Shown here piece after piece: positions 1 to 64,000 of a DNA stretch of 64,000 nt. Within the stretch, counting starts at the first letter, position 1. Each line of letters begins with the position of its first letter. A program made the translations under genes and the position numbers. The stretch covers positions 2,294,001 to 2,358,000 of the forward strand of contig NC_013523.1 in the NCBI RefSeq assembly GCF_000024985.1. Reading direction: 5' to 3'. The DNA is from Sphaerobacter thermophilus DSM 20745 (lineage in GTDB: Bacteria > Chloroflexota > Chloroflexia > Thermomicrobiales > Thermomicrobiaceae). Below the pieces are notes generated by a model that ran no database searches, had not been told where the DNA came from, and worked only from the letters and a program-made list of their open reading frames with translations.

Positions 1-1233
1 CAGGTGCCGCCCTCCCGCCTGGCCGCCATCGCCCGCGACCTCGGCGACGAGGTCTTCGGCGACCTGCTGGGAACCCTCGACCCGGCCGACGCGGCCGAGA
101 TCTTGAGCCGGCTGGCCGTGGCCGACGCCGCCGACGTGCTGGAGGCCATGGCCCCGGACGAGGCGGCCGACGTGATGGGCGAGATCGCGCCGGAGGCGGC
201 CGACCGCATCCTGATCGAGATGGAGCCGGTCGAGGCCGCCGAGCTGCGCGACCTGCTCACCTACCCGCCCGACACGGCGGGCGGGCGCATGACCCCGGCC
301 TTCGTCTCGATCGCACCGGACCTGCGCGCCGACCAGGCGGTCCTCGCGCTGCGACGACTGGCACAGGAGGCCGAGGGAGTCACCTACGTCTATGTCACCG
401 ACCCTCACGACCGGCTGCTCGGCGTCCTCTCGCTGCGCAACCTCGTCCTCAGCCCGCCCCACCGCCGGGTGGGCGACCTGATGGTCACCGACCTGGTGAC
501 CGTGCCGGCCATGGCCGATCAGGAGGAAGCGGCCCACCTCCTGACGGAGAACAACCTGCTCGCACTCCCGGTGGTCGACGACCAGCGGCGCCTGCTCGGG
601 ATCATCACCGCCGACGACGTGGCCGACATCCTCGCTCAGGAGGCCACTGAGGACATCACCCGGCTGGGTGCATCCGCACCGCTGGAGGAGCCATACCTAC
701 GCGTGTCGCCGGTCGAACTCTGGCGCAAGCGGATCGTCTGGCTCTTCGTCCTCTTCCTGGCCCAGGCATACACCGGCACCGTGATGCAGTTCTTCGAGGC
801 CGAGTTGGCCGAGGTCATCGCCCTCTCCTTCTTCATCCCGCTCCTGATCGGCACCGGCGGGAACGCCGGATCCCAGGTCGTGATGACCCTGGTGCGCGCC
901 ATGACGCTCGGCGAGGTACGCTTCCGCGACCTGCCGCGCGTCGTCACCAAGGAGTTCGCGACCGGCCTGATGCTCGGGATCACCATGGCCGTCGCCACCT
1001 TCATCCGGGCGCTGATGCTGGACGTCGGCGTCGACGTCGGCATGGTCGTCGCCGCTGCGGTGACCGCGATCGTCGTCTGGGCCGCAGTGGTCGGTGCCAT
1101 CCTCCCGATGGTCCTGCGCCAGCTCAAGGTCGACCCGACCGTGGTCTCGGCGCCGTTCATCTCCACCCTCGTCGACGGCACCGGCCTCCTCATCTACTTC
1201 ACCATCGCCCGCATGGTGCTGCGGTTAGGGTGA
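1..1233 (+). CDS. mgtE: Magnesium transporter MgtE (5' end cut by window edge)
   Basis: This is the channel-type Mg2+ importer of the inner membrane. The frame is open from the first base, and the protein reads as an MgtE helical N domain (about residues 1-95, with repeated LDPADAAEIL-type units), two CBS domains (about 100-215) that sense Mg2+, and a C-terminal membrane domain with about five hydrophobic segments (245-409). The membrane part contains the conserved GTGGNAGSQ stretch that lines the pore. MgtE proteins are usually about 450 residues, and the GTG at base 4 has no ribosome binding site in view, so the true start probably lies upstream of the window. The stop codon falls at the edge of a dispersed repeat (1230-1358). 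The next gene is convergent. Confidence 0.93.
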   Translation, partial: QVPPSRLAAIARDLGDEVFGDLLGTLDPADAAEILSRLAVADAADVLEAMAPDEAADVMGEIAPEAADRILIEMEPVEAAELRDLLTYPPDTAGGRMTPAFVSIAPDLRADQAVLALRRLAQEAEGVTYVYVTDPHDRLLGVLSLRNLVLSPPHRRVGDLMVTDLVTVPAMADQEEAAHLLTENNLLALPVVDDQRRLLGIITADDVADILAQEATEDITRLGASAPLEEPYLRVSPVELWRKRIVWLFVLFLAQAYTGTVMQFFEAELAEVIALSFFIPLLIGTGGNAGSQVVMTLVRAMTLGEVRFRDLPRVVTKEFATGLMLGITMAVATFIRALMLDVGVDVGMVVAAAVTAIVVWAAVVGAILPMVLRQLKVDPTVVSAPFISTLVDGTGLLIYFTIARMVLRLG

Positions 1234-1358
1234 TGCGTGATGCGTCATGCGTTCCCCTCACTCGCGGCCCCTCTCGGACGGAGCCCATCAGGGGAGAGGG
1301 GATGGATACGCAATACGCACTACGAGTGACGTATGACGCATGACGTATGACGCATCAC
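1230..1358. repeat. Composite dispersed repeat (TGACGCAT tandem arms around a GGGGAGAGGGG hairpin)
   Basis: The left arm reads GTGATGCGTGATGCGTCATG and the right arm is a tandem of TGACGTA/TGACGCA units ending ACGCATCAC, so the two ends are inverted copies. Between them lies a CCCCTCTC...GGGGAGAGGGG hairpin. Related pieces occur near 26.9 kb and 33.3-33.5 kb. It separates the convergent mgtE and uracil-DNA glycosylase genes and could end transcription from both sides. Confidence 0.7.
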
Positions 1359-1361
1359 TCC

Positions 1362-2039
1362 CTATAACCCCCGCTCACGCCGGATGGCATCGAGGAGAGT
1401 GAGGGCGCGGTCGAGCAGTGCGCGGTGGGCGGGGACGTTGAGCCAGTGGCTGACGCCGGAGGGGTGCGGGAGCGGCACGACCACGGCGGTGCCGTGGGTG
1501 AACGACTGCCCGACGAGTTGGGCGAGCGGGCGGTTGCCCACGAAGTAGGTCGATGCGAGCCTGCCCAGCGCCAGGATCACCTCCGGCTGCACCAGCGCGA
1601 TCTCTCCCTCCAGGTGGGGGCGACAGAGTGCGATCTCCCGGGCCGACGGAGCGCGGTCGCCCTTGCCGGAGCGGCTCGGACCGGGGAAGCACTTGGTCAG
1701 CGAGGTGAGGTAGCAGCGCTCGTGCAGCGCGTCCTCAGGGAAGCCCGCCTGGGCTAGCCAGCGGCGGAGCGTCCGCCCGCTGGCGCCGGAGTAGGGGATC
1801 GGGTTCTCCTCCCGGTGCTCCGCCGGGGCCTGCCCGATCACCATAATGCGCTGCCCGGTGTGGCCGCGGAAGACTGGCCGTGATTCGGGGATGAACCCGG
1901 CGGCGACACATGCGGTGCAGGCCCGGATGGCCGCCTGGTGCGCTTCCAGCCGGCGTTGCCGGTCCTCGACCGTGATCCGCAGATCCTCCGCGACTCGGTG
2001 CGCCATTGCCTCCCCTGTCCGCTCGTTCTCGGCGCCCAT
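1362..2039 (-). CDS. Uracil-DNA glycosylase family protein (Fe-S type)
   Basis: Predicted to remove uracil from DNA. The protein (225 aa) has a CTAC cysteine pair at residues 41-44 and further cysteines near 109, 117 and 139, consistent with the Fe-S cluster of family 4/5 enzymes. It has a GQAP motif (69-72) followed by the pocket segment IPYSGASGRTLRRWL, and a PHPSG motif at about 191-195 carrying the catalytic-loop histidine. The start is uncertain: ATG at 2039 was chosen, but ATG at 2006 follows a GGGGAGG and would also work. The gene is divergent from the CitE-like gene at 2125, with only 85 bp between them to hold both promoters. Substrate range (uracil versus hypoxanthine) cannot be read from the sequence. 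Confidence 0.85.
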   Translation of the reverse strand: MGAENERTGEAMAHRVAEDLRITVEDRQRRLEAHQAAIRACTACVAAGFIPESRPVFRGHTGQRIMVIGQAPAEHREENPIPYSGASGRTLRRWLAQAGFPEDALHERCYLTSLTKCFPGPSRSGKGDRAPSAREIALCRPHLEGEIALVQPEVILALGRLASTYFVGNRPLAQLVGQSFTHGTAVVVPLPHPSGVSHWLNVPAHRALLDRALTLLDAIRRERGL

Positions 2040-2124
2040 TCTATCGACCGGGGACCGTGGTATGCTGCCGCCGACCATGGGAGCGCGGCGCGCGAGATCG
2101 ACGGCGCAGGGAGGGAGCAACGGT

Positions 2125-3039
2125 ATGGCGGTGCAGCGGAGTGTGCTGGCGGTGCCGGGGAACAACTGGCGCATGATCGAGAAGGCGATTGCCTCCGACG
2201 CCGACGTCATCTTCCTCGATCTGGAAGACGCCGTCGCCCCGGACGCCAAAGCGGCCGGGCGGGAGACGGTCATCCGTGCGCTGACCGAGCTCGACTGGGG
2301 GCGGAAGCCGCGCGTCTTCCGCATCAACGCGCTCGACACCCCCTTCTGCTACCGTGACGTAATCGAGGTGGTGGAGGCGGCAGGGGACCGACTCAACCGG
2401 ATCATCGTGCCCAAGGTCAACCGCCCGGAGGACGTAGCCTTCGTCGACACGCTCCTGACACAGATCGAGGCAAACCGCGGCCTCGACCGGATGATCGGCC
2501 TCGAAGTGCAGATCGAGACGGCCGAGGGGGTGCTCAACTGTGCCGACATCGCCGCCGCCAGCCCGCGCATCACCGCGCTCATCTACGGCCCCGGCGACTA
2601 CAGCGCCTCGGTGCGAATGCCCTCCACTGCCATCGGCACCCTCGACGAATGGGACGCGGCCTACCCCGGTCACCGCTACCAGTACGTCATGCACCACCTG
2701 CTCGTGGCCGCCCGCGCGGCGGGGGTGCTGGTGATCGACGGCCCCTACGCCGACTTCCGCGACCCCGACGGCTGCCGCCGCTCGGCCATGCTCAGCCGGG
2801 CGATGGGCTACGACGGCAAGTGGTGCATCCACCCGAGCCAGATCCCGATCGTCAACGAGGTCTTCTCTCCCACCCCGGACGAGATCGCCTGGGCCCGGCG
2901 CGTGGTCGAGGAGTACGACGCCGCCACCCGCGAAGGGCGCGGCGCCATCGCCATCGACGGCCGGATGATCGACGCCGCCAGCATCCGCATGGCACAAACC
3001 ACCCTCGACCTCGCCCGCGCCGCGGGGATGCTGGAGTAA
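2125..3039 (+). CDS. HpcH/HpaI aldolase / citrate lyase beta-like (CitE family) CoA-ester lyase
   Basis: A 304-residue TIM-barrel protein of the CitE / malyl-CoA lyase family, which cleaves or forms 3-hydroxyacyl-CoA esters such as malyl-CoA or citramalyl-CoA with Mg2+. Family marks are RSVLAVPGNN at the N-terminus, the metal/CoA segment IFLDLEDAV (about 29-37), GLEVQIETAEGV (about 125-136), YGPGDYSAS and the CoA-loop GKWCIHPSQI. The start ATG at 2125 follows GGGAGGGAG at ideal distance. No partner citrate lyase alpha or gamma subunit is nearby, so a stand-alone malyl- or citramalyl-CoA lyase is more likely than citrate lyase. The substrate is not resolved by sequence. Confidence 0.88.
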   Translation: MAVQRSVLAVPGNNWRMIEKAIASDADVIFLDLEDAVAPDAKAAGRETVIRALTELDWGRKPRVFRINALDTPFCYRDVIEVVEAAGDRLNRIIVPKVNRPEDVAFVDTLLTQIEANRGLDRMIGLEVQIETAEGVLNCADIAAASPRITALIYGPGDYSASVRMPSTAIGTLDEWDAAYPGHRYQYVMHHLLVAARAAGVLVIDGPYADFRDPDGCRRSAMLSRAMGYDGKWCIHPSQIPIVNEVFSPTPDEIAWARRVVEEYDAATREGRGAIAIDGRMIDAASIRMAQTTLDLARAAGMLE

Positions 3040-3120
3040 GCAGCGCCAGCCTTCAGCCGGCGTTCGCCTCTACGCCCAAAGCAGCAGCTCGCGGTGCTGC
3101 GACAGTGACCGTCCCCGCGC

Positions 3121-3145
3121 GGGAGCCGGCACGATGCCGGCACCC
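3121..3145. repeat. Family-B hairpin repeat (GCCGGCA-CGA-TGCCGGC)
   Basis: A perfect 7-bp stem with a 3-base loop (3125-3141). It is a member of a dispersed family also seen near 6.61, 6.71, 24.15 and 54.46 kb. Consensus is roughly GGAGTGCCGGCATCGTGCCGGCTCC in one orientation. Confidence 0.65.
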
Positions 3146-3249
3146 ACGGGGCGTCATCTTGACATACTGGCGGATCAGCGCGTATCGTCCAGAGTGCGCC
3201 CGGTGGCGATCCGACATCACGCGTCAGCCGGGCGTAAGGGCGTGGGCAG

Positions 3250-3858
3250 GTGGACGAGACCAAGAGCCTCCAACGGATCGACACACCCGACGACGGGGAC
3301 GTGCAATACCACGAGTACAGCCCCCGAGTGATCGGTGGGCTGATCCTGGCCTACGTGCTGGCGTGGGCTCCCTTCGTGGCAGGCATCAACCTGTTGGAGG
3401 ACGTCGGGGGGCTCCTCATCATTGGCGTCCTCGTGACCACGCTCGTGCTCGACGGGCGCGGAGTCCTCTCTCTGCGCGGACGGATCGGGGGCGGGCGTCC
3501 GCCGGGTTGCCTGGCGATCGGGCTCGCGATTGTCTTCTTTCCCTTCTTGTTTTTCTGGTTGATCCCCTACCTGGCAATCGCTGCGCAAGATACGCGCGCC
3601 GCCCAGTCGCGCCGGGCACTCGAGCGCCAACAGCGCATCGCTGAGCTGGAGGCCAGGCTCGGGTTGCTGCCGGAATCGGCGGGCACCTGCCCGGCATGCG
3701 AAAAGCCCCTGCAGTCGGGGGCGGCGTACTGCGCCTACTGCGGGGAACCGGTCACCACGCCCCTGCGCCTCTGTCCCGCCTGCGGCACCCGGACCTTCCC
3801 TGACGCAAGCTGGTGCCCCTCCTGCGGCCACCCGCTGCCGCCCATCGAGGCGGGATAG
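3250..3858 (+). CDS. Membrane protein with C-terminal double zinc ribbon
   Basis: Function unknown. The 202-residue protein has two to three hydrophobic segments (about 27-65 and 88-115), a short basic coiled region (about 118-140), and two C-terminal zinc-ribbon units. The first contains CPAC...CAYC and the second CPAC...CPSC, each giving four cysteines for one zinc. This layout (membrane anchor plus cytosolic zinc ribbons) is common in uncharacterised bacterial membrane proteins. The start is a GTG at 3250. No operon partner is evident: the upstream gene ends 210 bp earlier behind a hairpin repeat, and the next gene starts 184 bp later. Confidence 0.75.
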   Translation: MDETKSLQRIDTPDDGDVQYHEYSPRVIGGLILAYVLAWAPFVAGINLLEDVGGLLIIGVLVTTLVLDGRGVLSLRGRIGGGRPPGCLAIGLAIVFFPFLFFWLIPYLAIAAQDTRAAQSRRALERQQRIAELEARLGLLPESAGTCPACEKPLQSGAAYCAYCGEPVTTPLRLCPACGTRTFPDASWCPSCGHPLPPIEAG

Positions 3859-4042
3859 GCCGCCAGCACGCGCCCACGACAGAACGCGAGCACTTGCAAC
3901 GTGCTCGCGAATCCCACGCGGCGAGCCGGTCACGAACGTTCGACACCGAGCCACACCGGTCTGTTCCACAACCGACGACGGTGGCGCACGTTTAGTGAGA
4001 CGTGGCTACCTCGGGTCCCAACCAACGACTTGGAGGCCGACC

Positions 4043-4519
4043 ATGGACCAGGAGGCGATCATCCAGTACATCACGGACACGTTCGCGGGTGTTGACGTCC
4101 TGAGACCAAGCGACGGGCCCGGTGCGGGGGACACGTTCATCTATTACGACCCCGATGGCGATCTCGATCGGACGCGTGAGCTCCCGTTCGCCACGATCGT
4201 CACCAAGAACCACACCGGTTTCGATGAGTCCTCGCGCCTGGACCGCCCCGGTGTCTTCCGGCTCAACATCGGCGTGCGCCGAGACACCTTTCGCGCGCTC
4301 TTCGGGGATCCGCCCAGCGGAGCCGATGCGCCGAGCACTGACTATGACTACGCGGCCCTCGACCGGCTGATGCCCCACCCGATCTACGCATCGCAATGGT
4401 GGGTGTGCTTGCTCAATCCCAGCCCGGAGACGTTCGAAGCCGTCAAGCCCTTGCTGGCCGACGCCTACGACCGGGTCGCCACCCGGCACGCTCGCACGCA
4501 GGCCCGGCGTGATGAGTGA
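4043..4519 (+). CDS. DUF6194-like protein
   Basis: A 158-residue soluble protein. It resembles the DUF6194 family: an N-terminal helix (EAIIQYITDTFAGVDVL), the GDTFIYYDPDG segment, PFATIVTKN, and the hallmark DRPGVFRLNIGVRRDTFRALFG, then a C-terminal half with HPIYASQWWVCLLNPS. The family's molecular role is not known. ATG at 4043 follows TGGAGG at 4031-4036. It stands alone, with a repeat cluster downstream. Confidence 0.75.
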   Translation: MDQEAIIQYITDTFAGVDVLRPSDGPGAGDTFIYYDPDGDLDRTRELPFATIVTKNHTGFDESSRLDRPGVFRLNIGVRRDTFRALFGDPPSGADAPSTDYDYAALDRLMPHPIYASQWWVCLLNPSPETFEAVKPLLADAYDRVATRHARTQARRDE

Positions 4520-4593
4520 ACAACAACTATTGCGGGAGGCCCGTGCCTGGGCTGCTGGAGTTGGACTCATCGCAGGGGTCTACGCGGTCCGCA

Positions 4594-4850
4594 CGTGCCC
4601 GGGGGTAAACCCCGGGCTGATAAGGCGAAGCCCGCTGAAGGGGCTGGGGTCACGACGCCCGACGGGATGCTGGATCGGCTCCACCCGCGGGTGTACAAGA
4701 GAGCCCCTTCAGTGGGCTTTTCATGTTCAGCCCGGCGGCTTTAGCCCCGGGCACGTGCCGGGCGGTGGGAACCTGACGCCGGGCTATGAGCCCTGCTCCA
4801 CCCCAGCCGGCTTTCGTTGTTAGCCCGGGGGCGAACCCCCGGGCAAGCAC
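4594..4850. repeat. Family-A hairpin repeat cluster, copy 1
   Basis: A gene-free stretch of linked palindromes: CCCGGGG-GTAAA-CCCCGGG, an AAGCCCGCTGAAGGGGCT / AGCCCCTTCAGTGGGCTT inverted pair, then AGCCCGGCGGCTTTAGCCCCGGGC and a final CCCGGGGGCGAACCCCCGGG. The same set of units recurs at 17862-18126 and 63701-63972. No coding sequence is convincing across 4520-4899. Confidence 0.8.
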
Positions 4851-4899
4851 CACACACGACGCGCACTCACGTGCTCGCCGTATTCGTTGGCGTCCCCTG

Positions 4900-5532
4900 T
4901 CACGCCACGCGCTCGGACCGGGCGCGCTGGATGAGGGCGGCGAGGTCTTCGAGGAGGTAGCGCGCGAAGCGGTCCTGCTGGCCGACGCGCCAGCGGGCGA
5001 TGTTGGCCTTCACGGCGGCACGGGTTTCCTCGGGCATGCGGTCAACCGTGCGGTTGATTCCGGGCAGGTGGGGGTTCGCCAGCTGGAAGCGGCGCGTCTC
5101 GGCCGCGATCTCCTCGGTGGCACGCTCGGGCCGCTCCACCAGTACGCCGAGGACGTTGAGATCCTTGTCCATGACGATCAGGACCGGGATCGCCAGGTAC
5201 CCGTCCTTGCGCGGGTAGAGGGCGTTGAGGTCGCGGTGCTGATCCCGGCGGAGGATGCGCACCTCGACGGTCGGTACCTCGCGCGCGAGCCGGGCGATGA
5301 CCGGGATGAACTGCGCCGAGTCCCCACACCAGTCCTCGGTCAGAACGAGGATTCGCAGCGGTTCCCGGCCGAAGACCTCGCGATCGGTCGCGGTAATCTC
5401 CGTCCGCTCGATATTCTCCAGATACCGCTCGCGGTTCTGCTCCATCCGGGCGATGTAGTCGTCGACGCTCGTGGCCTGGGGCCAACGCTCGGCTGCCAGC
5501 ATGGCTCGCTCCTCAACCTGTGTCGTGCTCAC
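4900..5532 (-). CDS. Thioredoxin-family protein with a single-cysteine WCGD site
   Basis: A 210-residue protein with a thioredoxin-like fold. An N-terminal helical extension (1-55) precedes the beta strand RILVLTEDWCGDSAQF. The active-site position is WCGD, so only one cysteine of the usual CxxC remains. The cis-proline segment is GYLAIPVLIVMD. Thioredoxin-like proteins with TEDWCGDS are widespread in Gram-positive and Chloroflexota genomes and are not characterised. A monothiol site argues against a classical disulfide reductase. It sits in the same direction as the LLM gene at 5606 with 73 bp between, so the two may be co-transcribed. Confidence 0.82.
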   Translation of the reverse strand: MSTTQVEERAMLAAERWPQATSVDDYIARMEQNRERYLENIERTEITATDREVFGREPLRILVLTEDWCGDSAQFIPVIARLAREVPTVEVRILRRDQHRDLNALYPRKDGYLAIPVLIVMDKDLNVLGVLVERPERATEEIAAETRRFQLANPHLPGINRTVDRMPEETRAAVKANIARWRVGQQDRFARYLLEDLAALIQRARSERVA

Positions 5533-5605
5533 TGGGGATGCTCATGGACATCTCCCCCACTAATGAGCAACGCTGCGGCACGCGGCGTATTCCCCCGGGG
5601 ACGCC

Positions 5606-6454
5606 TCAGCCCATGCGGCGAATCTCCGGGATCACCTCCAGAGCGCAGCGCCGCAGCGTCTCGTAGTGCTCCTCGGGCGGCATCGGGAAGATGAAGTCGG
5701 TGAACCCGGCCTGGCGGTACGTCAGCACGACGTCCCGGAAGTGATCGACCGAGGTGAAGGGGTGGCGCCAGGTGTAGACCGACAGGCGAACCTCGTCCGG
5801 GTTCCGCCCGACACTCCGCGCCGCCTCGCGGAACCGCTGCACTGCCGCCTCGGCCTCCTCCGGTTCGAGCCGGGTGTTCCAGATGTCGGCGTAGCGCGCG
5901 ACCAGGCGCAGCATCCTCGGCCGGAACGCACCGATGACGATCGGGATGTGCGGCTGCTGCAGCGACTTGGGCTCGAAGGGTGCATTCTCCAGGCGGTAGT
6001 AGCGGCCGTGGAAGGTGGTACGCTCCTGGGTCATCAGGCTGCGGATGACCTGCAGCGCTTCCTCCAGCATCTCGACGCGTTCGTTGACCGACGGGAAGTG
6101 GAAGGAGTACGCCTCGTGCTCCCGCTCCAACCATCCGGCGCCGATGCCGAGTTCGATCCGGCCGTTAGACGCATGGTCGATGGTCACGGCTTGCTTCGCC
6201 AGCAGCGCCGGGTTGCGGTAGGTGTTCCCGCTCACCATCACGCCGAAGCGTAGCCGCCGGGTCAGCATACAGAGCGAGGCAATCAGGGACCATGCCTCGA
6301 AGTACGGCGACCCCTCATCGTCGGGTGGCAGGAAGTGGTCGACCACCCAGACGGTGTCGAAGCCGAGCGACTCGACCATTTGCCACTGCTGTGCCAGCTC
6401 CGGAAACGGCCGCCGGTTGCCAGTACCGATGCCAAAACGAAGCGGAAACTCCAT
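5606..6454 (-). CDS. LLM-class (luciferase-like) F420/flavin-dependent oxidoreductase
   Basis: A 282-residue TIM-barrel oxidoreductase of the bacterial luciferase superfamily. Marks are the N-terminal strand FPLRFGIGTGNRR, SLGFDTVWVVDHF, the LRFGVMVSGNTYRNPALLAKQAVTIDHASNGR stretch near residues 65-105, and ELGIGAGWLEREH, all typical of F420-dependent members. ATG at 6454 is preceded by GGAGGAG. The substrate is unknown; such enzymes act on alcohols, aldehydes or imines with F420, or as FMN monooxygenases. A second LLM protein lies at 8747. Confidence 0.85.
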   Translation of the reverse strand: MEFPLRFGIGTGNRRPFPELAQQWQMVESLGFDTVWVVDHFLPPDDEGSPYFEAWSLIASLCMLTRRLRFGVMVSGNTYRNPALLAKQAVTIDHASNGRIELGIGAGWLEREHEAYSFHFPSVNERVEMLEEALQVIRSLMTQERTTFHGRYYRLENAPFEPKSLQQPHIPIVIGAFRPRMLRLVARYADIWNTRLEPEEAEAAVQRFREAARSVGRNPDEVRLSVYTWRHPFTSVDHFRDVVLTYRQAGFTDFIFPMPPEEHYETLRRCALEVIPEIRRMG

Positions 6455-6604
6455 CGATCTCCTCCACTCACCGTCGGCGGCCGGCCGCGTCACGCGACCG
6501 TCCCCACGGTCACGGTTCTCGCACGCCTTGCGCGCGGGCGCTAGGGTCGCTGGTTCCACCCATCAGAAAATCGCACGACCACCAGTGTACATCAATCGTA
6601 GGAG

Positions 6605-6728
6605 CGCCCCGCCAGGAGCGCCGGCATCCTGCCGGCCTTTGTGCTTACGATCACCAGGCGGTCACGTCGTCGGCCGACGAGGCTGGTGACGCGCCGGGCA
6701 CGGAGTCGGCACGATGCCGGCACTCCCA
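6605..6728. repeat. Pair of family-B hairpin repeats in inverted orientation
   Basis: Two hairpins, GCCGGCATCCTGCCGGC near 6611-6627 and TCGGCACGATGCCGGC near 6708-6723, face each other about 80 bp apart and are followed by matching flanks (GTGCTTACGATCACC / CGGGCACGGAG). This looks like a paired REP-type unit in the gene-free stretch 6455-6880. Confidence 0.6.
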
Positions 6729-6736
6729 TCAAAGTA

Positions 6737-6748
6737 TTGTCATGACAA
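6737..6748. promoter_or_regulatory. Palindrome TTGTCATGACAA upstream of the MFS gene
   Basis: A perfect 12-bp palindrome, followed 22 bp later by a TATACT (6771-6776) that could be a -10 box. The TTGT-N4-ACAA shape resembles GntR-family operators. It lies about 135 bp before the MFS start. The link to that gene is inference. Confidence 0.4.
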
Positions 6749-6880
6749 CCGTACAAGCGCGGCGGTGCGTTATACTCCTCCGCACGTGCAATTGGCGATG
6801 GTTCAGCCCGGGTCGGGCGGGGTTCGCGGCGCACATTCTGCGGCTGCGATGGCCCATCAGTGGAGAGACGGGGGAGCGGC

Positions 6881-8140
6881 ATGGCGTCACCAGCGACCGG
6901 CACGCGGAGGAACAGCAGCCTGCTGCGCTGGGGGATCGTCGTCGCGGCGACCGCCATCCTGGCTGTCGCCTCCGGCGGCCGATTCCTGATCGGCGTGGTG
7001 TTCGATCAGGTACGTGAGGGCTTCTCCCTCTCCCACGGCGACCTCGGCCTGGTCGTCTCCCTCAGCATCCTGGTGATCGGCACGACCCAGCCCGCGGTCG
7101 GCTGGCTGGTCGACCGGCTGCAGGCGCGATTCGTGGCAGCCGGGGGACTGGCCCTGCTGGCGATCGGCCTCATCATCACCGGGCGGGCGAGCAGCGTCTG
7201 GGAGCTGGTCATCGGCTACTGCGTCTTCGTGGCCCTTGGGCTCGCCGCCGTGTCGCCGGTCACCGTGACGCCGCTGGTGGCGAGCTGGTTCGTCAAGCGG
7301 CGGGCGACGGCGCTCTCGATCGTGAACGCGGGCGGCTCGGTGGGGCAGTTGGCCATCGTCCCCGGGCTGACGGTGCTGGTCGTCGCGGTCGGGTGGCGCG
7401 ACGCCTACGTGCTCCTGGGCGCGGGGCTGTTCCTGGTCGGCGTGCCGATGATCCTCTGGCTCTTGCGCGAGCGAGAGGGGGAAGCTGCGGCCGACATGGC
7501 GCAGGTGGGCTGCTCGGTGCGCACTGCATTGTCACACCGGTCGTTCTGGGAGCTGAGCTTCGGCTTCTTCGTCTGCGGCTTCACGATGGCCTGGCTCATG
7601 AACTACTTTGTCGACTACTCCCTGGATCAGGGAATCAGCCGGGAGACAGCCGGGTTCGGGCTCTCGCTCGTCGGTGGGGCGAGCATCCTCGGCACCTTGA
7701 TCACCGGCCGGTGGGCCGACCGGCGCGGCAGCGTGGTTCCGCTTTCTGTGGTCTATGCACTGCGCGGCCTGGGATTCGCCGGGCTGTTGCTGGCCGGAAG
7801 CAACGTGCCGCTGGTCCTCCTGGCGCTGGCGGTCACCGGCTTTTCCTGGAGCTCGACTGTGCCGCTGACCTCCGCGCTCTGCGCCGACATCTACGGCCGA
7901 CGCGCGCTCGGCACGATCTTCGGGCTCATGTTCGCGATCATGCCCATCGGCTCGGCCGTCGGCTCGGCGCTGGCCGGAGAACTGCGCGACCTGACGGGGA
8001 ACTACACCGTCTCGCTGTTGGCCAACGTCGCCGCCGGGCTGCTTGCGGCCGCGGTCACCCTGCTCGTCCAGGCGCGGCCGATCTTCGCCCGGACCGAGGC
8101 ACCCACCGCTGAGCAGCCGGCCCCGGTGATCGCCGACTGA
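6881..8140 (+). CDS. MFS transporter, oxalate/formate-antiporter-like
   Basis: A 419-residue major facilitator with about 12 hydrophobic segments in two halves separated by the charged loop LLREREGEAAAD (about residue 200). The motif-A-like loop between segments 2 and 3 is GWLVDRLQARF, with its counterpart GRWADRRGS in the second half. Overall it resembles monocarboxylate/oxalate-formate type MFS proteins; the substrate is not known. ATG at 6881 with GGGGGAGC upstream was preferred over a GTG 21 bp earlier. The VOC gene follows after 32 bp and is probably in the same transcript. Confidence 0.85.
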   Translation: MASPATGTRRNSSLLRWGIVVAATAILAVASGGRFLIGVVFDQVREGFSLSHGDLGLVVSLSILVIGTTQPAVGWLVDRLQARFVAAGGLALLAIGLIITGRASSVWELVIGYCVFVALGLAAVSPVTVTPLVASWFVKRRATALSIVNAGGSVGQLAIVPGLTVLVVAVGWRDAYVLLGAGLFLVGVPMILWLLREREGEAAADMAQVGCSVRTALSHRSFWELSFGFFVCGFTMAWLMNYFVDYSLDQGISRETAGFGLSLVGGASILGTLITGRWADRRGSVVPLSVVYALRGLGFAGLLLAGSNVPLVLLALAVTGFSWSSTVPLTSALCADIYGRRALGTIFGLMFAIMPIGSAVGSALAGELRDLTGNYTVSLLANVAAGLLAAAVTLLVQARPIFARTEAPTAEQPAPVIAD

Positions 8141-8172
8141 GCGGCACCGCCCCGCACCGAGAGGAGGAGCCC

Positions 8173-8553
8173 GTGATCACCGGCGTTGGCAGCATCCCCG
8201 TCCCGGTCACCGACCTCGACCGCGCGCTCCGTTTCTACCGGGACACGCTCGGCTTCGTCGTGCGGGAGGATCGGCGGATGCCGGACGGCATGCGCCGGGT
8301 GGCAGTCGCACCGGCGGGTGCGGGGCCAGACGTGACGCTGACCCTGGCCCCGGCCGCAAACGACCTCCCGCCCATCACCGGGGTCGCACTCCTCACCAAC
8401 GACATCCACCGCACATACGTGACGCTGCGCGAACGCGGTGTCGAGTTCGACGACGAGCCATGCATGCAGGACTGGGGCGACTGGGAAGCGGAGTTCCGCG
8501 ACCCCGACGGCAACCGCTTCCGCCTCGTCCAGCGCTCTCGGCGTCCCCACTAG
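8173..8553 (+). CDS. VOC-family (glyoxalase/bleomycin-resistance-like) protein
   Basis: A 126-residue single-domain VOC protein. It opens with SIPVPVTDLDRALRFYRDTLGFVVRED and closes with WGDWEAEFRDPDGNRFRLVQRS, the usual beta-alpha-beta-beta-beta pair, with the metal-site glutamate expected in the last motif. GTG at 8173 is preceded by GAGGAGGAG. VOC proteins can be dioxygenases, isomerases, lyases or binding proteins, so no reaction is assigned. It follows the MFS gene closely. Confidence 0.82.
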   Translation: MITGVGSIPVPVTDLDRALRFYRDTLGFVVREDRRMPDGMRRVAVAPAGAGPDVTLTLAPAANDLPPITGVALLTNDIHRTYVTLRERGVEFDDEPCMQDWGDWEAEFRDPDGNRFRLVQRSRRPH

Positions 8554-8582
8554 CACCCACTCCCAGGCAGGTAACCGGCGTG

Positions 8583-8626
8583 CATGCCTCCCCTCTCCCA
8601 AAGTTGGGAGAGGGATCGGGGGTGAG
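8583..8626. repeat. Family-C hairpin repeat (CCCCTCTCCCAAAGTTGGGAGAGGG)
   Basis: An inverted repeat with CTCTCCCAA / TTGGGAGAG arms, followed by the characteristic GGGGGTGAGAG. Further copies lie near 26.85-26.98, 33.31-33.48 and 35.52-35.61 kb. It may act as a terminator after the VOC gene. Confidence 0.7.
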
Positions 8627-8746
8627 AGCCGCTCGCACCGCTCCCTGCGCCGCGCTGCCGTTGCAGGAATACGTCAACCGGCATGACCGTTGCGGGGTGA
8701 TGCAGGGCATGATTGGCCCGTCCGCGCGATTCTGAGGAGTGCATCC

Positions 8747-9661
8747 GTGACCGATCGTCTCTCCCCGCAGTTCGGCCTCAATATCCACCCCGGCGTTGAG
8801 GATCCCGATGAGCCGTTTCGCCGCGCCCGGATCGCCGACGCGGCCGGGATCGACCTGATCACCATTCAGGACCACCCCTATGTGGCGACCCACTACGACA
8901 CATGGACGCTGCTGACCGCACTGGCGTTTACGACGACGCGGGTCCGGCTCGGGACGAACGTCTCGCCCCTGCCGCTCCGGCCACCGGCAATCCTGGCCAA
9001 GGCGGCGGCCTCGCTCGATATGTTGAGCGGGGGGCGGGTCGAGCTCGGGATCGGCGCAGGGGGCTACCCGGTCGGGTTGCGGGCCTTCGGCGCGGATGTG
9101 CTGGAGCGCGCCGAGATCGTGGCGGCGTTCGAGGAGGGGATCCGCGTCATCCGCGGGCTCTGGACCAGCGAGCGCGGGTTCACATTCGACGGCGAGCACT
9201 ACCGCACGCGGGGCGCGCGCTTCGGCCCTAGTCCGACACGACCGATCCCGATCTGGGTGGGAGCCGCCCGGCCGCGGATGCTGCGCCTTGCCGGGCGCCT
9301 GGCAGACGGGATTCTGGTGACCAATACGTTCGCGTCCGTCGAGGATCTGCCGCGGATCAACCGCTGGGTGGACGAAGGCGCGGCCGAGGCTGGGCGCCCG
9401 CCGGAGTCGATCCGCCGGGGCTACAACGTGATGGGGGCAATCGACCTCGCCGACCGCCCGAACCGCTCAGACGAGATCCAGGCTGACACGCTCGTGTTCC
9501 CCGCCGCGGGATGGGTTGAGTATCTGATCCGGCTGGGACGCGAGTATCGGATCGACACGTTCATCTTCTGGCCGCTGGGCGAGCATCAGGTCGAGCAGGC
9601 AGCCGTCTTCGCTGCCGAGGTCGTGCCGCCCGTCCGCGCCGCCCTAGCGAGCGGTGGATAG
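8747..9661 (+). CDS. LLM-class flavin/F420-dependent oxidoreductase
   Basis: A 304-residue luciferase-like TIM-barrel protein. Recognisable pieces are QFGLNIHPGVEDPDEPFRRAR, GIDLITIQDHPY, TTRVRLGTNVSPLPLRPPA, SLDMLSGGRVELGIGAGGYP and PIPIWVGAARPRMLRLAGRLADG. GTG at 8747 follows TGAGGAG at the right distance. It is only distantly related to the LLM gene at 5606. The substrate is unknown. Confidence 0.86.
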   Translation: MTDRLSPQFGLNIHPGVEDPDEPFRRARIADAAGIDLITIQDHPYVATHYDTWTLLTALAFTTTRVRLGTNVSPLPLRPPAILAKAAASLDMLSGGRVELGIGAGGYPVGLRAFGADVLERAEIVAAFEEGIRVIRGLWTSERGFTFDGEHYRTRGARFGPSPTRPIPIWVGAARPRMLRLAGRLADGILVTNTFASVEDLPRINRWVDEGAAEAGRPPESIRRGYNVMGAIDLADRPNRSDEIQADTLVFPAAGWVEYLIRLGREYRIDTFIFWPLGEHQVEQAAVFAAEVVPPVRAALASGG

Positions 9662-9872
9662 GCGGGAAGGCACCCGGATGCGGCGTGTGGTCTGGGCCCG
9701 GGGCTGAAGCCACCGGGCCCCAAAACACCGCGCGGGAACCTCACACCACCCGTTCCGGATCCTGACCACGGGGTTGGAGATCTTGCACGAACCGTCCCGG
9801 GTACGGACGGCGGCGCGGGATCGCTGGCACCACCCATCCCGGGTATGCGTCACCATCCCGCGCCATACGAAA

Positions 9873-9892
9873 GCGGCGGCCGAAGCCGCCGC
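9873..9892 (-). terminator. Hairpin downstream of rplY
   Basis: A perfect 8-bp stem (GCGGCGGC / GCCGCCGC) with a CGAA loop, 51 bp beyond the rplY stop on the minus strand. On that strand it is followed by TTTCG, a weak T run. Confidence 0.5.
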
Positions 9893-9943
9893 AGTCCAAT
9901 GCAATCCCAAGCGCGTTCCAGCCCTGAGTTGCCGGATGACCGG

Positions 9944-10600
9944 CTACTCCTCCTCGACCGGCTCGGCACCCTCGGCCAGTGCAGCCGGCTGGTCGCCCAG
10001 CTCCTCGGCGAGCGCCTCCTCGGCCTCCGGCGCGGCAACCTCGGCCACCACCGGCGCCGCCACCTGCACGACCACCTCGTCGCCGGGGGTCAGAATCTCG
10101 CAGCCCTCTGGAACCTGCAGATCGGACACATGGATCGCGCGGTTCTCGTTGGTCAGCCCGGAGATGTCGACCTCGATCTGCGAAGGGATGTTCTCCGGCA
10201 GCGCCCGGATCTCAACATCCTGTCGCCCGTAGGTGAGCACGCCGTCCACCGACGCGGGCAACTCACCCACGACGTTGATCGCCACGCTGACGACGGTCGG
10301 CTCGTTCAGGTTAGGCGCGTAGAAGTCAACGTGCAGCAACTCCTTGCCCAGGGAGTCCCGATCGACCCCACGGATGAAGACCGTATGGGTCGTGCCATCC
10401 AGATCGAGGTCGACCAGCGTGGTTGGACCGACGTTCCGGTACAACCGGTCGAACTCCTTGCCGTCGATGGCGACAGGGCGGGGAGTTTCCACCGCGGGCC
10501 CATAGATGACACCCGGCAGCAAGCCCTGACGCCGGAGCTGTCGTACCTTCTTACCGAGCACGGCACGCTGCTGTGCCTGTAGCTGAGGATGCGTCGCCAC
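9944..10600 (-). CDS. rplY: 50S ribosomal protein L25 / general stress protein Ctc
   Basis: A 218-residue long-form L25 (Ctc type) that binds 5S rRNA. The N-terminal L25 domain (about 1-95) includes LRRQGLLPGVIYGP and the RNA-binding strand region, followed by the C-terminal TL5-like beta domain (PTVVSVAINVVGELPAS...) and an acidic, alanine/glutamate-rich tail (about 180-218). The start is a GTG at 10600 with GGGAGAG upstream; an upstream ATG would add an unrelated basic leader. It is a single-gene unit, with its terminator hairpin downstream. Confidence 0.93.
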   Translation of the reverse strand: MATHPQLQAQQRAVLGKKVRQLRRQGLLPGVIYGPAVETPRPVAIDGKEFDRLYRNVGPTTLVDLDLDGTTHTVFIRGVDRDSLGKELLHVDFYAPNLNEPTVVSVAINVVGELPASVDGVLTYGRQDVEIRALPENIPSQIEVDISGLTNENRAIHVSDLQVPEGCEILTPGDEVVVQVAAPVVAEVAAPEAEEALAEELGDQPAALAEGAEPVEEE

Positions 10601-10900
10601 GATTACTCTCCCTACTTCGCAGCACCGGCCACTCGTTTCGGTTACGATCCGGCGCTTCTTGCTCCTGCGCATGTAGCCTAGCACCCGGAGCCGGGTCCGA
10701 GCAAAGCCACGTCACCCTGTACGCAATCTCAGCCCACCATTCGGCATGCCGTTAGTACAGAAGTCGAGCGTACTTCGGCACCCTTCTTTTGTTGACTCGA
10801 GACTAGACAAACGCGCACGAATGACAGAGAATACTGCTAGGGCATCGGAAGGCTCTATGCAAAGATTGGTGACGATCTGCTAGGCCTATCGATCACGGGC

Positions 10901-10978
10901 TGATCACCCTATATGATCAGGACCTGTCACCGATAGCCTAGTAGTAAACACCATTGCTATACTGGGAATTGGTGTTTA
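10901..10978 (+). promoter_or_regulatory. Promoter/operator region of the MarR gene
   Basis: In the 489-bp gene-free gap between rplY and the marR gene a perfect 9-bp inverted repeat TAAACACCA (10945-10953) / TGGTGTTTA (10970-10978) encloses TATACT at 10958-10963, a good -10 box. Just upstream the self-complementary hexamer TGATCA occurs twice (10901-10906 and 10914-10919). The inverted repeat around the -10 suits an autorepressing MarR protein. No clear -35 was found. The rest of the gap shows no gene. Confidence 0.55.
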
Positions 10979-11089
10979 GGCAGAGGGTTGAGGGGGTTCG
11001 TCAACCTCAGTGGAGCGCTTGCCAGAGTGGAACTGAACCGGGGCGCGTGCCCCGGCAGTCACGAATGGCAGGAAGGGACGAGGGATACC

Positions 11090-11557
11090 ATGAGCATGCC
11101 GGTCTTGACGGACAATGGCCATTCCGAGGAGGAGAGCGACGAACTGGTAGAACTTCTCCGCAGGATGCTCGCGCAGTTGCAGCCGGGCCCGGAGCGCCTG
11201 GCGACTGACTGGCCGAACTTGACGATGCAGCAACTTCGGGTGCTGCGGATCTTGTATGCCGAGGGACCAACCCGCGTTTCGGTGCTAGCCCGGCGGCTCC
11301 GCGTGTCGACGCCGACCGTCACCGGCATCCTCGACCGCCTCGTGCGCCAGCGGCTGGCCTACCGCACCGACGACCCACGCGACCGCCGCGTGGTCCTCAA
11401 CGCACTCACCCCCGAGGGCGAAGAGGTCATTGCGAGCCTTCACCCGCTTGAGGAGGATCGGCTCCGAGCGGCGGTGGCAACGCTGGACCCAGCCACCCGC
11501 CGTGCGCTGGCGAACAGCCTGACGAGCCTGCTGGAGGGGATGACCGCGCGCACCTAG
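11090..11557 (+). CDS. MarR-family transcriptional regulator
   Basis: A 155-residue winged-helix regulator. The recognition helix region is ARRLRVSTPTVTGILDRLVRQ (about 64-84), followed by the wing DPRDRRVVLNALTPEG, the classic MarR DxRD/RR signature, and a C-terminal dimerisation helix. ATG at 11090 follows GGAAGGGACGAGGG. The palindrome overlapping the putative -10 at 10945-10978 suggests self-repression. The neighbouring downstream carotenoid genes are a possible target, but nothing in the sequence proves it. Its ligand is unknown. Confidence 0.88.
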   Translation: MSMPVLTDNGHSEEESDELVELLRRMLAQLQPGPERLATDWPNLTMQQLRVLRILYAEGPTRVSVLARRLRVSTPTVTGILDRLVRQRLAYRTDDPRDRRVVLNALTPEGEEVIASLHPLEEDRLRAAVATLDPATRRALANSLTSLLEGMTART

Positions 11558-11813
11558 CCGGTCACGACTGGGCGCGCGGCCGAGCCGCGCGCCAGCCCCC
11601 AAGCTCTCACCGATCGCCTAAACCAATCCATTCCTCTGCCCAGACGGCCGTCCGTCACGCTGGACGCGTCGCCGCGATGACGTGTGCCCTGCACGCCGCT
11701 TTCCCGAGTGGCAGAGCGGTTCGCCACCCCCGCGTGCCCTGCGTTTGGCACCTCGCTTGCGTTGACGTCCGGACAAATATGCGTGCGTCGCACTCGACTC
11801 AGCGGAGGATACC

Positions 11814-12771
11814 GTGCAGTGTCCACGCTCACGGCAATCGATCCGCGGCTCGCCCCCTGATCTGGTGGCGGCGGAAGCGCTCCTGCAGCACCACGCACGG
11901 ACCTTCGCCTTCGCCGCCCGCTTCCTGCGGCCGGAGCGTCGCCAGTCCGTGGTCGTGCTCTACGCTTCTCCCGGACGCTGGATGATCTGGTAGACGAGCG
12001 GGATGGCACGGCGGCCGTCGAGCCGGTGAGGGCCGAACTCGATGCCTGGCGGGACTGGCTGTTGGCGGGGCAGACGGGCCGCGCGCCGCGTGAGCCGCTC
12101 GGCAGCCTCCTGGCCGGGGTGATCGACAAGCATCGCATCCCGGTCCACTACCTCACCGACCTCGTCGACGGCCTCGCCTCGGACCTGATCCCGCGTGAGT
12201 TCACGTCCTTTTCCCAGCTTCACCATTACTGCTACCAGGTGGCCTCGACTGTCGGGCTCGCGATGGCCCACGTGCTCGACGCGACCCGGCCCGAAGCGCT
12301 CGCGGCCGCGGCGGACTTGGGCGTGGCCATGCAGTTGACCGCGACATCGGCGCCGACCTCGGCCGCGGCCGCGTCTACCTGCCGCTCGATGAACTCCTCG
12401 CGGCCGGCTCATCGCCTGAGGCGCTCGCGCGGCTCGTCGCCGATGGGCGTGGCCCCGACGAGCCGCTGCGCCAGGTGATCCGGCTCCAGATCGACCGCGC
12501 CCGCGTCTACTACGCCCGCGGGCTGGCCGGAGTCTGGCTCTTGCCGCCGGACTGTCGCCTCCCGATCCTCATCGCCGGACGGCTCTACCGGCGCATCCTC
12601 GACGTCATCGAGCGGAACGACTACGACACACTGCGGCAGCGTGCCGTGACGACACGCCGGGAGAAGCTGCGCGAGGCAGCCATCGCGATCATGCTCGTGC
12701 GGCTGTGGCGGGATGGGGAGAACCTGCTGCCCCAACCAGGGGAGCCGACCGGTGCGCTGGTTCGACGCTGA
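11814..12771 (+). pseudogene. crtB: Phytoene synthase, frameshifted
   Basis: Three successive reading frames together spell a squalene/phytoene synthase. The N-terminal piece starts at GTG 11814 (GGAGG at 11804) and reads DLVAAEALLQHHARTFAFAARFL until it hits TAG at 11991. Continuing in the +1-shifted frame from about 11966 gives FSRTLDDLVDE, the first aspartate-rich motif, on to MQLT at about 12341. The third frame resumes RDIGADLGRGRVYLPLDELL to the stop at 12771. The first break looks like a single missing base in TACGC(C)TTCTCC. The second lacks roughly the residues between MQLT and RDIG, where family members read QLTNIxRD, so part of the second active-site motif is gone. The protein cannot be made as it stands. 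It heads a carotenoid operon. Confidence 0.85.
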
Positions 12772-13567
12772 GGAACATCAGCCGTTCCATTTCGAGTCGG
12801 GCGCGGCTGGGGCGCTGCTGATCCACGGCTTCATGGGCACCCCGGCGGAGATGCGCCCACTCGGGCACGCCCTGGCTGAGGCCGGCATCTCCGCGCACGG
12901 TGTGCTCCTGCCCGGCTTCGGTCCCGACATCGAGCGGTTGGAGGCGATGCGCGCCCGCGACTGGATCCAGGCCGCGGCCAGCGCCTGGGAGGAGGTTCGC
13001 AAGAAGCACAGCCCGGCGTCGCTGATCGGCTTCTCGATGGGCGGTGCCGTCGCCCTCCACCTCGCCGCGGAGAATCCGCCCGACCGGCTGGTGCTCCTCG
13101 CGCCGCTGTGGCGGCTCCTCTCCGGAGACTGGCGCGTACGCCTGCTTCCGCTGGCCCGGTACGTCATGCGGCCGCTGCGCCCCTTCGAGGCCGCCGACTT
13201 CCAGAACCCGGAGGTGCGCACGTTCTTCGCTGAAGCCATGCCGGGCGTTGACCTGGACGACCCCGCGGTGCAGCACGCCCTGCGCAACGAGGTTCACCTC
13301 TCGCCGGTGACCCTCGATGAGCTGCGCCGGGTCGCCAGCGGAGCCGGACGCGCCGCCGAGCGCGTCACCGTACCCACGCTGGTGATCCAGGGCACCGATG
13401 ACCGCACGGTCACCCCGGCCGACACCCGGCGGCTCGCGGCACGCCTGAACGGCAGCACCGCGTTGCGGGAGGTCCCGGCCGGCCACCAGATCGTGCGGCC
13501 GGAGGAAAAGGCGTGGCCCACCGTCCGCGACCTCGTCGTCCGCTTCACGCTCGGAGGTGCGCCGTGA
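12752..13567 (+). CDS. Alpha/beta hydrolase (carboxylesterase / monoacylglycerol-lipase-like)
   Basis: A 271-residue serine hydrolase. It has the oxyanion segment LLIHGFMGTPAEM (about 23-34), the nucleophile elbow GFSMGG (serine about 95), an acid in LVIQGTDDRTV and the histidine in VPAGHQIV. GTG at 12752 has AGGGGAG upstream and overlaps the last 20 bases of the broken crtB. The next gene overlaps its stop (GTGA), so it belongs to the carotenoid operon. A role in making or recycling acyl groups for carotenoid esters is possible but is inference from position. Confidence 0.85.
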   Translation: MRWFDAEEHQPFHFESGAAGALLIHGFMGTPAEMRPLGHALAEAGISAHGVLLPGFGPDIERLEAMRARDWIQAAASAWEEVRKKHSPASLIGFSMGGAVALHLAAENPPDRLVLLAPLWRLLSGDWRVRLLPLARYVMRPLRPFEAADFQNPEVRTFFAEAMPGVDLDDPAVQHALRNEVHLSPVTLDELRRVASGAGRAAERVTVPTLVIQGTDDRTVTPADTRRLAARLNGSTALREVPAGHQIVRPEEKAWPTVRDLVVRFTLGGAP

Positions 13568-14718
13568 CCGCCCGGCTGCTCTGGAGCCTCCTCACCCTGG
13601 CACAGGCGGCGCTCGGCACCCGTGTCCTGCTGCGCCTGCTCGACACCGCCGGGGGGAACCGCGTGGCGCCTTGTCCACACTACTCGGCCACGGCACCGGG
13701 CAGCGTCGCGGTGGTCGTGCCGGTACTGAATGAAGTGGCGCGCCTCGGCCCCTGCCTGGACGGGCTGACCGCCCAGGGTCCCGAGGTCGGCGAGATCGTA
13801 GTGGTTGACGGTGGCTCGACCGACGGCACCCAGGCACTGGTCGCCACCTATGCCGCGCGCGACGCCCGGGTGCGGTTGGTCGACGCCGGACCGATCCCAC
13901 CCGGCTGGAACGGCAAGGCATGGGGACTCGAGGTCGGAGCCAGGGAAGCCAACCCCACCGCGCCGTGGCTGCTCACCATCGACGCCGACGTGCGCCCGGC
14001 ACCCAGGCTGGCGGCCGCGCTCCTGGCTCACACCGCCATCGAGGGAGTCGCGGCCCTCAGCGTCGCCACACGGCAGGAGCTATCGGGTCCAGCCGAGGGG
14101 TTGATCCACCCGGCGCTGCTCGCGACGCTCGTCTACCGCTTCGGCATCCCCGGCCATGCGACCGATCAGGTCGACCGCGTGCAGGCGAACGGTCAGTGCT
14201 TCCTTTTACGGCGCGATGTCCTGGCCCGTGCCGGGGGCTTCGCCGTCGTCCGGGACTCACGCTGTGAGGACGTGAGGCTCGCCCGCGCGCTGGCGGCCTC
14301 CGGCACCGCGGTCGGGTTCTACGAGGCGGGCGACCTGGCGCGGGTGCAGATGTACGCGAGTGCGGGCGAGGCCTGGCGCAACTGGCCGCGGTCGCTCCCT
14401 CTGCGCGACCGCTTCGCCGGCTGGGGCGCCACCCTGCTGGGGCTGGCCGAGGTCACCCTGGTCCAGGCCCTGCCGCTACCCCTGCTCATGCTGCGCCTGC
14501 TCACCGGTCAGCGCGGCCCGGCAACCGCGGTCAACGCCGTGCTGGCCGCGACCCGGGTCGGCGTGCTGGCCGGCATGGCACGCGCCTACCGATGCCCGCC
14601 CTGGACCTACTGGCTCTCGCCCCTGAGCGACGTGCCGGTAGCCCTCCGGCTCTGCGCCAGCGCGCTGCAGCGTCGGCACGTCTGGCGCGGTCGCCCGCTC
14701 GTCGATGGAGGAGGTTGA
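13564..14718 (+). CDS. Family 2 glycosyltransferase, carotenoid-associated (CruC/CrtQ-like)
   Basis: A 384-residue membrane-associated GT2 enzyme. An N-terminal hydrophobic segment (about 4-25) is followed by the GT-A core: SVAVVVPVLNEVARL, EIVVVDGGSTDGTQ, LLTIDADVRP (the DxD-type metal site) and RDSRCEDVRLARAL (the ED base). Three or more C-terminal hydrophobic segments follow from about 295. The gene starts GTG inside the stop of the upstream hydrolase and is followed one base later by the CruF-acyltransferase gene. In related pathways a glycosyltransferase and an acyltransferase decorate hydroxylated carotenoids. That function is inferred from context. Confidence 0.82.
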   Translation: MTARLLWSLLTLAQAALGTRVLLRLLDTAGGNRVAPCPHYSATAPGSVAVVVPVLNEVARLGPCLDGLTAQGPEVGEIVVVDGGSTDGTQALVATYAARDARVRLVDAGPIPPGWNGKAWGLEVGAREANPTAPWLLTIDADVRPAPRLAAALLAHTAIEGVAALSVATRQELSGPAEGLIHPALLATLVYRFGIPGHATDQVDRVQANGQCFLLRRDVLARAGGFAVVRDSRCEDVRLARALAASGTAVGFYEAGDLARVQMYASAGEAWRNWPRSLPLRDRFAGWGATLLGLAEVTLVQALPLPLLMLRLLTGQRGPATAVNAVLAATRVGVLAGMARAYRCPPWTYWLSPLSDVPVALRLCASALQRRHVWRGRPLVDGGG

Positions 14719-14719
14719 C

Positions 14720-16252
14720 GTGACGGCAGCACGGACCCTGTTCTTCGCCCACCTCGGGGCGCTCATCTTCGCCCTGGGCGGCCTCCTGATCGCCCTGCCA
14801 CACCCCGAGCTATGGGCCGGCAGCGCCCAGGCCGCGAAGGTCTTCGCCTTCGGGATGCGCCACGGCGGTGCGCTGCACATCGTCCTCGGCGCTGCCGCCA
14901 TGCTCGCCTTCGGTCTTCGCTACCTCGGCGCCTGGCGCACGCTCACCTTCTTCGCGCTCGCCACTACGCTCTCCCTCGGGATGGAACTGCTCGGCACCGG
15001 CACCGGCTGGCCCTTCGGCGCGTACAGCTACACCAGCGGGCTGGGGATGAAGGTGCTCGGGCGGGTGCCCTACACCATCCCGCTCTCCTGGTTCTTCGTC
15101 GGTCTGGCCGCCTACCTGCTCGCCAGCGCCATCGTGGCCCGGCTCAGCGTCCGCCGCTCGGCGCTCAGCGCGGTGCTCCTTGGCGTCTGGTTCCTCACCG
15201 TCTGGGACCTGGTGCTCGACCCGGCCATGGCTCACCCGTCGCTCCCGATGCAGTTCTGGGTCTGGCACGCGACTGGGCCCTACTTCGGGATGCCGCTGCA
15301 GAACTTCGTGGGCTGGTCCGTGACCGGCCTCCTCTTCATGGGCCTCAGCCGCCTGCTCTGGCGGCGCAACGCCAGTCCGGATGAGTTCCCGGCCTGGCTC
15401 CCCTTCGGGATCTACACCGCCAACATCATCTTCGCCCTGGCGCTGAGCCTGAGCGTGGGGCTGTGGGAGCCGGCCGTGGCGGCCGTCCTCCTGGGCGTGC
15501 TCCCGGCAACGCTGGCGCTGGGGAGGACGACGTCTCCGGCCGCGACCGCGATCCGCCTCGGCAGCCGCGCCATCGCCGGGCGGCGACTCCGACTCACCGT
15601 CGAGGGTTTGGAGCACATTCCGGCCAGCGGCCCAGCCCTGATCGCCGCTCGCCACTATCACCACCTCTACGACGGCTGCGCCCTCATCACCACGCTGCCC
15701 CGCCCGGTCCACATCCTGGTCGCGCTCGACTGGGTGGACCGCCCCATCGTCCGCCGGGTGATGGAGCGCGCCTGCGCCGCGGCCCGCTGGCCGATCGTGC
15801 TCCGTGGCGACGCCCTGACACGCCCCGGCGCCCGCACGGCCTACAGCCCGGCCGAGCGCCGTCGCTACCTGCACCGCGCGGTGACGGAGACGGTCGACCT
15901 GCTGCGCGCGGGCGAGGTCGTCGTGGTCTTCCCCGAGGCCTACCCTAACGTTGACCCGACCTACACTCCCAAGACGGCGGACGGCTTCCTCCCCTTCCGC
16001 CCCGGCTTTGCCGCGCTCGCGGCCCTGGCCGAGCGCGACGGCCATCTACCGGTCCCGATCATCCCGGCTGGGCTGGCATACCGCCCCGGCGACCGCTGGG
16101 AGCTGACGCTCCGCTTCGGCCCGCCCCTCTTCATCGACGACTGGCCCGACCGGGCGGCGCTGGTGGCCGCCGTAGAGCAGCAGGTGCGCGACCTGTCGCG
16201 CCCGGCCCCCGCGTACCGCCCGGCCGTCGCGGGCGAGGTCTTGCAGCCATGA
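14720..16252 (+). CDS. CruF-like carotenoid hydratase fused to a PlsC-type acyltransferase
   Basis: A 510-residue two-part protein. Residues about 5-260 form a polytopic membrane domain of the carotenoid 1',2'-hydratase CruF family (DUF422), with GMELLGTGTGWPFGAYSYTSGLG, VPYTIPLSWFF, WDLVLDPAM and GPYFGMPLQNFVGW. Residues about 285-500 are a lysophospholipid-acyltransferase-like domain, with ARHYHHLYDG in place of the canonical NHxxxxD block (spacing one residue longer) and VVVFPEAYPNVDP as the third block. GTG at 14720 has GAGGAGG ahead. The fusion suggests hydration of the lycopene end and acylation of the glycosylated product are coupled. The upstream glycosyltransferase would supply the sugar. 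Confidence 0.8.
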   Translation: MTAARTLFFAHLGALIFALGGLLIALPHPELWAGSAQAAKVFAFGMRHGGALHIVLGAAAMLAFGLRYLGAWRTLTFFALATTLSLGMELLGTGTGWPFGAYSYTSGLGMKVLGRVPYTIPLSWFFVGLAAYLLASAIVARLSVRRSALSAVLLGVWFLTVWDLVLDPAMAHPSLPMQFWVWHATGPYFGMPLQNFVGWSVTGLLFMGLSRLLWRRNASPDEFPAWLPFGIYTANIIFALALSLSVGLWEPAVAAVLLGVLPATLALGRTTSPAATAIRLGSRAIAGRRLRLTVEGLEHIPASGPALIAARHYHHLYDGCALITTLPRPVHILVALDWVDRPIVRRVMERACAAARWPIVLRGDALTRPGARTAYSPAERRRYLHRAVTETVDLLRAGEVVVVFPEAYPNVDPTYTPKTADGFLPFRPGFAALAALAERDGHLPVPIIPAGLAYRPGDRWELTLRFGPPLFIDDWPDRAALVAAVEQQVRDLSRPAPAYRPAVAGEVLQP

Positions 16253-17774
16253 GCGACCCGCAGGCAACGCGCGTCGTCGTCATCGGCGGCGGCTTCGGCG
16301 GTCTGGCCGCCGCGATCCGCCTGCAAGCCGCCGGGTACGCCGTGACCCTGGTCGAGGCACGCCCGCGCCTCGGCGGCCGCGCCTCCCAGCATCGCGAGGC
16401 GGGCTTCACCTTCGACATGGGCCCGACCCTCATCACCGCCCCGGAGCTCCTCGACGACCTCTGGGCCGCTGCCGGTCGCTCCCGTGCGGCCGACCTGCCC
16501 CTGGTGCCGCTCCGCCCCTTCTACCGGCTCCTCTTCCCGGACGGCAGCCAGTTCGACTACGGGGCCGGGCCGGAGGCGGACGAGGAGCAGATCGCCCGCT
16601 TCGACCCGCGCGACGTGACCGCTACCGCACCTTCCTCGCCGCGTCGGAGCGCATCTACGCCCGCGCTTTCGCCGACCTGGCCGGCGAGCCGTTCCTGTCG
16701 CCCGGATCCTTCGCCCGCGTCCTCCCGGAGCTGTTGCGCCTCGGCGCGGCTCAGAGCGTCTATCGCTTCACCTCGCGCCACTTCCACGATCCGCGTCTCC
16801 GCGCCGTCTTCTCCTTCCACCCGCTCTTCATCGGCGGGAACCCGTTCCGCGCCAGCGCCATCTACGGCATCGTTCCCTACCTGGAGCGCCAGCAGGGGGT
16901 CCACTTCGCCATGGGCGGGATGTACACGCTGGTCGAGGCGATGGAGCGCCTGCTGTGTGACCTCGGCGCCGAGGTGCGCTGCGGCACGCCGGTGGAGGAG
17001 ATTATCGTCACCGACGGCCGCGCCGCCGGGGTCCGCCTTGCCGGCGGCGAGACCATCCCCGCAGCCGCCGTGGTCGCCAACAGCGACGTCGCCACCACCT
17101 ACCGGGAGCTGATCCCACCCGCCCACCGCCCCCGGCGCACGCTCGCTCGTCTGGCGCGCTTCCGCTACTCGATGAGCTGCTTCCTTCTCTACCTTGGCCT
17201 AAACCGCACATACCCGCAGCTCCACCACCACACCGTCCTGATGCCTGCCCACTACCGCGAGCACATTCGCGCCATCTTCGACGGCCACGGCCTCCCCGAC
17301 GACCTGGCCCTCTACCTCCACACACCGACGCGCACCGACCCGACCATGGCCCCGCCCGGCGGGGAGAGCCTCTACGCCCTGGCGCCGGTCCCGCACCTGG
17401 GCCACGGCATCGACTGGAACCACGCCGGCGACATGCTCCGCGACCGGATCATCCGGGCACTGGAAGAGCAGGTCGGACTGGACGACCTGGAATCGAGCAT
17501 CGTGATCGAGCGGCGCTTCACCCCGGTCGACTTCGCGACGGACCTCCGGAGCCACCTCGGCGCCGCCTTCTCGATCGAGCCGACCCTGCTCCAATCGGCC
17601 TACTTCCGCCCACACAACCGCTCGCGCGACCTCCCCGGCCTCTACCTCGTCGGCGCCGGCACCCACCCTGGCGCCGGCCTTCCCGGCGTACTCCTCTCCG
17701 CCAAGATCACCAGCCGCCTGGTCCAGGAGGATCTCCGTTCAGTGAGGGCGCGTGTGTACAGCAAAGCCGTGTGA
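16249..17774 (+). pseudogene. crtI: Phytoene desaturase (CrtI family), frameshifted
   Basis: The N-terminal piece (ATG 16249, overlapping the previous stop) has the FAD-binding VVVIGGGFGGLAAAIRLQ and TFDMGPTLIT. Its frame is lost at about 16612-16617, where DPRD runs into an unrelated reading. The adjacent frame picks up exactly where a CrtI protein should continue (DRYRTFLAASERIYARAF...). It runs to the stop at 17774, through FSFHPLFIGGNPF, GGMYTLVEAMERLL and the C-terminal YLVGAGTHPGAGLPGVLLSAK. One missing base explains the break. Everything else is conserved at full family length, so the lesion is recent, or is a sequencing error. Last gene of the operon. Confidence 0.85.
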
Positions 17775-17861
17775 CGGGCGCGCGGAGTCTGTCTCGGGCA
17801 CGATCACCGTTGGTGTACGTGGCCGAGGCTGGCAGCCGCGAGGATTTCCGGCGGTCGGCGC

Positions 17862-18126
17862 GTGCCCGGGGCTAAAGCTGCCGGGCTGAATACAGGGTAA
17901 GCCCACGAAAGGGGCTGCGATACTCACATCCAGGCGTATACGAACCGGCCTCCTACCGAACGCAGCGTCCCCAGCCCCTTCAGTGGGCTTTCTATATTCA
18001 GCCCGGGGGTTTACCCCCGGGCACCAACCGGGCGGTGGACACCTCCCACCTGGGTGTTATCCCTGGTCTGCCCCAGCCCGCTTTAGCGGGCTTTTTTGTC
18101 AGCCCGGCGCCTTTAGGCCCGGGCAC
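17862..18126. repeat. Family-A hairpin repeat cluster, copy 2
   Basis: Same units as at 4594-4850: GCCCGGGGCTAAAGCTGCCGGGC, AAGCCCACGAAAGGGGCT facing AGCCCCTTCAGTGGGCTT, CCCGGGGGTTTACCCCCGGG, then AGCCCGC/GCGGGCT with a T run. It fills most of the gene-free stretch 17775-18352. Confidence 0.8.
18075..18097 (+). terminator. Rho-independent-type terminator inside the family-A repeat
   Basis: Stem AGCCCGC / GCGGGCT with loop TTTA and a run of six T (18092-18097). It lies about 300 bp downstream of crtI on the same strand. It would block read-through into the ABC cluster. Confidence 0.65.
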
Positions 18127-18352
18127 ATGCCACCGCACGTAGACCTTCACGCCGCTCTTCCCGAACACACGCCTATCGCCGGGGGCACGTGCCGACCACG
18201 TTGGATCCATGCGTCACGCACGCATGAACGGTCCATGCGCTGCCCACGCAACCGACTGGCTGCCCACGCTCCTCTTGAACCTTGCTGGCAACCACCTCGT
18301 CTCTGTCGGTGAGAGTGGCCTGTCGCCACGGAGGACGACGAAGGGATGCGCG

Positions 18353-19243
18353 ATGGAGATCGTGATCGAGGAACTCAGCAAGCACTACGGCAGTGTGCGG
18401 GCACTGGATGGGGTGTCGCTGCGGGTGCCGGGCGGGATGTTCGGCCTGCTGGGCCCCAACGGCGCCGGGAAGACGACGTTGATGCGCATCCTGGTCACGC
18501 TGCTGGCGCCGACCTCGGGCCGGGTGACCATCGGTGGGATCGATGTGATGCGCGACCCGGCGAAGGTGCGCGAGCGACTGGGCTACATCCCACAGGAGTT
18601 CGGCTTCTACCGCAGCCTCAACGCCTACGAGATGCTCGATTACATCGGCACGATGAAGCGCATCCCGCCGCGCGAGCGCAAGCGTCAGATAGAGGCGGTG
18701 CTGGAGGAGGTGAACCTGACGGCCGACGCGAAGCGCCGGGTCGGTACCTACTCCGGCGGGATGAAGCAGCGGCTGGGGATCGCCCAGGCGCTGCTGGGTG
18801 ATCCGGACCTGCTGGTGGTGGACGAGCCGACGGCGGGGCTCGACCCGGAGGAGCGTATCCGCTTCCGGAACCTGCTGGTGCGCATCTCCGGGCGGCGCAC
18901 GGTGCTGCTCTCGACCCACATCGTGGCCGATGTCGAGGCGAGTTGCACCGGGCTGGCGGTGCTGCGCCAGGGTCGGCTGGCCTTCGCCGGAACACCGGAG
19001 GAGCTGGTCGAGCGGGCGCGAGGCCGGGTCTGGCAGGTGGAGGTCGAGCCGGGCGAGTGGGACGAGGTCGCGGCGCGGGTGCAGGTCGTGTCGAGCCGCA
19101 CGGTCGGCGGCCGGGTACAGCTCCGGGTGGTGGCGGACGAGAACCCGCTGGGGCGGGGTGTCCCGGTCGAGCCCGGGCTGGAGGACGGGTACCTGGCCGT
19201 CAGCGGCAGCGTGCAGCGTGAGGAGTGGCTGGTCCATGTCTAA
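18353..19243 (+). CDS. ABC transporter ATP-binding protein (ABC-2 exporter type)
   Basis: A 296-residue ATPase. Walker A is GPNGAGKT (34-41), the Q-loop is YIPQEFGFY, the signature YSGGMKQRLG, Walker B LLVVDEPTAGLDP and the H-loop STHI. A C-terminal extension of about 80 residues (from GRVWQVEVEPGEWDEV) is typical of ABC-2 export ATPases. ATG at 18353 follows GGAGGACGACGAAGGG. Its stop overlaps the start of the large permease at 19236, and further permeases follow, so it opens an operon of at least four overlapping genes. The exported substrate is unknown. Confidence 0.9.
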   Translation: MEIVIEELSKHYGSVRALDGVSLRVPGGMFGLLGPNGAGKTTLMRILVTLLAPTSGRVTIGGIDVMRDPAKVRERLGYIPQEFGFYRSLNAYEMLDYIGTMKRIPPRERKRQIEAVLEEVNLTADAKRRVGTYSGGMKQRLGIAQALLGDPDLLVVDEPTAGLDPEERIRFRNLLVRISGRRTVLLSTHIVADVEASCTGLAVLRQGRLAFAGTPEELVERARGRVWQVEVEPGEWDEVAARVQVVSSRTVGGRVQLRVVADENPLGRGVPVEPGLEDGYLAVSGSVQREEWLVHV

Positions 19244-21260
19244 CCTCCTCCGCCGCTTGCTCACCGCCTGGCGTATGGAGCTGCGGCTGGTGGTGCGTCA
19301 CTGGTCGTACCCGCTGATGCTCCTGGGGTGGTGGGCGCTGGTAGCCTACGTCTTCAGCATTCAGTCCCTCATTTCGCCCGAGGCGGCGCTGAAAGGGAAC
19401 CCCGGCGCATTCAGCGTCGGACTGTCCGCGCTGGCGGCGCTCCTGCTTGGGGCATTCGTGGCCGGGCGCAGCCAGCGGACCCGCTTCGAGGCGCTGGAGG
19501 AGACCTTCCCGACCGGCGCCGAGGTCCTGCTCGGTCGGTGGCTGGCGTGCATTGTGGCGCTCCTGCCGACGCAGGTGGCGGCCGTGGTCCTCGCCAGCCG
19601 GATTGGACCGGCATCGTCACTGTGGCGCGGGCTGCCCACGTTCCTGCTGGAGGCCGGGATCATCCTGGCGTTCGCCGTCTCGGTCGGGTGGCTCTTCGTC
19701 ACCTGGCTCGGGCCGCGACGCTGGGTCTACCTGCTGCTCGCCGGCGGTTGGCTCTCCAGCCTGGGGTGGGAGATCTTCCTCGGCGGGCAGGGACTGGGTA
19801 TCCCCGGTAGTGACCTGTTCGACGTCCTGCGCACCGCGAGCATCCGGTACGAAGAGCTCTGGGGCCGACTGATGGAAGGAGAGCGACCGGTCTGGTTCAA
19901 CCTCTTCTACGGCGGACTGGCGGCGCTCTTTGTGGCCCTGGTCGCCACCCGCACCGCGGCGAGGCGCAACCGGCGGGCGCCGCTGATCCCGGCAGCCCTC
20001 GCGCTGGCGGCACTGATGCTGGCTGCATCGGCCGTGACCGCCTACGTGCGGCAGGCGCAGGCATGGAGCGCGCAGGCCATCATCGTCGAGTCGATCCAGC
20101 CGTCTGAGCCGGAGGCGACAGTCGCGTCCCCCGTGGTGGTCGACGCCTGGGAGATCGCCGCCGATCTGACCGACCCGGCTTCGCCCCGCTTCGACGCCCG
20201 CCTCACCCTGCGCGCCGCGGGGGACGAGCCGATCTCCACGGTGACGCTGACGCTCCATCACGATCTGGAGATCGCGTCGTCGAGCGTGCCCTACGAGCGG
20301 GACGGGGACGTGCTGACACTGGCACTGCCCGAACCACTCGCGCCGGGAGCAACTCAGGAACTGCATCTGACCTACGGCGGGGAACTCTGGACCCTGGTCC
20401 CGTCCTTCCGCCCGCTGCCGGATCCGCTCGTCTTCACAACCGAGCGTGGCGTGCGCCTGCCGTTCTTCGCCGGCTGGTACCCCGTTCCGGGCGAGGAACT
20501 CGTTGGCCCCGATGCGTCCGGCGTCCTCCACCCGCCGGGACGGTTCGTCCTCACCGTGTCGGTCCCGCGCGGCTGGGGCATCTTCACCAACCTGCCGGCG
20601 ACCGGTGAGTTGACCTTCGCCAGCGACCGGGCCACCTGGGCGGTGCTCTACGCCTCGCCGCGGCTGCGGACCGAGCGGGTGGACGCCAGCACCATCATCG
20701 CGCCGGAGGCGATCCTGCCCACTGCGCGTGCGGTCATCCCCAACTACGAGGCGCTACTCGCCGAGTACGCCCCGTTCTTCCCGACCACGGCACCGGACGG
20801 GGTGACGCTGGCCGTGCTCGATAGCTTCGCGGGGATGGCCGACCACACGCCTCCGGCCGGGGACCAGCCGCTCGTGGTCATCAGCCAGAACACGCCGGAG
20901 GACTTGAAGGAGAACACCGGCGGCCACCGCTACTTCATCAGCGACGCGCTGGCGGCGGACCTCTGGGTCCTGGCCGGTGGCGACACCAGCGTGACCATCC
21001 CGCGAGCCGGCATCAGCGAATACCTCTGGATCCGCCACCGCGTCGGCACGGACCCGACGCAGTTCGAGCGCGCGCTGCTCGCCAATGGCGGATCCTACAC
21101 GGCACCGATCGCCCGGGCGCTGATGGCGATTGAGAACCAGCAGGGTGTGGACGGCGTGCGCGAGATCATCGCCCGGATGATCGCCGAGGGCGAGTCGCTA
21201 CGCGATCTCGAGCCGGATCAGATCGCCACCTGGATCGAGGAGGTCGGCGGTGCGCGCTAG
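19236..21260 (+). CDS. ABC permease with extracytoplasmic, M1-peptidase-like (catalytically degenerate) domain
   Basis: A 674-residue protein. Residues 1 to about 270 hold around six hydrophobic segments, with the TFPTGAEVLLGRWLA loop shared with its paralog at 21995. From about 275 an extracytoplasmic domain resembles the N-terminal sheet of M1 aminopeptidases (DARLTLRAAGDEPISTVTLTLHHDLEI..., LHLTYGGE, FFAGWYPVPG). Where M1 enzymes carry HExxHxxW this one has DALAADLW (about 566-575), so the zinc histidines are absent; a lone ISEYLW follows. It therefore looks like a binding rather than a cutting domain. The start overlaps the upstream ATPase and the stop overlaps the next permease. Confidence 0.75.
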   Translation: MSNLLRRLLTAWRMELRLVVRHWSYPLMLLGWWALVAYVFSIQSLISPEAALKGNPGAFSVGLSALAALLLGAFVAGRSQRTRFEALEETFPTGAEVLLGRWLACIVALLPTQVAAVVLASRIGPASSLWRGLPTFLLEAGIILAFAVSVGWLFVTWLGPRRWVYLLLAGGWLSSLGWEIFLGGQGLGIPGSDLFDVLRTASIRYEELWGRLMEGERPVWFNLFYGGLAALFVALVATRTAARRNRRAPLIPAALALAALMLAASAVTAYVRQAQAWSAQAIIVESIQPSEPEATVASPVVVDAWEIAADLTDPASPRFDARLTLRAAGDEPISTVTLTLHHDLEIASSSVPYERDGDVLTLALPEPLAPGATQELHLTYGGELWTLVPSFRPLPDPLVFTTERGVRLPFFAGWYPVPGEELVGPDASGVLHPPGRFVLTVSVPRGWGIFTNLPATGELTFASDRATWAVLYASPRLRTERVDASTIIAPEAILPTARAVIPNYEALLAEYAPFFPTTAPDGVTLAVLDSFAGMADHTPPAGDQPLVVISQNTPEDLKENTGGHRYFISDALAADLWVLAGGDTSVTIPRAGISEYLWIRHRVGTDPTQFERALLANGGSYTAPIARALMAIENQQGVDGVREIIARMIAEGESLRDLEPDQIATWIEEVGGAR

Positions 21261-22002
21261 AGGCATCGTCTGGTACGAGGCTCGCGTCGTCTTCGGCCTC
21301 TCCTCGGTGCTAGCGGCGCTCATCCCGCCCCTTTTCGCCCTGTTCCAGTGGTTCGTCTGGACCCAACGGCTGGAGCCGGCCTACGAGTGGGAGATCACCC
21401 GCGCCCTGACACTCACCGTGTGCCTCGCCGGTGGGCTCGGCGCGGCGCACCTGATGGGAGTCGAGCGCCAGGAAGGATTCGACGAGTTGCGCCGCACCTA
21501 TCCAGAGTCGCCCTGGCGTCTGCCGCTACTGCGCACGGCCGGGGCGGTGGCGACTACGGCGCTGCCGCTCCTGCTGGCAATGGTCATCTTCCGGATCGGC
21601 TACGGGCCATACGATCTGGGCACCACGGTGTTGCCGGCGCTGGCCCCCGCGGCCTTCCTGCTAGGGCTGGGATTACTGCTCGGCAACCTGACCGGGAGCT
21701 ACTGGGCAGCGGGTGGGGGCGTGCTGGCCTACTGGTTCTTCGAAGTCTTCACCCGCTCCGACCCGGTGACCGGCCCGCTCTACCTGTTCCACCCGATCTA
21801 CCCGGTGGCAGGAGTCAGCAACGATCTCAACCGCGCCCTCGTGACGGGCCTCGGCGTGGCGATGCTGGCAGCCAATGCGCTCTGGACCGCGCGTCGCACC
21901 ACCCCGGGCATGGCCCGTCACCGGGGGCGGACTGCGCTGCGCCCGGCCCCTGCCGCATACGCGCAGCCCGCAGACGACCGGGAGGGGCGCCACGATGACT
22001 GA
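21250..22002 (+). CDS. Small ABC-2-type permease subunit
   Basis: A 250-residue integral membrane protein with about six hydrophobic segments. A cytosolic loop GVERQEGFDELRRTYPESPWRLPLLR parallels the ETFPTGAEVLLGRW loop of the larger permeases, which suggests the same docking site for the ATPase coupling helices. GTG at 21250 overlaps the preceding stop and the following ATG at 21995 overlaps its stop. A truncated relative of its C-terminal half lies at 24039-24461. Confidence 0.75.
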   Translation: MRARGIVWYEARVVFGLSSVLAALIPPLFALFQWFVWTQRLEPAYEWEITRALTLTVCLAGGLGAAHLMGVERQEGFDELRRTYPESPWRLPLLRTAGAVATTALPLLLAMVIFRIGYGPYDLGTTVLPALAPAAFLLGLGLLLGNLTGSYWAAGGGVLAYWFFEVFTRSDPVTGPLYLFHPIYPVAGVSNDLNRALVTGLGVAMLAANALWTARRTTPGMARHRGRTALRPAPAAYAQPADDREGRHDD

Positions 22003-24049
22003 CCTGGCGTGCCGCCTGGTGCGGACGTGGCGCACGGAGTTGCGGCTGCTCTGCTTCCACTGGACCTTCCCGGTCCTGCACCTGCTCTGGGCGGGCCTGC
22101 TGCTCTTCACGTTCCGCACCTGGATCGGCGTGACGGCCGAGGCGGCGCTGAGCACCGAGCTGGGCAACCTGTCGATCGGCGCCGTCTCGCTGGTGTCGCT
22201 CATCGTCGGCGCGGTCGGTGCTTCCCGCAGCGCCCGGACGCGGTTCGACGATCTGGAGCAGACCTACCCGACCGGCGCCGAGGTGATGCTCGGCCGCTGG
22301 CTGGCGACAGTCACAGCGCTCCTCAGCGCGCTGATCGTACCGCTGGTGCTGGCCTTCCGCGTCGGCCCGGTGGACTCCTTCACCCGCGCCGTGCCGCGCT
22401 ACCTCCTGGAGGCAACGATCACCTTCGCCTTCGCCAGCGCGATCGGCTGGTGCGCGGTCGTCTGGCTCGGGAACCGGCGCTGGATCTATCCCGTGCTCGC
22501 CGCCGGCTGGGTCGCGGTGTCGCCCATGAGCCGAATCCTGACCGGCGGCCGGGGGATCTCGTCCTTGCTCGACTTCACCCGGATGAACCGCGCCGAGTAC
22601 CAGGAACTGTGGGGACGTTTCCTCGCCGGAGAGCTTCCGGCGTTGTTCAACCGGTTCTATGCGGGATTGGCACTCGGCGTGCTGGCGCTGGCGATCCTGC
22701 TGACCCAGCACCGTCGGACGCGGCGCCTGCCGATCCTGACCGGCGCGGTGGTTCTGGCCGGGCTCACGTTCGCGCTGACCGGAGGCGTGCGCTACAACAG
22801 CCTGCTTACCGAGTGGAGCGCCGAGGCCGTGGCGATCGATTTCAGTGGAGGGGAGCCGGCCGAGGTCGTGTCCGACCGCGAGGTGATCGACGCCTGGGAG
22901 ATCGATGCCGACTTGCGCGATCTCGCACGGCCCCGCTTCGACGCCCGGATGACGCTCCGCAACGCCGGCAGCACGCCCATCTCCGACGCCACGCTGACGC
23001 TCTATCACGACCTCGTCGTGGTCGACAGCAGCCTACCCGTGACCCGCGACGGTGACCAGCTCACACTCGCCCTGCCGGAGCCACTCGCGCCCGGCGCGGC
23101 AACCGAGGTCCGCCTTACCTACGAAGGGGCCTTCGCGGTCTACGTACGCTACCAGCAGGGAAAGCCCCAACTGACCTACTTCGTCGGCCCAGGCGGGGTG
23201 CGCCTGCTGCCCGCGGTCGGCTGGTATCCGCTGGCGGGTGTGAGCGGGCTCGACGACCTGAACCGATTCGAGTCGCAGAACCACCCACCGGGGGCCTTCC
23301 GCCTGACGGTGCAGGCGCCGGCTGGCTTCGGCGTGACATCAAACCTGCCGCCGGTGGGCGATGGGGTCTTCGCCGCCGAGCACGTAACCGGAGCCTTCCT
23401 GTTCGCCGCGCCGCGCCTTCGGACGGAGCAGGTCGGCAGGGTGACGGTGGCCGCGCCGGACGTGCTGCTGCCGCGGGCACGCGCCTACGCCGCCCGCTAT
23501 GAGGCGACGCTCGAACGGCTCACTCCCTTCTTCCCGACCGTGCAGATCGACGGGATGACCTTCGCCCTCCTCGATGGGTTGCCGGGCTATGCGCTGGAGC
23601 GCGCTCCAGCGGGTCGGCAGATCCTCCTCGTGTTCGACGCGGATCAGATCGACAGCCTGGATCGCTCACTGGAGATGGACGCCCAGTACTTCGGCAGTTG
23701 GGTGCTCAACAGCCTGTGGACGGCCGCCCTCGGCGCGCCGGTCGATCCCGACGGGGAGCGATGGCTCGTCCCCTGGACGCTCGACCTGTTCCTCTGGGCC
23801 TACGCGCGGGAAGAGGGCGACCCCGAGAAAATCGCGGCCACCATCGATGCCTATGGCCGCTCGTTGCCCGGAGGTGACAACGGGTCAAAGCTCCCCGCCA
23901 GAACGCTGCTCGACATCTACCGCCAGCGCGGAGCCGCGGGAATTCAGGCGGTAATCGACCGGCTGCTTGCCAACCCGGCGTCGCTCGACGGGGTGACGTC
24001 CGACGAGGCGATCGCCGCCTGGTACAAGGAGGCCGCCGGTGTGTCGTAG
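21995..24049 (+). CDS. ABC permease with extracytoplasmic M1-like degenerate domain (paralog)
   Basis: A 684-residue paralog of the protein at 19236, collinear over its length. Shared landmarks are QTYPTGAEVMLGRWLATV, VIDAWEIDADLRDLARPRFD, the DATLTLYHDL strand, LRLTYEGA-like and VGWYPLAG. The zinc-ligand helix is again missing; the corresponding segment reads SWVLNSLWTAALG. About six hydrophobic segments occupy residues 1-275, and the rest is predicted outside. Two such permeases plus one small permease after one ATPase suggest a heteromeric exporter or a membrane remodelling complex. The stop overlaps the start of the truncated permease copy. Confidence 0.75.
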   Translation: MTDLACRLVRTWRTELRLLCFHWTFPVLHLLWAGLLLFTFRTWIGVTAEAALSTELGNLSIGAVSLVSLIVGAVGASRSARTRFDDLEQTYPTGAEVMLGRWLATVTALLSALIVPLVLAFRVGPVDSFTRAVPRYLLEATITFAFASAIGWCAVVWLGNRRWIYPVLAAGWVAVSPMSRILTGGRGISSLLDFTRMNRAEYQELWGRFLAGELPALFNRFYAGLALGVLALAILLTQHRRTRRLPILTGAVVLAGLTFALTGGVRYNSLLTEWSAEAVAIDFSGGEPAEVVSDREVIDAWEIDADLRDLARPRFDARMTLRNAGSTPISDATLTLYHDLVVVDSSLPVTRDGDQLTLALPEPLAPGAATEVRLTYEGAFAVYVRYQQGKPQLTYFVGPGGVRLLPAVGWYPLAGVSGLDDLNRFESQNHPPGAFRLTVQAPAGFGVTSNLPPVGDGVFAAEHVTGAFLFAAPRLRTEQVGRVTVAAPDVLLPRARAYAARYEATLERLTPFFPTVQIDGMTFALLDGLPGYALERAPAGRQILLVFDADQIDSLDRSLEMDAQYFGSWVLNSLWTAALGAPVDPDGERWLVPWTLDLFLWAYAREEGDPEKIAATIDAYGRSLPGGDNGSKLPARTLLDIYRQRGAAGIQAVIDRLLANPASLDGVTSDEAIAAWYKEAAGVS

Positions 24050-24461
24050 TGCACTGATCGACGGCGTGTATGAACGCCGGCACGTCCCACACCGCGCCGT
24101 CCCCGGCCGGCAGCCGCCCAATTCCTGGCATCCTGAGCGGAGTGCCGGCAGCTTGCCGGCTCCCGTGCTCACCACTCGACGGTGGGGCCGTCTCGTGCCG
24201 ACCGTCTACCTGCTCGGGGTTGTGCTCGTGCTGGGGTGCGTTACCGGGGGATCCTGGCTCGCAGCCGGCGCCGTGGTAGGGTACTGGTGGGTTGAGATTG
24301 GGGTAGGCCGCGAGGCAAGCGGCTTGCTCGATATCTTCCAGCACAGTCGCCCGGCCGAGGGCGTCCTCGCCGAGTGGAACCGCGCTGCGCTGGCGGCCGG
24401 CGCGGGGCTGATGACTTCGAACGCGAACCTCGCCGCGCGGCGACCGGGGAGATGGCGATGA
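24039..24461 (+). pseudogene. Truncated small permease copy (remnant, N-terminus replaced by repeat)
   Basis: The last 85 or so residues (GCVTGGSWLAAGAVVGYWWVE...NRAALAAGAGLMTSNANLAARR) align with the C-terminal third of the intact small permease at 21250 (GNLTGSYWAAGGGVLAYWFFE...NRALVTGLGVAMLAANALWTARR). The first part is not membrane-like and reads through a family-B hairpin (GTGCCGGCAGCTTGCCGGC at about 24143-24161). This is best explained as the partner of the second large permease, decayed after a repeat inserted or the N-terminal two thirds were deleted. It might still be translated from GTG 24039 because of coupling to the upstream stop. Confidence 0.65.
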
Positions 24462-25171
24462 GCGACCCGCGACACCACAGCATCGACACCTCTGATGAGG
24501 CGCTCTACCGCCGCCTGCTGGCGGGGGATGTCGCCGCGCTGGAGGCGCTGGTGCCGCGCTACCACGGCCCGCTGCTCGCCTTCCTCTACCGCCTGACCGG
24601 CGATCGCCAGCAGGCGGAGGATCTGGTGCAGGAGACGTTCACCCGGATCGTCACCTATCGCGGCGAGCCGCCGACCCGTTTCCGCCCGTGGGCGTTCACC
24701 GTCGCTCGCAACATCGCACTCGACCACCTGCGCACCGCCGCGCGACGGCAGGCGATCGCCCCACGGGTGACGCCATCAGAGGACGACGATCCATTCACCA
24801 CGGTGCCGGACCCGGACCCCGGCGCGCTCGATCTGGTGCTGCGCGACGACGACCGGCGCACCGTGGCAGCGGCGCTCCAGCAACTGCCGCCGCACCAACG
24901 GGAGACGGTCGTGCTCCGCTTCTACCACGACCTCTCGCTGAACGAGATCGCCGAGGTGACCGGTGTCGCCGTAGGCACAGTCAAGAGCCGGTTGTTCCAC
25001 GGCCTGCGGCGGCTGAAGACCTTGCTCATCGACGAGTACCGAGCCCCGAACGGCGCGGCACCACCGCCCTCACCCGGCACCCCGCGCCCGCAGCACAGGA
25101 AGCACGCGGAAGGAGGGATGGCCCATGACACGGCAGCGCCGGTCAGACCTGGCCAGCGGTCTCTCGCCTGA
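24458..25171 (+). CDS. ECF-family RNA polymerase sigma factor
   Basis: A 237-residue ECF sigma factor. Region 2 runs from LYRRLLAGDVAALEALVPRY through AEDLVQETFTRIVTYRG to FTVARNIALDHLRT. Region 4 is LPPHQRETVVLRFYHDLSLNEIAEVTGVAVGTVKSRLFHGLRRLK (about 145-190). ATG at 24458 has GGGGAG six bases upstream. Its end overlaps the membrane protein gene at 25125, which is in the position of an anti-sigma factor. It probably switches on this ABC cluster, which is inferred from linkage. Confidence 0.9.
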   Translation: MSDPRHHSIDTSDEALYRRLLAGDVAALEALVPRYHGPLLAFLYRLTGDRQQAEDLVQETFTRIVTYRGEPPTRFRPWAFTVARNIALDHLRTAARRQAIAPRVTPSEDDDPFTTVPDPDPGALDLVLRDDDRRTVAAALQQLPPHQRETVVLRFYHDLSLNEIAEVTGVAVGTVKSRLFHGLRRLKTLLIDEYRAPNGAAPPPSPGTPRPQHRKHAEGGMAHDTAAPVRPGQRSLA

Positions 25172-26003
25172 GGCGCGCGCGGCGCTGGGCGATCTCGACC
25201 CGCTGGCAGCCCGCCTCGCCACCTACGATGCGCCGGAGCCGGACCCGGCCGACACCGAGGCGCTGATCGACCGGCTGGCGCCGCTGGTGGCCGCCCGCAC
25301 CGCGCCGGAGTCCGACCTGGTATGGGACGAGAGCCCGGCCCCCAGCATCCATCACTGGCTGGCGCTGGCGCGGGCCCAGATCGCGCTGATCGACCACGTC
25401 GTCCTCTGGGCCGGTGGGCTGGTCCTGGCCCTCGGCCTGATCGTGGCCGGGGTCGGGTACAGCGGGCTGCTCTCGCTCGGCGTCACCCTGTGTGCACCGG
25501 TGCTCGCCGCGGCCGGGGTCGCCTTCGCCTTCCGCCCCGCCGGGCAAACGCTGGCGGAGATCGAGCGGATCAGCCCGGTAATGCCCCTGGAGTTGCTCTA
25601 CGTCCGGCTCGGGCTGGTGCTGGCCGGGAACCTCGCGCTGGCCCTGGCGCTCCTCGGGTTGGTCTGGATCGAAGGGCCGCGGCTGGTCCTCTGGCGGGTG
25701 GTACTCCTCTGGCTCGGGCCGATGCTCGGGCTGGCGGGCATGGCGCTCTACACCTCGGCCCGCTGGGGCACCATCGCCGGGTTGACCGTTCCCCTCGGCG
25801 CCTGGGGCACGCTCGTTCTCCTCGCGTGGCAGGGGGTGATCGAGCCCGCCGACCCGCAGGTGTTCGGGCCAACGGACATTCTCGTCCACCTGAGCCAGGC
25901 GCCCGGCGTGCTGGTCGCCACGCTGCTGCTGCTCGCTGCGGGCGTGCTGCTGCTCTGGCAGGGCACGCGGCTCGTCGGCCGGGAGACCGCCGCGTGGAAC
26001 TGA
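25125..26003 (+). CDS. Polytopic membrane protein, possible anti-sigma factor
   Basis: A 292-residue protein. About 85 N-terminal cytosolic residues (acidic, with LAARLATYDAPEPDPADTEALIDRL) precede roughly six to seven hydrophobic segments (about 88-285). The place right after an ECF sigma gene, overlapping it by 47 bp, and the soluble N-terminus suggest a membrane anti-sigma factor, but no zinc HxxxCxxC motif is present. The helical N-terminal segment resembles DUFs found in ABC/sigma operons. It overlaps the start of the ATPase at 25994 (GTGGAACTGA), so a permease role for that ATPase is equally likely. Confidence 0.65.
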   Translation: MTRQRRSDLASGLSPEARAALGDLDPLAARLATYDAPEPDPADTEALIDRLAPLVAARTAPESDLVWDESPAPSIHHWLALARAQIALIDHVVLWAGGLVLALGLIVAGVGYSGLLSLGVTLCAPVLAAAGVAFAFRPAGQTLAEIERISPVMPLELLYVRLGLVLAGNLALALALLGLVWIEGPRLVLWRVVLLWLGPMLGLAGMALYTSARWGTIAGLTVPLGAWGTLVLLAWQGVIEPADPQVFGPTDILVHLSQAPGVLVATLLLLAAGVLLLWQGTRLVGRETAAWN

Positions 26004-26917
26004 TCGCCGAGGGGCTGACCAAACGCTATGGCGACGTCCCAGCCCTGACCGGCGTCTCCCTCCACGCCGGTCCGGGCGTGCTCGCCGTGCTGGGCCCGAA
26101 CGGCTCAGGCAAGACGACGCTGCTGCGCATCCTCGCCACGGCGTTGCGGCCCGATGCGGGCCGGGCCTCCTTCGCCGGCCGCGACTACGCGTCCGATCCC
26201 CGCCCGCTGCGCCGCCGCATCGGCTACCTGCCGCAGGAGATCGACCTGCCGGGCCATCTGACGCCGCGCGGGTTCCTCCACTACGTGGCGCGGCTCAAGG
26301 GCATCCAACCCGAGCCACAGGCGGACATGCTCCTTCAAGACCTCGGCCTCGGCGACCTGGCCAACCGCCCGCTCCGGACCCTCTCCGGCGGTCAGGCGCG
26401 GCTGGTCGCCCTGGCCCAGGCACTGCTCGGCCGCCCGCGCCTGCTGATCCTCGACGAGCCCCTCACGGGCCTCGACACCACCGAGCGCGCCCGCGTCCTG
26501 CGCATCATCGCCGGTCCCCCCGGCGAGCGCGTGGTGGTCCTGAGCAGCCACGTCCCGGCCGATATCGAGGCCGGCGCCGCGGCCGTGCTGGTCCTTCAGC
26601 AGGGCACCGTCCGCGCCCAGGGAACCATCGACACCGTCCGTGCCCTCGCCGCCGGCCAGGTCCACGAGGTGACTATCCCCACCGCCGACCTCGAGGACAC
26701 CCTTCGCATCTGCCAGGTCAGTCAGATGACCCTCCACGCCGACCACGCCCTCCTCCGCGTCGTCGGCCCCCTCCCGCCCGGCCTCACCGGGGTGCCGGTT
26801 ACACCGACGCTGGAGGATGCGTACCTGTGGGTGCAGGCGATTCCCCCTCACCCCCAGCCCCTCTCCCACAAGGGGAGAGGGGAGGAGGACCGAAGACGGC
26901 TGGCGACTGACGCGTGA
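25994..26917 (+). CDS. ABC transporter ATP-binding protein with repeat-derived C-terminus
   Basis: A 307-residue ABC-2 type ATPase: Walker A GPNGSGKT (34-41), IGYLPQEIDLPGHLTP, signature LSGGQARLVALAQ, Walker B LLILDEPLTGLD, H-loop SSHVP. GTG at 25994 overlaps the preceding stop. The last 24 or so residues (PPHPQPLSHKGRGEEDRRR...) are encoded by a family-C hairpin and adjoining tandem repeat, so the original stop was lost or displaced by repeat insertion. It ends the ABC/sigma cluster and may power the membrane protein encoded just upstream. Confidence 0.85.
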   Translation: MELIAEGLTKRYGDVPALTGVSLHAGPGVLAVLGPNGSGKTTLLRILATALRPDAGRASFAGRDYASDPRPLRRRIGYLPQEIDLPGHLTPRGFLHYVARLKGIQPEPQADMLLQDLGLGDLANRPLRTLSGGQARLVALAQALLGRPRLLILDEPLTGLDTTERARVLRIIAGPPGERVVVLSSHVPADIEAGAAAVLVLQQGTVRAQGTIDTVRALAAGQVHEVTIPTADLEDTLRICQVSQMTLHADHALLRVVGPLPPGLTGVPVTPTLEDAYLWVQAIPPHPQPLSHKGRGEEDRRRLATDA

Positions 26918-26980
26918 CGGATGACGCGAGGATTTCCCCCCTCTCCCAACTTTGGGAGAGGGGCCGGGGGTGAGGGGTGC
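26845..26980. repeat. Family-C hairpin pair with TGACGCGTGACG tandem
   Basis: Two hairpins (CCCCTCTCCCACAAGGGGAGAGG near 26855-26880, overlapping the ATPase 3' end, and CCCTCTCCCAACTTTGGGAGAGG near 26939-26962) flank a short TGACGCGTGACGGATGACGCG tandem. The composite resembles 1230-1358 and 33302-33515. It borders the restriction-modification operon on its left. Confidence 0.7.
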
Positions 26981-26982
26981 CA

Positions 26983-28506
26983 TCAGTCGGCGACAACGCC
27001 GTTGGGCGCGAGGTCGGCAAGGATCGTCTCGAACTCCTCCAGCGCCGCGCGCAGGTCTTCTACGATGTCGGCCGCGATCTCGTCCGGGTCACCCAGGTTC
27101 TCCCCGTCCTCCAGGCTCTTGTCCTTGAGCCAGAAGATGTCGAGGTTCACCTTGTCCCGCTGGATCAACTCGTCATAGCTGAAGGCTCGCCAGCGGCCAT
27201 CCGGGTTCTCCTCCGACCAGGTCGGCGTCCGTTGATGTCGGTTCTCGGGGTTGAAGCACGCGACGAACTCGTCGAGGTCCGATCGCTGGAGCGGCTTGGT
27301 CTTCAGCGTGAAGTGCTTGTTGGTGCGCAGGTCGTAGATCCAGAGTTGGGACGTCCAGGGCTGCTCGCGCGGTGGCTTGCGGTCGAAGAACAGGACGTTC
27401 GCCTTGACGCCCTGCGCGTAGAAGATCCCGGTCGGTAGGCGCAGCAGGGTGTGGACATCGCACTCCTGCAGGAGTTTGCGCCGGATCGTCTCCCCAGCGC
27501 CACCCTCGAAGAGGACGTTGTCGGGCACCACGACCGCGGCCCGGCCGTGGATCTTCAGGAGCGACTTCACGTGCTGCACGAAGTTGAGCTGCTTGTTGCT
27601 CGTCGTGGCCCAGAAGTCCTCGCGGACGACTGTCAGTGCCTCCCGCTCCTGCTGTCCTTCCTCGTTCACCACCAGCACGCTCGACTTGCGGCCGAAGGGC
27701 GGGTTGGTCAGCACGACGTCGAAGTGGTCGCTCGGCGCCGAGTTCAGACTATCGCCGGTGCGCACCGGCGGCTCGATGTCGGCCTCGGCCGGCCCCGGCC
27801 CGACACCGTGGAGCAGCAGATTCATCGCGCAGAGCCGGGTCACGCTGTCCACGATTTCGACGCCGCGCAGCGCATGGAGCTTCAGGTGCTTGCGCTGCTC
27901 CGGGTCAAGGTGGGGGTACCGCTCGACGATGGAGTTGTGTGCCGCCAGCAGGAAGCCGCCCGTGCCGCAGGCCGGGTCACAGATCGTCTCTCCCGGCTGC
28001 GGGCGCATCACATCGACGATCGCCTGGATCAGCGGTCGGGGGGTGAAGTACTGCCCGGCACCGCCCTTCACGTCCCGAGCGTTCTTCTCCAGCAGCCCCT
28101 CGTAGGTGGCACCCTTGGCATCGGTGCCCAGTACCATCCATTGCTCGCGGTCGATCAGGTCGACGATTAGCCGACGCAGCTTGGCCGGGTCCTGGATCTT
28201 GTTCTGCGCCTTGTGGAAGATCAGCCCGAGCATCCCCGGCTGCCGACCCAGTTCCTCCAGTAGGTGGCGGTAGTGGGTTTCCAACTCGTCGCCGTCGCGG
28301 GCGAGCAGACTGGGCCAATCATATCCTTCCGGCACCGGTGAGGGCCGGTTCCACGGCTCCTGGGTCTGCTCGTGCGCCATCTTGAGGAAAAGGAGATACG
28401 TCAACTGCTCCACGTAGTCGCCGTAGGACAGCCCGTCGTCGCGCAGAACGTTGCAGTAGCTCCAGAGCCTCTGGACGATCTGCTGCGCGTGGTTCGTCGC
28501 GCTCAC
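26983..28506 (-). CDS. hsdM: Type I restriction-modification DNA methyltransferase subunit
   Basis: A 507-residue N6-adenine methyltransferase. The HsdM N-terminal helical domain (1-130) is followed by the SAM-binding DPACGTGG (177-184) and the catalytic NPPF (268-271), then a C-terminal domain that contacts HsdS. GTG at 28506 overlaps the HsdS stop (GTGA), so translation is coupled. It is the last gene of the minus-strand hsdR-hsdS-hsdM operon. Confidence 0.95.
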   Translation of the reverse strand: MSATNHAQQIVQRLWSYCNVLRDDGLSYGDYVEQLTYLLFLKMAHEQTQEPWNRPSPVPEGYDWPSLLARDGDELETHYRHLLEELGRQPGMLGLIFHKAQNKIQDPAKLRRLIVDLIDREQWMVLGTDAKGATYEGLLEKNARDVKGGAGQYFTPRPLIQAIVDVMRPQPGETICDPACGTGGFLLAAHNSIVERYPHLDPEQRKHLKLHALRGVEIVDSVTRLCAMNLLLHGVGPGPAEADIEPPVRTGDSLNSAPSDHFDVVLTNPPFGRKSSVLVVNEEGQQEREALTVVREDFWATTSNKQLNFVQHVKSLLKIHGRAAVVVPDNVLFEGGAGETIRRKLLQECDVHTLLRLPTGIFYAQGVKANVLFFDRKPPREQPWTSQLWIYDLRTNKHFTLKTKPLQRSDLDEFVACFNPENRHQRTPTWSEENPDGRWRAFSYDELIQRDKVNLDIFWLKDKSLEDGENLGDPDEIAADIVEDLRAALEEFETILADLAPNGVVAD

Positions 28507-30101
28507 CGTTCACCCCCCGCACCGAACAGCGGCAGCGTCTTGGCTACCGGCTCCGTCCGCTTCCCATTCCCACCAGTCCGGCGAGTCCGGCGGCGCTTCG
28601 GCTCAGCCGCTGCGGCGGCCGCGCGCTCGGCGCGGATGCGCTCCAGCAGCACGCTGGCCGGCTCATCGTTGGGATCCTGCGGCACGAGCTTGCCCGCGAA
28701 GGCGCGCTTCAGAATCGCCTGGCGCAGCCGCTCTGCCCGCTTTAGGTTCGCCTCGATCTGCCGCTCCAGCTCTTCCACCACCGACAGCCGCCGCTCCACC
28801 TCGGCCACGATGCGCCGCTGCTCAGCGAGGGGTGGGAGGGGGAGAGGAACGCTGCGGATATCACTTCCGCTCACACCAGATTGGCCCGCCGTTGTTCGAA
28901 TGCGGCGCGCGATGAACTCCCGAGAGAGTCCAACGTTTAGCACAATCTGAACGAACGACGACAAGCAGAGGTGAGAAGCGAGCCGAGCTCGGATCAGCTT
29001 GTCAGGGTAGACCACTTTTCGATCCACCGCCCTAACGGCTCCGCAAACCCCGACCAGTTCCGGGCTGCCGTTGTACCTCGTGAATAGAAGATCACCCTGG
29101 CAGAGAACATAATCCGCATACTGATCAACCGAACCGGAGAGGTAACGGATCTCCTCCATATTCACGGAAAGGGGCCGAACGGCGTTAATGCGTAAGATTG
29201 GCGTCCCAGACTCGGAATCTGGTTTCTTCGAGATCCCGTTTCTAAGAGACCCGAGGAGTTGATCTAGCCTTGCCCACACCCACCCCTCGGGCAACTCGGG
29301 CAGGTCGCTGGTGTCGGGCGCGGCGGGCTCCTTGTACCTCGCCTTCCACCGGTCGTCCTTGGGCTCCTTGCCCTTGGCCCGCAGCTTGGCGAGCTCCTCC
29401 GCCTCCCACTTCGCGCGGCGCTCCTGGAGGATGCGCTGGAGGAGCTGCTCGCCCGTCTCGTAATCCCGGCCCTCGGCACGGGCAAGCTCAGCTTCGGTCG
29501 GGACGAGTCGGCCCTCACAGGCGGCCTTGAGCACGGCCGCGCGGTAGCGCTTCAGGTTGGCGCGCGCCCGCTCCAGCGCCGCCACCGCAGCGTCCAGCCG
29601 CGTGAAGTGCTTCTCGATCTCCGCCACGATGCGGCGCTGCTCGGCGAGGGGGGCGAGGGGTACCTGAAAGCTCAAGAACGGACCACGGTTAATGTGCTTC
29701 ATCGTAGAACCGTGCAGGTGGCTGCTCTGCTTCAGCAAATCTATGGCATGACGCAGTAGGTGATAGAGATAGGGTGAATGCACTAGACGGTTGTCAGGTA
29801 CCACTTTAAAGATGTGCTGGTTCAGGACACCAGTTTCACCCCGCCAAGTGAAGGCATCCAACGTTGCTGACCAACTGAGTAGGATATCACCGCGGTGGAC
29901 GATGTAGACCGGGTCCACTTGGCGGCTTGTCCTATTGAAAGGCTTGGATGGGTCAGTTAGGTTCTGAATCCGGATAATCGGCAGCCCCTCGTCACCCCAA
30001 TCACTCTTCCTAAAGGCCAGACCGTTGATGTATTCCCCGGTGTCTCTGATCGTCGCCCAGGTCCAGCCTGGAGGCAGGCACGGAGAGTTGTCCTCACGCA
30101 T
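28503..30101 (-). CDS. hsdS: Type I restriction-modification specificity subunit
   Basis: A 532-residue specificity protein. It has two target recognition domains (about 1-150 and 270-425), each followed by a conserved long helix that starts PLAEQRRIVAE(I/V)E, one at about 151-215 and one at about 425-475. The two helices set the spacing between the half-sites. The TRD-coding DNA (around 28.85-29.25 and 29.68-30.08 kb) is visibly richer in A+T than its surroundings, as is usual for exchangeable TRDs. It overlaps hsdM by four bases. The target sequence cannot be predicted from the protein alone. Confidence 0.93.
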   Translation of the reverse strand: MREDNSPCLPPGWTWATIRDTGEYINGLAFRKSDWGDEGLPIIRIQNLTDPSKPFNRTSRQVDPVYIVHRGDILLSWSATLDAFTWRGETGVLNQHIFKVVPDNRLVHSPYLYHLLRHAIDLLKQSSHLHGSTMKHINRGPFLSFQVPLAPLAEQRRIVAEIEKHFTRLDAAVAALERARANLKRYRAAVLKAACEGRLVPTEAELARAEGRDYETGEQLLQRILQERRAKWEAEELAKLRAKGKEPKDDRWKARYKEPAAPDTSDLPELPEGWVWARLDQLLGSLRNGISKKPDSESGTPILRINAVRPLSVNMEEIRYLSGSVDQYADYVLCQGDLLFTRYNGSPELVGVCGAVRAVDRKVVYPDKLIRARLASHLCLSSFVQIVLNVGLSREFIARRIRTTAGQSGVSGSDIRSVPLPLPPLAEQRRIVAEVERRLSVVEELERQIEANLKRAERLRQAILKRAFAGKLVPQDPNDEPASVLLERIRAERAAAAAAEPKRRRTRRTGGNGKRTEPVAKTLPLFGAGGER

Positions 30102-30274
30102 AGGGCGGCTCCTCTATTCGCGCGGAACGCGTCATGTCATCACCACGGGGCAGGCAGTCGCGCATCTGCAGCGCTGAGCGCAACGGCGCACCTCACTCGG
30201 AGGCTGTGGGCCGCACCATTGAGATCCGTCGGCCGGCACCTCAGGATGGCAGCGGACTGGCTCCACATAGAGGA

Positions 30275-33118
30275 TCACGCCGCCAGCACCTCGTTCAACT
30301 CATCCAACAGGGTGCGCCAGTCGGAGCCGAAGAGCTGGTAGAAGCGCCCCAAGCCGCCGTGCTGCGCGAAGGGAGCATAGTCGAAGGCGTCGAGTTCGAT
30401 GGTATAGCTCGCCACGATGTGGTCGCGGATCCACTCCAGCCAGCGGCGCTGCTCCTCGGTGAACTCCCGCCCGAGAGCGGCCTGCTGCGCCAGCCAGGCG
30501 TCGAAGCGGGCCTCCACCTGCTCCTCGAAGGGTATCAGCTCCTCCTCCTGGTGGAGCGCGAAGCGGACCAGGGACACGACGTCGGTCAGCCTGCGCATGC
30601 CAGAGCCGCGCACCCGCGACTTGTCGAGCGTCTCATAGGCCTGCCAGAGGCGATCCGTCGTCCACTGGCGGGGCGGCGCCTGGATCGCGTCGGCCAACGC
30701 CTTGATGTCGGCGAAGCGCAGCCGCTGGCCGTAGGGCCGGCTGTAGAGGACCTGGAGGGCGGTGATCTCGTCCTTGTGCTCGATGATGAACTGCTCGAAC
30801 GAGGTGGTCAGCTCACGCGCCCGCTCCCGCGCCTGGGCATCGAAGCCGGCCTCCAGCAGCGAGTCCTTGCTGACCACGTCGATTGTCTGCTCGTAGTGCC
30901 GGCGTAAGGACACGAGCTGCTCACGCAGGTCCGGATTGGTCGCGATCGGCGCGGCGGCTTGCCGCAATAGCTCACGAGTGGCCTGCTCGAGCTGCTCCGG
31001 CGTCGGATCTTCTCCCGGGGGTAGCCCGAACATCGTGCGGGCCGCCTCGACCTGCCGATCGGGGTCGAGGGCATCGATGATCCCGCGGGCAATGTCCTGG
31101 AGGGTGTGCCCGCCCGCGCACTCGGCCAACCGTGCCTTGTCGGGTGCGCCCAGCTGGCGGTCAAGCCGGGCCAGACGACTGGCGAGCGAGGAGAGGAGGT
31201 CACGGTCGAGGCTGCCGAAAGCGACCCGCTGCAGCAGCGTCTCGAAGGACACGGTCGGCGCGCGCTCGAGCGGAGGGCTGTCGCTCAGCATCCGCTCCGT
31301 TACGCCGACGCAGTCGATCAGTACGAAGCGCGTCTTGCGCTCGGCGTCGGGAGTGACCGCCTTGAATTCGGTCTCGTCGATGACCCGCACGCCGCGCCCC
31401 TTCATCTGCTCGAAGAAGGTGCGGCTCTTGACCGCACGCATGAACATGACGATCTCGATCGGCTTAATGTCGGTGCCGGTGGCGATCATGTCGACGGTGA
31501 CAGCGATGCGCGGATTGTAGCTGATGCGGAACGACTGGATCAGATCCTCGGGCCGGACACCGGTCGTCTTGTAGGTGATCTTCTGGCAGAAGTCGTTGCC
31601 CTTGCCAAACTCTTCGCGAACGATCTGGACGATCTCCTCGGCGTGGGCGTCGTCTTTGGCGTAGATGAGTGTCTTCGGCACGTGGCTGCGACCGGGGAAG
31701 ATCTCGGTGAAAAGCCGGTCGCGGAAGGTGCGGATCACGGTGCGGATCTGATCGGGCGCCACCACCGCGCGGTCGAGGTCGGCCGCATCGTAGGCGAGAT
31801 CCTCGTCAAGCTGCTCCCAGCGAGCTGCGCGGGTGAGGCGGTCACGCTTCTCGACGTACATGCCGGCCTCGATGGTCGAGCCGGATTCGGTGATACGCGT
31901 GCGGATGCGGTAGATGTCGTGGTCGACGTTGACCCCATCGGCCACCGCCTGCGGGTAGCTGTACTCCATGACCAGGTTCTGATTGAAGAACCCGAAGGTC
32001 TGCTTCGACGGCGTGGCGGTCAACCCGATCAGGTAGGCATCGAAATACTCGAGCACCTGGCGCCAGAGGTTGTAGATCGAGCGGTGGCACTCGTCGATGA
32101 CGATGAAATCGAACGTCTCGATCGGGACGTCTGGGTTGTAGACGACCGGAACAGGCTCAGGCACCAGCCCGGAGGCGGTGTCGAAGTGGGAGCCCTCCTC
32201 CAGCGACGGATCGAGCTCCGGCTCGCCCTTGAGGATCGAGTAGAGCCGCTGAATAGTGGTAATGACGACACGGGCGGTCGGATCGATCCGGTTCGTCTTC
32301 AGGTGCTGGACGTTGTAGAGCTGGGTGAAGGTACGGCGGTCGTCCGGGGGGACGTAGGCATCAAACTCCTTCTTGGCCTGTGTCCCGAGGTTAGCGCGAT
32401 CAACCAAGAAGAGGATGCGCTGGGCGTCCGCGTACTTGATCAGCCGGTAGATCGCCGTGATCGCGGTGTAGGTCTTGCCGCTGCCCATGGTCATCTGGAT
32501 CAATGCCCGGGGCCGGTCATCCGCGAGGGAGCGCTCCAGATTACGCACTGCCTGCTCCTGGGCGGGCCAGAGCCTGCCCGGGTCGAGGCGCGGCATTTTC
32601 TGCAGGCGGGCGCGGAGGGTCGTCACTGCCTGGTAACGCGCCGGATCCTCTGCAGCCCGCAGGATCGGCGACGCGACCGCGGCCTGAGCCGGCGGGGTGC
32701 CGCTGATCCAGGCGGCGAGCGTCTCCGGCCGGTGGAAAGAGAACACACGGCGACTGCGCGGCTCGGGGTCGAGCCCGTTCGTGAAGCGCGTCTCGATGCT
32801 CGTACTCTGATAAAGGAACGGCAGCGGCTTGACCAGCGTGTCGAGGTAATCGGGTAAGCCCGCGCCGTACTTCGCGGTCTGCGGCTCGACGCCGGTCAAC
32901 GTCGTACCCACGCGCTTGGCCTCAATGACGCCGACCGCCAAACCGTCGACGAAGAGGAGATAATCTGCAACGCCATGACCAGGCTTGAGCGGCACCTCGC
33001 GCACCGCCACCCCGCGGGCCGCGGCTAGGTTCACGGCGTACCGATCCTGCACTGCCCAGCCCGCCTTATCTAAGGCTGCGTCGATGTCAGCACGAGCGCG
33101 CGTCTCCGGCGTCGGCAT
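30275..33118 (-). CDS. hsdR: Type I restriction endonuclease/translocase subunit
   Basis: A 947-residue SF2 motor with nuclease. The N-terminal PD-(D/E)xK site is visible as ADYLLF (Asp 52) and IEAKR (Glu 66, Lys 68). Walker A is MGSGKT (211-216) and the DEAD-box motif DECH (342-345). The second helicase lobe includes ATGTDIKPIEIVMFMRAVKSR, and a C-terminal HsdM/S-binding region follows from about 640. ATG at 33118 was chosen because homology begins there; upstream in-frame codons add a leader unlike the family. A 173-bp gap separates it from hsdS. It appears intact. Confidence 0.93.
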   Translation of the reverse strand: MPTPETRARADIDAALDKAGWAVQDRYAVNLAAARGVAVREVPLKPGHGVADYLLFVDGLAVGVIEAKRVGTTLTGVEPQTAKYGAGLPDYLDTLVKPLPFLYQSTSIETRFTNGLDPEPRSRRVFSFHRPETLAAWISGTPPAQAAVASPILRAAEDPARYQAVTTLRARLQKMPRLDPGRLWPAQEQAVRNLERSLADDRPRALIQMTMGSGKTYTAITAIYRLIKYADAQRILFLVDRANLGTQAKKEFDAYVPPDDRRTFTQLYNVQHLKTNRIDPTARVVITTIQRLYSILKGEPELDPSLEEGSHFDTASGLVPEPVPVVYNPDVPIETFDFIVIDECHRSIYNLWRQVLEYFDAYLIGLTATPSKQTFGFFNQNLVMEYSYPQAVADGVNVDHDIYRIRTRITESGSTIEAGMYVEKRDRLTRAARWEQLDEDLAYDAADLDRAVVAPDQIRTVIRTFRDRLFTEIFPGRSHVPKTLIYAKDDAHAEEIVQIVREEFGKGNDFCQKITYKTTGVRPEDLIQSFRISYNPRIAVTVDMIATGTDIKPIEIVMFMRAVKSRTFFEQMKGRGVRVIDETEFKAVTPDAERKTRFVLIDCVGVTERMLSDSPPLERAPTVSFETLLQRVAFGSLDRDLLSSLASRLARLDRQLGAPDKARLAECAGGHTLQDIARGIIDALDPDRQVEAARTMFGLPPGEDPTPEQLEQATRELLRQAAAPIATNPDLREQLVSLRRHYEQTIDVVSKDSLLEAGFDAQARERARELTTSFEQFIIEHKDEITALQVLYSRPYGQRLRFADIKALADAIQAPPRQWTTDRLWQAYETLDKSRVRGSGMRRLTDVVSLVRFALHQEEELIPFEEQVEARFDAWLAQQAALGREFTEEQRRWLEWIRDHIVASYTIELDAFDYAPFAQHGGLGRFYQLFGSDWRTLLDELNEVLAA

Positions 33119-33301
33119 GTCAGCTCTGTACTCCACTGTTGCAGCGATGCTCACGCCGGGATCACCAAAGTGCCGCGAACCCGGCGTTATGACTAGTTGG
33201 CCGCTAGTATGCCAGCCTGGTGTACGTTCAGGCAAGGGATACGCGGTGCGGCGATAGAGCTCTGTAAGAATACCTGATCGACACGTCCAAGTGGCATCTA
33301 G

Positions 33302-33515
33302 AAGCACCCCTCACCTCCGGCCCCTCTCCCACAAGGGGAGAGGGGAGCACTACGGGTGACGTGTAACGACTGACGCGTGACGCATCATGCATAACATCCC
33401 CCCCTCTCCCAACGTTGGGAGAGGGGCCGGGGGTGAGGGCCGTTTCCCCCTCTCCCACGAGGGGAGAGGGGGTAGGGGGTGAGGGGGACGTATGACGTAT
33501 GACGCATGACGCACC
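33302..33515. repeat. Cluster of three family-C hairpins with TGACGCATGACG tandems
   Basis: Hairpins CCCCTCTCCCACAAGGGGAGAGG (about 33324-33346), CCCTCTCCCAACGTTGGGAGAGG (about 33402-33424) and CCCTCTCCCACGAGGGGAGAGG (about 33448-33469), each followed by a G-rich GGGGGTGAGGG-type tail. Between and after them are runs of TGACG(T/C)(A/G)-type units. It fills most of the gene-free gap between hsdR and the S9 peptidase. Confidence 0.75.
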
Positions 33516-33520
33516 ATCCC

Positions 33521-35428
33521 TCACTTCCCCATCCACCGGTCGAACCACGCCACGAGGCGCTGCAGGAGATCGCGCTGGAAGGTGCGCTCGTGGAAGGCGT
33601 GGCCTTGACGGGGGTAGGTGATGAAGTCGGTCGGCACTCCGGCGGCGCGCAGGCCCAGGTAGAGCTCCATGCCCTGCTCGGGCGGCACCCGCACGTCGGC
33701 TTCGCCGTGGACCACCAGCGTCGGCGTGGTGATCCGCCCCAGATAGCGGATCGGTGAGCGCTCCCAGTAGGCGTCGGGCGCCTCGTGGAGAGGGCCGGGG
33801 AAGCGGGCCTCGTTGTAGGGCCGGATGTCGGTCGTGCCGACCTTGCTCGGCCAGTTGGTCACGGCGGCCCCGGCCACGGCCGCTTTGAAGCGGTCGGTAT
33901 GGGAAACGGCCCAGGCAGTGAGGAACCCGCCGTAGCTCCAGCCGGCGATGCCGAGGCGGTCCGGATCGGCGATACCCTGCTCGATGGCCCAGTCGACCCC
34001 GCGCATCACGTCGTCGAAGTCCATCCCGCCGAGATCGCCGCGGTTGGAGGCGGTGAAGGAGGCACCCCGGCCGGTGCTGCCGCGCGGGTTCGGCAGGAGC
34101 ACGGCGTAGCCCGCGGCGGCGAAGATCTGCCCCCAGTCGTGCCAGGTGCCGTGGAAGGTCGGGCCCCAGCGGGAGGTCGGCCCGCCGTGGACCTGGACGA
34201 TGAGCGGCAGTCGCTCCCCCGGCTCCGCGCCGGGCGGGCGGAGCAGCCAACCCTGGATCGTCAGCCCGTCGCTGGCGGTCCATTCGACCGGCTCCATCGG
34301 GGCGATCGCCACATCGTCGAGCTGGGGGTTCAGGTGCGTCAGACAGCGCAGCTCACCGTCGATTGGCCCGGCCCAGACCTCAGGCGGCCCCGCCGGGTGC
34401 GTGCGGACACAGGCGAGGGTCCGTCCGTCGGCGCTGACGCTGAGCGGTGCCTGCGCCGCGCCGCCGGGAGGGAGGGGGTCGAGCTGCTGCCGGGTATCGT
34501 CGCTGAGGTTGACCAGCTCGATCCGGTTGTACAGACCCTCCTCGGCCAGCGTAAGTAGGCGCGGCTCTTGGCCCGGTAGCCAGCCGGCCCAGAGCGGGGT
34601 CGTCGCGCCCGCCTCCAGGGTCTCAATCGCACCGGATTCGGCGTCGATGAGCAGCACGCGGGTATCGTCGGCGCTCCCAGGGACGTTGGCCACGGCCACG
34701 AGCCGGCTGCCGTCGGGGGACCACTGGAGGGTCGCCGGGAGGTTGTCGAGCGTGGTGAGGACGCGCTCAGCGCGGGTGGCCGGGTCGATCACGAGCAGGC
34801 GAACGCCCCGCGCCGGCTCATCCAGCCCGTTGCCGGGCGTCGTCAGCGCGGCGACACGCCGGCCGTCGGCGCTCCAGGCGTAGGCCCAGACATGCCCCTC
34901 GGCCGGGCCGAGCACCCGCACCGTTCCGCCTTCCACCGGGACGCGCACGATCACCCGCGGGCGCGCGTCCGCGCTGGCGACCCGCACCTCGGTGGCGGGC
35001 TTGTCCTCCCCGGCCAGGGCACGCCGGTCCGCCGTCGCCGTCAGCGACCGGCCGTCGGGCGCCCAGGCGAGCAGATCCAGCCCCTTGGGGACGCTCGTCA
35101 GCGGGCGTGCCTCCCCACCCTCCAGGTCGATCAGGTGGATCTGGTGCGCGCCCCGCTCCGTCCGGTCGGAGAGGAACGCGAGGGTGCGGCCATCGGGCGA
35201 CCAGCGCGGCATCTTGTCCTCATGCCCCACGACCGCGCCCATCGTGAACTCTCGCGCCTCGCCGTCTTCAACCGCCGCCAGCCAGATGGCCGAGGTGGGC
35301 TTGGTCTCCTTGTGGCCGATGGGTGCGACGGTGAAGGCCACGTGCCGCCCATCCGGCGACACCTGGACGTCGCTCGCGATGCGGAGGTTCACCGCGTGGT
35401 CCGGGGTATAGCGTTGCTTGCTCGTCAT
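33521..35428 (-). CDS. S9-family peptidase (acylaminoacyl-peptidase / prolyl oligopeptidase type)
   Basis: A 635-residue serine peptidase. An N-terminal beta-propeller (about 1-370) with repeated WSPDGR / WAPDGR units caps a C-terminal alpha/beta hydrolase domain. The catalytic serine lies in IAGWSYGGFLT, the aspartate in VHGEADVRVPPEQG and the histidine in RQGHAFHER. No signal peptide is seen, so it is probably cytosolic and acts on short peptides. ATG at 35428 is used; a GTG 12 bases upstream is the alternative, and neither has a strong ribosome binding site. Confidence 0.9.
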   Translation of the reverse strand: MTSKQRYTPDHAVNLRIASDVQVSPDGRHVAFTVAPIGHKETKPTSAIWLAAVEDGEAREFTMGAVVGHEDKMPRWSPDGRTLAFLSDRTERGAHQIHLIDLEGGEARPLTSVPKGLDLLAWAPDGRSLTATADRRALAGEDKPATEVRVASADARPRVIVRVPVEGGTVRVLGPAEGHVWAYAWSADGRRVAALTTPGNGLDEPARGVRLLVIDPATRAERVLTTLDNLPATLQWSPDGSRLVAVANVPGSADDTRVLLIDAESGAIETLEAGATTPLWAGWLPGQEPRLLTLAEEGLYNRIELVNLSDDTRQQLDPLPPGGAAQAPLSVSADGRTLACVRTHPAGPPEVWAGPIDGELRCLTHLNPQLDDVAIAPMEPVEWTASDGLTIQGWLLRPPGAEPGERLPLIVQVHGGPTSRWGPTFHGTWHDWGQIFAAAGYAVLLPNPRGSTGRGASFTASNRGDLGGMDFDDVMRGVDWAIEQGIADPDRLGIAGWSYGGFLTAWAVSHTDRFKAAVAGAAVTNWPSKVGTTDIRPYNEARFPGPLHEAPDAYWERSPIRYLGRITTPTLVVHGEADVRVPPEQGMELYLGLRAAGVPTDFITYPRQGHAFHERTFQRDLLQRLVAWFDRWMGK

Positions 35429-35516
35429 CGTGTTCGTCACTCGCTATTCGTCTTGCGCTCTGGACAGGGGAGCAGGACTCCCAAGGCACATGATACGGCA
35501 GGGGGAAGAGCGCGGA

Positions 35517-35612
35517 TACGGCCCTCGCCCCCGGTCCCTCTCCCAAAATTGGGCGAGGGGCGTTCCCCCTCTCCCCTTGTGGGAGAGGGGGCTAGGGGGT
35601 GAGGGGTCTCCC
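35517..35612. repeat. Two family-C hairpins
   Basis: CCCTCTCCCAAAATTGGGCGAGGG (about 35536-35559) and CCCTCTCCCCTTGTGGGAGAGGG (about 35567-35590), each with the G-rich tail. It lies in the gap between the divergent S9 peptidase and addB. Confidence 0.7.
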
Positions 35613-35737
35613 AGCCCATCCAGCACTACAGTCTTATGTCGCGACACTGAGTGACGTTGACCTGATGCGTCGAAGTGACTAGGATCGAAGCAACCCGCTC
35701 CGGATGATCCGGTCTGCGCGGGAGGGGGACATCCCGA

Positions 35738-38700
35738 ATGCATCGACCGCGACTGATCCTGGGCAGCCTCGACGCAATCGAGGCGGCGCTAGGGGATGAA
35801 CTGCGCCGCTGGAAGGCCGTTGATCCGCTCGCCCCGCCGCTGCTGCTGGTCGGCGACGTGCTGATCGGCATCTACCTGCGTCGCCGCCTGGCCCGTCTGG
35901 CCGGTGGCCACGTCAACCTGCCGGTCATGACGCCGGGGCATCTCGCCCGGCTGCTCGGTGAGCCGGCCCTGCTCGCCGAGGGACGCACGCCGCTCCCGGC
36001 CGGCGGGCAGCACCTGCTGGCGGAAGAGATCGCGCTCGGAGCCGGGGGCTACTTCGCCCCGGTGCGGCAGGCACCCGGATTCGCCCAAGCACTCGATCGC
36101 CTCTTCCGGGAACTGCGCGAGGCTGGGGTCGACCCCGAGGGTTTTCGCGCGGCGGTATCACAGGCTGAGGTCAATCAGGAGAAGTGCACGGCGCTGGCCC
36201 ACCTCTACGCGCGCTACGCCGAGCGGCGCCGTGGCTTCTACGACGGGCTCGACACCTACGCCGCGGCCGACCCGTCGCGGCTCGACGCGCCCGCCGTGCT
36301 GGTCTACGGCATCTCGCAGCCGTCCGGGCTGCTGCGCCGCTTGCTGGAGCGGCTGATGGAGACCCTCCCGGTTACGGTCTTCCTGCCTCGCACCGTCCCC
36401 GAGGCCGACCGGGCACACCGCGAGATGATCGACTGGCTCACCAGCCTGGGGGCCGGCGAGGAGCCCGCGCCGGAGCCGGTGCCCGACCGGGAGCCGACGG
36501 CACTCGACCACCTCCGCGCGACGCTCTTCCACCCTGCCGGCGGGACTGAGCCGGACGGCACAGTGCGGCTCGTCTCGGCGCCCGACCCGGCGCGCGAGGT
36601 GCGGGAGGCGGCCCGCGCCTGCCTCGCCTGGGCGGCAGAAGGTATCCCCTTCCACGAGATGGCCGTGGTCTTCCGGCGCGACGAGCCATATCGGGCGCTG
36701 GTGGACGAGGTCTTCCGCGAGACAGGCATTCCCGTTTACCTGTACGGCGGGCGCCCGCTGGCTGAGCACCCCCAGGGCCGGCGCCTGCTGGCGCTGCTCG
36801 CCCTGGCCGGATCGCCCCTGCGCCGCGCCGCGGTCATGGAGTTCATCACTGAGACACACCTGCCGGACGCTACCGCCGAGCGCTATGGCCCGGTCGAGCC
36901 GGCCCTCTGGGACGCTCTCTCCCGCGAGGCCGGGATCGTCGAGGGGCGCGACCAGTGGATCTCCCGGCTCAGCCTGCTGCACCAGGCGAAGCGGCGCGCC
37001 GTCCTCGGTGAGGAGCAGGAAGACCCGGAGCGCATCGACGAACGGCTCCGAACGGAGTTGGAGGCGATCGAGCGCCTCTCGCAGTTCATCAAGGACTTCG
37101 CCGACCAACTCGAGGCGCGGCCCGAGCACGCCTCCTGGCAGGCACACCTCGACTACCTGCGTGACCTGGCCGTGACCTATGTCGATCGCGCCGAGCCGTT
37201 GCTCGACCTCCTGGCGCCGCTGGCACGGCTCGACGCCCTTGTGCCCCAGGTGAGCTTCGTCCGCTTCCAGCGCACCGTGCGCCGGGTGTTGGAGCGGGCC
37301 GATGCCGGCACGGTGCTTGGCCCCGACGAGGTGCCACCCAACGGGCACTTCGGCCGCGACGGGGTCGCGGTGCTGGACGTCTTCTCCCTGCGTTTCCTGC
37401 GGCTCCGCGCCGTGGCGGTACTTGGACTGGCTGAACGCTCCTTCCCGGCCCCGCCGCGGCAGGATGCCCTGCTGCTCGATCGCGAGCGCGTCCGGCTCAG
37501 CGCGGCGGGTCGGTGGGAGATCCCGCTCCGCGCCGCCGGGGCGGACCCGGAGCCGCTGCTGTTCGCGCTGGCTGTCGCCGCGGCCGGAGAGCGCCTGCTG
37601 CTGAGCTACCCGCGCTCGGGCGGCGACGGGCGGACGATCCTCCCTTCCCACTTCTTCCGCGCAGCGGCCGAGGCACTGACCGGCCGCCGGGTTGGTGTCG
37701 AGGACATCGACAGCCTCTCACGAGAGCTGTTCACCCGCGTGCCGACAAACCGCTTCGGTGCCGCCACGCCCGAGGAAGCGTTGACCGCCGGAGAGTACGA
37801 CCGCACGCTGCTGGCGCTCTTGCCCCAGGAGGGAGCGGAGTGCCTGGCGCGGCTTCACCCGCCCTTCGCCCGGGCGCGTGCCGCCTGGGAGGCGCGCTGG
37901 CGCGGACGCGAACTCACCACCTACGACGGGGTACTGGGGGAAGCCGCAGCCGCGGCAGTGGCGCGGCGGGCCGGACTGCGCCGGGCGATCTCGCCCAGCC
38001 GTCTGGAGACCTACGCCACCTGCCCCTTCCGCTTCTTCCTCTCCTACCTGCTGCGGCTGGAGCCGGTCGAGGAGCCAGATCTGCTGGAGCGGATCGAGTC
38101 GCTCGAGCGCGGCGCGCTCGTCCACGACGTGCTCCAGCGGTTCCTGACCGAGTGTGGCGCGAACGATCCGCCCTCACGGGTCCGCCGGGAAGCCCACCTG
38201 GCCCGGCTGCGCGCCATCGCCGAGGAGGAGTGCGCCGACCGCGAGCAGCGCGGGCTGGTCGGCTACCCGCTCCTCTGGCAGGTGGACCGTCGGGCAATCC
38301 TGGAGGATCTCATCACCTGGTACGACCGGGAGGTGGCCGAGCGCGACGACGCCCTGCGCCCCGGCGCCTTCGAGCTGCGCTTCGGCCCCAAGTGGACCCA
38401 CGACCGGGAGGACAGCCCGCTCTCGACCGACGATCCTGTGCCGCTCCAGGCCGACGGGCTGACGCTTCGCTTCCAGGGACGGATCGACCGGATCGACTGG
38501 TCGCCCGATCGCAGCGCCTTCCGCGTGGTGGACTACAAGACCGGGAAGTGCCCCGGTCACCACAAGGACGACCGCCTGGCCGGCGGGCGCGCGCTGCAGT
38601 TGCCGATCTACCTGCTGGCCGCGTCGCACGTCCTCGGTATCCCCTGGGAGCGGGGCGAAGCCGAGTACTTCTACGTCACCCGCCGCGGCGAGTTCAAACG

Positions 38701-38938
38701 GGTGCGCTTCAGCGGCGCGACGCTGCGCGACCGCTGGGAGGAGTTCACCGCGCTGGTGCAGGGGCTCGCCGAGGGCATCGCCGCCGGCCGGTTCCACCCG
38801 GTGCCCGGCCCGAGCCGAGAGCACTGCACGTACTGCGACTACAGCACGGTCTGCGACATCCGCATCGCCCGCCTGGCGGAGCGCAAAGCGGCCGACCCGC
38901 GCGCCGCCGACTTCGCCCGGCTGGGGGAGGTGATGTAG
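35738..38938 (+). CDS. addB: AddB-like helicase/exonuclease subunit with Fe-S nuclease
   Basis: A 1066-residue AddB-type subunit of the AddAB double-strand break resection complex. The N-terminal two thirds is a UvrD-like fold without clear helicase activity motifs, as in AddB. The C-terminal PD-(D/E)xK nuclease begins ISPSRLETYATCPFRFFLSYLLRL, contains FRVVDYKTGK, and ends with CTYCDYSTVC. The Cys of CPFRFF plus the last three cysteines make the usual Fe-S pin. ATG at 35738 has GGAGGGGG upstream. AddA follows after one base. Confidence 0.88.
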   Translation: MHRPRLILGSLDAIEAALGDELRRWKAVDPLAPPLLLVGDVLIGIYLRRRLARLAGGHVNLPVMTPGHLARLLGEPALLAEGRTPLPAGGQHLLAEEIALGAGGYFAPVRQAPGFAQALDRLFRELREAGVDPEGFRAAVSQAEVNQEKCTALAHLYARYAERRRGFYDGLDTYAAADPSRLDAPAVLVYGISQPSGLLRRLLERLMETLPVTVFLPRTVPEADRAHREMIDWLTSLGAGEEPAPEPVPDREPTALDHLRATLFHPAGGTEPDGTVRLVSAPDPAREVREAARACLAWAAEGIPFHEMAVVFRRDEPYRALVDEVFRETGIPVYLYGGRPLAEHPQGRRLLALLALAGSPLRRAAVMEFITETHLPDATAERYGPVEPALWDALSREAGIVEGRDQWISRLSLLHQAKRRAVLGEEQEDPERIDERLRTELEAIERLSQFIKDFADQLEARPEHASWQAHLDYLRDLAVTYVDRAEPLLDLLAPLARLDALVPQVSFVRFQRTVRRVLERADAGTVLGPDEVPPNGHFGRDGVAVLDVFSLRFLRLRAVAVLGLAERSFPAPPRQDALLLDRERVRLSAAGRWEIPLRAAGADPEPLLFALAVAAAGERLLLSYPRSGGDGRTILPSHFFRAAAEALTGRRVGVEDIDSLSRELFTRVPTNRFGAATPEEALTAGEYDRTLLALLPQEGAECLARLHPPFARARAAWEARWRGRELTTYDGVLGEAAAAAVARRAGLRRAISPSRLETYATCPFRFFLSYLLRLEPVEEPDLLERIESLERGALVHDVLQRFLTECGANDPPSRVRREAHLARLRAIAEEECADREQRGLVGYPLLWQVDRRAILEDLITWYDREVAERDDALRPGAFELRFGPKWTHDREDSPLSTDDPVPLQADGLTLRFQGRIDRIDWSPDRSAFRVVDYKTGKCPGHHKDDRLAGGRALQLPIYLLAASHVLGIPWERGEAEYFYVTRRGEFKRVRFSGATLRDRWEEFTALVQGLAEGIAAGRFHPVPGPSREHCTYCDYSTVCDIRIARLAERKAADPRAADFARLGEVM

Positions 38939-38939
38939 C

Positions 38940-41900
38940 GTGGACTACCGGCCGATTGACCAGGCAACCCGCGAGGCGATCCGCACCGCGCTCGACCGCA
39001 ACTTCTTCGTCGAGGCCGGTGCCGGGACCGGCAAGACGACCGTCCTGGTCGACCGCATTGTCGCCATCCTCCGCAACGGCCACGCGACGGTGGACGAGCT
39101 GGTGGTCATCACCTTCACCCGGCTGGCCGCGGCGGAACTGGCGACACGGGTCCGCGAGCGACTGGAGGAGACACGCGATACCACCGAGTCCGAGGAGGAG
39201 CGCGCCCGGCTGGAAGAGGCACTCTACGCGCTCCCCCGCGCCCGGATCGAGACGATCCACGCCTTCGCCGCCGGGCTCCTGCGGGAGCGGCCGGTCGAGG
39301 CGGGGCTCGACCCCGGCTTCGAAGAGATGGACGACCTGAGCGCCTCGCTGGCGTTCGACGAGGCGTACCAGGACTGGCTCGCCACGCTCCTGAACCCCGA
39401 GGACGGCGAGCGCCCCGAGGCGGTCTGGCGCGCGCTCAACCGGGGACTGGATCTGCGGCATCTGCGCGAGGTCGTGGAGCAGGTGCACCACCACCGGAGC
39501 CTGCTGCCACTCGTCCATGACGACGTGCCGGCACCCGACATCCACGGGTTCCTGGCGCGGTTCGAGCAGGACGTGGACGAGCTGGAGGAGATCCTCGCCC
39601 GCTGCCGCAACCCCGCCGATCACGGTGCGCAGCAGATCCGCATGCTTATGGCCCAGCGCGATGACCTCCGCGCGGTGCGCAACGACCGCGACGCCCTGGA
39701 GCGCGCGATCCTGCACCTGCCCAAGATCAGCCAGAAGGGAGCGCGGACGAGCTGGGTCGATCCGGCGGACTGCGACCGGCAGAAGGAGATCTGCCGGGAA
39801 CTGAATGAGGCGGTCGAAGAGGTCAAGCGCGCGCTGCGCGCCGAGGCGATCGCCGGGCTGCTGCCGCTGGCCGAGGACTTCGTGCGGGGCTACACCGAGC
39901 AGCGCCGCCGCACCGGCCGGGCCGAGTTCGAAGACCTGCTCATCTGGGCGCGCGACCTGCTGCGCGACCGGCCGGAGGTCCGCCGCTACTTCCGCGAACG
40001 CTTCCGCTGCATCCTGGTCGACGAGTTCCAGGACACCGACCCGCTCCAGGTCGAGATCCTGCTCTACCTCTGCGGCGAAGAACCGGACGGGGTCGCCGCG
40101 CGCGACTGGCGCGAGCTGCGCCCGGCGCCGGGACGGCTCTTCCTCGTCGGCGACCCGAAGCAGTCGATCTACCGCTTCCGCCGCGCCGACATCAGCATCT
40201 ACGAGTGGGTCAAGCGGCATGTCCTGCCGGGTGATCTCTGCACCATCACCCAGAACTTCCGCTCGCTCGGCGGCGTCATCGACTGGGTGAACGGTTGCTT
40301 CCAGCACATCATCGCCCCGCATGACGGCGTCCAGGCCGGGTACGTCCCGCTCGATCCGTGGCCGCAGGCCCGGCTCGACCTGCCCCGCGCTCCGGTCGTG
40401 GTCGTCCACCACGAGATGGACGGCTCGGCCGACGACGTGCGCCGGTACGAGGCGACCACGCTGGCGGCACTGCTGCGGCAGGCGGTGGATGTCGAGGGCT
40501 GGCCGGTGCGCGACCCGGAGACGGGCGAGATCCGCCCCGCCCGCTGGCGTGACGTCGCCATTCTCATCCCCAGCCGGACCGGCATCGAGATCTACGAGGA
40601 GGCGCTGGCCGAGGCGGGCATCCCCTACCGCCATGAGGGCGGTCGCAGCTTCTTCCAACGGCAGGAAGTGCGGGAGCTCATCAACTGCCTGCGCGCTATC
40701 GACGATCCGGGCGACCGGCTGTCGATGGTCGCGGCGCTGCGCTCCGGCGCCTTCGGCTGCTCCGATGAGGAGATCTTTCTGGCCGCCGAAGCCATGGGCA
40801 CCGACTTTGACTACCGCCGCGAGCCGCCGCCCGAGCATGCCGCCGTGGCCGACGGGATGCACACCCTCCGCGAGCTCCACACGCTGCGGCACCGCCTGCC
40901 GCTGCCGGAGCTGGTGCGCCGCGTGATCGACGAGACCCGGCTGATCGAGTACGCCTTGACGTTGCCGCAGGGAGACCAGGCCGCTGCCAACCTGCTCAAG
41001 GTCGTCGATCAGGCTCGCGCCTTCGCCGCCGCGCGCGGCGGGGGACTCCGCGCCTTCGTCCGCTGGCTCGACACGGCCACCAGCAGGAGCACCGAGGAGG
41101 AGGACGCCGACGTAGCCGAGGCGGGGGACGACGTAGTGCGCCTGCTCACCATCCACGCCGCCAAGGGGCTGGAGTTCCCCATCGTGGCGCTCGCCAACCT
41201 CCAGGGCCGCGACGCCAGGACCAGGAACGTCATCCCCGACCATGCCGTTCGCCGGTTGCACCTGCGGGTCGGCAGTCAGGACCAGGGCTACTTCGAGACG
41301 CCGGGGTACGCCGCGGCGGCAGAGATCGAGAAACAGCACGACGCAGCCGAGCAGGACCGGCTCCTCTACGTGGCCGCCACCCGTGCCCGCGATCACCTGA
41401 TCCTCCCGGTGATCATCTGGAAGGGTTCCAGGGAGAAGGAGCGCAAGCCGAAGGGGATGCTCGCCCGCCTGGCTCCCCACCTGCCCGTGCCGACGCCCGA
41501 CCACTCGCCCAACGGCGCGGACATCGACGGCTGCCACGTCCTCCTCGCCGCGCACCTCCCGGTTGGTGACAACGGTTTACGGGAGTCGCCGCCCGCCACC
41601 AACGTGGATGTCGACGACGTCCTGGCCGTCCGTGAGCGGTGGCTCATGGAGCGCGCCGCGCTGCTGAAGCAGGCCGGGGCCGGCCTCCAGGTCACGACTG
41701 CCAGCAGCGTCGAGGCGTGGGACCAGGAACCGGCGGACGACGCCGAGGCGACGCCGGGTGCGCTGCCGCGTGATGCCGCGCTCGCCGTCGGCACTGCCCT
41801 CCACGCCACGATGGAGGCGCTGGACCTGAGTGACGACGGCGAGGTCGAGTCGATGGCCCGCGCTAAGGCCGCCGAGGCGGGTGTGCCCGGCCACGCGGAC

Positions 41901-42317
41901 GAGGTCGCCGCCCTCGCCCGCGCCTGCCTTGCCTCCGGCGTGGTTCAGCGTGCCCGCGCGGCTGAGCGCGCCGCGCGCGAGGCGGCCTTCACCCTCCCCG
42001 TGGGCGACGGATTCGTCGAGGGCCGGGTCGACCTCCTCTTCCGCGAGCCCGACGGCCTCGTCATCGCCGACTACAAGACCGACCGGGTAACGCCGGAGCA
42101 GGTCGACGCGCGCCTCGCGGTCTACCGCAACCAGGCGGCGGTCTACGCCTTCGCCGTGGCCGAAGTCACCGGACTACCGGTGAAAGAGGTCGTCTTCGTC
42201 TTCGCTCGCGCCGGGGTCGAGCGCGCCATCCCGGTTGACGACGGCCTCCTCGCCCTCGGCCGGCACCTGGCGACCGCCAGCGCGACCCTGACCGACGCAG
42301 CCGTCGCGGCGGGGTGA
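38940..42317 (+). CDS. addA: AddA UvrD-like helicase-nuclease
   Basis: A 1125-residue SF1 helicase with C-terminal nuclease. Walker A is GAGTGKTT (27-34), motif II VDEFQDTDPLQ, motif III GDPKQSIYRFRRAD, motif V HAAKGLEFPIV and motif VI YVAATRARDHL. The C-terminal nuclease shows VIADYKTD. Motor and nuclease in one chain plus AddB next door mark AddAB rather than RecBCD. GTG at 38940 is preceded by GGGGGAGG within the end of addB, so the two are translated together. Chi recognition cannot be predicted. Confidence 0.92.
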   Translation: MDYRPIDQATREAIRTALDRNFFVEAGAGTGKTTVLVDRIVAILRNGHATVDELVVITFTRLAAAELATRVRERLEETRDTTESEEERARLEEALYALPRARIETIHAFAAGLLRERPVEAGLDPGFEEMDDLSASLAFDEAYQDWLATLLNPEDGERPEAVWRALNRGLDLRHLREVVEQVHHHRSLLPLVHDDVPAPDIHGFLARFEQDVDELEEILARCRNPADHGAQQIRMLMAQRDDLRAVRNDRDALERAILHLPKISQKGARTSWVDPADCDRQKEICRELNEAVEEVKRALRAEAIAGLLPLAEDFVRGYTEQRRRTGRAEFEDLLIWARDLLRDRPEVRRYFRERFRCILVDEFQDTDPLQVEILLYLCGEEPDGVAARDWRELRPAPGRLFLVGDPKQSIYRFRRADISIYEWVKRHVLPGDLCTITQNFRSLGGVIDWVNGCFQHIIAPHDGVQAGYVPLDPWPQARLDLPRAPVVVVHHEMDGSADDVRRYEATTLAALLRQAVDVEGWPVRDPETGEIRPARWRDVAILIPSRTGIEIYEEALAEAGIPYRHEGGRSFFQRQEVRELINCLRAIDDPGDRLSMVAALRSGAFGCSDEEIFLAAEAMGTDFDYRREPPPEHAAVADGMHTLRELHTLRHRLPLPELVRRVIDETRLIEYALTLPQGDQAAANLLKVVDQARAFAAARGGGLRAFVRWLDTATSRSTEEEDADVAEAGDDVVRLLTIHAAKGLEFPIVALANLQGRDARTRNVIPDHAVRRLHLRVGSQDQGYFETPGYAAAAEIEKQHDAAEQDRLLYVAATRARDHLILPVIIWKGSREKERKPKGMLARLAPHLPVPTPDHSPNGADIDGCHVLLAAHLPVGDNGLRESPPATNVDVDDVLAVRERWLMERAALLKQAGAGLQVTTASSVEAWDQEPADDAEATPGALPRDAALAVGTALHATMEALDLSDDGEVESMARAKAAEAGVPGHADEVAALARACLASGVVQRARAAERAAREAAFTLPVGDGFVEGRVDLLFREPDGLVIADYKTDRVTPEQVDARLAVYRNQAAVYAFAVAEVTGLPVKEVVFVFARAGVERAIPVDDGLLALGRHLATASATLTDAAVAAG

Positions 42318-42450
42318 GAGCGGCGCGCGGTTTGTTCCCACACGATCATGATGTGAGCCGGGTAGCGGCGCCGCGTTGCCCGGTGACGGCGTGGTGGCTC
42401 ATACTTGGCACCGGGGCGCGTCGTCTGATGCCTCGGGAGGGAGAACGGAT

Positions 42451-43944
42451 ATGACCGGGACGCGGGTTCGGGTGCGCTTCGCGCCCAGCCCCACGGGCGA
42501 CCTCCACGTCGGTGGAGCTCGTTCCGCACTCTTCACCTGGCTCTTTGCCCGTCACCACGGCGGCGACTTCATCCTCCGCATTGAGGACACCGACCGCCGC
42601 CGCTACGTCGAGGGCAGCGTCGAGGGGATCGTCGAGTCGCTCAAATGGCTCGGGCTCGAATGGGACGAGGGGCCGATCTTCCAGAGCCAGCGACTGGAGA
42701 TCTACCGCGAGCACGCCGAACGTCTCGTCGCGCAGGGCGACGCCTACCCGTGCTACTGCACCCCGGAGCGGCTGGAACAGGTGCGCGCCGAGCAGCGCGC
42801 GCGGGGCGAGCCGCCCGGCTACGACCGGCGCTGCCGCAACCTGACGCCCGACGAACGCGCGGAGTTCGAGGCCCAGGGGATCACCCCGGCCATCCGCTTC
42901 AAGATGCCCGAGGCGGGCACGACCGTTGTGCCGGACCTCTTGCGCGGCAACATCACCTTCGAGAACCGCCTGTTGGAAGACGCGGTGATCCTGAAGTCGG
43001 ACGGCTTCCCGACCTACCACCTGGCGGCGATGGTCGACGACCACCTGATGGGCATCACCCACGTCACCCGCGGCGAGGAGTGGCTCCCCTCGGCGCCGCT
43101 GCACGTCCGCATCATCCAGGCATTCGGCTGGGATCTGCCCACCTTCGTCCACCTGCCTGTCATCCTGCGCCCCGACGGCAAGGGGAAGCTCTCCAAGCGA
43201 GACGGCGCCGTCGGCGTCCTCGAGTACCAGCGGGCCGGCTACCTGCCCGAGGCGGTCGTCAACTACCTGGCGCTGCTCGGCTGGTCGTACGGCGACCAGG
43301 AGATCTTCACCCGCGAGGAGTTGATTCAGCTCTTCGATCTGAAGGAGATCAACCCCAGCCCGGCGCGCTTCAGCTTCGACAAGCTCGCCTGGATGAACCA
43401 GTACTACATCAACCACATCATCTCGCTGGAGGATCTGACCGTCCGCTGCATCCCTTACCTGCGGGAGGCCGGGCTGGTCCCGGCTGCGGCCGAAGACCCG
43501 ACCACACCCGAGCACGCTTACGTGCGCTCGGTTGTCGCCCTGCTGAAGGATCGCCTCAAGACGCTGGCCGAAGTGGTCGAGTTGACCAGCTTCTTCTTCA
43601 CCGAGGGGACCGAGGAGTACCCGGCGGACTTGCTCGTGCCGCGCAAGACCGAGCCTGCGAGCGTGCTGGAGGGACTCGATCGCACGCGGGAGATCCTGGC
43701 CGACGCCGACTTCGAGGACGAAGCCGGGATGGAGGCAGCCCTCCGCGCCCTGGCGGATGAGATCGGGCTCAAGGCAGGCCAGCTCTTCATGCCGATCCGC
43801 GTCGCCGCGACCGGGCGAACCGTCTCCCCCGGGCTATTCGAAACGCTGCGGGTGCTGGGCAAGGAACGGACCCTGGCTCGGCTCGACGTGGCCCGCGACA
43901 AGCTCCGCGCCTACGTCACCGAGCAATCCTCCGCCGCCAGTTAG
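42451..43944 (+). CDS. gltX: Glutamyl-tRNA synthetase
   Basis: A 497-residue class I synthetase. The HIGH-type motif appears in RFAPSPTGDLHVGGARSALF and the KMSKS-type motif as GKLSKRDGAVG. RIEDTDRRRYVEGS near residue 38 and the CYCTPERLEQVRAEQ segment are typical. The C-terminal all-helical anticodon-binding domain begins about residue 330. ATG at 42451 follows GGAGGGAG. Whether it is discriminating or also charges tRNA-Gln was not judged. A strong hairpin follows the stop. Confidence 0.96.
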   Translation: MTGTRVRVRFAPSPTGDLHVGGARSALFTWLFARHHGGDFILRIEDTDRRRYVEGSVEGIVESLKWLGLEWDEGPIFQSQRLEIYREHAERLVAQGDAYPCYCTPERLEQVRAEQRARGEPPGYDRRCRNLTPDERAEFEAQGITPAIRFKMPEAGTTVVPDLLRGNITFENRLLEDAVILKSDGFPTYHLAAMVDDHLMGITHVTRGEEWLPSAPLHVRIIQAFGWDLPTFVHLPVILRPDGKGKLSKRDGAVGVLEYQRAGYLPEAVVNYLALLGWSYGDQEIFTREELIQLFDLKEINPSPARFSFDKLAWMNQYYINHIISLEDLTVRCIPYLREAGLVPAAAEDPTTPEHAYVRSVVALLKDRLKTLAEVVELTSFFFTEGTEEYPADLLVPRKTEPASVLEGLDRTREILADADFEDEAGMEAALRALADEIGLKAGQLFMPIRVAATGRTVSPGLFETLRVLGKERTLARLDVARDKLRAYVTEQSSAAS

Positions 43945-43976
43945 CGTCCGTCGCCCGACTGAATACGAGCGATGAG

Positions 43977-43997
43977 CGGGCGCCCGTGGGGCGCCCG
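43977..43997. terminator. Bidirectional hairpin between gltX and the convergent gene
   Basis: A perfect 9-bp stem CGGGCGCCC / GGGCGCCCG with a GTG loop. It sits between the stops of gltX (43944) and the convergent gene ending at 44006. No T run, so a strong pause or Rho-assisted stop is likely. Confidence 0.6.
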
Positions 43998-44005
43998 TAC
44001 CGCTC

Positions 44006-44518
44006 CTAGAGCTCGTCCTCATCCTCGTCCAGGTCGTCCTCGTCGTCCCATTCCTCGTCCCACTCATCCATGTCCGGGTACTGCGGCGGCGCCTCCCCGT
44101 GCTTGGCGACGACCCGGGGATAATCGGCGTCGGGGTCCACGGCGTCGCTCGTCCGCTGGAGCTGGACACCGAAGTGCCACTCGTCGCCGAAGTCGTAGAT
44201 GTAGAGGAACTCCTTCGTGCCCGATGGGCCCGGCAGCGGCAACTCGCGAATGACGACCTCGTCGACCTCCGGGTCGTCAATGTTGTAGGACCCCTCCTGA
44301 TCCCATGCCTTACCGGTCAGGTAGAAGGCCCACATGTGGTCCAGATCGAAGTCGAACGCGAGCGGGATGGCATCCCCCAGCTCGGCGACCACCTGGTTGG
44401 CCGCGATTTCGATGTCGCGCCAGATCTCCTGCGGGTTCGGTGGCGCGTAGCCGCCGCCGAGCATGCGGACGCGGAAGGTATAGATCGGCGCCTCGTAGGG
44501 AGCGGGTGTCGTCGACAT
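44006..44518 (-). CDS. Plasmid pRiA4b ORF-3-like protein
   Basis: A 170-residue protein of the pRiA4b ORF-3 family, function unknown. Family signs are IYTFRVRMLGG...IWRDIEIAANQVVAELGDAI, AFDFDLDHMWAFYLTG and the core FLYIYDFGDEWHFGVQL. The last 25 residues are almost entirely Asp/Glu/Trp, an unusually acidic tail. ATG at 44518 follows GGAGGGAG. The family is common on plasmids and in variable regions. Confidence 0.82.
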   Translation of the reverse strand: MSTTPAPYEAPIYTFRVRMLGGGYAPPNPQEIWRDIEIAANQVVAELGDAIPLAFDFDLDHMWAFYLTGKAWDQEGSYNIDDPEVDEVVIRELPLPGPSGTKEFLYIYDFGDEWHFGVQLQRTSDAVDPDADYPRVVAKHGEAPPQYPDMDEWDEEWDDEDDLDEDEDEL

Positions 44519-44717
44519 CGGAGTCTCCCTCCGCTGATTGGGCCGGTGCCGAGCTGCCACCCGGGGGCCGGCGTGCCCGCGACTCCGGGCGCTCCGACCA
44601 TGCACCGGACCCATGGAACGCGCGCATGGGCAAGACCAGAGCACTCATTCCCACTGCATGAAGAACGCCAACACTGCGCCGTGGCGGGCGATGAATCCTC
44701 ATCTCCCCCCAGCCGGC

Positions 44718-44789
44718 GATGGAAAGCATCCTTGACATCGGGCCGCACCGTCGCTATCCTGAAGATGGAAAGCGAACTTTACATCGGGG
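44718..44789 (+). promoter_or_regulatory. Sigma-70-type promoter with two direct-repeat operators for the XRE gene
   Basis: TTGACA (44732-44737) and TATCCT (44755-44760) are 17 bp apart. Two imperfect 25-bp direct repeats, GATGGAAAGC-N4-TTGACATCGGG (44718-44742) and GATGGAAAGC-N4-TTTACATCGGG (44764-44788), start 46 bp apart. The first covers the -35 box and the second the transcribed leader just before the start. This is the arrangement of an autorepressed HTH gene. Confidence 0.65.
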
Positions 44790-44792
44790 AGG

Positions 44793-45005
44793 ATGGTGGT
44801 GCGGAACCGAGTACGCGAGGCGCGGCAGAAGCAAGGCTGGACCCAGGACGACCTCGGGCGGCGCGTCGGCGTTTCACGGCAGACGATCAACGCGATCGAG
44901 AACGGCCGCTATGACCCGTCGCTGCCACTGGCGTTCAAGCTCGCCCGCGTGTTTGAGACCACCATCGAAGATCTGTTCTTTCCGGAGGAAACGCCCGTGA
45001 CATGA
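44793..45005 (+). CDS. XRE-family helix-turn-helix regulator
   Basis: A 70-residue stand-alone Cro/C1-type HTH protein. The HTH spans WTQDDLGRRVGVSRQTINAIENG (about 16-38), followed by the FKLARVFETTIEDLFFPEE tail typical of the small YozG/YgzD-like regulators. ATG at 44793 directly follows GGGGAGG. Translation may really begin at GTG 44799, which is better spaced. It stands before a DUF2178-like membrane protein and an ABC exporter, a frequent set in which the HTH controls the membrane genes. Confidence 0.9.
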   Translation: MVVRNRVREARQKQGWTQDDLGRRVGVSRQTINAIENGRYDPSLPLAFKLARVFETTIEDLFFPEETPVT

Positions 45006-45020
45006 GAGGAGCGGAACGAA

Positions 45021-45413
45021 GTGGCAGCGGTACGGAACCAGGTTGCGAGCTTCCTGGCACTGGCCGCCGTCGCGGTCGTGCAGTACCTGATCGTGCGGAG
45101 CCACGGCGTCACGGATAGTTGGTTCTACCTGTTCGCGGCAGTGCTGTTCGGCGTCATGGCCGTGGCCTCGGTCCTCCAGGTCATGCTGCGCGGTGAGGAC
45201 ACGATCGTCCGGGCGATGGACGAACGCGCGGCCTGGCTGCAGGCCAAGGCGATGCGGTACGCCTACAGCGCAGCCATCCTCGCAACCTACTTCGTCGCCT
45301 TCCAGCAGGCCCTCGCAACGGGGGAGGTCTACAACCCGGTCACTTACCTGTTCGCCTTCATGGGCGCCACCTGGAGTGTGGCCTGGCTCGCCGTCCAGTG
45401 GCGCTATCGCTGA
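45021..45413 (+). CDS. DUF2178-like small membrane protein
   Basis: A 130-residue protein with four hydrophobic segments (about 8-26, 32-55, 80-100, 105-128). A cytosolic loop between segments two and three, VRAMDERAAWLQAKAMRYAY, is the DERxxxIxxKA-type mark of DUF2178 proteins. Those are typically paired with a small XRE regulator, as here with 15 bp between. The start is GTG 45021 with GAGAGGAG upstream. Role unknown. Confidence 0.75.
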   Translation: MAAVRNQVASFLALAAVAVVQYLIVRSHGVTDSWFYLFAAVLFGVMAVASVLQVMLRGEDTIVRAMDERAAWLQAKAMRYAYSAAILATYFVAFQQALATGEVYNPVTYLFAFMGATWSVAWLAVQWRYR

Positions 45414-45519
45414 GTCCGACCCGTCGCTGAGACGCGCGTGGCATGATGTCAGGGGCTGCACCACCGAGAAGCTCCGGTGAGCTGCGCCCGGAGACCTGCT
45501 GAGGAGGAAAGGAGTCTGG

Positions 45520-46377
<858 letters not shown>

Positions 46378-46390
46378 GGAGGAGCGGAGC

Positions 46391-47479
46391 ATGCGTTTCA
46401 ATCTGATGTTGCCGATCTTCCGCAAGGATCTGCGCGACGCGATCCGGGACGCGCGGGTGCTGGTCGCCGTCATCGTCCCGCTCGGCCTGGGGATCCTCTA
46501 CGGCCAGATCTTCAGCGACGAGGCACCGACCTTCGAAGTCGACATCGCGTACCACGCCGCGGGCCAGACGCAACTGCTCGACACCCTGCAGACGGCTGCC
46601 GGCCCGGCGGTCAAGCTCATCGTCACCGCCTATGACGACGAGGCGGCAGTACGTGAGCAAGTGGCCAACGAGGATGCCGACGTCGGCCTCGTCATCCCGG
46701 CCGGGTTCGACGAAGGCGTCGCCGAGGGTAGCTCGCCGCCGCTGACGGTCATTCGCGGCCAGACCAACAGCGACGCCGACCTCGTCACCGCCATCCTGGA
46801 CGGGGCGCTGCGCACGATGGCCGGGCAACAACCTCCGGCGACGATCCAGCAGGAGATCATCGACGAGCCGCCGAGTGCCGCCCAGGCGATCTTTGAGGAG
46901 CTGGGGCTGCGCCGCTACTTCGTGGTCGCGGTCGCCGTGATGCTGGTCGCTATGATCGGCATGCTGGCCGTGCCGGTCATCCTGGCCGAGGAGGCGGAGA
47001 AGAAGACACTGGACGCGCTGGTGATGGCGGTGTCCTACACCGACGTGATCGTTGCCAAGGCATTGGTCGGCCTGGTGTACGTCGTCATCTCCGTCGGGCT
47101 GCTCCTGGCACTCACCGGCGTCGCCCCTGAGCAACCGGCGCTCTTTATCGGAGCGCTCCTGACTCTCAGTCTGGCGATGATCGGCTTCGGCCTGCTGCTC
47201 GGCGGGGTGTTCAAGAACGCGAACCAGCTCAACACCTGGTCGGGCTTCATCCTTCTCCCGGTGATCGCCCCGGCGTTCATCGCCGGATTGTCCATGCCCG
47301 ACGTGGTCGAGGTCCTGCTCAAGCTGCTCCCGACCAGCCAGGCCGTCCAGCTCATGATCAACGGGCTGAGCGGCCGGGCCTACTTCGCGGACACCTGGCT
47401 CGGCTTCGTCGTGATCCTTGCCTGGACCGCCCTTGCCTACCTGCTGCTCCTGCGCACCCTCCAGCGCCGCGAGGCGTAG
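46391..47479 (+). CDS. ABC-2 type permease
   Basis: A 362-residue ABC-2 permease. One N-terminal hydrophobic segment (about 22-42) is followed by a large extracytoplasmic domain (about 43-175), then about five hydrophobic segments in the C-terminal half, including VMLVAMIGMLAVPVILAEEAEKKTLDALV, where the cytosolic EEAEKKT loop docks the ATPase. ATG at 46391 follows GGAGCGGAG. Resembles the NatB/YhgE-like half-transporters, which work as dimers. Confidence 0.88.
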   Translation: MRFNLMLPIFRKDLRDAIRDARVLVAVIVPLGLGILYGQIFSDEAPTFEVDIAYHAAGQTQLLDTLQTAAGPAVKLIVTAYDDEAAVREQVANEDADVGLVIPAGFDEGVAEGSSPPLTVIRGQTNSDADLVTAILDGALRTMAGQQPPATIQQEIIDEPPSAAQAIFEELGLRRYFVVAVAVMLVAMIGMLAVPVILAEEAEKKTLDALVMAVSYTDVIVAKALVGLVYVVISVGLLLALTGVAPEQPALFIGALLTLSLAMIGFGLLLGGVFKNANQLNTWSGFILLPVIAPAFIAGLSMPDVVEVLLKLLPTSQAVQLMINGLSGRAYFADTWLGFVVILAWTALAYLLLLRTLQRREA

Positions 47480-47670
47480 CGGTCCGGACGCACCGGTAAC
47501 GGGGAGCGGTGGATCAAGGTGAACACCTCGGCATAGGGGGTCCGCCACCCGGCCTGTGCCGCGCTGTGGGATCCTTCACGCCACCCTCCCCTGGCCCATG
47601 CCGACCACGTACATCGTGTTGAGTCATCGGGCGCCATCAACGACGCCCGCTCCCGCCCCGTGCCCGGCCC

Positions 47671-48684
47671 TCAGCCGGCCAGGAAGCAGGCGGCTTCGAC
47701 CTTTGCCTTGAAGTCCGCGGGCAGGGCCGAGCGCCAGTGCCAGGCGCCAGGGTCGGCGGGTTCGGCACGCAGCAGCCGCCCGCCGGAGCAGATCGCCCAC
47801 ACCGTGTCGTCCGGCGCCGCCAGGAACAGCTCGACCATGTCCTCCATCGGCGTCTCGATACCGGTCCCGGCCGGCTCCCAGGTGTCACCTTCGTCGACCG
47901 AGACCACGATGCGGCCCATGCGCCCGACATGCGGCGCCGGGCCGGCGAGCAGCAGATCGGGCCGCGCCGGCGGGACGATCGTGGCGCGCGTGTAGTCCGT
48001 CTCCACCTTGGTCCAGGTCGCGCCGCCATCGCGGGAGCGGGCGATGCCGCCGTACTGGGGCGCACCGTCACCGCGCGGCTGCGACTTCAGCGCGGCATAG
48101 CCGAGGGAAGCGTAGAGAATCCGTGGGTCCGACGGGTGGCCACCGATGTGATGGATGTCGTGGTCAGGCCCGACATCAACGTAGGCCCAGGTGACCCCGC
48201 CGTCGCGACTCTCGATCAACCCACCGACTTCGACCGATGCCAGCAGGCGCTGGCTCTCGCCCGGCGGCGAGTAGATGTTGCGCACCGCGCCGGCCCGCGG
48301 CGAGTAGGGCAGGAACCACTCCTCGTAGCCCGCCAGGTCGCGGATACCCGCCAGTTCCTCCCAGGTGCTGCCGTCGTCCAGGCTGCGGAAGATCCGCCCC
48401 GGCTCGGTGCCGCAGAGCAGCGCGCCCGGACGGGTCGGGTCTGGGGTGATGGTGCGCGCGGCAGGCGCCGTCATCCCGCCGTCGACCGGGGCCCACGTGC
48501 GGCCGCCGTCGCTGCTGCGGAAGAGGCCGTTGCCGTAGCTCCCGGCCAGGATCACGGTGTCGCCGCGTGCGTCGCGGAGCGCGTAGACGGCGCTGATCCG
48601 CTGGTCGTCAAGCCCGAGCGACTCCACGCCGGAGGTCGTCAGCCGGACGACGCCCGCGTCGGTCCCGAGGTACGTCTCGAACAT
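47671..48684 (-). CDS. Asp-box (BNR) beta-propeller protein
   Basis: A 337-residue protein with at least five Asp-box motifs of the SxDxGxTW kind: RSSDGGRTW, RSLDDGSTW, ESRDGGVTW, RSRDGGATW and VSVDEGDTW. They are spaced about 45-70 residues and predict a sialidase/Vps10-like propeller. Catalytic sialidase residues were not recognised, so a binding or sensor role is as likely. No signal peptide. ATG at 48684 follows GGAG; the open frame extends further upstream into a repeat and that part was excluded. Confidence 0.82.
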   Translation of the reverse strand: MFETYLGTDAGVVRLTTSGVESLGLDDQRISAVYALRDARGDTVILAGSYGNGLFRSSDGGRTWAPVDGGMTAPAARTITPDPTRPGALLCGTEPGRIFRSLDDGSTWEELAGIRDLAGYEEWFLPYSPRAGAVRNIYSPPGESQRLLASVEVGGLIESRDGGVTWAYVDVGPDHDIHHIGGHPSDPRILYASLGYAALKSQPRGDGAPQYGGIARSRDGGATWTKVETDYTRATIVPPARPDLLLAGPAPHVGRMGRIVVSVDEGDTWEPAGTGIETPMEDMVELFLAAPDDTVWAICSGGRLLRAEPADPGAWHWRSALPADFKAKVEAACFLAG

Positions 48685-48764
48685 GGGATGCTCCTTCTCG
48701 TCGCCGCGTGCGGCCCGGTTGGATACCCCGATTCTACGCGACTCAGGGAGCAGAGGGCGGGGAC

Positions 48765-48893
48765 GTGGTCCGTGTTGCGTGTTCCGTGTTCCGTATGGGG
48801 CACGTCGCCGTCGCACAGTCCCGGGTGAGACGACTAGCGCGCAAGCGCTCAGGAGCACGGAGCACGCAACACGGACCACGCAACACGGATCGC
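48765..48893. repeat. Inverted repeat element with CGTGTTCC-type arms
   Basis: The left arm GTGGTCCGTGTTGCGT (48765-48780) has an exact reverse complement ACGCAACACGGACCAC at 48864-48879. Each arm continues in a short tandem (GTGTTCCGTGTTCCGT on the left, CACGCAACACGGA on the right). The general plan (tandem-repeat arms around a centre) resembles the 1230-1358 element with different sequence. Confidence 0.65.
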
Positions 48894-48896
48894 GCC

Positions 48897-50258
48897 TCAG
48901 TAGTGGATCGCCACCACCGACCCGACCGACAGGAAGTTCCAGAACCACTCGGCGTCGGGCAGGAGCAGGCCGATGCAGCCGTTGCTACCGAAGCCGCCGA
49001 AGGCGGAGGGCGGCGTCCAGTAGTTCTCATGGATGGCGTACCCGCCGTCCTTGAAGTACTGGGTGAACTGCACGTTCTCCAGGTAGTAGTAGCCAGGCTG
49101 CCCCTTCTGGATCCCGATGGTCGCCGAGTCCATCGTCTCGTTGCGCACCCGGTACTGCACGTTGAAGACGCCGATCGGGGTCTTGCCGTCGCGCCCGGCG
49201 GTGATGATCGCGACGTAGACCGGTCGCGAGCCCTCGTAGGCCACCGCGTAGAAGTTCGACAGGTTGACGTCCACCCAGCGCCCGCCGTAGATCTGCGGCG
49301 GAGCGGCGGGAACCAGCGGCCGCACCCAGGCCGCCGCGACGTAGCGACCGTCACCGATCTGGTACCAGACCGGGATTCCGTCCACCGGGTCGCCTTCGAC
49401 GATGGCGCGGATGGCGACCGGATGCCGGTAGTAGGTTGTGCCGACCGTGGGCGCGTCGAGGCGCGGGGCCGAGCGGATGTTCAGGACGTCGGCAGTAATC
49501 GCGCCGAAGACCGCGCCGTCGTGAGTGCGGATCGCCTTGCCCCAATCGGGATCGAGCAGCCCCGGGAAGGCGGAGATGGCATCGCTGTCTTTCGGGACCG
49601 GTGCGGTGCTGACCCCACGGCTGGCCGCGTAGTCCGCCCCGAGCCGGCCGAGCAGGACCTCGAACTCGGTGCCGCGGTGCTCCGGGTGCCACTCGAAGCG
49701 CGCCCGCTCGAAGTACTGCACCGTCAGCCCGTTCTCGGTGAACTCCTCGCTGATCGGATAGCCGAAGACGTAGAGTCCGCCGTGGCGCTGCCAGTAGTCC
49801 AGGAAGCCGTACGCCAGGGAATGTCCGGTCTCCGGGAAGAAGCGCCGGTGCGGGTCACCCCCGGTGCCGGTATCGGGAGGGAGCGGCCGGAACGGGTCGG
49901 TGTGGCGCAGCCGCTCAGCGACCCAATTGCCCAGGAGCGTCGCCTGCACCACGTAGCGCGTGCCGGCATGCTGGTCGTGCCGCTCGAAGCGCGCCCGCTC
50001 GAAGTACTGCACGAGCATGCCGTCCTCGACGAACGGCTCGGTCAGCGGGTAGCCGAACGTCATCAGACCCCCGTTGGCCTGCCAGGCGGTCAAGAAGTCC
50101 CCACTGAGATGGTGACCGGTTTCATGGAAATAGATCTTGGCCGGCAGGATATCTGCCGCCTGTGCGGCCGGCGCGCCGAATACCCCGGCCACACCGGAAA
50201 TCAGAACCGCAATCAGCACAGCAAGCAGCGGAAGCCGCCGAAGACGGTGCACGCTCAT
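48897..50258 (-). CDS. Secreted L,D-transpeptidase with two YFERARFE modules and an SH3-like domain
   Basis: A 453-residue exported protein. A signal peptide (about 1-35, ending AAQA) is followed by two copies of a 70-residue module (about 40-115 and 135-205) with FPETGHSLAYGFLDYW...FGYPISEEF...VQYFERARFEWHPE. Next come an SH3-like stretch (ADVLNIRSAPRLDAPTVG..., about 255-320) and a YkuD domain (about 330-453) with IHENYWTPPSAFGGFGSNGCIGLL, giving the catalytic H and C. It would crosslink or anchor peptidoglycan. ATG at 50258 has a GGGGGAGG ahead. The modules probably bind the wall. Confidence 0.86.
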   Translation of the reverse strand: MSVHRLRRLPLLAVLIAVLISGVAGVFGAPAAQAADILPAKIYFHETGHHLSGDFLTAWQANGGLMTFGYPLTEPFVEDGMLVQYFERARFERHDQHAGTRYVVQATLLGNWVAERLRHTDPFRPLPPDTGTGGDPHRRFFPETGHSLAYGFLDYWQRHGGLYVFGYPISEEFTENGLTVQYFERARFEWHPEHRGTEFEVLLGRLGADYAASRGVSTAPVPKDSDAISAFPGLLDPDWGKAIRTHDGAVFGAITADVLNIRSAPRLDAPTVGTTYYRHPVAIRAIVEGDPVDGIPVWYQIGDGRYVAAAWVRPLVPAAPPQIYGGRWVDVNLSNFYAVAYEGSRPVYVAIITAGRDGKTPIGVFNVQYRVRNETMDSATIGIQKGQPGYYYLENVQFTQYFKDGGYAIHENYWTPPSAFGGFGSNGCIGLLLPDAEWFWNFLSVGSVVAIHY

Positions 50259-50718
50259 CCCCTCCCCCACCTGTCTGATCTTCTCGGGCCGCGCCCGCTC
50301 TCCTCAGGGTCTTCTGTCGCCCCACCTCTCTCAACGGAGCATGGTGACCGATGTTACATGAACATCGGCATACGCACCCCTCTCCGCTCGTCTCACGTGA
50401 CCGTCACGGGCAGCTTGCCGCGCGGACACGCCGGGGTCGGGCAAACAACAGCACCAGCGCAACCCCGAGTGCGGCGATCAGAACCCGGCCCGATGGCCGG
50501 CTACGGGTCCACACGCTCCGCCACATGGCGCCCCTCCCCTTATCCGGTCGTGTGACAGGCACCATGTCGTCCCATCTTCATCATAGACAGCATCTTCATG
50601 ACGGCGACCTGTACCTCCGGCCAGGATCGCCCTTTCTCATCCCCGCACACTCCACACCGTGCCACGGCCACGCAATGCGAACTGGGGCGAGACGGGGAGA
50701 TCGCGGGACGAACGCAAA

Positions 50719-50763
50719 CGGCCGCTCCCTCATGGGTCGCGCTCACCCCAGGAGGAGCGGCCG
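50719..50763 (-). terminator. Hairpin downstream of the 50801 gene
   Basis: A 10-bp perfect stem CGGCCGCTCC (50719-50728) / GGAGCGGCCG (50754-50763) with a 25-base loop, 37 bp beyond the stop on the minus strand and followed by TTTGCG. The rest of the gap 50259-50800 shows no convincing gene. Confidence 0.45.
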
Positions 50764-50800
50764 ACCCCCTGCCGTGCGGCGGCCAGCGCCGCCGCGCGCG

Positions 50801-52297
50801 TCACTCCTGTACCGGGGTGGCTGAATACAGATGCGCGCCGTAGGTACGGGTGTGCCAGCGGAGGATGCCGATGCCAGGCTCGAACCAGAGGGTGGCGGAG
50901 AGCCTGAAGCCCTGCGGGGCCGCGCGGTCGGTCGACGACGACAGCTCGATCTTCCACGACGGGAAGAGCCCGGCGGGAGTCGCCACCAGGTCACGGCCGA
51001 GAACAAGCCCGCTGACGAGCGTGCGCCGGGGCGGGCCGCTGGTCGAGAGCACGGTGGTGCTGGTTTGCCACTGCACGCCGGTCTCCAACGGCAGCGGCGG
51101 GAGGTAGCGGACCGGCGGCCAGTAGACCGCCGACTCAAGCAGGCGACCGGCTTCGTCCACCTGGTCATGCCCGTGGAGAGTCAGACCATCCGGGCCGACC
51201 GACCAGTAGGTCACAAAGCGCCCGGTCCATCCCGACTCACTGCGGGTAATCAGCGTGGACCCGGCCGTGAAGGACTCCGAGGTGCCGGTGATCCGCCACT
51301 CGGTGTCGATGCCCATCGTCGTCGCGTAGGTCCAGGTCCGGCCCTGGACCATGCCGTACCCCACGAGATCGCCCGTGGACGTGGTGGGGGGCGTGGCCTC
51401 GTAGCGCCAGCGGTGGTAGTGCTGCCCGATGTTCCCCATCTCCACCTGCCACCCGGCCGGGTTGTCCGGCGTGTAGGTCAGCACGCGGCGCTCAAAGGGC
51501 TGCACCAGCACCCAGCGCTCGACCCCGGCCACCTGCACCCGTGTCCAAAACGGGTCGGCGATCGGGTAGCCGAGGACGAAGAGCCAGTCGAACAGCGGCT
51601 CGGCCATGGCGAATCCGCTTTCGCTCGCCACCAGCCCGGGCTGGGTCATGAACTCCCAGAATGCGACCGGGATGTTGTAGCCCACCGGCGTGCCGAAGGG
51701 ACCGGTGTAGGTGATGTAGCGGGTGAAGCGGGCCTTGGGATCCTGGGCGGCCTCGTCGTACGTGCCGGGGCCGTCGGGCAGCAGCGCCATCGTCGCCGCC
51801 TCGCCGGTGCGATCCGGCTGGGTCTGGTCGACGATCGCTTCCAGGTCACGATACGTCGGGAAGGTGTTCGTGGGGTCGCCCGCCACCGGCACCTCCGCAC
51901 CGTGCCCGTTGAGGAACGTCCCGTCACCGATCTGCACGCGTCCGCTGATCAGCTCGCGGGTCAGCAGGCCGCTGGTAACGTACCAGGGGCTCGTCGGGTC
52001 GCCCTGCGGGTCAGTCAACTCCATGCGCCCCTTGTCGAAGTACTGCACCCGGCGCGCACCACCCGGCGCGTCGACGTAGCGCTCAGTGACGACTGCATCG
52101 AGCGGCGCCGGCCCCCAAAGCCAGGAGCGCGTGACCGCCTGGGTGGCGACCGGGCGTTCGGTCCGCTCCCAGAGGCGGGCGAAGGCAGGCTCGCCAATGG
52201 CGGGCGTATCTGGTGCGGCACGCACGCCGACCGGGCTGACGGCGGTGCCTGCCAGAAGCAGGGTGAGGACGATCGCGACACGGAGGAGACTGGACAC
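50801..52297 (-). CDS. Secreted protein with YFxxGRMEL-type modules, function unknown
   Basis: A 498-residue exported protein. The signal peptide starts at GTG 52297 (VSSLLRVAIVLTLLLAGTAVSPVGVRAA) with GGAG seven bases upstream. It shares the module family of the neighbouring L,D-transpeptidase but in diverged form: RRVQYFDKGRMEL...TSGLLTREL near residues 60-110 and FVLGYPIADPFW...WVLVQPFERRVLTYTP near 235-275. The C-terminal half (from about 310) is beta-rich and ends without an anchor. Long open frames upstream of the signal peptide were not included. The role is probably cell-surface; no enzyme motif was recognised. Confidence 0.72.
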   Translation of the reverse strand: MSSLLRVAIVLTLLLAGTAVSPVGVRAAPDTPAIGEPAFARLWERTERPVATQAVTRSWLWGPAPLDAVVTERYVDAPGGARRVQYFDKGRMELTDPQGDPTSPWYVTSGLLTRELISGRVQIGDGTFLNGHGAEVPVAGDPTNTFPTYRDLEAIVDQTQPDRTGEAATMALLPDGPGTYDEAAQDPKARFTRYITYTGPFGTPVGYNIPVAFWEFMTQPGLVASESGFAMAEPLFDWLFVLGYPIADPFWTRVQVAGVERWVLVQPFERRVLTYTPDNPAGWQVEMGNIGQHYHRWRYEATPPTTSTGDLVGYGMVQGRTWTYATTMGIDTEWRITGTSESFTAGSTLITRSESGWTGRFVTYWSVGPDGLTLHGHDQVDEAGRLLESAVYWPPVRYLPPLPLETGVQWQTSTTVLSTSGPPRRTLVSGLVLGRDLVATPAGLFPSWKIELSSSTDRAAPQGFRLSATLWFEPGIGILRWHTRTYGAHLYSATPVQE

Positions 52298-52465
52298 GAC
52301 AGGACTCCGACCCTGGACCACGGCGCCTGCCACACCTTGCAGGTAAGCCCCGGTGTGCGGCGTCACCCATCGGGACGATATGCGCACGCGGGCTAACGGT
52401 ACGGGGTGACGCAGACGACGAAGAGAGTCTAACAGGTCAGGTGCCCTGTGTGTCCCGTTCTCTCG

Positions 52466-52681
52466 CAGGCCACAGTCATGACCCGGCACGATCGCTTTCA
52501 GGCGTGCCGGGACGTGAACCATCTGGTGGAGATGTGTGGTGGCAAGGTGGTCGCGCAGGGAGCGCCGGCCGACGTGGTCACGCCCGCGCTCGTGCGGGAT
52601 CTCTATGGCGTGGATCGCACCCTCGTGAGGGCTCCGCTGACCGGCACACCCATTGTCACGGCCATCCGCCACACGGCGGGC
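52466..52681 (+). pseudogene. C-terminal remnant of an iron-siderophore-type ABC ATPase
   Basis: The reading VMTRHDRFQACRDVNHLVEM followed by GGKVVAQGAPADVVTPALVRDLYGV and TGTPIV matches the last 75 or so residues of FecE/FepC-type ATPases, after the Walker B region. The H-loop is corrupt (family LHDLNxA, here RHDRFQA). Nothing upstream encodes the Walker motifs and no permease gene is near. A dead fragment. Confidence 0.65.
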
Positions 52682-52723
52682 ATGGCCGTCTGCGCCAACG
52701 GCGGTCCATCCGGGCGTTCGGCA

Positions 52724-52921
52724 CTAGTGGAAGTGGTTGTGGCCGCCACCCACGGTCAGGTAGAGGATCGCGATCACCACGGCAATGACGATGATGACGG
52801 TCATCGCCGGCCGCGGGATCTCCTCTTCCTCGTCCTCGTAGTCACCTTGTCCTACATGGCCTGCGAGGTCCAGATCCTCCGGGCCGGTCCCGTGCAGCGG
52901 CTGGTCCGGCTTCTCGGCCAT
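52724..52921 (-). CDS. Mini membrane protein with His-rich tail
   Basis: A 65-residue protein. An acidic cytosolic N-terminus (1-38) is followed by one hydrophobic helix (about 40-58, TVIIVIAVVIAILYLTVG) and the tail GGGHNHFH. ATG at 52921 has GAGGGAG ahead. It starts 13 bp after the stop of the glutaredoxin-like gene, so the two are probably one transcript. The three histidines near the end could bind a metal at the outer face. Not recognised as a known family. Confidence 0.65.
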   Translation of the reverse strand: MAEKPDQPLHGTGPEDLDLAGHVGQGDYEDEEEEIPRPAMTVIIVIAVVIAILYLTVGGGHNHFH

Positions 52922-52934
52922 ACGCTCCCTCGAA

Positions 52935-53171
52935 TCAGGTCAGGCCCAGCAGGCGGGAGAGCCGCGCCTGGTCGAACCCGATGACGACGTGCTCGCCATC
53001 GATCAGCGTTGTCGGCGTCAGGTACGAGCCCAGCTCCAGCAGCTCCCGGAGCGCGTCCGGGTCCTCGGTGATGTCTCGCACCGTATAACTGATGCCGCGT
53101 CGAGATAGATACTCCATCTCCTGGTGGCAGGCCCGTCACCCGGGCTGGGAAAAGATGACGACCGTATGCAT
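52935..53171 (-). CDS. Glutaredoxin-like protein with in-frame UGA at the catalytic cysteine (candidate selenoprotein)
   Basis: Read through one UGA, the 78-residue product has the full glutaredoxin layout: MHTVVIFSQPG, UGA, RACHQEMEYLSRRGISYT, the linking EDPDALRELLELG, cis-proline LTPTTLIDG and the C-terminal VIGFDQARLSRLLGL. The UGA (53138-53136, codon 12) sits exactly where the first Cys of CxxC belongs, giving UxxC. Fifteen bases after it a stem GAGATG / TATCTC with loop GAGTATC (53120-53102) resembles a bacterial SECIS. ATG at 53171, with GAGAG ahead; an in-frame ATG 12 bases upstream is possible. The alternative is a nonsense mutation (TGC to TGA) or a base-call error. A shorter product from ATG 53117 would lack the active site. 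Confidence 0.65.
53102..53120 (-). promoter_or_regulatory. Candidate SECIS hairpin
   Basis: On the minus strand, 15 bases after the UGA, GAGATG pairs with TATCTC (one G-U) around the 7-base loop GAGTATC. The loop begins with G and starts 22 bases past the UGA, inside the window generally accepted for bacterial SECIS elements. The stem is short, so the call is tentative. Confidence 0.4.
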
Positions 53172-53449
53172 AGCGGCTCTCATCTCCGACGCACGCCGCG
53201 ACTCACCGGCGGTAGTCCGCACTGTACCGCAGGATCCCCACCGCGTCCACTCGATGCGCTCCCCGTCCGAATCGTCCATCTTCGTTCATCGTGCGGTACG
53301 ATGAAGGTACGGGGGAGAGGGAAGGTCACGGTCCCGGGAGTGACGAGGGTCGCTGCCCGCGTGGCGGTTTCGGCGCGACCGCCATCGGGCAGGGCGCGGC
53401 GAGCCGATCCACGTGGGTCGGCGCCCGCGCGGATTGTGAGGGGGCGACC

Positions 53450-54433
53450 ATGCGCCAGCGGATCGACGAGCGCATTGTGACGGTCGGGGGTGGCACCGGC
53501 TCCTACACCATGCTGTCGGAGCTGCGCAAGGTCGCCACCAACCTGTGGGCCATCGTCACCATGATGGACTCCGGCGGATCCTCGCGCCGGCTGATCGACG
53601 AGTTCGGCCGCCCGCTGCCGCTGGGTGACCTTCGCCAGGCGCTCGTGGCCCTCTCACGCGCCAGCGCGCTCTGGCGAGAGCTGTTCAACTACCGGTTCCC
53701 CGAGTTCCCCGACGCAACCACCCAGGGCGTCGGCGGCCACGCGCTCGGCAACCTGATCCTCCACGCCCTGCAGGACCTGAACGACGGCGACCTGCTCGGC
53801 GCCATCGAAGACGCCGAGGAACTGCTCCGCACCAACGGGCACGTCATCCCCGTCACGCTCGACCAGTCCACGCTCTGCGCCGAGTTGAGCGACGGCACGG
53901 TGATCCGTGGCGAAGCGGCTATCGACCGCCCCGAGGGCCGGCCGGTGCTCCCGATCCGACGGATCTTCCTCGACCCGCCGGTGCGCGCCACGCTGCGGGC
54001 GCGCAAGGCACTGGAGCGCGCCGACAAGATCCTGATCGGCCCCGGCGACCTCTACACCAGCGTGCTCCCCTGCCTCCTCGTCGAGGGCGTGGCCGAGGCG
54101 ATCCGCGCCAGCGACGGTGAGGTGATCTACATCTGCAACGTGATGACCAAGCACGGCGAAACCGACGGCTTCGCCGCGTCCGATTTCGTGCGGGAAGTCC
54201 ACCGCTACCTGGGGCGCCGGGTCGACGCCGTCGTTGTCAACACCGGCGACTATCCACCGGAGCTGCTCGCCCGCTACGCCGAGGAACGGGCGGAACCGGT
54301 GCGACCCGACCTCGACACGGTGCGGGCACTGGTGCCCCGTGTCCTGACCGGGCCGGTCGCGCACACCGAGCGGCTGATCCGCCACGACGCCGAGCGTGTC
54401 ATCCTGACCATCTGGCCCGAGCTGGCCAGTTGA
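53450..54433 (+). CDS. yvcK: YvcK/CofD-family protein (gluconeogenesis factor, UDP-sugar binding)
   Basis: A 327-residue protein of the YvcK family. Signature pieces are IVTVGGGTGSYTMLSELRK, the loop VTMMDSGGSSRRLIDEFGRPLPLGDLRQAL (about 40-70), QGVGGHALGNLIL and GPGDLYTSVLPCLLVEGVAEAI. YvcK binds UDP-GlcNAc and tunes cell-wall precursor synthesis in Bacillus; the fold is shared with CofD. ATG at 53450 follows GAGGGGG. It lacks its usual partners RapZ and WhiA in this window. Confidence 0.9.
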   Translation: MRQRIDERIVTVGGGTGSYTMLSELRKVATNLWAIVTMMDSGGSSRRLIDEFGRPLPLGDLRQALVALSRASALWRELFNYRFPEFPDATTQGVGGHALGNLILHALQDLNDGDLLGAIEDAEELLRTNGHVIPVTLDQSTLCAELSDGTVIRGEAAIDRPEGRPVLPIRRIFLDPPVRATLRARKALERADKILIGPGDLYTSVLPCLLVEGVAEAIRASDGEVIYICNVMTKHGETDGFAASDFVREVHRYLGRRVDAVVVNTGDYPPELLARYAEERAEPVRPDLDTVRALVPRVLTGPVAHTERLIRHDAERVILTIWPELAS

Positions 54434-54452
54434 CGGCGGCCGGTCCTACTCG

Positions 54453-54473
54453 GGAGCGCTGGCATCGTGCCAG
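54453..54473. repeat. Family-B hairpin, diverged copy with compensating changes
   Basis: GGAGCGCTGGCATCGTGCCAG: the stem is CTGGCA / TGCCAG, where other copies have CCGGCA / TGCCGG, so both arms changed together and pairing is kept. It lies just after yvcK. Confidence 0.5.
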
Positions 54474-54621
54474 TTGACGGCACTGATCCCACCCCGGAAC
54501 GCGATGGCGGGATCTCGATAGTTGGCCACTGACGGCACCGATTCCGCGCTCTAGGCTATCCTCAAGAAGCGTAAGCCGTCGCGGTGCCCCAGGGCACAGC
54601 ACGAGCCCGAGGAGGTGTGCG

Positions 54622-56058
54622 TTGCTCGAACTAATCGATGTCGGCACCCAGTCGATCGATGCCTACGCAGCCAGCGCCGGCGCCGAGGTCGTCGAGGAGC
54701 TCCGAGCTCTGGCCGAACCCCTGCGCGGCGTGCGGGTGCTCCACCTGAACGCGACCCCGTACGGCGGCGGCGTCGCCGAGATCCTCCGCTCCAAGATCCC
54801 GCTGCTGCGCGACCTCGGGCTGGCAGCCGACTGGCGCATCATCTGCGGCGATGAGGCGTTCTTCACCGTCACCAAGAAGATCCACAACGGCCTGCAGGGC
54901 GCGCCGTATCCCCTGACCCCCGAGGAGAAGGAGATCTACCAGGCACACAGCAAGCACAACGCGGAGCAGTTCGAACGCCACTACGACGTCATCGTCGTCC
55001 ACGATCCCCAGCCGCTGGCGCTCCTCCACTTCCACGGCCGGAACTCCGCCCGCTGGATCTGGCGCTGCCATATCGACACCTCGGAGCCGAACCTCGAGGT
55101 GTGGGATTTCCTGCTGCCCTACCTGGAAGGCTACGACGCGGCGGTCTTCACCCTGGGCAGTTTCGTCCCGCCACGCTTCCCCGCTATGCGCGTCGACGTT
55201 ATCCCGCCGGCCATCGACCCGGTGAGCCCGAAGAACCTCGACCTGGACCCGCACCTGGCTCGCCGCGTGCTCGAGTGGATCGGCGTCGAGGTGGACAAAC
55301 CGCTTATCACCCAGGTCAGCCGCTTCGACCCGTGGAAAGACCCGCTCGGCGTCATCGAGGGCTACAAGATGATCAAGTCCGAGGTGCCCGACCTCCAGCT
55401 CGCGCTGGTCGGCTCGATGGCCCTGGACGACCCCGAAGCCTGGGACATCTACCGCCAGATCCGGGAGGCAGCCAACGCCGACCCCGGCATCCACGTCTAT
55501 ACGAACCTCACCGGAGTCGGCAACCTCGAGGTCAACGCCTTCCAACGGCTGTCCGACGTCATCGTTCAGAAGTCGATCCGCGAGGGATTCGGGCTCGTCG
55601 TCTCCGAGGCGCTCTGGAAAGGCACCCCGGTGGTCGCCGGCCAGGTCGGCGGCATCCCGCTTCAGATGCCCAAGGGCATCGGCGGCTTCCTGGTGAAGAC
55701 GATCGAGGAGTACGCCGAGCGGACCCTCTGGCTGCTGCGGCACCCGGAGGAGGGGAAGGCGTTGGCGGAGCTCGGCCGGGAGCGGGTGCGCAAGCGCTTC
55801 CTGCTGACGCGCCTGATCGCCGACGAGCTGCGCCTCTACCGCGACCTGCTGAGCGGCGAGCCGCTCGCCGCGGAGGTCTGTGACCCGGTCTGCGGACACC
55901 GTGTCGCGCCCGGCACCGGTGTGGAGACGCGCCACGGCGACACCGTGATCCGCTTCTGCTCCGAGGATTGCCTGCGCATGTTCCTCAGAACCCACGACCG
56001 GTTCGAGTGGATGACCCAGGGCCCAGAGATGGGGAAGAGCGGCAACGGGGCCGCATGA
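54622..56058 (+). CDS. TreT-like GT4 glycosyltransferase (trehalose synthase type) with C-terminal YHS-like domain
   Basis: A 478-residue protein. The GT4 core (about 1-410) resembles trehalose glycosyltransferase TreT. Marks are [55 protein letters not shown], and [26 protein letters not shown] with its donor-binding EGFGLVVSE. TreT uses NDP-glucose and glucose to form trehalose. The last 60 residues add CDPVCGHRV...[13 protein letters not shown], a YHS/TRASH-like metal module with two CxxxC pairs (about 420/424 and 446/450). The start is TTG 54622, with GAGGAGG six bases upstream. Confidence 0.85.
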
Positions 56059-56076
56059 GTCCAGAAATGAGGAGGA

Positions 56077-56466
56077 ATGAGGGTGCAAATGTGGCGGCGG
56101 CTGGTCGCAGGGTCGCTGCTGGCGATAACGCTCCTGACCGCGGCGTGCGGCGGCAGCAACGAGGAGCCGGCCGAAGTGCCGACCGGGGAGGTGAGCTTCA
56201 AGAAACACGTCCAGCCGATCCTGCTGCGCAACTGCGTCGGCTGCCACGGCGGCTCAGCCGGGCTCTGGCTCGACCGGTATGAGACGGTGATGGAGGGCAC
56301 TCCGCGCGCGCCGGTCATCATCCCGGGCGATCCCGACGCGAGCGAGCTGTACCTGCGCATCACCGGCCAGAAGCAACCCGCCATGCCCATCGGCGGCCGC
56401 AAGCTCCGCCCCGAGCAGATCGAAACCATCCGCCTCTGGATCGCCCAGGGCGCCAAGGACAACTGA
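56077..56466 (+). CDS. Cytochrome c-type lipoprotein
   Basis: A 129-residue exported lipoprotein. The signal peptide ends in the lipobox LLTAAC (Cys 24), then a single-heme domain with CVGCH (53-57) and a possible distal Met in AMPIGG. The arrangement VQPILLRNCVGCHG...DPDASELYLRITG matches the PSCyt1-like small cytochromes of Planctomycetes and Chloroflexota. The start is uncertain: ATG 56077 sits two bases from GGAGG, while GTG 56083 would be better spaced. It is probably attached to the outer face of the membrane and carries electrons. Confidence 0.85.
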   Translation: MRVQMWRRLVAGSLLAITLLTAACGGSNEEPAEVPTGEVSFKKHVQPILLRNCVGCHGGSAGLWLDRYETVMEGTPRAPVIIPGDPDASELYLRITGQKQPAMPIGGRKLRPEQIETIRLWIAQGAKDN

Positions 56467-56575
56467 CCCAGCCGCCGGCACGGCCCTTGCCCGCCTCCCC
56501 CTTCCGACGCCGACACGGCTAGCGGCGTTGATTGGGAACGTGAGCCGATATCAACACCCGGCACCGCGTGCGCAG

Positions 56576-56722
56576 ATGTCATCCCGAGCGGAGCCGGGGG
56601 CGGCGGCCAGCCGTCCCCGGCGGCTCCGTTCGAGTCGAAGGATCTCTCCTCGGCTTCACTCCCAGCGCAGAGATCCTTCGCTTCCGCCGCCATGCGGCGG
56701 ACGGCTCCGCTCCGGATGACAT
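56576..56722. mobile_element. MITE-like inverted-repeat element
   Basis: About 147 bp with ends ATGTCATCC (56576-56584) and GGATGACAT (56714-56722). The inner parts also pair (CGAGCGGAGCC / GGCTCCGCTCC, and AAGGATCTCTCC facing AGAGATCCTTCG). No coding capacity. Elements with TGTCATCC ends and a GGATCT core are frequent in many bacterial genomes. It occupies the gene-free stretch 56467-56826. Confidence 0.65.
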
Positions 56723-56826
56723 GAATACGAGGCACCGCCCACGAGAAAAGCACGAGACCTCGCCCCGCAACAAGAGTTCGAGGACTCGTCCGCAACACCA
56801 ACGCGCGGCATTACCCGCAATGGGTA

Positions 56827-58533
56827 CTACGCCTCGTCCTGTGTTGGGTCGTCGGGCGTCGGGGTTGGCTCGGGAGCCGGGTCGGGGTCGGGCTCCGGGG
56901 TGTCCGGGACTGGATCGGGGTCCGTGTCGGAATCCGGGTCGGTGCCGGTGGCAGCTTCGACGGGTGCCGGCGGTGGTGCTGGCGGCGGGGGTGGAGGCGG
57001 CGGCTCCTCGGCCGGGGCAGCGGGCTCTGGCGGATCGCGCGCGGGATCGTCCTCCGGGAGGTCGGTCGCGTCCGATGGCGGCGGGTCCTCCGCTGGCTCG
57101 GGTGGGGAGCATAGCAGCGGGTCGGACGCGACCGGCTGATCGGTAAGCGCGGTTGTGGTTTCCGACGCGAGTGTGAGCCGCAGCGCGCCGGTCACAGTCG
57201 CGTCGCGGTATTTCTCGGGGATGGTCAGGCAGAAGTCGTAGCGCGTCTGCCAGCGGTCGAGCGTGATCGTGACGGTGTCACCGGTCGGCTGCCAGGCGCC
57301 GGTAGCCGGGTCCTGGTACTCCAGCGCCAGTACGATCTCCGAGCCCGCCTGCAACCACGGGAACCGATCGACGACAACCTCGCCGCAGACACGATCTTCG
57401 CCGTCGCAGGCCCAGGTGATGCGCTCGATCGTCAGCGGCCACGCCTCGCGCGTCTCACGCGGTTGATGCGGCGCACGCGGCGGCTGCGACCGTGGCGCGG
57501 GCGGGTCGATGCTGAAGGATGGCGGCGGCACGGTCGGCACCGGCGCCGGCGTCGCGCGCGGTTTCGGCGTAGGTACCGGAGTTGGTGCCGGGGACGGCTC
57601 CCGATTGCCGGGCCGCGGCGCAGCGGACGACACCGGGGTGGGCTTCGGAGTCGGCATCACCTGTGGCTTGGGATCGAGGTCACTCGCCGGTTCAGGCTCG
57701 GTTGGCGGCGCTGGCTCTTCGCCTCCATCGCGCGTGGTTGGCGCGGGCGTCGGGGTGTCGTCCGTCCCATCCGGCTTGGTCGACGGCGTGTCCGACGTAT
57801 CGGTGCCCTCGTCGTCGCCCGGTTCGGGCATGGGCGTCGGCGTTCCGTCCTCGCTGTCCGTCGCGTCGTCGGCAATGCCCTGGTCGCCGGTAATCGCTCC
57901 CCCTGGGTCCTGGGCAGCCTTGGACTTCGGCCCGCCTGGGGGAACGATGTAGGTGATCGTGTCGCTTCCGGCGAAGGTGCAGCGGTCGCCGCCTACGACG
58001 CCTTCGACGGTGATCGTCACGTCGCCGGCCAGCTGGCCTTCCACGAGATCCTCGGCCAGATGATGGGGGATCGTTACTTCCAGCCGCCCATTGCCCTTGT
58101 ACTTTGGCGCCGTTGCAATGTTCGGCCCGATGCTGTTCTCACTGGTCCGCAGAGTGATACTGGCGACAGCGATCTGATGGGCTGAGTAGGCGTGCGACAC
58201 GTCGCTCGCGAGCGTGATCTCAACCTTGAGGTCAGGCCCGTTGCCCGTCGGATTGAATGACCGGGGCGTGATCCACACGTCCGCCGGGATCGGGTCGGCC
58301 GGACACCACGTGCCCATCTGGACCGTCGCGCGGATGGTGAGATCCTGGGACCAGCCGCCGTAGGCGATCGGCAGGGTGAGCATCGAGAGCAGGCAGAGCG
58401 CCGAGAGGGCGCTAAGGGCAGTAGCGCGCAGGCGCTTGATCCGGCTACGCAGGCGGGCCTTCCCCGGGTGCGCCGTCGGCTCGGGCGCGCCGGACGTGGG
58501 AGGTGTCAACCGACAAAACGGATGCTCACTCAT
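56827..58533 (-). CDS. Exported proline-rich protein, likely SipW-type signal peptidase substrate
   Basis: A 568-residue protein. Basic N-terminus (RLRSRIKRLR, 27-36), then a hydrophobic stretch (ALSALSALCLLSMLTLPIAYGGWSQDLTI, about 38-66), like the unusual signal sequences of TasA/CalY proteins. A first beta-rich domain (about 65-200) resembles these biofilm-fibre proteins (ATVQMGTW...). The middle (about 205-365) is a low-complexity Pro/Thr/Glu/Asp spacer, followed by a second beta domain (365-480) and an extended PP/PEP tail. The ATG overlaps the stop of the signal peptidase gene, so the two are co-translated. Probably a surface or matrix protein. Confidence 0.7.
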   Translation of the reverse strand: MSEHPFCRLTPPTSGAPEPTAHPGKARLRSRIKRLRATALSALSALCLLSMLTLPIAYGGWSQDLTIRATVQMGTWCPADPIPADVWITPRSFNPTGNGPDLKVEITLASDVSHAYSAHQIAVASITLRTSENSIGPNIATAPKYKGNGRLEVTIPHHLAEDLVEGQLAGDVTITVEGVVGGDRCTFAGSDTITYIVPPGGPKSKAAQDPGGAITGDQGIADDATDSEDGTPTPMPEPGDDEGTDTSDTPSTKPDGTDDTPTPAPTTRDGGEEPAPPTEPEPASDLDPKPQVMPTPKPTPVSSAAPRPGNREPSPAPTPVPTPKPRATPAPVPTVPPPSFSIDPPAPRSQPPRAPHQPRETREAWPLTIERITWACDGEDRVCGEVVVDRFPWLQAGSEIVLALEYQDPATGAWQPTGDTVTITLDRWQTRYDFCLTIPEKYRDATVTGALRLTLASETTTALTDQPVASDPLLCSPPEPAEDPPPSDATDLPEDDPARDPPEPAAPAEEPPPPPPPPAPPPAPVEAATGTDPDSDTDPDPVPDTPEPDPDPAPEPTPTPDDPTQDEA

Positions 58534-59699
58534 CGCACCACCGCCGTCACGAGACGCTTGAAATAGATCCCCGGCAGCCCGGCCTTGGGGATGTGCAACG
58601 CGAGCCGTCCCCGGACGTGCTCGGCCGGCACCCGGGGGTCGGGCGCATCGTTGTTGTCGCCCTGCGTGATGAAGACGAGCCCGCCCTCCTCCTGGCGGAT
58701 CTCAATGATCCGGTGCAGCACGTCGTGGTTGCCGTCCCGGAACTGGATGATGTCCCCGACCTTCAGATCCTCCGGGTCCACCGGGCGCACGATGACCACG
58801 TCGCCGGTGTGGAATCCCGGCTCCATGCTGATCCCCTGCACCAGAACCGGCCGCACACCGAAGACGCCGGTGTTGAACCAGACGATCACCACTAGCAGTA
58901 CCGCCGCGACCATCCAGTGGAGGCTGATACCGCCCTCCTCGGCTTCGGCCGCCTCCTCCGGCTGGATCAGGAGCAGACCGAGCAGTGGGACCATGACGCC
59001 GATCATCGCGGCGACGGGCCAGGGGAGGTCGGGCAGAAGCGGCGACAGCCACTCGAAGGCAGTCAGCACGCCCAGGTAGCCAATAGAATCGAGCGGGCCG
59101 CCTAGGAGTGCCAGGTAGGTCGCCAGCAGGCTGGCCGCCATGGCCGGTAGCGCGACACGGCCCAGGTAGTCGAAGGCGCGGTCGGGATCCGTGAGTTGTG
59201 TCACTGCATGCGGCGACAGCGTCACCAGCCAGAGCAGCACCGTGGTGGCGGCGACCGCGAGCGCTTCACTGCGCTGCTTCATCGCCGATACGAGATACCA
59301 GCGGGCCAGTTCGCGCCCGACAAGGAGTGCGCCTGCGTACCAAAGGTTCAGAATGATCGCCAGTGGCGCGTGCCCGTATGGCGAACGGCCCCAACCGAGG
59401 AGGAAAGCGGCGATGGCGGAGATTCCAACCTGAATTGCGCCGATGGCGAGCGCGGGGAGGAGGAAGCCAGACGCGCGCAGCGACGCCCGCGGATCGTGCC
59501 AGGCCAACCGGAGCGCCAGCAATCCCAGCAGCAGCCAGAGCATTGGCCGGATGACGTACATGTCCACGCGCGCCGGAGCCAGCGGCGCCAAATAGCTCAC
59601 GCCCGCATAGACAGCTACGATCGCGCCGACGATAGCCAGCCAGCCCCGTCTTGGTGCGCTGGTGCCACGCGCCGACGGTGTGCACGCGCTGGGCAGCAG
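58530..59699 (-). CDS. SipW-like (ER/archaeal-type) signal peptidase I with polytopic N-terminal domain
   Basis: The C-terminal 130 residues are a type I signal peptidase of the ER/archaeal kind. The serine is in QGISMEPGFHTGDVVIV, histidine rather than lysine in DVLHRIIEI, and aspartates in ITQGDNNDAPD, matching SipW. Ahead of it lie about 250 residues with eight or so hydrophobic segments, an unusual fusion. The start is not clear: no ATG, GTG or TTG precedes the first hydrophobic segment. CTG 59699 with GAGGGAG ahead was chosen; GTG 59600 is the first canonical option. Operon with the 56827 gene. Confidence 0.75.
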   Translation of the reverse strand: MLPSACTPSARGTSAPRRGWLAIVGAIVAVYAGVSYLAPLAPARVDMYVIRPMLWLLLGLLALRLAWHDPRASLRASGFLLPALAIGAIQVGISAIAAFLLGWGRSPYGHAPLAIILNLWYAGALLVGRELARWYLVSAMKQRSEALAVAATTVLLWLVTLSPHAVTQLTDPDRAFDYLGRVALPAMAASLLATYLALLGGPLDSIGYLGVLTAFEWLSPLLPDLPWPVAAMIGVMVPLLGLLLIQPEEAAEAEEGGISLHWMVAAVLLVVIVWFNTGVFGVRPVLVQGISMEPGFHTGDVVIVRPVDPEDLKVGDIIQFRDGNHDVLHRIIEIRQEEGGLVFITQGDNNDAPDPRVPAEHVRGRLALHIPKAGLPGIYFKRLVTAVVR

Positions 59700-59822
59700 A
59701 AGGACGGCTCCCTCAATCCGAATGGAACCTCGGGCCGCGGCACCCGCTGCGACCGGCTCCGCGCGGGATAGGGCGCGAGCGCCTCGCCCGGCGCCGGCGG
59801 CACGGTACCGCTGGGAACGTGA

Positions 59823-59851
59823 GCGCCGCCGGGGAAGATCCCCGGCGGCGC
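59823..59851 (-). terminator. Strong hairpin downstream of the Ig-like gene
   Basis: A perfect 12-bp stem GCGCCGCCGGGG / CCCCGGCGGCGC with loop AAGAT, 26 bp past the stop on the minus strand. No T run follows. Confidence 0.6.
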
Positions 59852-59877
59852 CTGGGTGGCTGGTTCGCGTCGAGAGG

Positions 59878-62082
59878 CTAACGGTTGGGATAGCGGGCGT
59901 CGAGCACCTGGACGCCGATGCGACCGAGCAGGACGTCGTAGCGCTCGGGCCACTCACCCGGGTGCCACTCGAAGCGCTGCCGCTCGAAGTACTGCACGGT
60001 GTACTCCACGCCGGTATCCGGGTTGACCTCCCGGAACTCCTCGCTGATGGGCAGGCCGTAGACGGCTAGGCCGCCGAAGGTCTCCCAGTAGGTCCGGAAC
60101 CCGCCGCAGAGGTTATGGCCCGTCTCCGGGAAGTAGCGGCAGGCGGGGTTCGCCTGAACGGCCTGGAACGGCAGCTCGCCGCGGCGTCCCTCGGTCACCT
60201 CGTTGCCGAGCAGGCCGAGCAGGACGTCGTAACGCTCCGGCCAGACGCCGGGATGCCACTCGAAGCGGGCGCGCTCGAAGTACTGCACCGTCACACCATT
60301 CTCGACGAACTCTTCGGTGATCGGCATGCCGTAGACCGCGAGCCCACCGAACTGCTCCCAGTAGCTCCGGAACCCGGCGCAGAGGTTGTGCTGCGTAGCC
60401 AGGAAGTAGACGCAGCCGGGCCGAGCGGGCGACGGGTCGGCCGGCCCGAAGGGCCGTCTCCAGTTGATGGTCACGCTGGCTGAAGGCTCACCGGTGTCGC
60501 GCACACCGTTGCTGTTGAAGTCGGCGTAGGCGGTCACCGTGTCAGTACCCACGTTGCTGCCGGTATAGGTGAATACGGCCTTGCCTGTGGCGTCGCTCGT
60601 CCGCACGCCGCTGGTGCTGTTGCTGCCGGTGACCGAGAAGCGGATCGGAACCCCGGACACGCCGCCGTCGGGATCCGCCAGGGTCGCGATGACCTCCACC
60701 GCGCTGCCTGCGTCAGGCGCATCGGCGGAGACAGCCAGGCTCAGGGTGGCATTGCGCACCCAGGTGATCGTCGCGGTCGCGGTCGGCTCGTTGCTGTCCC
60801 GGCGGTTGTTCCCGTTGAGGTCAGCGTAGGCACTGACGGTATCGCTGCCGGCGTTCCGCCCGGTGTAGGAGATCGACGCCACGCCCGACTCGTTGGTCGA
60901 GCTGCCACGCGAGACCGTGTTAGCACCGGTGATGTCGAAGTAGACCATGATCCCGACGATCGGGTCGCCCTCGGCGTCGGTCAGCGTCGCCGTCAGCGTC
61001 TGCGAGAGGCCGGTCGTCAGCGTGTTCGCTGTGGGCGAGAGCGTCAGGCCCCCGCGCCCGGCCTAGTCCACGGTGGCCTGTGCTTCCGGCTCATCGGGAC
61101 TGTTGAGAGAGCCGTTCATGTTGAGGTCGACGTACGCAGTGATCGTGTCGCGACCAGTACGGCTACTGGTGTAGCTGAGAGTCGCCACACCGTTGGCGTT
61201 GGTCTTGACGTCCCTTGTGTCCGGGTTCTGGCCGGTAACGGTGAAGCGCACCGTCGCCCCGGCCACAGCGACGTTGGCGGTATCAGTGACCCTGGCCGTC
61301 ACCTCGTGCGGCAGGCCCAGCGTGCCGGTGGCGCTGTTGGGCGACAGGGTGATGTGTACCGGGCCGCGCACCCAGCGCACCGTGGCCGTCACTTCCACGT
61401 CGTCGTTGCTGGGGCTTGTCACCTCGACCGTGTCGGTGTCGTTGTTCGCCGGCAACGTTCCCGTGCCCTCGTACGTGATGGTCGCGGTGCCGTCTTCAAC
61501 GGTTACGGTCCCGCCCTTACCCTCGTTCGGGCCCTCAATCACCTCGAAGTTGAGCGTCGCACCGTCAGTCGATCCACCGTCGTTGGCACGCACCGTCGCG
61601 GTGAGCGTGACCGACTTGCCGCCGATGCCGAACGACTCTGACGGCGTGAGGGTCACCTGCGTCACACGGAACCAGGTGACAGTCACCTCGTCCGATGCGA
61701 GCTCCTGACCATTGAGCGAGAACGTCGCCTCGATATCGTCCTCACCAACCTGATTGCTCGTGTGCGTGAATGTGACCTCGCCGTCTTCGTCGGTGGTGAG
61801 TTTTCCGGTCCTGTTCACGGTGCCAGTGATGCTGAATGCGATTTCGGCGTCCTTCTCGGCGACACCACCCTTCGTCAGTTTCGCGGTGAGCGTGACTTGT
61901 TGGTCGACCTCGAGCCGCTCTGCGCTGGCGGTCAAGGTGAGTGAATATGGTGGTTCCGGGTCATCAGCACTCACCACCGCGGGCGGTGCCGCCAGGACCA
62001 GCAGCAGGAGCGCCGCGAGCAGTCGCGCCAGACGGTAGGTGTGGTGGCGGGAGGGACTGGCGTCACGTCCTGTGCGTCTCAC
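59878..62082 (-). pseudogene. Ig-like repeat surface protein split by an amber codon
   Basis: One frame runs from GTG 62082 (GAAGGAGAGG ahead) to the stop at 59878, broken only by a TAG at 61065-61063. Before it: signal peptide (RLLAALLLLVLAAPPAVVSA) and about three Ig-like (Big/invasin-type) units with VTWFRVTQVTLTPSE and VRWVRGPVHITLSPN linkers. At the TAG the text reads QATVD, stop, AGRGGLTLSPTANT, so a TGG (Trp of the same linker) probably became TAG. After it come two to three more units and two YFERARFEWHP modules. Without suppression the product stops after 339 residues and loses its presumed wall-binding end. A base-call error is the alternative. Confidence 0.75.
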
Positions 62083-62249
62083 GATATCCTCTCCTTCTCC
62101 GGGCGGACCGGCACGAAAGCGCCTTTCCGCAGGACATCGCTGGATCGCGCTCAACCCGCGCGGCATCGTGGCGGTCGCCGCACGACTGGCGTACAGGGCA
62201 CCCAGCGCACTCAGCCCGCGCGCCCGATGGCGTACGTACATCGCTTCTC

Positions 62250-62278
62250 ATTCTGTCGGCGTCCGTTGAGCATGTCAA
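62250..62278 (-). promoter_or_regulatory. Candidate promoter of the Ig-like gene
   Basis: On the minus strand TTGACA (62278-62273) and CAGAAT (62255-62250) are 17 bp apart, about 170 bp before GTG 62082. The surrounding 62250-62400 is clearly poorer in G+C. The rest of the 539-bp gap 62083-62621 shows no convincing gene. Confidence 0.4.
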
Positions 62279-62621
62279 GCATGACGTATATGGATTGGAA
62301 ACGATCATACCCTCACATCATCACGCATGGCGATATCATGAACACAGTGTCATACAGTTCGTTACAGACTATCCAATTGCGGACAAGCCCTGTCCTCTCG
62401 ACGCCGGAAACCCGTGCGCCGCGGGGCGCTGCCGCGGGTTGCCTCCGGAACGGCACAGGCAGATGGCAGCAGTAGGGAGGTGATGTATGTCGGCGTGGGA
62501 CGGGGCGCTCCCCCGGACAGGATCTAGCCCACCCCGGAATGCTCTGGTATTGTTCTCGCTGTATAAGGGTCCGTCGGCGACGACGGCGACGGTGCGAGAC
62601 TGAAATCGCGGGGAGCCAGCC

Positions 62622-63392
62622 GTGTCTGAGGAGCCGGGATTCCGGGAACAATCGGACGACGACGAGGAACTCTTCGAGGAAATCCGGAGGTTCCTCGCCG
62701 AGCAGGCGGGCGACGAGATCTACGAGGATATCCGAGCTGCCTTCCAGGGCGCGCGGAGCTTTATCAACCGGGAGCTCCGCGCGATGGAGGAGTATTCCCG
62801 GATGATCCGCACCCTGGAACGCCTCGTTGAGGATGAATTTCCGGGGACGTTCAACGGGGCGCTGCGCACACGGGTAGCGGAGATGCTCTACGCGTACGGG
62901 CTCGCCCACTACTCCCTCTTGCAGCAGCAGGGCGCGGTCGATGTCGAAGTCGAGCCGCCGGCAGACGATGACGAGGAAGAGGTCAACCGGCCGCTGGTGA
63001 TCTACGACCTCTGGTTCCCGCAGGACATCGCCATCGAGCATGCCGAGGAGGGCTACTACCTGCACCTGAGCGACGGGCGGATCGACCTGTCGCTCTACCT
63101 GGGTACCGACCCCAACGATCGCGGCGCGCTAGTCGACCTCGTCGACCACTGGGGCTACGCCACCGCCAACACGCCTCCCGGGGAGTACCAGCCGCCGGGC
63201 GAGCGCATCACCCCGGTCCTCACCGTGGAGCTGGACTACGGCGGCTCAGAGCTGGTCGACGCCGACGATCACGTCGACATCCTCTTCCTCGACCACAACG
63301 GCGAGCCGATCGTCCGCATGCACGCTCGGGCCAACGAGCTGCGCGCCATCATCGACGAACTTCAGACCATCGGCCACGACGGGGAGATTTAG
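62622..63392 (+). CDS. Acidic protein of unknown function
   Basis: A 256-residue soluble protein, not recognised. Two helical N-terminal segments rich in Glu/Arg (about 1-55 and 60-105, with LEEIRRFLAEQAGDEIYEDIRAAF-like composition) are followed by a strongly acidic linker (ADDDEEEVNRP, about 112-122) and a beta-rich C-terminal domain (about 123-256: YYLHLSDGRIDLSLYLG..., VDILFLDHNGEPIVRMHAR). GTG at 62622 has GGGGAG ahead. Alone, with a repeat cluster downstream. Confidence 0.75.
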   Translation: MSEEPGFREQSDDDEELFEEIRRFLAEQAGDEIYEDIRAAFQGARSFINRELRAMEEYSRMIRTLERLVEDEFPGTFNGALRTRVAEMLYAYGLAHYSLLQQQGAVDVEVEPPADDDEEEVNRPLVIYDLWFPQDIAIEHAEEGYYLHLSDGRIDLSLYLGTDPNDRGALVDLVDHWGYATANTPPGEYQPPGERITPVLTVELDYGGSELVDADDHVDILFLDHNGEPIVRMHARANELRAIIDELQTIGHDGEI

Positions 63393-63700
63393 GGCAACCC
63401 GCCCGGCAGGGCGCGGCATGCGGCTACCGCGCGGAGCCATCCGCCCGGAGCCTATGTCCCTGCCGGCGCTCGAAGAAGCGCGGCGTCCTCGCCCGACCCC
63501 ACACGTTGGAACCGTGACTGTGGCCACCAGCCACCCCGAGGACAGACTACGACCGGGGTTGAAGCGCCGGGCTGATGAGCAAGGTCGGCTGCAGCCGGCC
63601 GGTACGGCTGCCGACCGTATCCGGGATCGGTGGTGCGAGGGACCGCGCGCCGTCGTTCGTGCCCGGCACGGGTCGTGTGGGGAGCCACGAGCCGTGGCGC

Positions 63701-63972
63701 GTGCCCAGGGGGTTTACCCCCGGGCTGACAAGACGAAGCCCGCTTTAGCGGGCTGGGGCAAGACGGCTGAGATCCCGGTGATACGGTGTCCGCCCGTCCG
63801 CGAGTGCCCGGGGCTAAAGAAAGCCGCCGGACTGAATAAGGAAAGCCCACTGAAGGGGCTGTAATGGCGACAGCCAGGCGTATCCCGTTCGCCATCCTGC
63901 CGGGCACCGCACCGCCAACCCCTCTAGTGGGCCTTCCTGTATTCAACGATTCAGCCAGACGCAACCCCCCGG
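63701..63972. repeat. Family-A hairpin repeat cluster, copy 3
   Basis: Units GCCCAGGGGGTTTACCCCCGGGC, GAAGCCCGCTTTAGCGGGCT, GCCCGGGGCTAAAGAAAGCCGCCGG, AAGCCCACTGAAGGGGCT and CCCCTCTAGTGGGCCTT recur as in the copies at 4.6 and 17.9 kb, in partly inverted order. The gene-free tail 63393-64000 holds nothing else of note. Confidence 0.75.
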
Positions 63973-64000
63973 TTGCCGACCGGCCGTTGGACTCGCAACG

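Follow-up and report, generated by a model that had tools for sequence, protein, structure and literature searches.

A glutaredoxin-like gene in the analyzed region of Sphaerobacter thermophilus DSM 20745 (a stretch of 64,000 nucleotides, referred to as the window) was found, with very high probability, to encode a glutaredoxin-fold selenoprotein with selenocysteine (Sec) inserted at residue 12. The apparently broken gene is almost certainly intact and its UGA read as Sec, since the codon is conserved, it is followed by a likewise conserved RNA hairpin, and the genome holds the full Sec machinery. The replacement of the catalytic Cys by Sec had been proposed in a preliminary description of this DNA and is supported computationally by the position of the UGA, the covarying SECIS element, the machinery and the selection downstream of the codon. 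The tested support covers these lines, including the evolution of the SECIS element.

The minus-strand translation from 53171 to 52935 is MHTVVIFSQPG*RACHQEMEYLSRRGISYTVRDITEDPDALRELLELGSYLTPTTLIDGEHVVIGFDQARLSRLLGLT*. The complete glutaredoxin-like frame is broken solely by the UGA (53138-53136), which confirms the earlier description; this one internal stop is codon 12, where the CxxC site (SQPG-U-RAC) would have its first Cys. With Cys placed at position 12, the PF00462 score was 48.8 bits (gathering cut-off 22.9). With the stop kept it was 38.5 bits, and this match is the only one to PF00462 across the S. thermophilus genome. The C/UxxC site that marks a glutaredoxin is present as U12-R-A-C15. 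P53 is invariant in the alignment and, judged from the family, is probably the cis-Pro of the thioredoxin fold. An AlphaFold model calculated without an alignment had a pLDDT of 67.5, which is too weak to show P53 as cis-Pro, and a structure search with this model gained little over the sequence matches. As the single-sequence model is poor, the assignment to the glutaredoxin fold is based on sequence similarity.

A promoter or terminator could not be recognised at the gene. For the acidic membrane protein encoded downstream (Table 1), a Pfam search gave no match. In a relative of the same genus the glutaredoxin-like gene is followed by a similar ORF of 66 residues, and the two genes are possibly co-transcribed.

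Table 1. Features of the predicted selenoprotein gene and related loci (positions refer to the window unless a contig is named).
Feature	Position	Strand	Remarks
Glutaredoxin-like gene, predicted to contain Sec	52935..53171	minus	78 residues + stop; start codon ATG at 53171
In-frame UGA, codon 12, predicted Sec	53136..53138	minus	nucleophilic position of UxxC; TGA column common to homologues
Cys15, predicted resolving cysteine of UxxC	53127..53129	minus	invariant in protein alignment
bSECIS hairpin, stem GAGATGGA/UCUAUCUC	53102..53120	minus	apical loop GUA at 53112-53110; covariation, SECIS model
Gene of a 65-residue acidic protein	52724..52921	minus	one apparent membrane span; 13 nt downstream of glutaredoxin-like gene
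selD (L018)	G000:C1:929787-928852	minus	own in-frame TGA, motif CAG-U
ArsC/Spx-like gene (L103), predicted selenoprotein	G000:C1:1826197-1826153	minus	site HPT-U-TSC
Longer Sec-glutaredoxin loci			L035, L043, L049, L053, L056, L059-L067, L069-L072, L082, L097

Searches for homologues covered 158 genomes at the class level and 400 at the phylum level (Chloroflexota) and gave many matches with one internal TGA. The extracted set comprises 43 TGA sequences, the window gene included, and 34 sequences with Cys at the corresponding column. In each of the 43, it is the first active-site residue that is encoded by TGA. The preliminary description had named the codon of close relatives, and a possible scatter of further stops in them, as the points to compare: TGA or Cys was found at exactly this column, and the other 42 TGA sequences contain this single stop in an otherwise open frame. 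Within the genus, one genome (G112) has a TGA gene with 92% identity and another (G113) a Cys gene with 59% identity. Because the 92%-identical gene also has the TGA, it is very improbable that the codon is a sequencing error in a single genome; the error rate stated for the S. thermophilus genome, in which genes were predicted by Prodigal, is < 1 in 100,000 (PMC3035262). When the single protein was searched against GTDB contigs, the Sphaerobacter sp. relative was the only match; plasmid records gave two weak matches and viral contigs none.

In comparison with the 92%-identical orthologue, pN/pS was 0.27 for the whole gene and 0.32 for the part after the UGA (one pair, 11 changed codons). Neither the SECIS codons 18-25 nor residues 1-11 differ within this pair. 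These values fit purifying selection on the sequence after the UGA and translation through this codon, although the numbers are small. They also bear on the possibility that an ordinary glutaredoxin gene was hit by a random nonsense mutation. The frame is indeed interrupted, and standard gene calling would retain just the downstream ORF of 60 residues. However, the identical TGA column recurs in many lineages without further stops, the downstream part evolves under purifying selection, and the covarying hairpin and the Sec machinery described below are not accounted for by a pseudogene. It had been argued earlier that a random mutation would rarely strike exactly that codon; the comparative data speak strongly against such an event, and this explanation is very improbable.

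A tree of 76 domains was poorly resolved. At least 11 changes between Sec and Cys are needed, and no direction was drawn from it. The gene neighbourhoods differ across the genomes and a consistent partner could not be found. Judged on the first residues only, a flavin disulfide reductase-like gene lies 10 nt downstream of the Sec-glutaredoxin L074, arsenic-resistance-like genes are located next to L075, and IscU-like and cysteine-desulfurase-like genes next to L078.

Longer Sec-glutaredoxins of about 160-180 residues were also observed (Table 1), in which the TGA falls in a UPWC or UPYC site and the hairpin is conserved. Pfam shows a PDZ domain at the C-terminus of L043, which reached no NCBIfam cut-off; for the other longer loci such a domain is assumed from the length.

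For the RNA downstream of the UGA, the preliminary description had proposed the hairpin GAGATG/TATCTC with the loop GAGTATC. This hairpin is present, starting 15 nt past the UGA; in the minimum-energy fold the pairing extends by two bases, and the loop is GUA. The constraints published for bSECIS elements are a loop of 3-9 nt, a stem of 4-16 bp, a G in the first two loop positions, a spacing of 16-37 nt and an MFE <= -7.5 (PMC13188914). The window hairpin lies within all of them (loop GUA, 8 bp, 23 nt, -7.6 to -9.2 kcal/mol). The preliminary description had cited a similar geometry, an apical loop about 16-37 bases past the UGA, usually with a G at the loop start.

As a single sequence, the 52-nt stretch is unremarkable against dinucleotide shuffles (z = -0.96). 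Since this value is not significant, comparative evidence is required for the hairpin, and since its RNA is also coding, random synonymous codons were used as the null. For the window gene, this null does establish the hairpin, as none of 2,000 recoded versions was as stable as the native fold. Over all 43 TGA genes, an average of 5.60 of 7 pairs were formed compared to 3.91 +/- 0.15 expected (500 draws, maximum 4.40), whereas the 34 Cys genes showed no excess (3.09 of 7 pairs; 3.25 +/- 0.14 expected). Many of the PDZ-fused homologues have a register shifted by one base, so that the count of pairs in a fixed register understates them.

Covariation was analyzed in 23 gap-free aligned TGA homologues, which were picked for the stem register of the window gene. 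Of the cells of the seven-pair stem, 92.5% are paired, and pairing falls to 37-67% when the partner is slid by 1-3 columns. Double-sided changes were found at four pairs, in 20 cells compared to 3.7 in shuffles, and the covariation score was reached by none of 500 shuffles. Across the TGA homologues the hairpin is kept, with compensatory changes, and the Cys homologues lack it; it is this comparison with relatives that settles it as real.

A covariance model from which the two Sphaerobacter sequences had been left out matched the window site at E 5e-8 and an ArsC-like gene, which was never part of the model, at E 2.8e-5. When the whole S. thermophilus genome was searched with the full SECIS model (E up to 10), only two sites were obtained, the window gene and a second UGA-containing gene. 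This second predicted selenoprotein gene is ArsC/Spx-like (Table 1), with the hairpin GCTCAGGAGTATCTTGAGC. Its protein with Cys substituted scores 86.9 bits for TIGR01617; for the curated ArsC selenoprotein model the score is 33 bits against 85.

The location of the hairpin is also relevant for the translation start. An ORF of 60 residues starts with the ATG at 53117, has AGGAG immediately ahead of it and would give a protein without the active site. This ATG, however, lies inside the SECIS stem with zero spacing to the AGGAG, its use would remove the first beta strand and the UxxC site, which both define the family, and residues 1-11 are identical in the two Sphaerobacter genomes compared. 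The chance that it is the true start is therefore negligible.

The genome was further analyzed for the Sec machinery. The genes selA, selB, selC and selD, whose presence had been named as a check on the earlier claim, were all found above curated cut-offs. SelA matched with 433.5 bits, SelB with 358.7 bits (cut-off 242) and SelD with 380.3 bits, and the tRNA-Sec (74.1 bits, cut-off 47; anticodon tca) was detected by two methods. As selD itself has an in-frame TGA (Table 1), the number of selenoproteins predicted for S. thermophilus is three or more. When genomes of at least 90% completeness are considered, SelA matches occur in all 26 that have a TGA homologue, compared to 20 of the 28 with Cys homologues only (Fisher P 0.004, relatedness uncorrected); in the 26 TGA genomes, one SelA is a fragment at a contig end and one is split between contigs. 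At all completeness levels, the numbers are 36 of 39 and 31 of 41, respectively (P 0.07). Because relatedness is uncorrected, this association is supporting and not decisive.

A decoding of the UGA by near-cognate suppression, or as Trp or Cys, would likewise open the codon, which is open only if it is reassigned somehow, but there is next to no likelihood of this, as UGA is a normal stop here (the glutaredoxin-like gene itself terminates with TGA), a dedicated tRNA-Sec with the anticodon UCA is present, and the hairpin is restricted to TGA homologues. The pseudogene, the downstream start and the nonspecific read-through were all rejected on the comparative, hairpin and machinery evidence.

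The best match among solved structures, determined by sequence, is glutaredoxin-1 of Clostridium oremlandii (cGrx1; 7c10, E 8.5e-10). This protein is described as natively Sec-containing, with the site U(or C)PXC, in which the catalytic residue attacks the target and the second Cys resolves (PMC7642778). The window protein is about one-third identical to it. As in cGrx1 and the bacterial Sec-glutaredoxins (PF00462, UxxC), it belongs to the same fold family by similarity and has Sec in the first and the resolving Cys in the fourth position of UxxC; an EFLS/EYLS stretch past the active site is shared as well. The two differ in their background, since the Clostridium protein is described as being reduced by glutathione (PMC7642778) whereas the window gene comes from an obligately aerobic thermophile in which no glutamate-cysteine ligase was found.

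For the actual incorporation of Sec, the catalytic cycle and its reductant, we infer the following steps. SelB with Sec-tRNA-Sec would bind the hairpin just past the UGA, so that the ribosome inserts Sec at residue 12. By homology to cGrx1, the protein would act as a UxxC thiol-disulfide oxidoreductase in which Sec12 attacks and reduces a partner's disulfide or similar oxidised group; Cys15 would then resolve the intermediate under formation of a selenenylsulfide bond. This bond would probably be reduced by a thioredoxin-reductase-like flavoenzyme or a non-glutathione low-molecular-weight thiol. Neither family of glutamate-cysteine ligase (PF04107 and PF04262) was found in the S. thermophilus genome, which makes glutathione an unlikely reductant, with import of glutathione or the use of another thiol as possible routes. 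Two thioredoxin-reductase-like genes were detected, whose scores of 230 and 155 bits do not reach the curated cut-off (343), and an electron transfer from such a flavoenzyme to the glutaredoxin-like protein may be assumed.

Sec-glutaredoxins are an established family, to which the window protein adds a new member. Three Sec-containing glutaredoxins were listed in 2006 (PMC1794560), and a review from 2026 lists Grx (PF00462, UxxC; PMC13188914). The closest selenoprotein model is NCBIfam Uxx-star (NF041212), which is glutaredoxin-like, owes its name to Sec as the first active-site residue and covers residues 4-68. The window protein scores 47 bits and misses its cut-off of 66. For UXX-star family 2 (of families 1-3) it reaches 39.5 bits against 100, and it differs from the Uxx-star families in retaining a Cys at the fourth position (UxxC). 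The protein also resembles YruB (TIGR02196) and NrdH (TIGR02194). YruB is the best overall model, with 54.1 bits over nearly the whole length, and both scores are below the curated cut-offs (88.55 and 85.75, respectively). Since every curated NCBIfam selenoprotein cut-off is missed, the window gene may well be missed by automatic annotation. In the open literature, no paper was found that names this gene or that mentions Sphaerobacter together with a selenoprotein glutaredoxin; supplementary tables lay outside this search and an earlier listing is possible.

It is an evenly balanced proposition that Sec-glutaredoxins have radiated broadly in the Chloroflexota, for the most part without annotation, and that these proteins, single-domain as well as PDZ-fused, score below the curated models and work independently of glutathione, with the Sec form as the only PF00462 glutaredoxin of S. 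thermophilus. The data suggest that a considerable number of Sec-glutaredoxins in this phylum escape the curated selenoprotein models. The shared hairpin can serve as a practical search model, which revealed the second predicted selenoprotein gene in S. thermophilus. For the organism itself, what looks like a pseudogene in the finished genome of a type strain is now predicted to encode a redox enzyme that is likely functional. S. thermophilus S 6022T is an obligate aerobe with an optimum of 55 °C (PMC3035262). With selenium in its sole recognisable glutaredoxin and no evident glutathione pathway, it would be a clean system for the question why Sec persists in a thiol-disulfide oxidoreductase.
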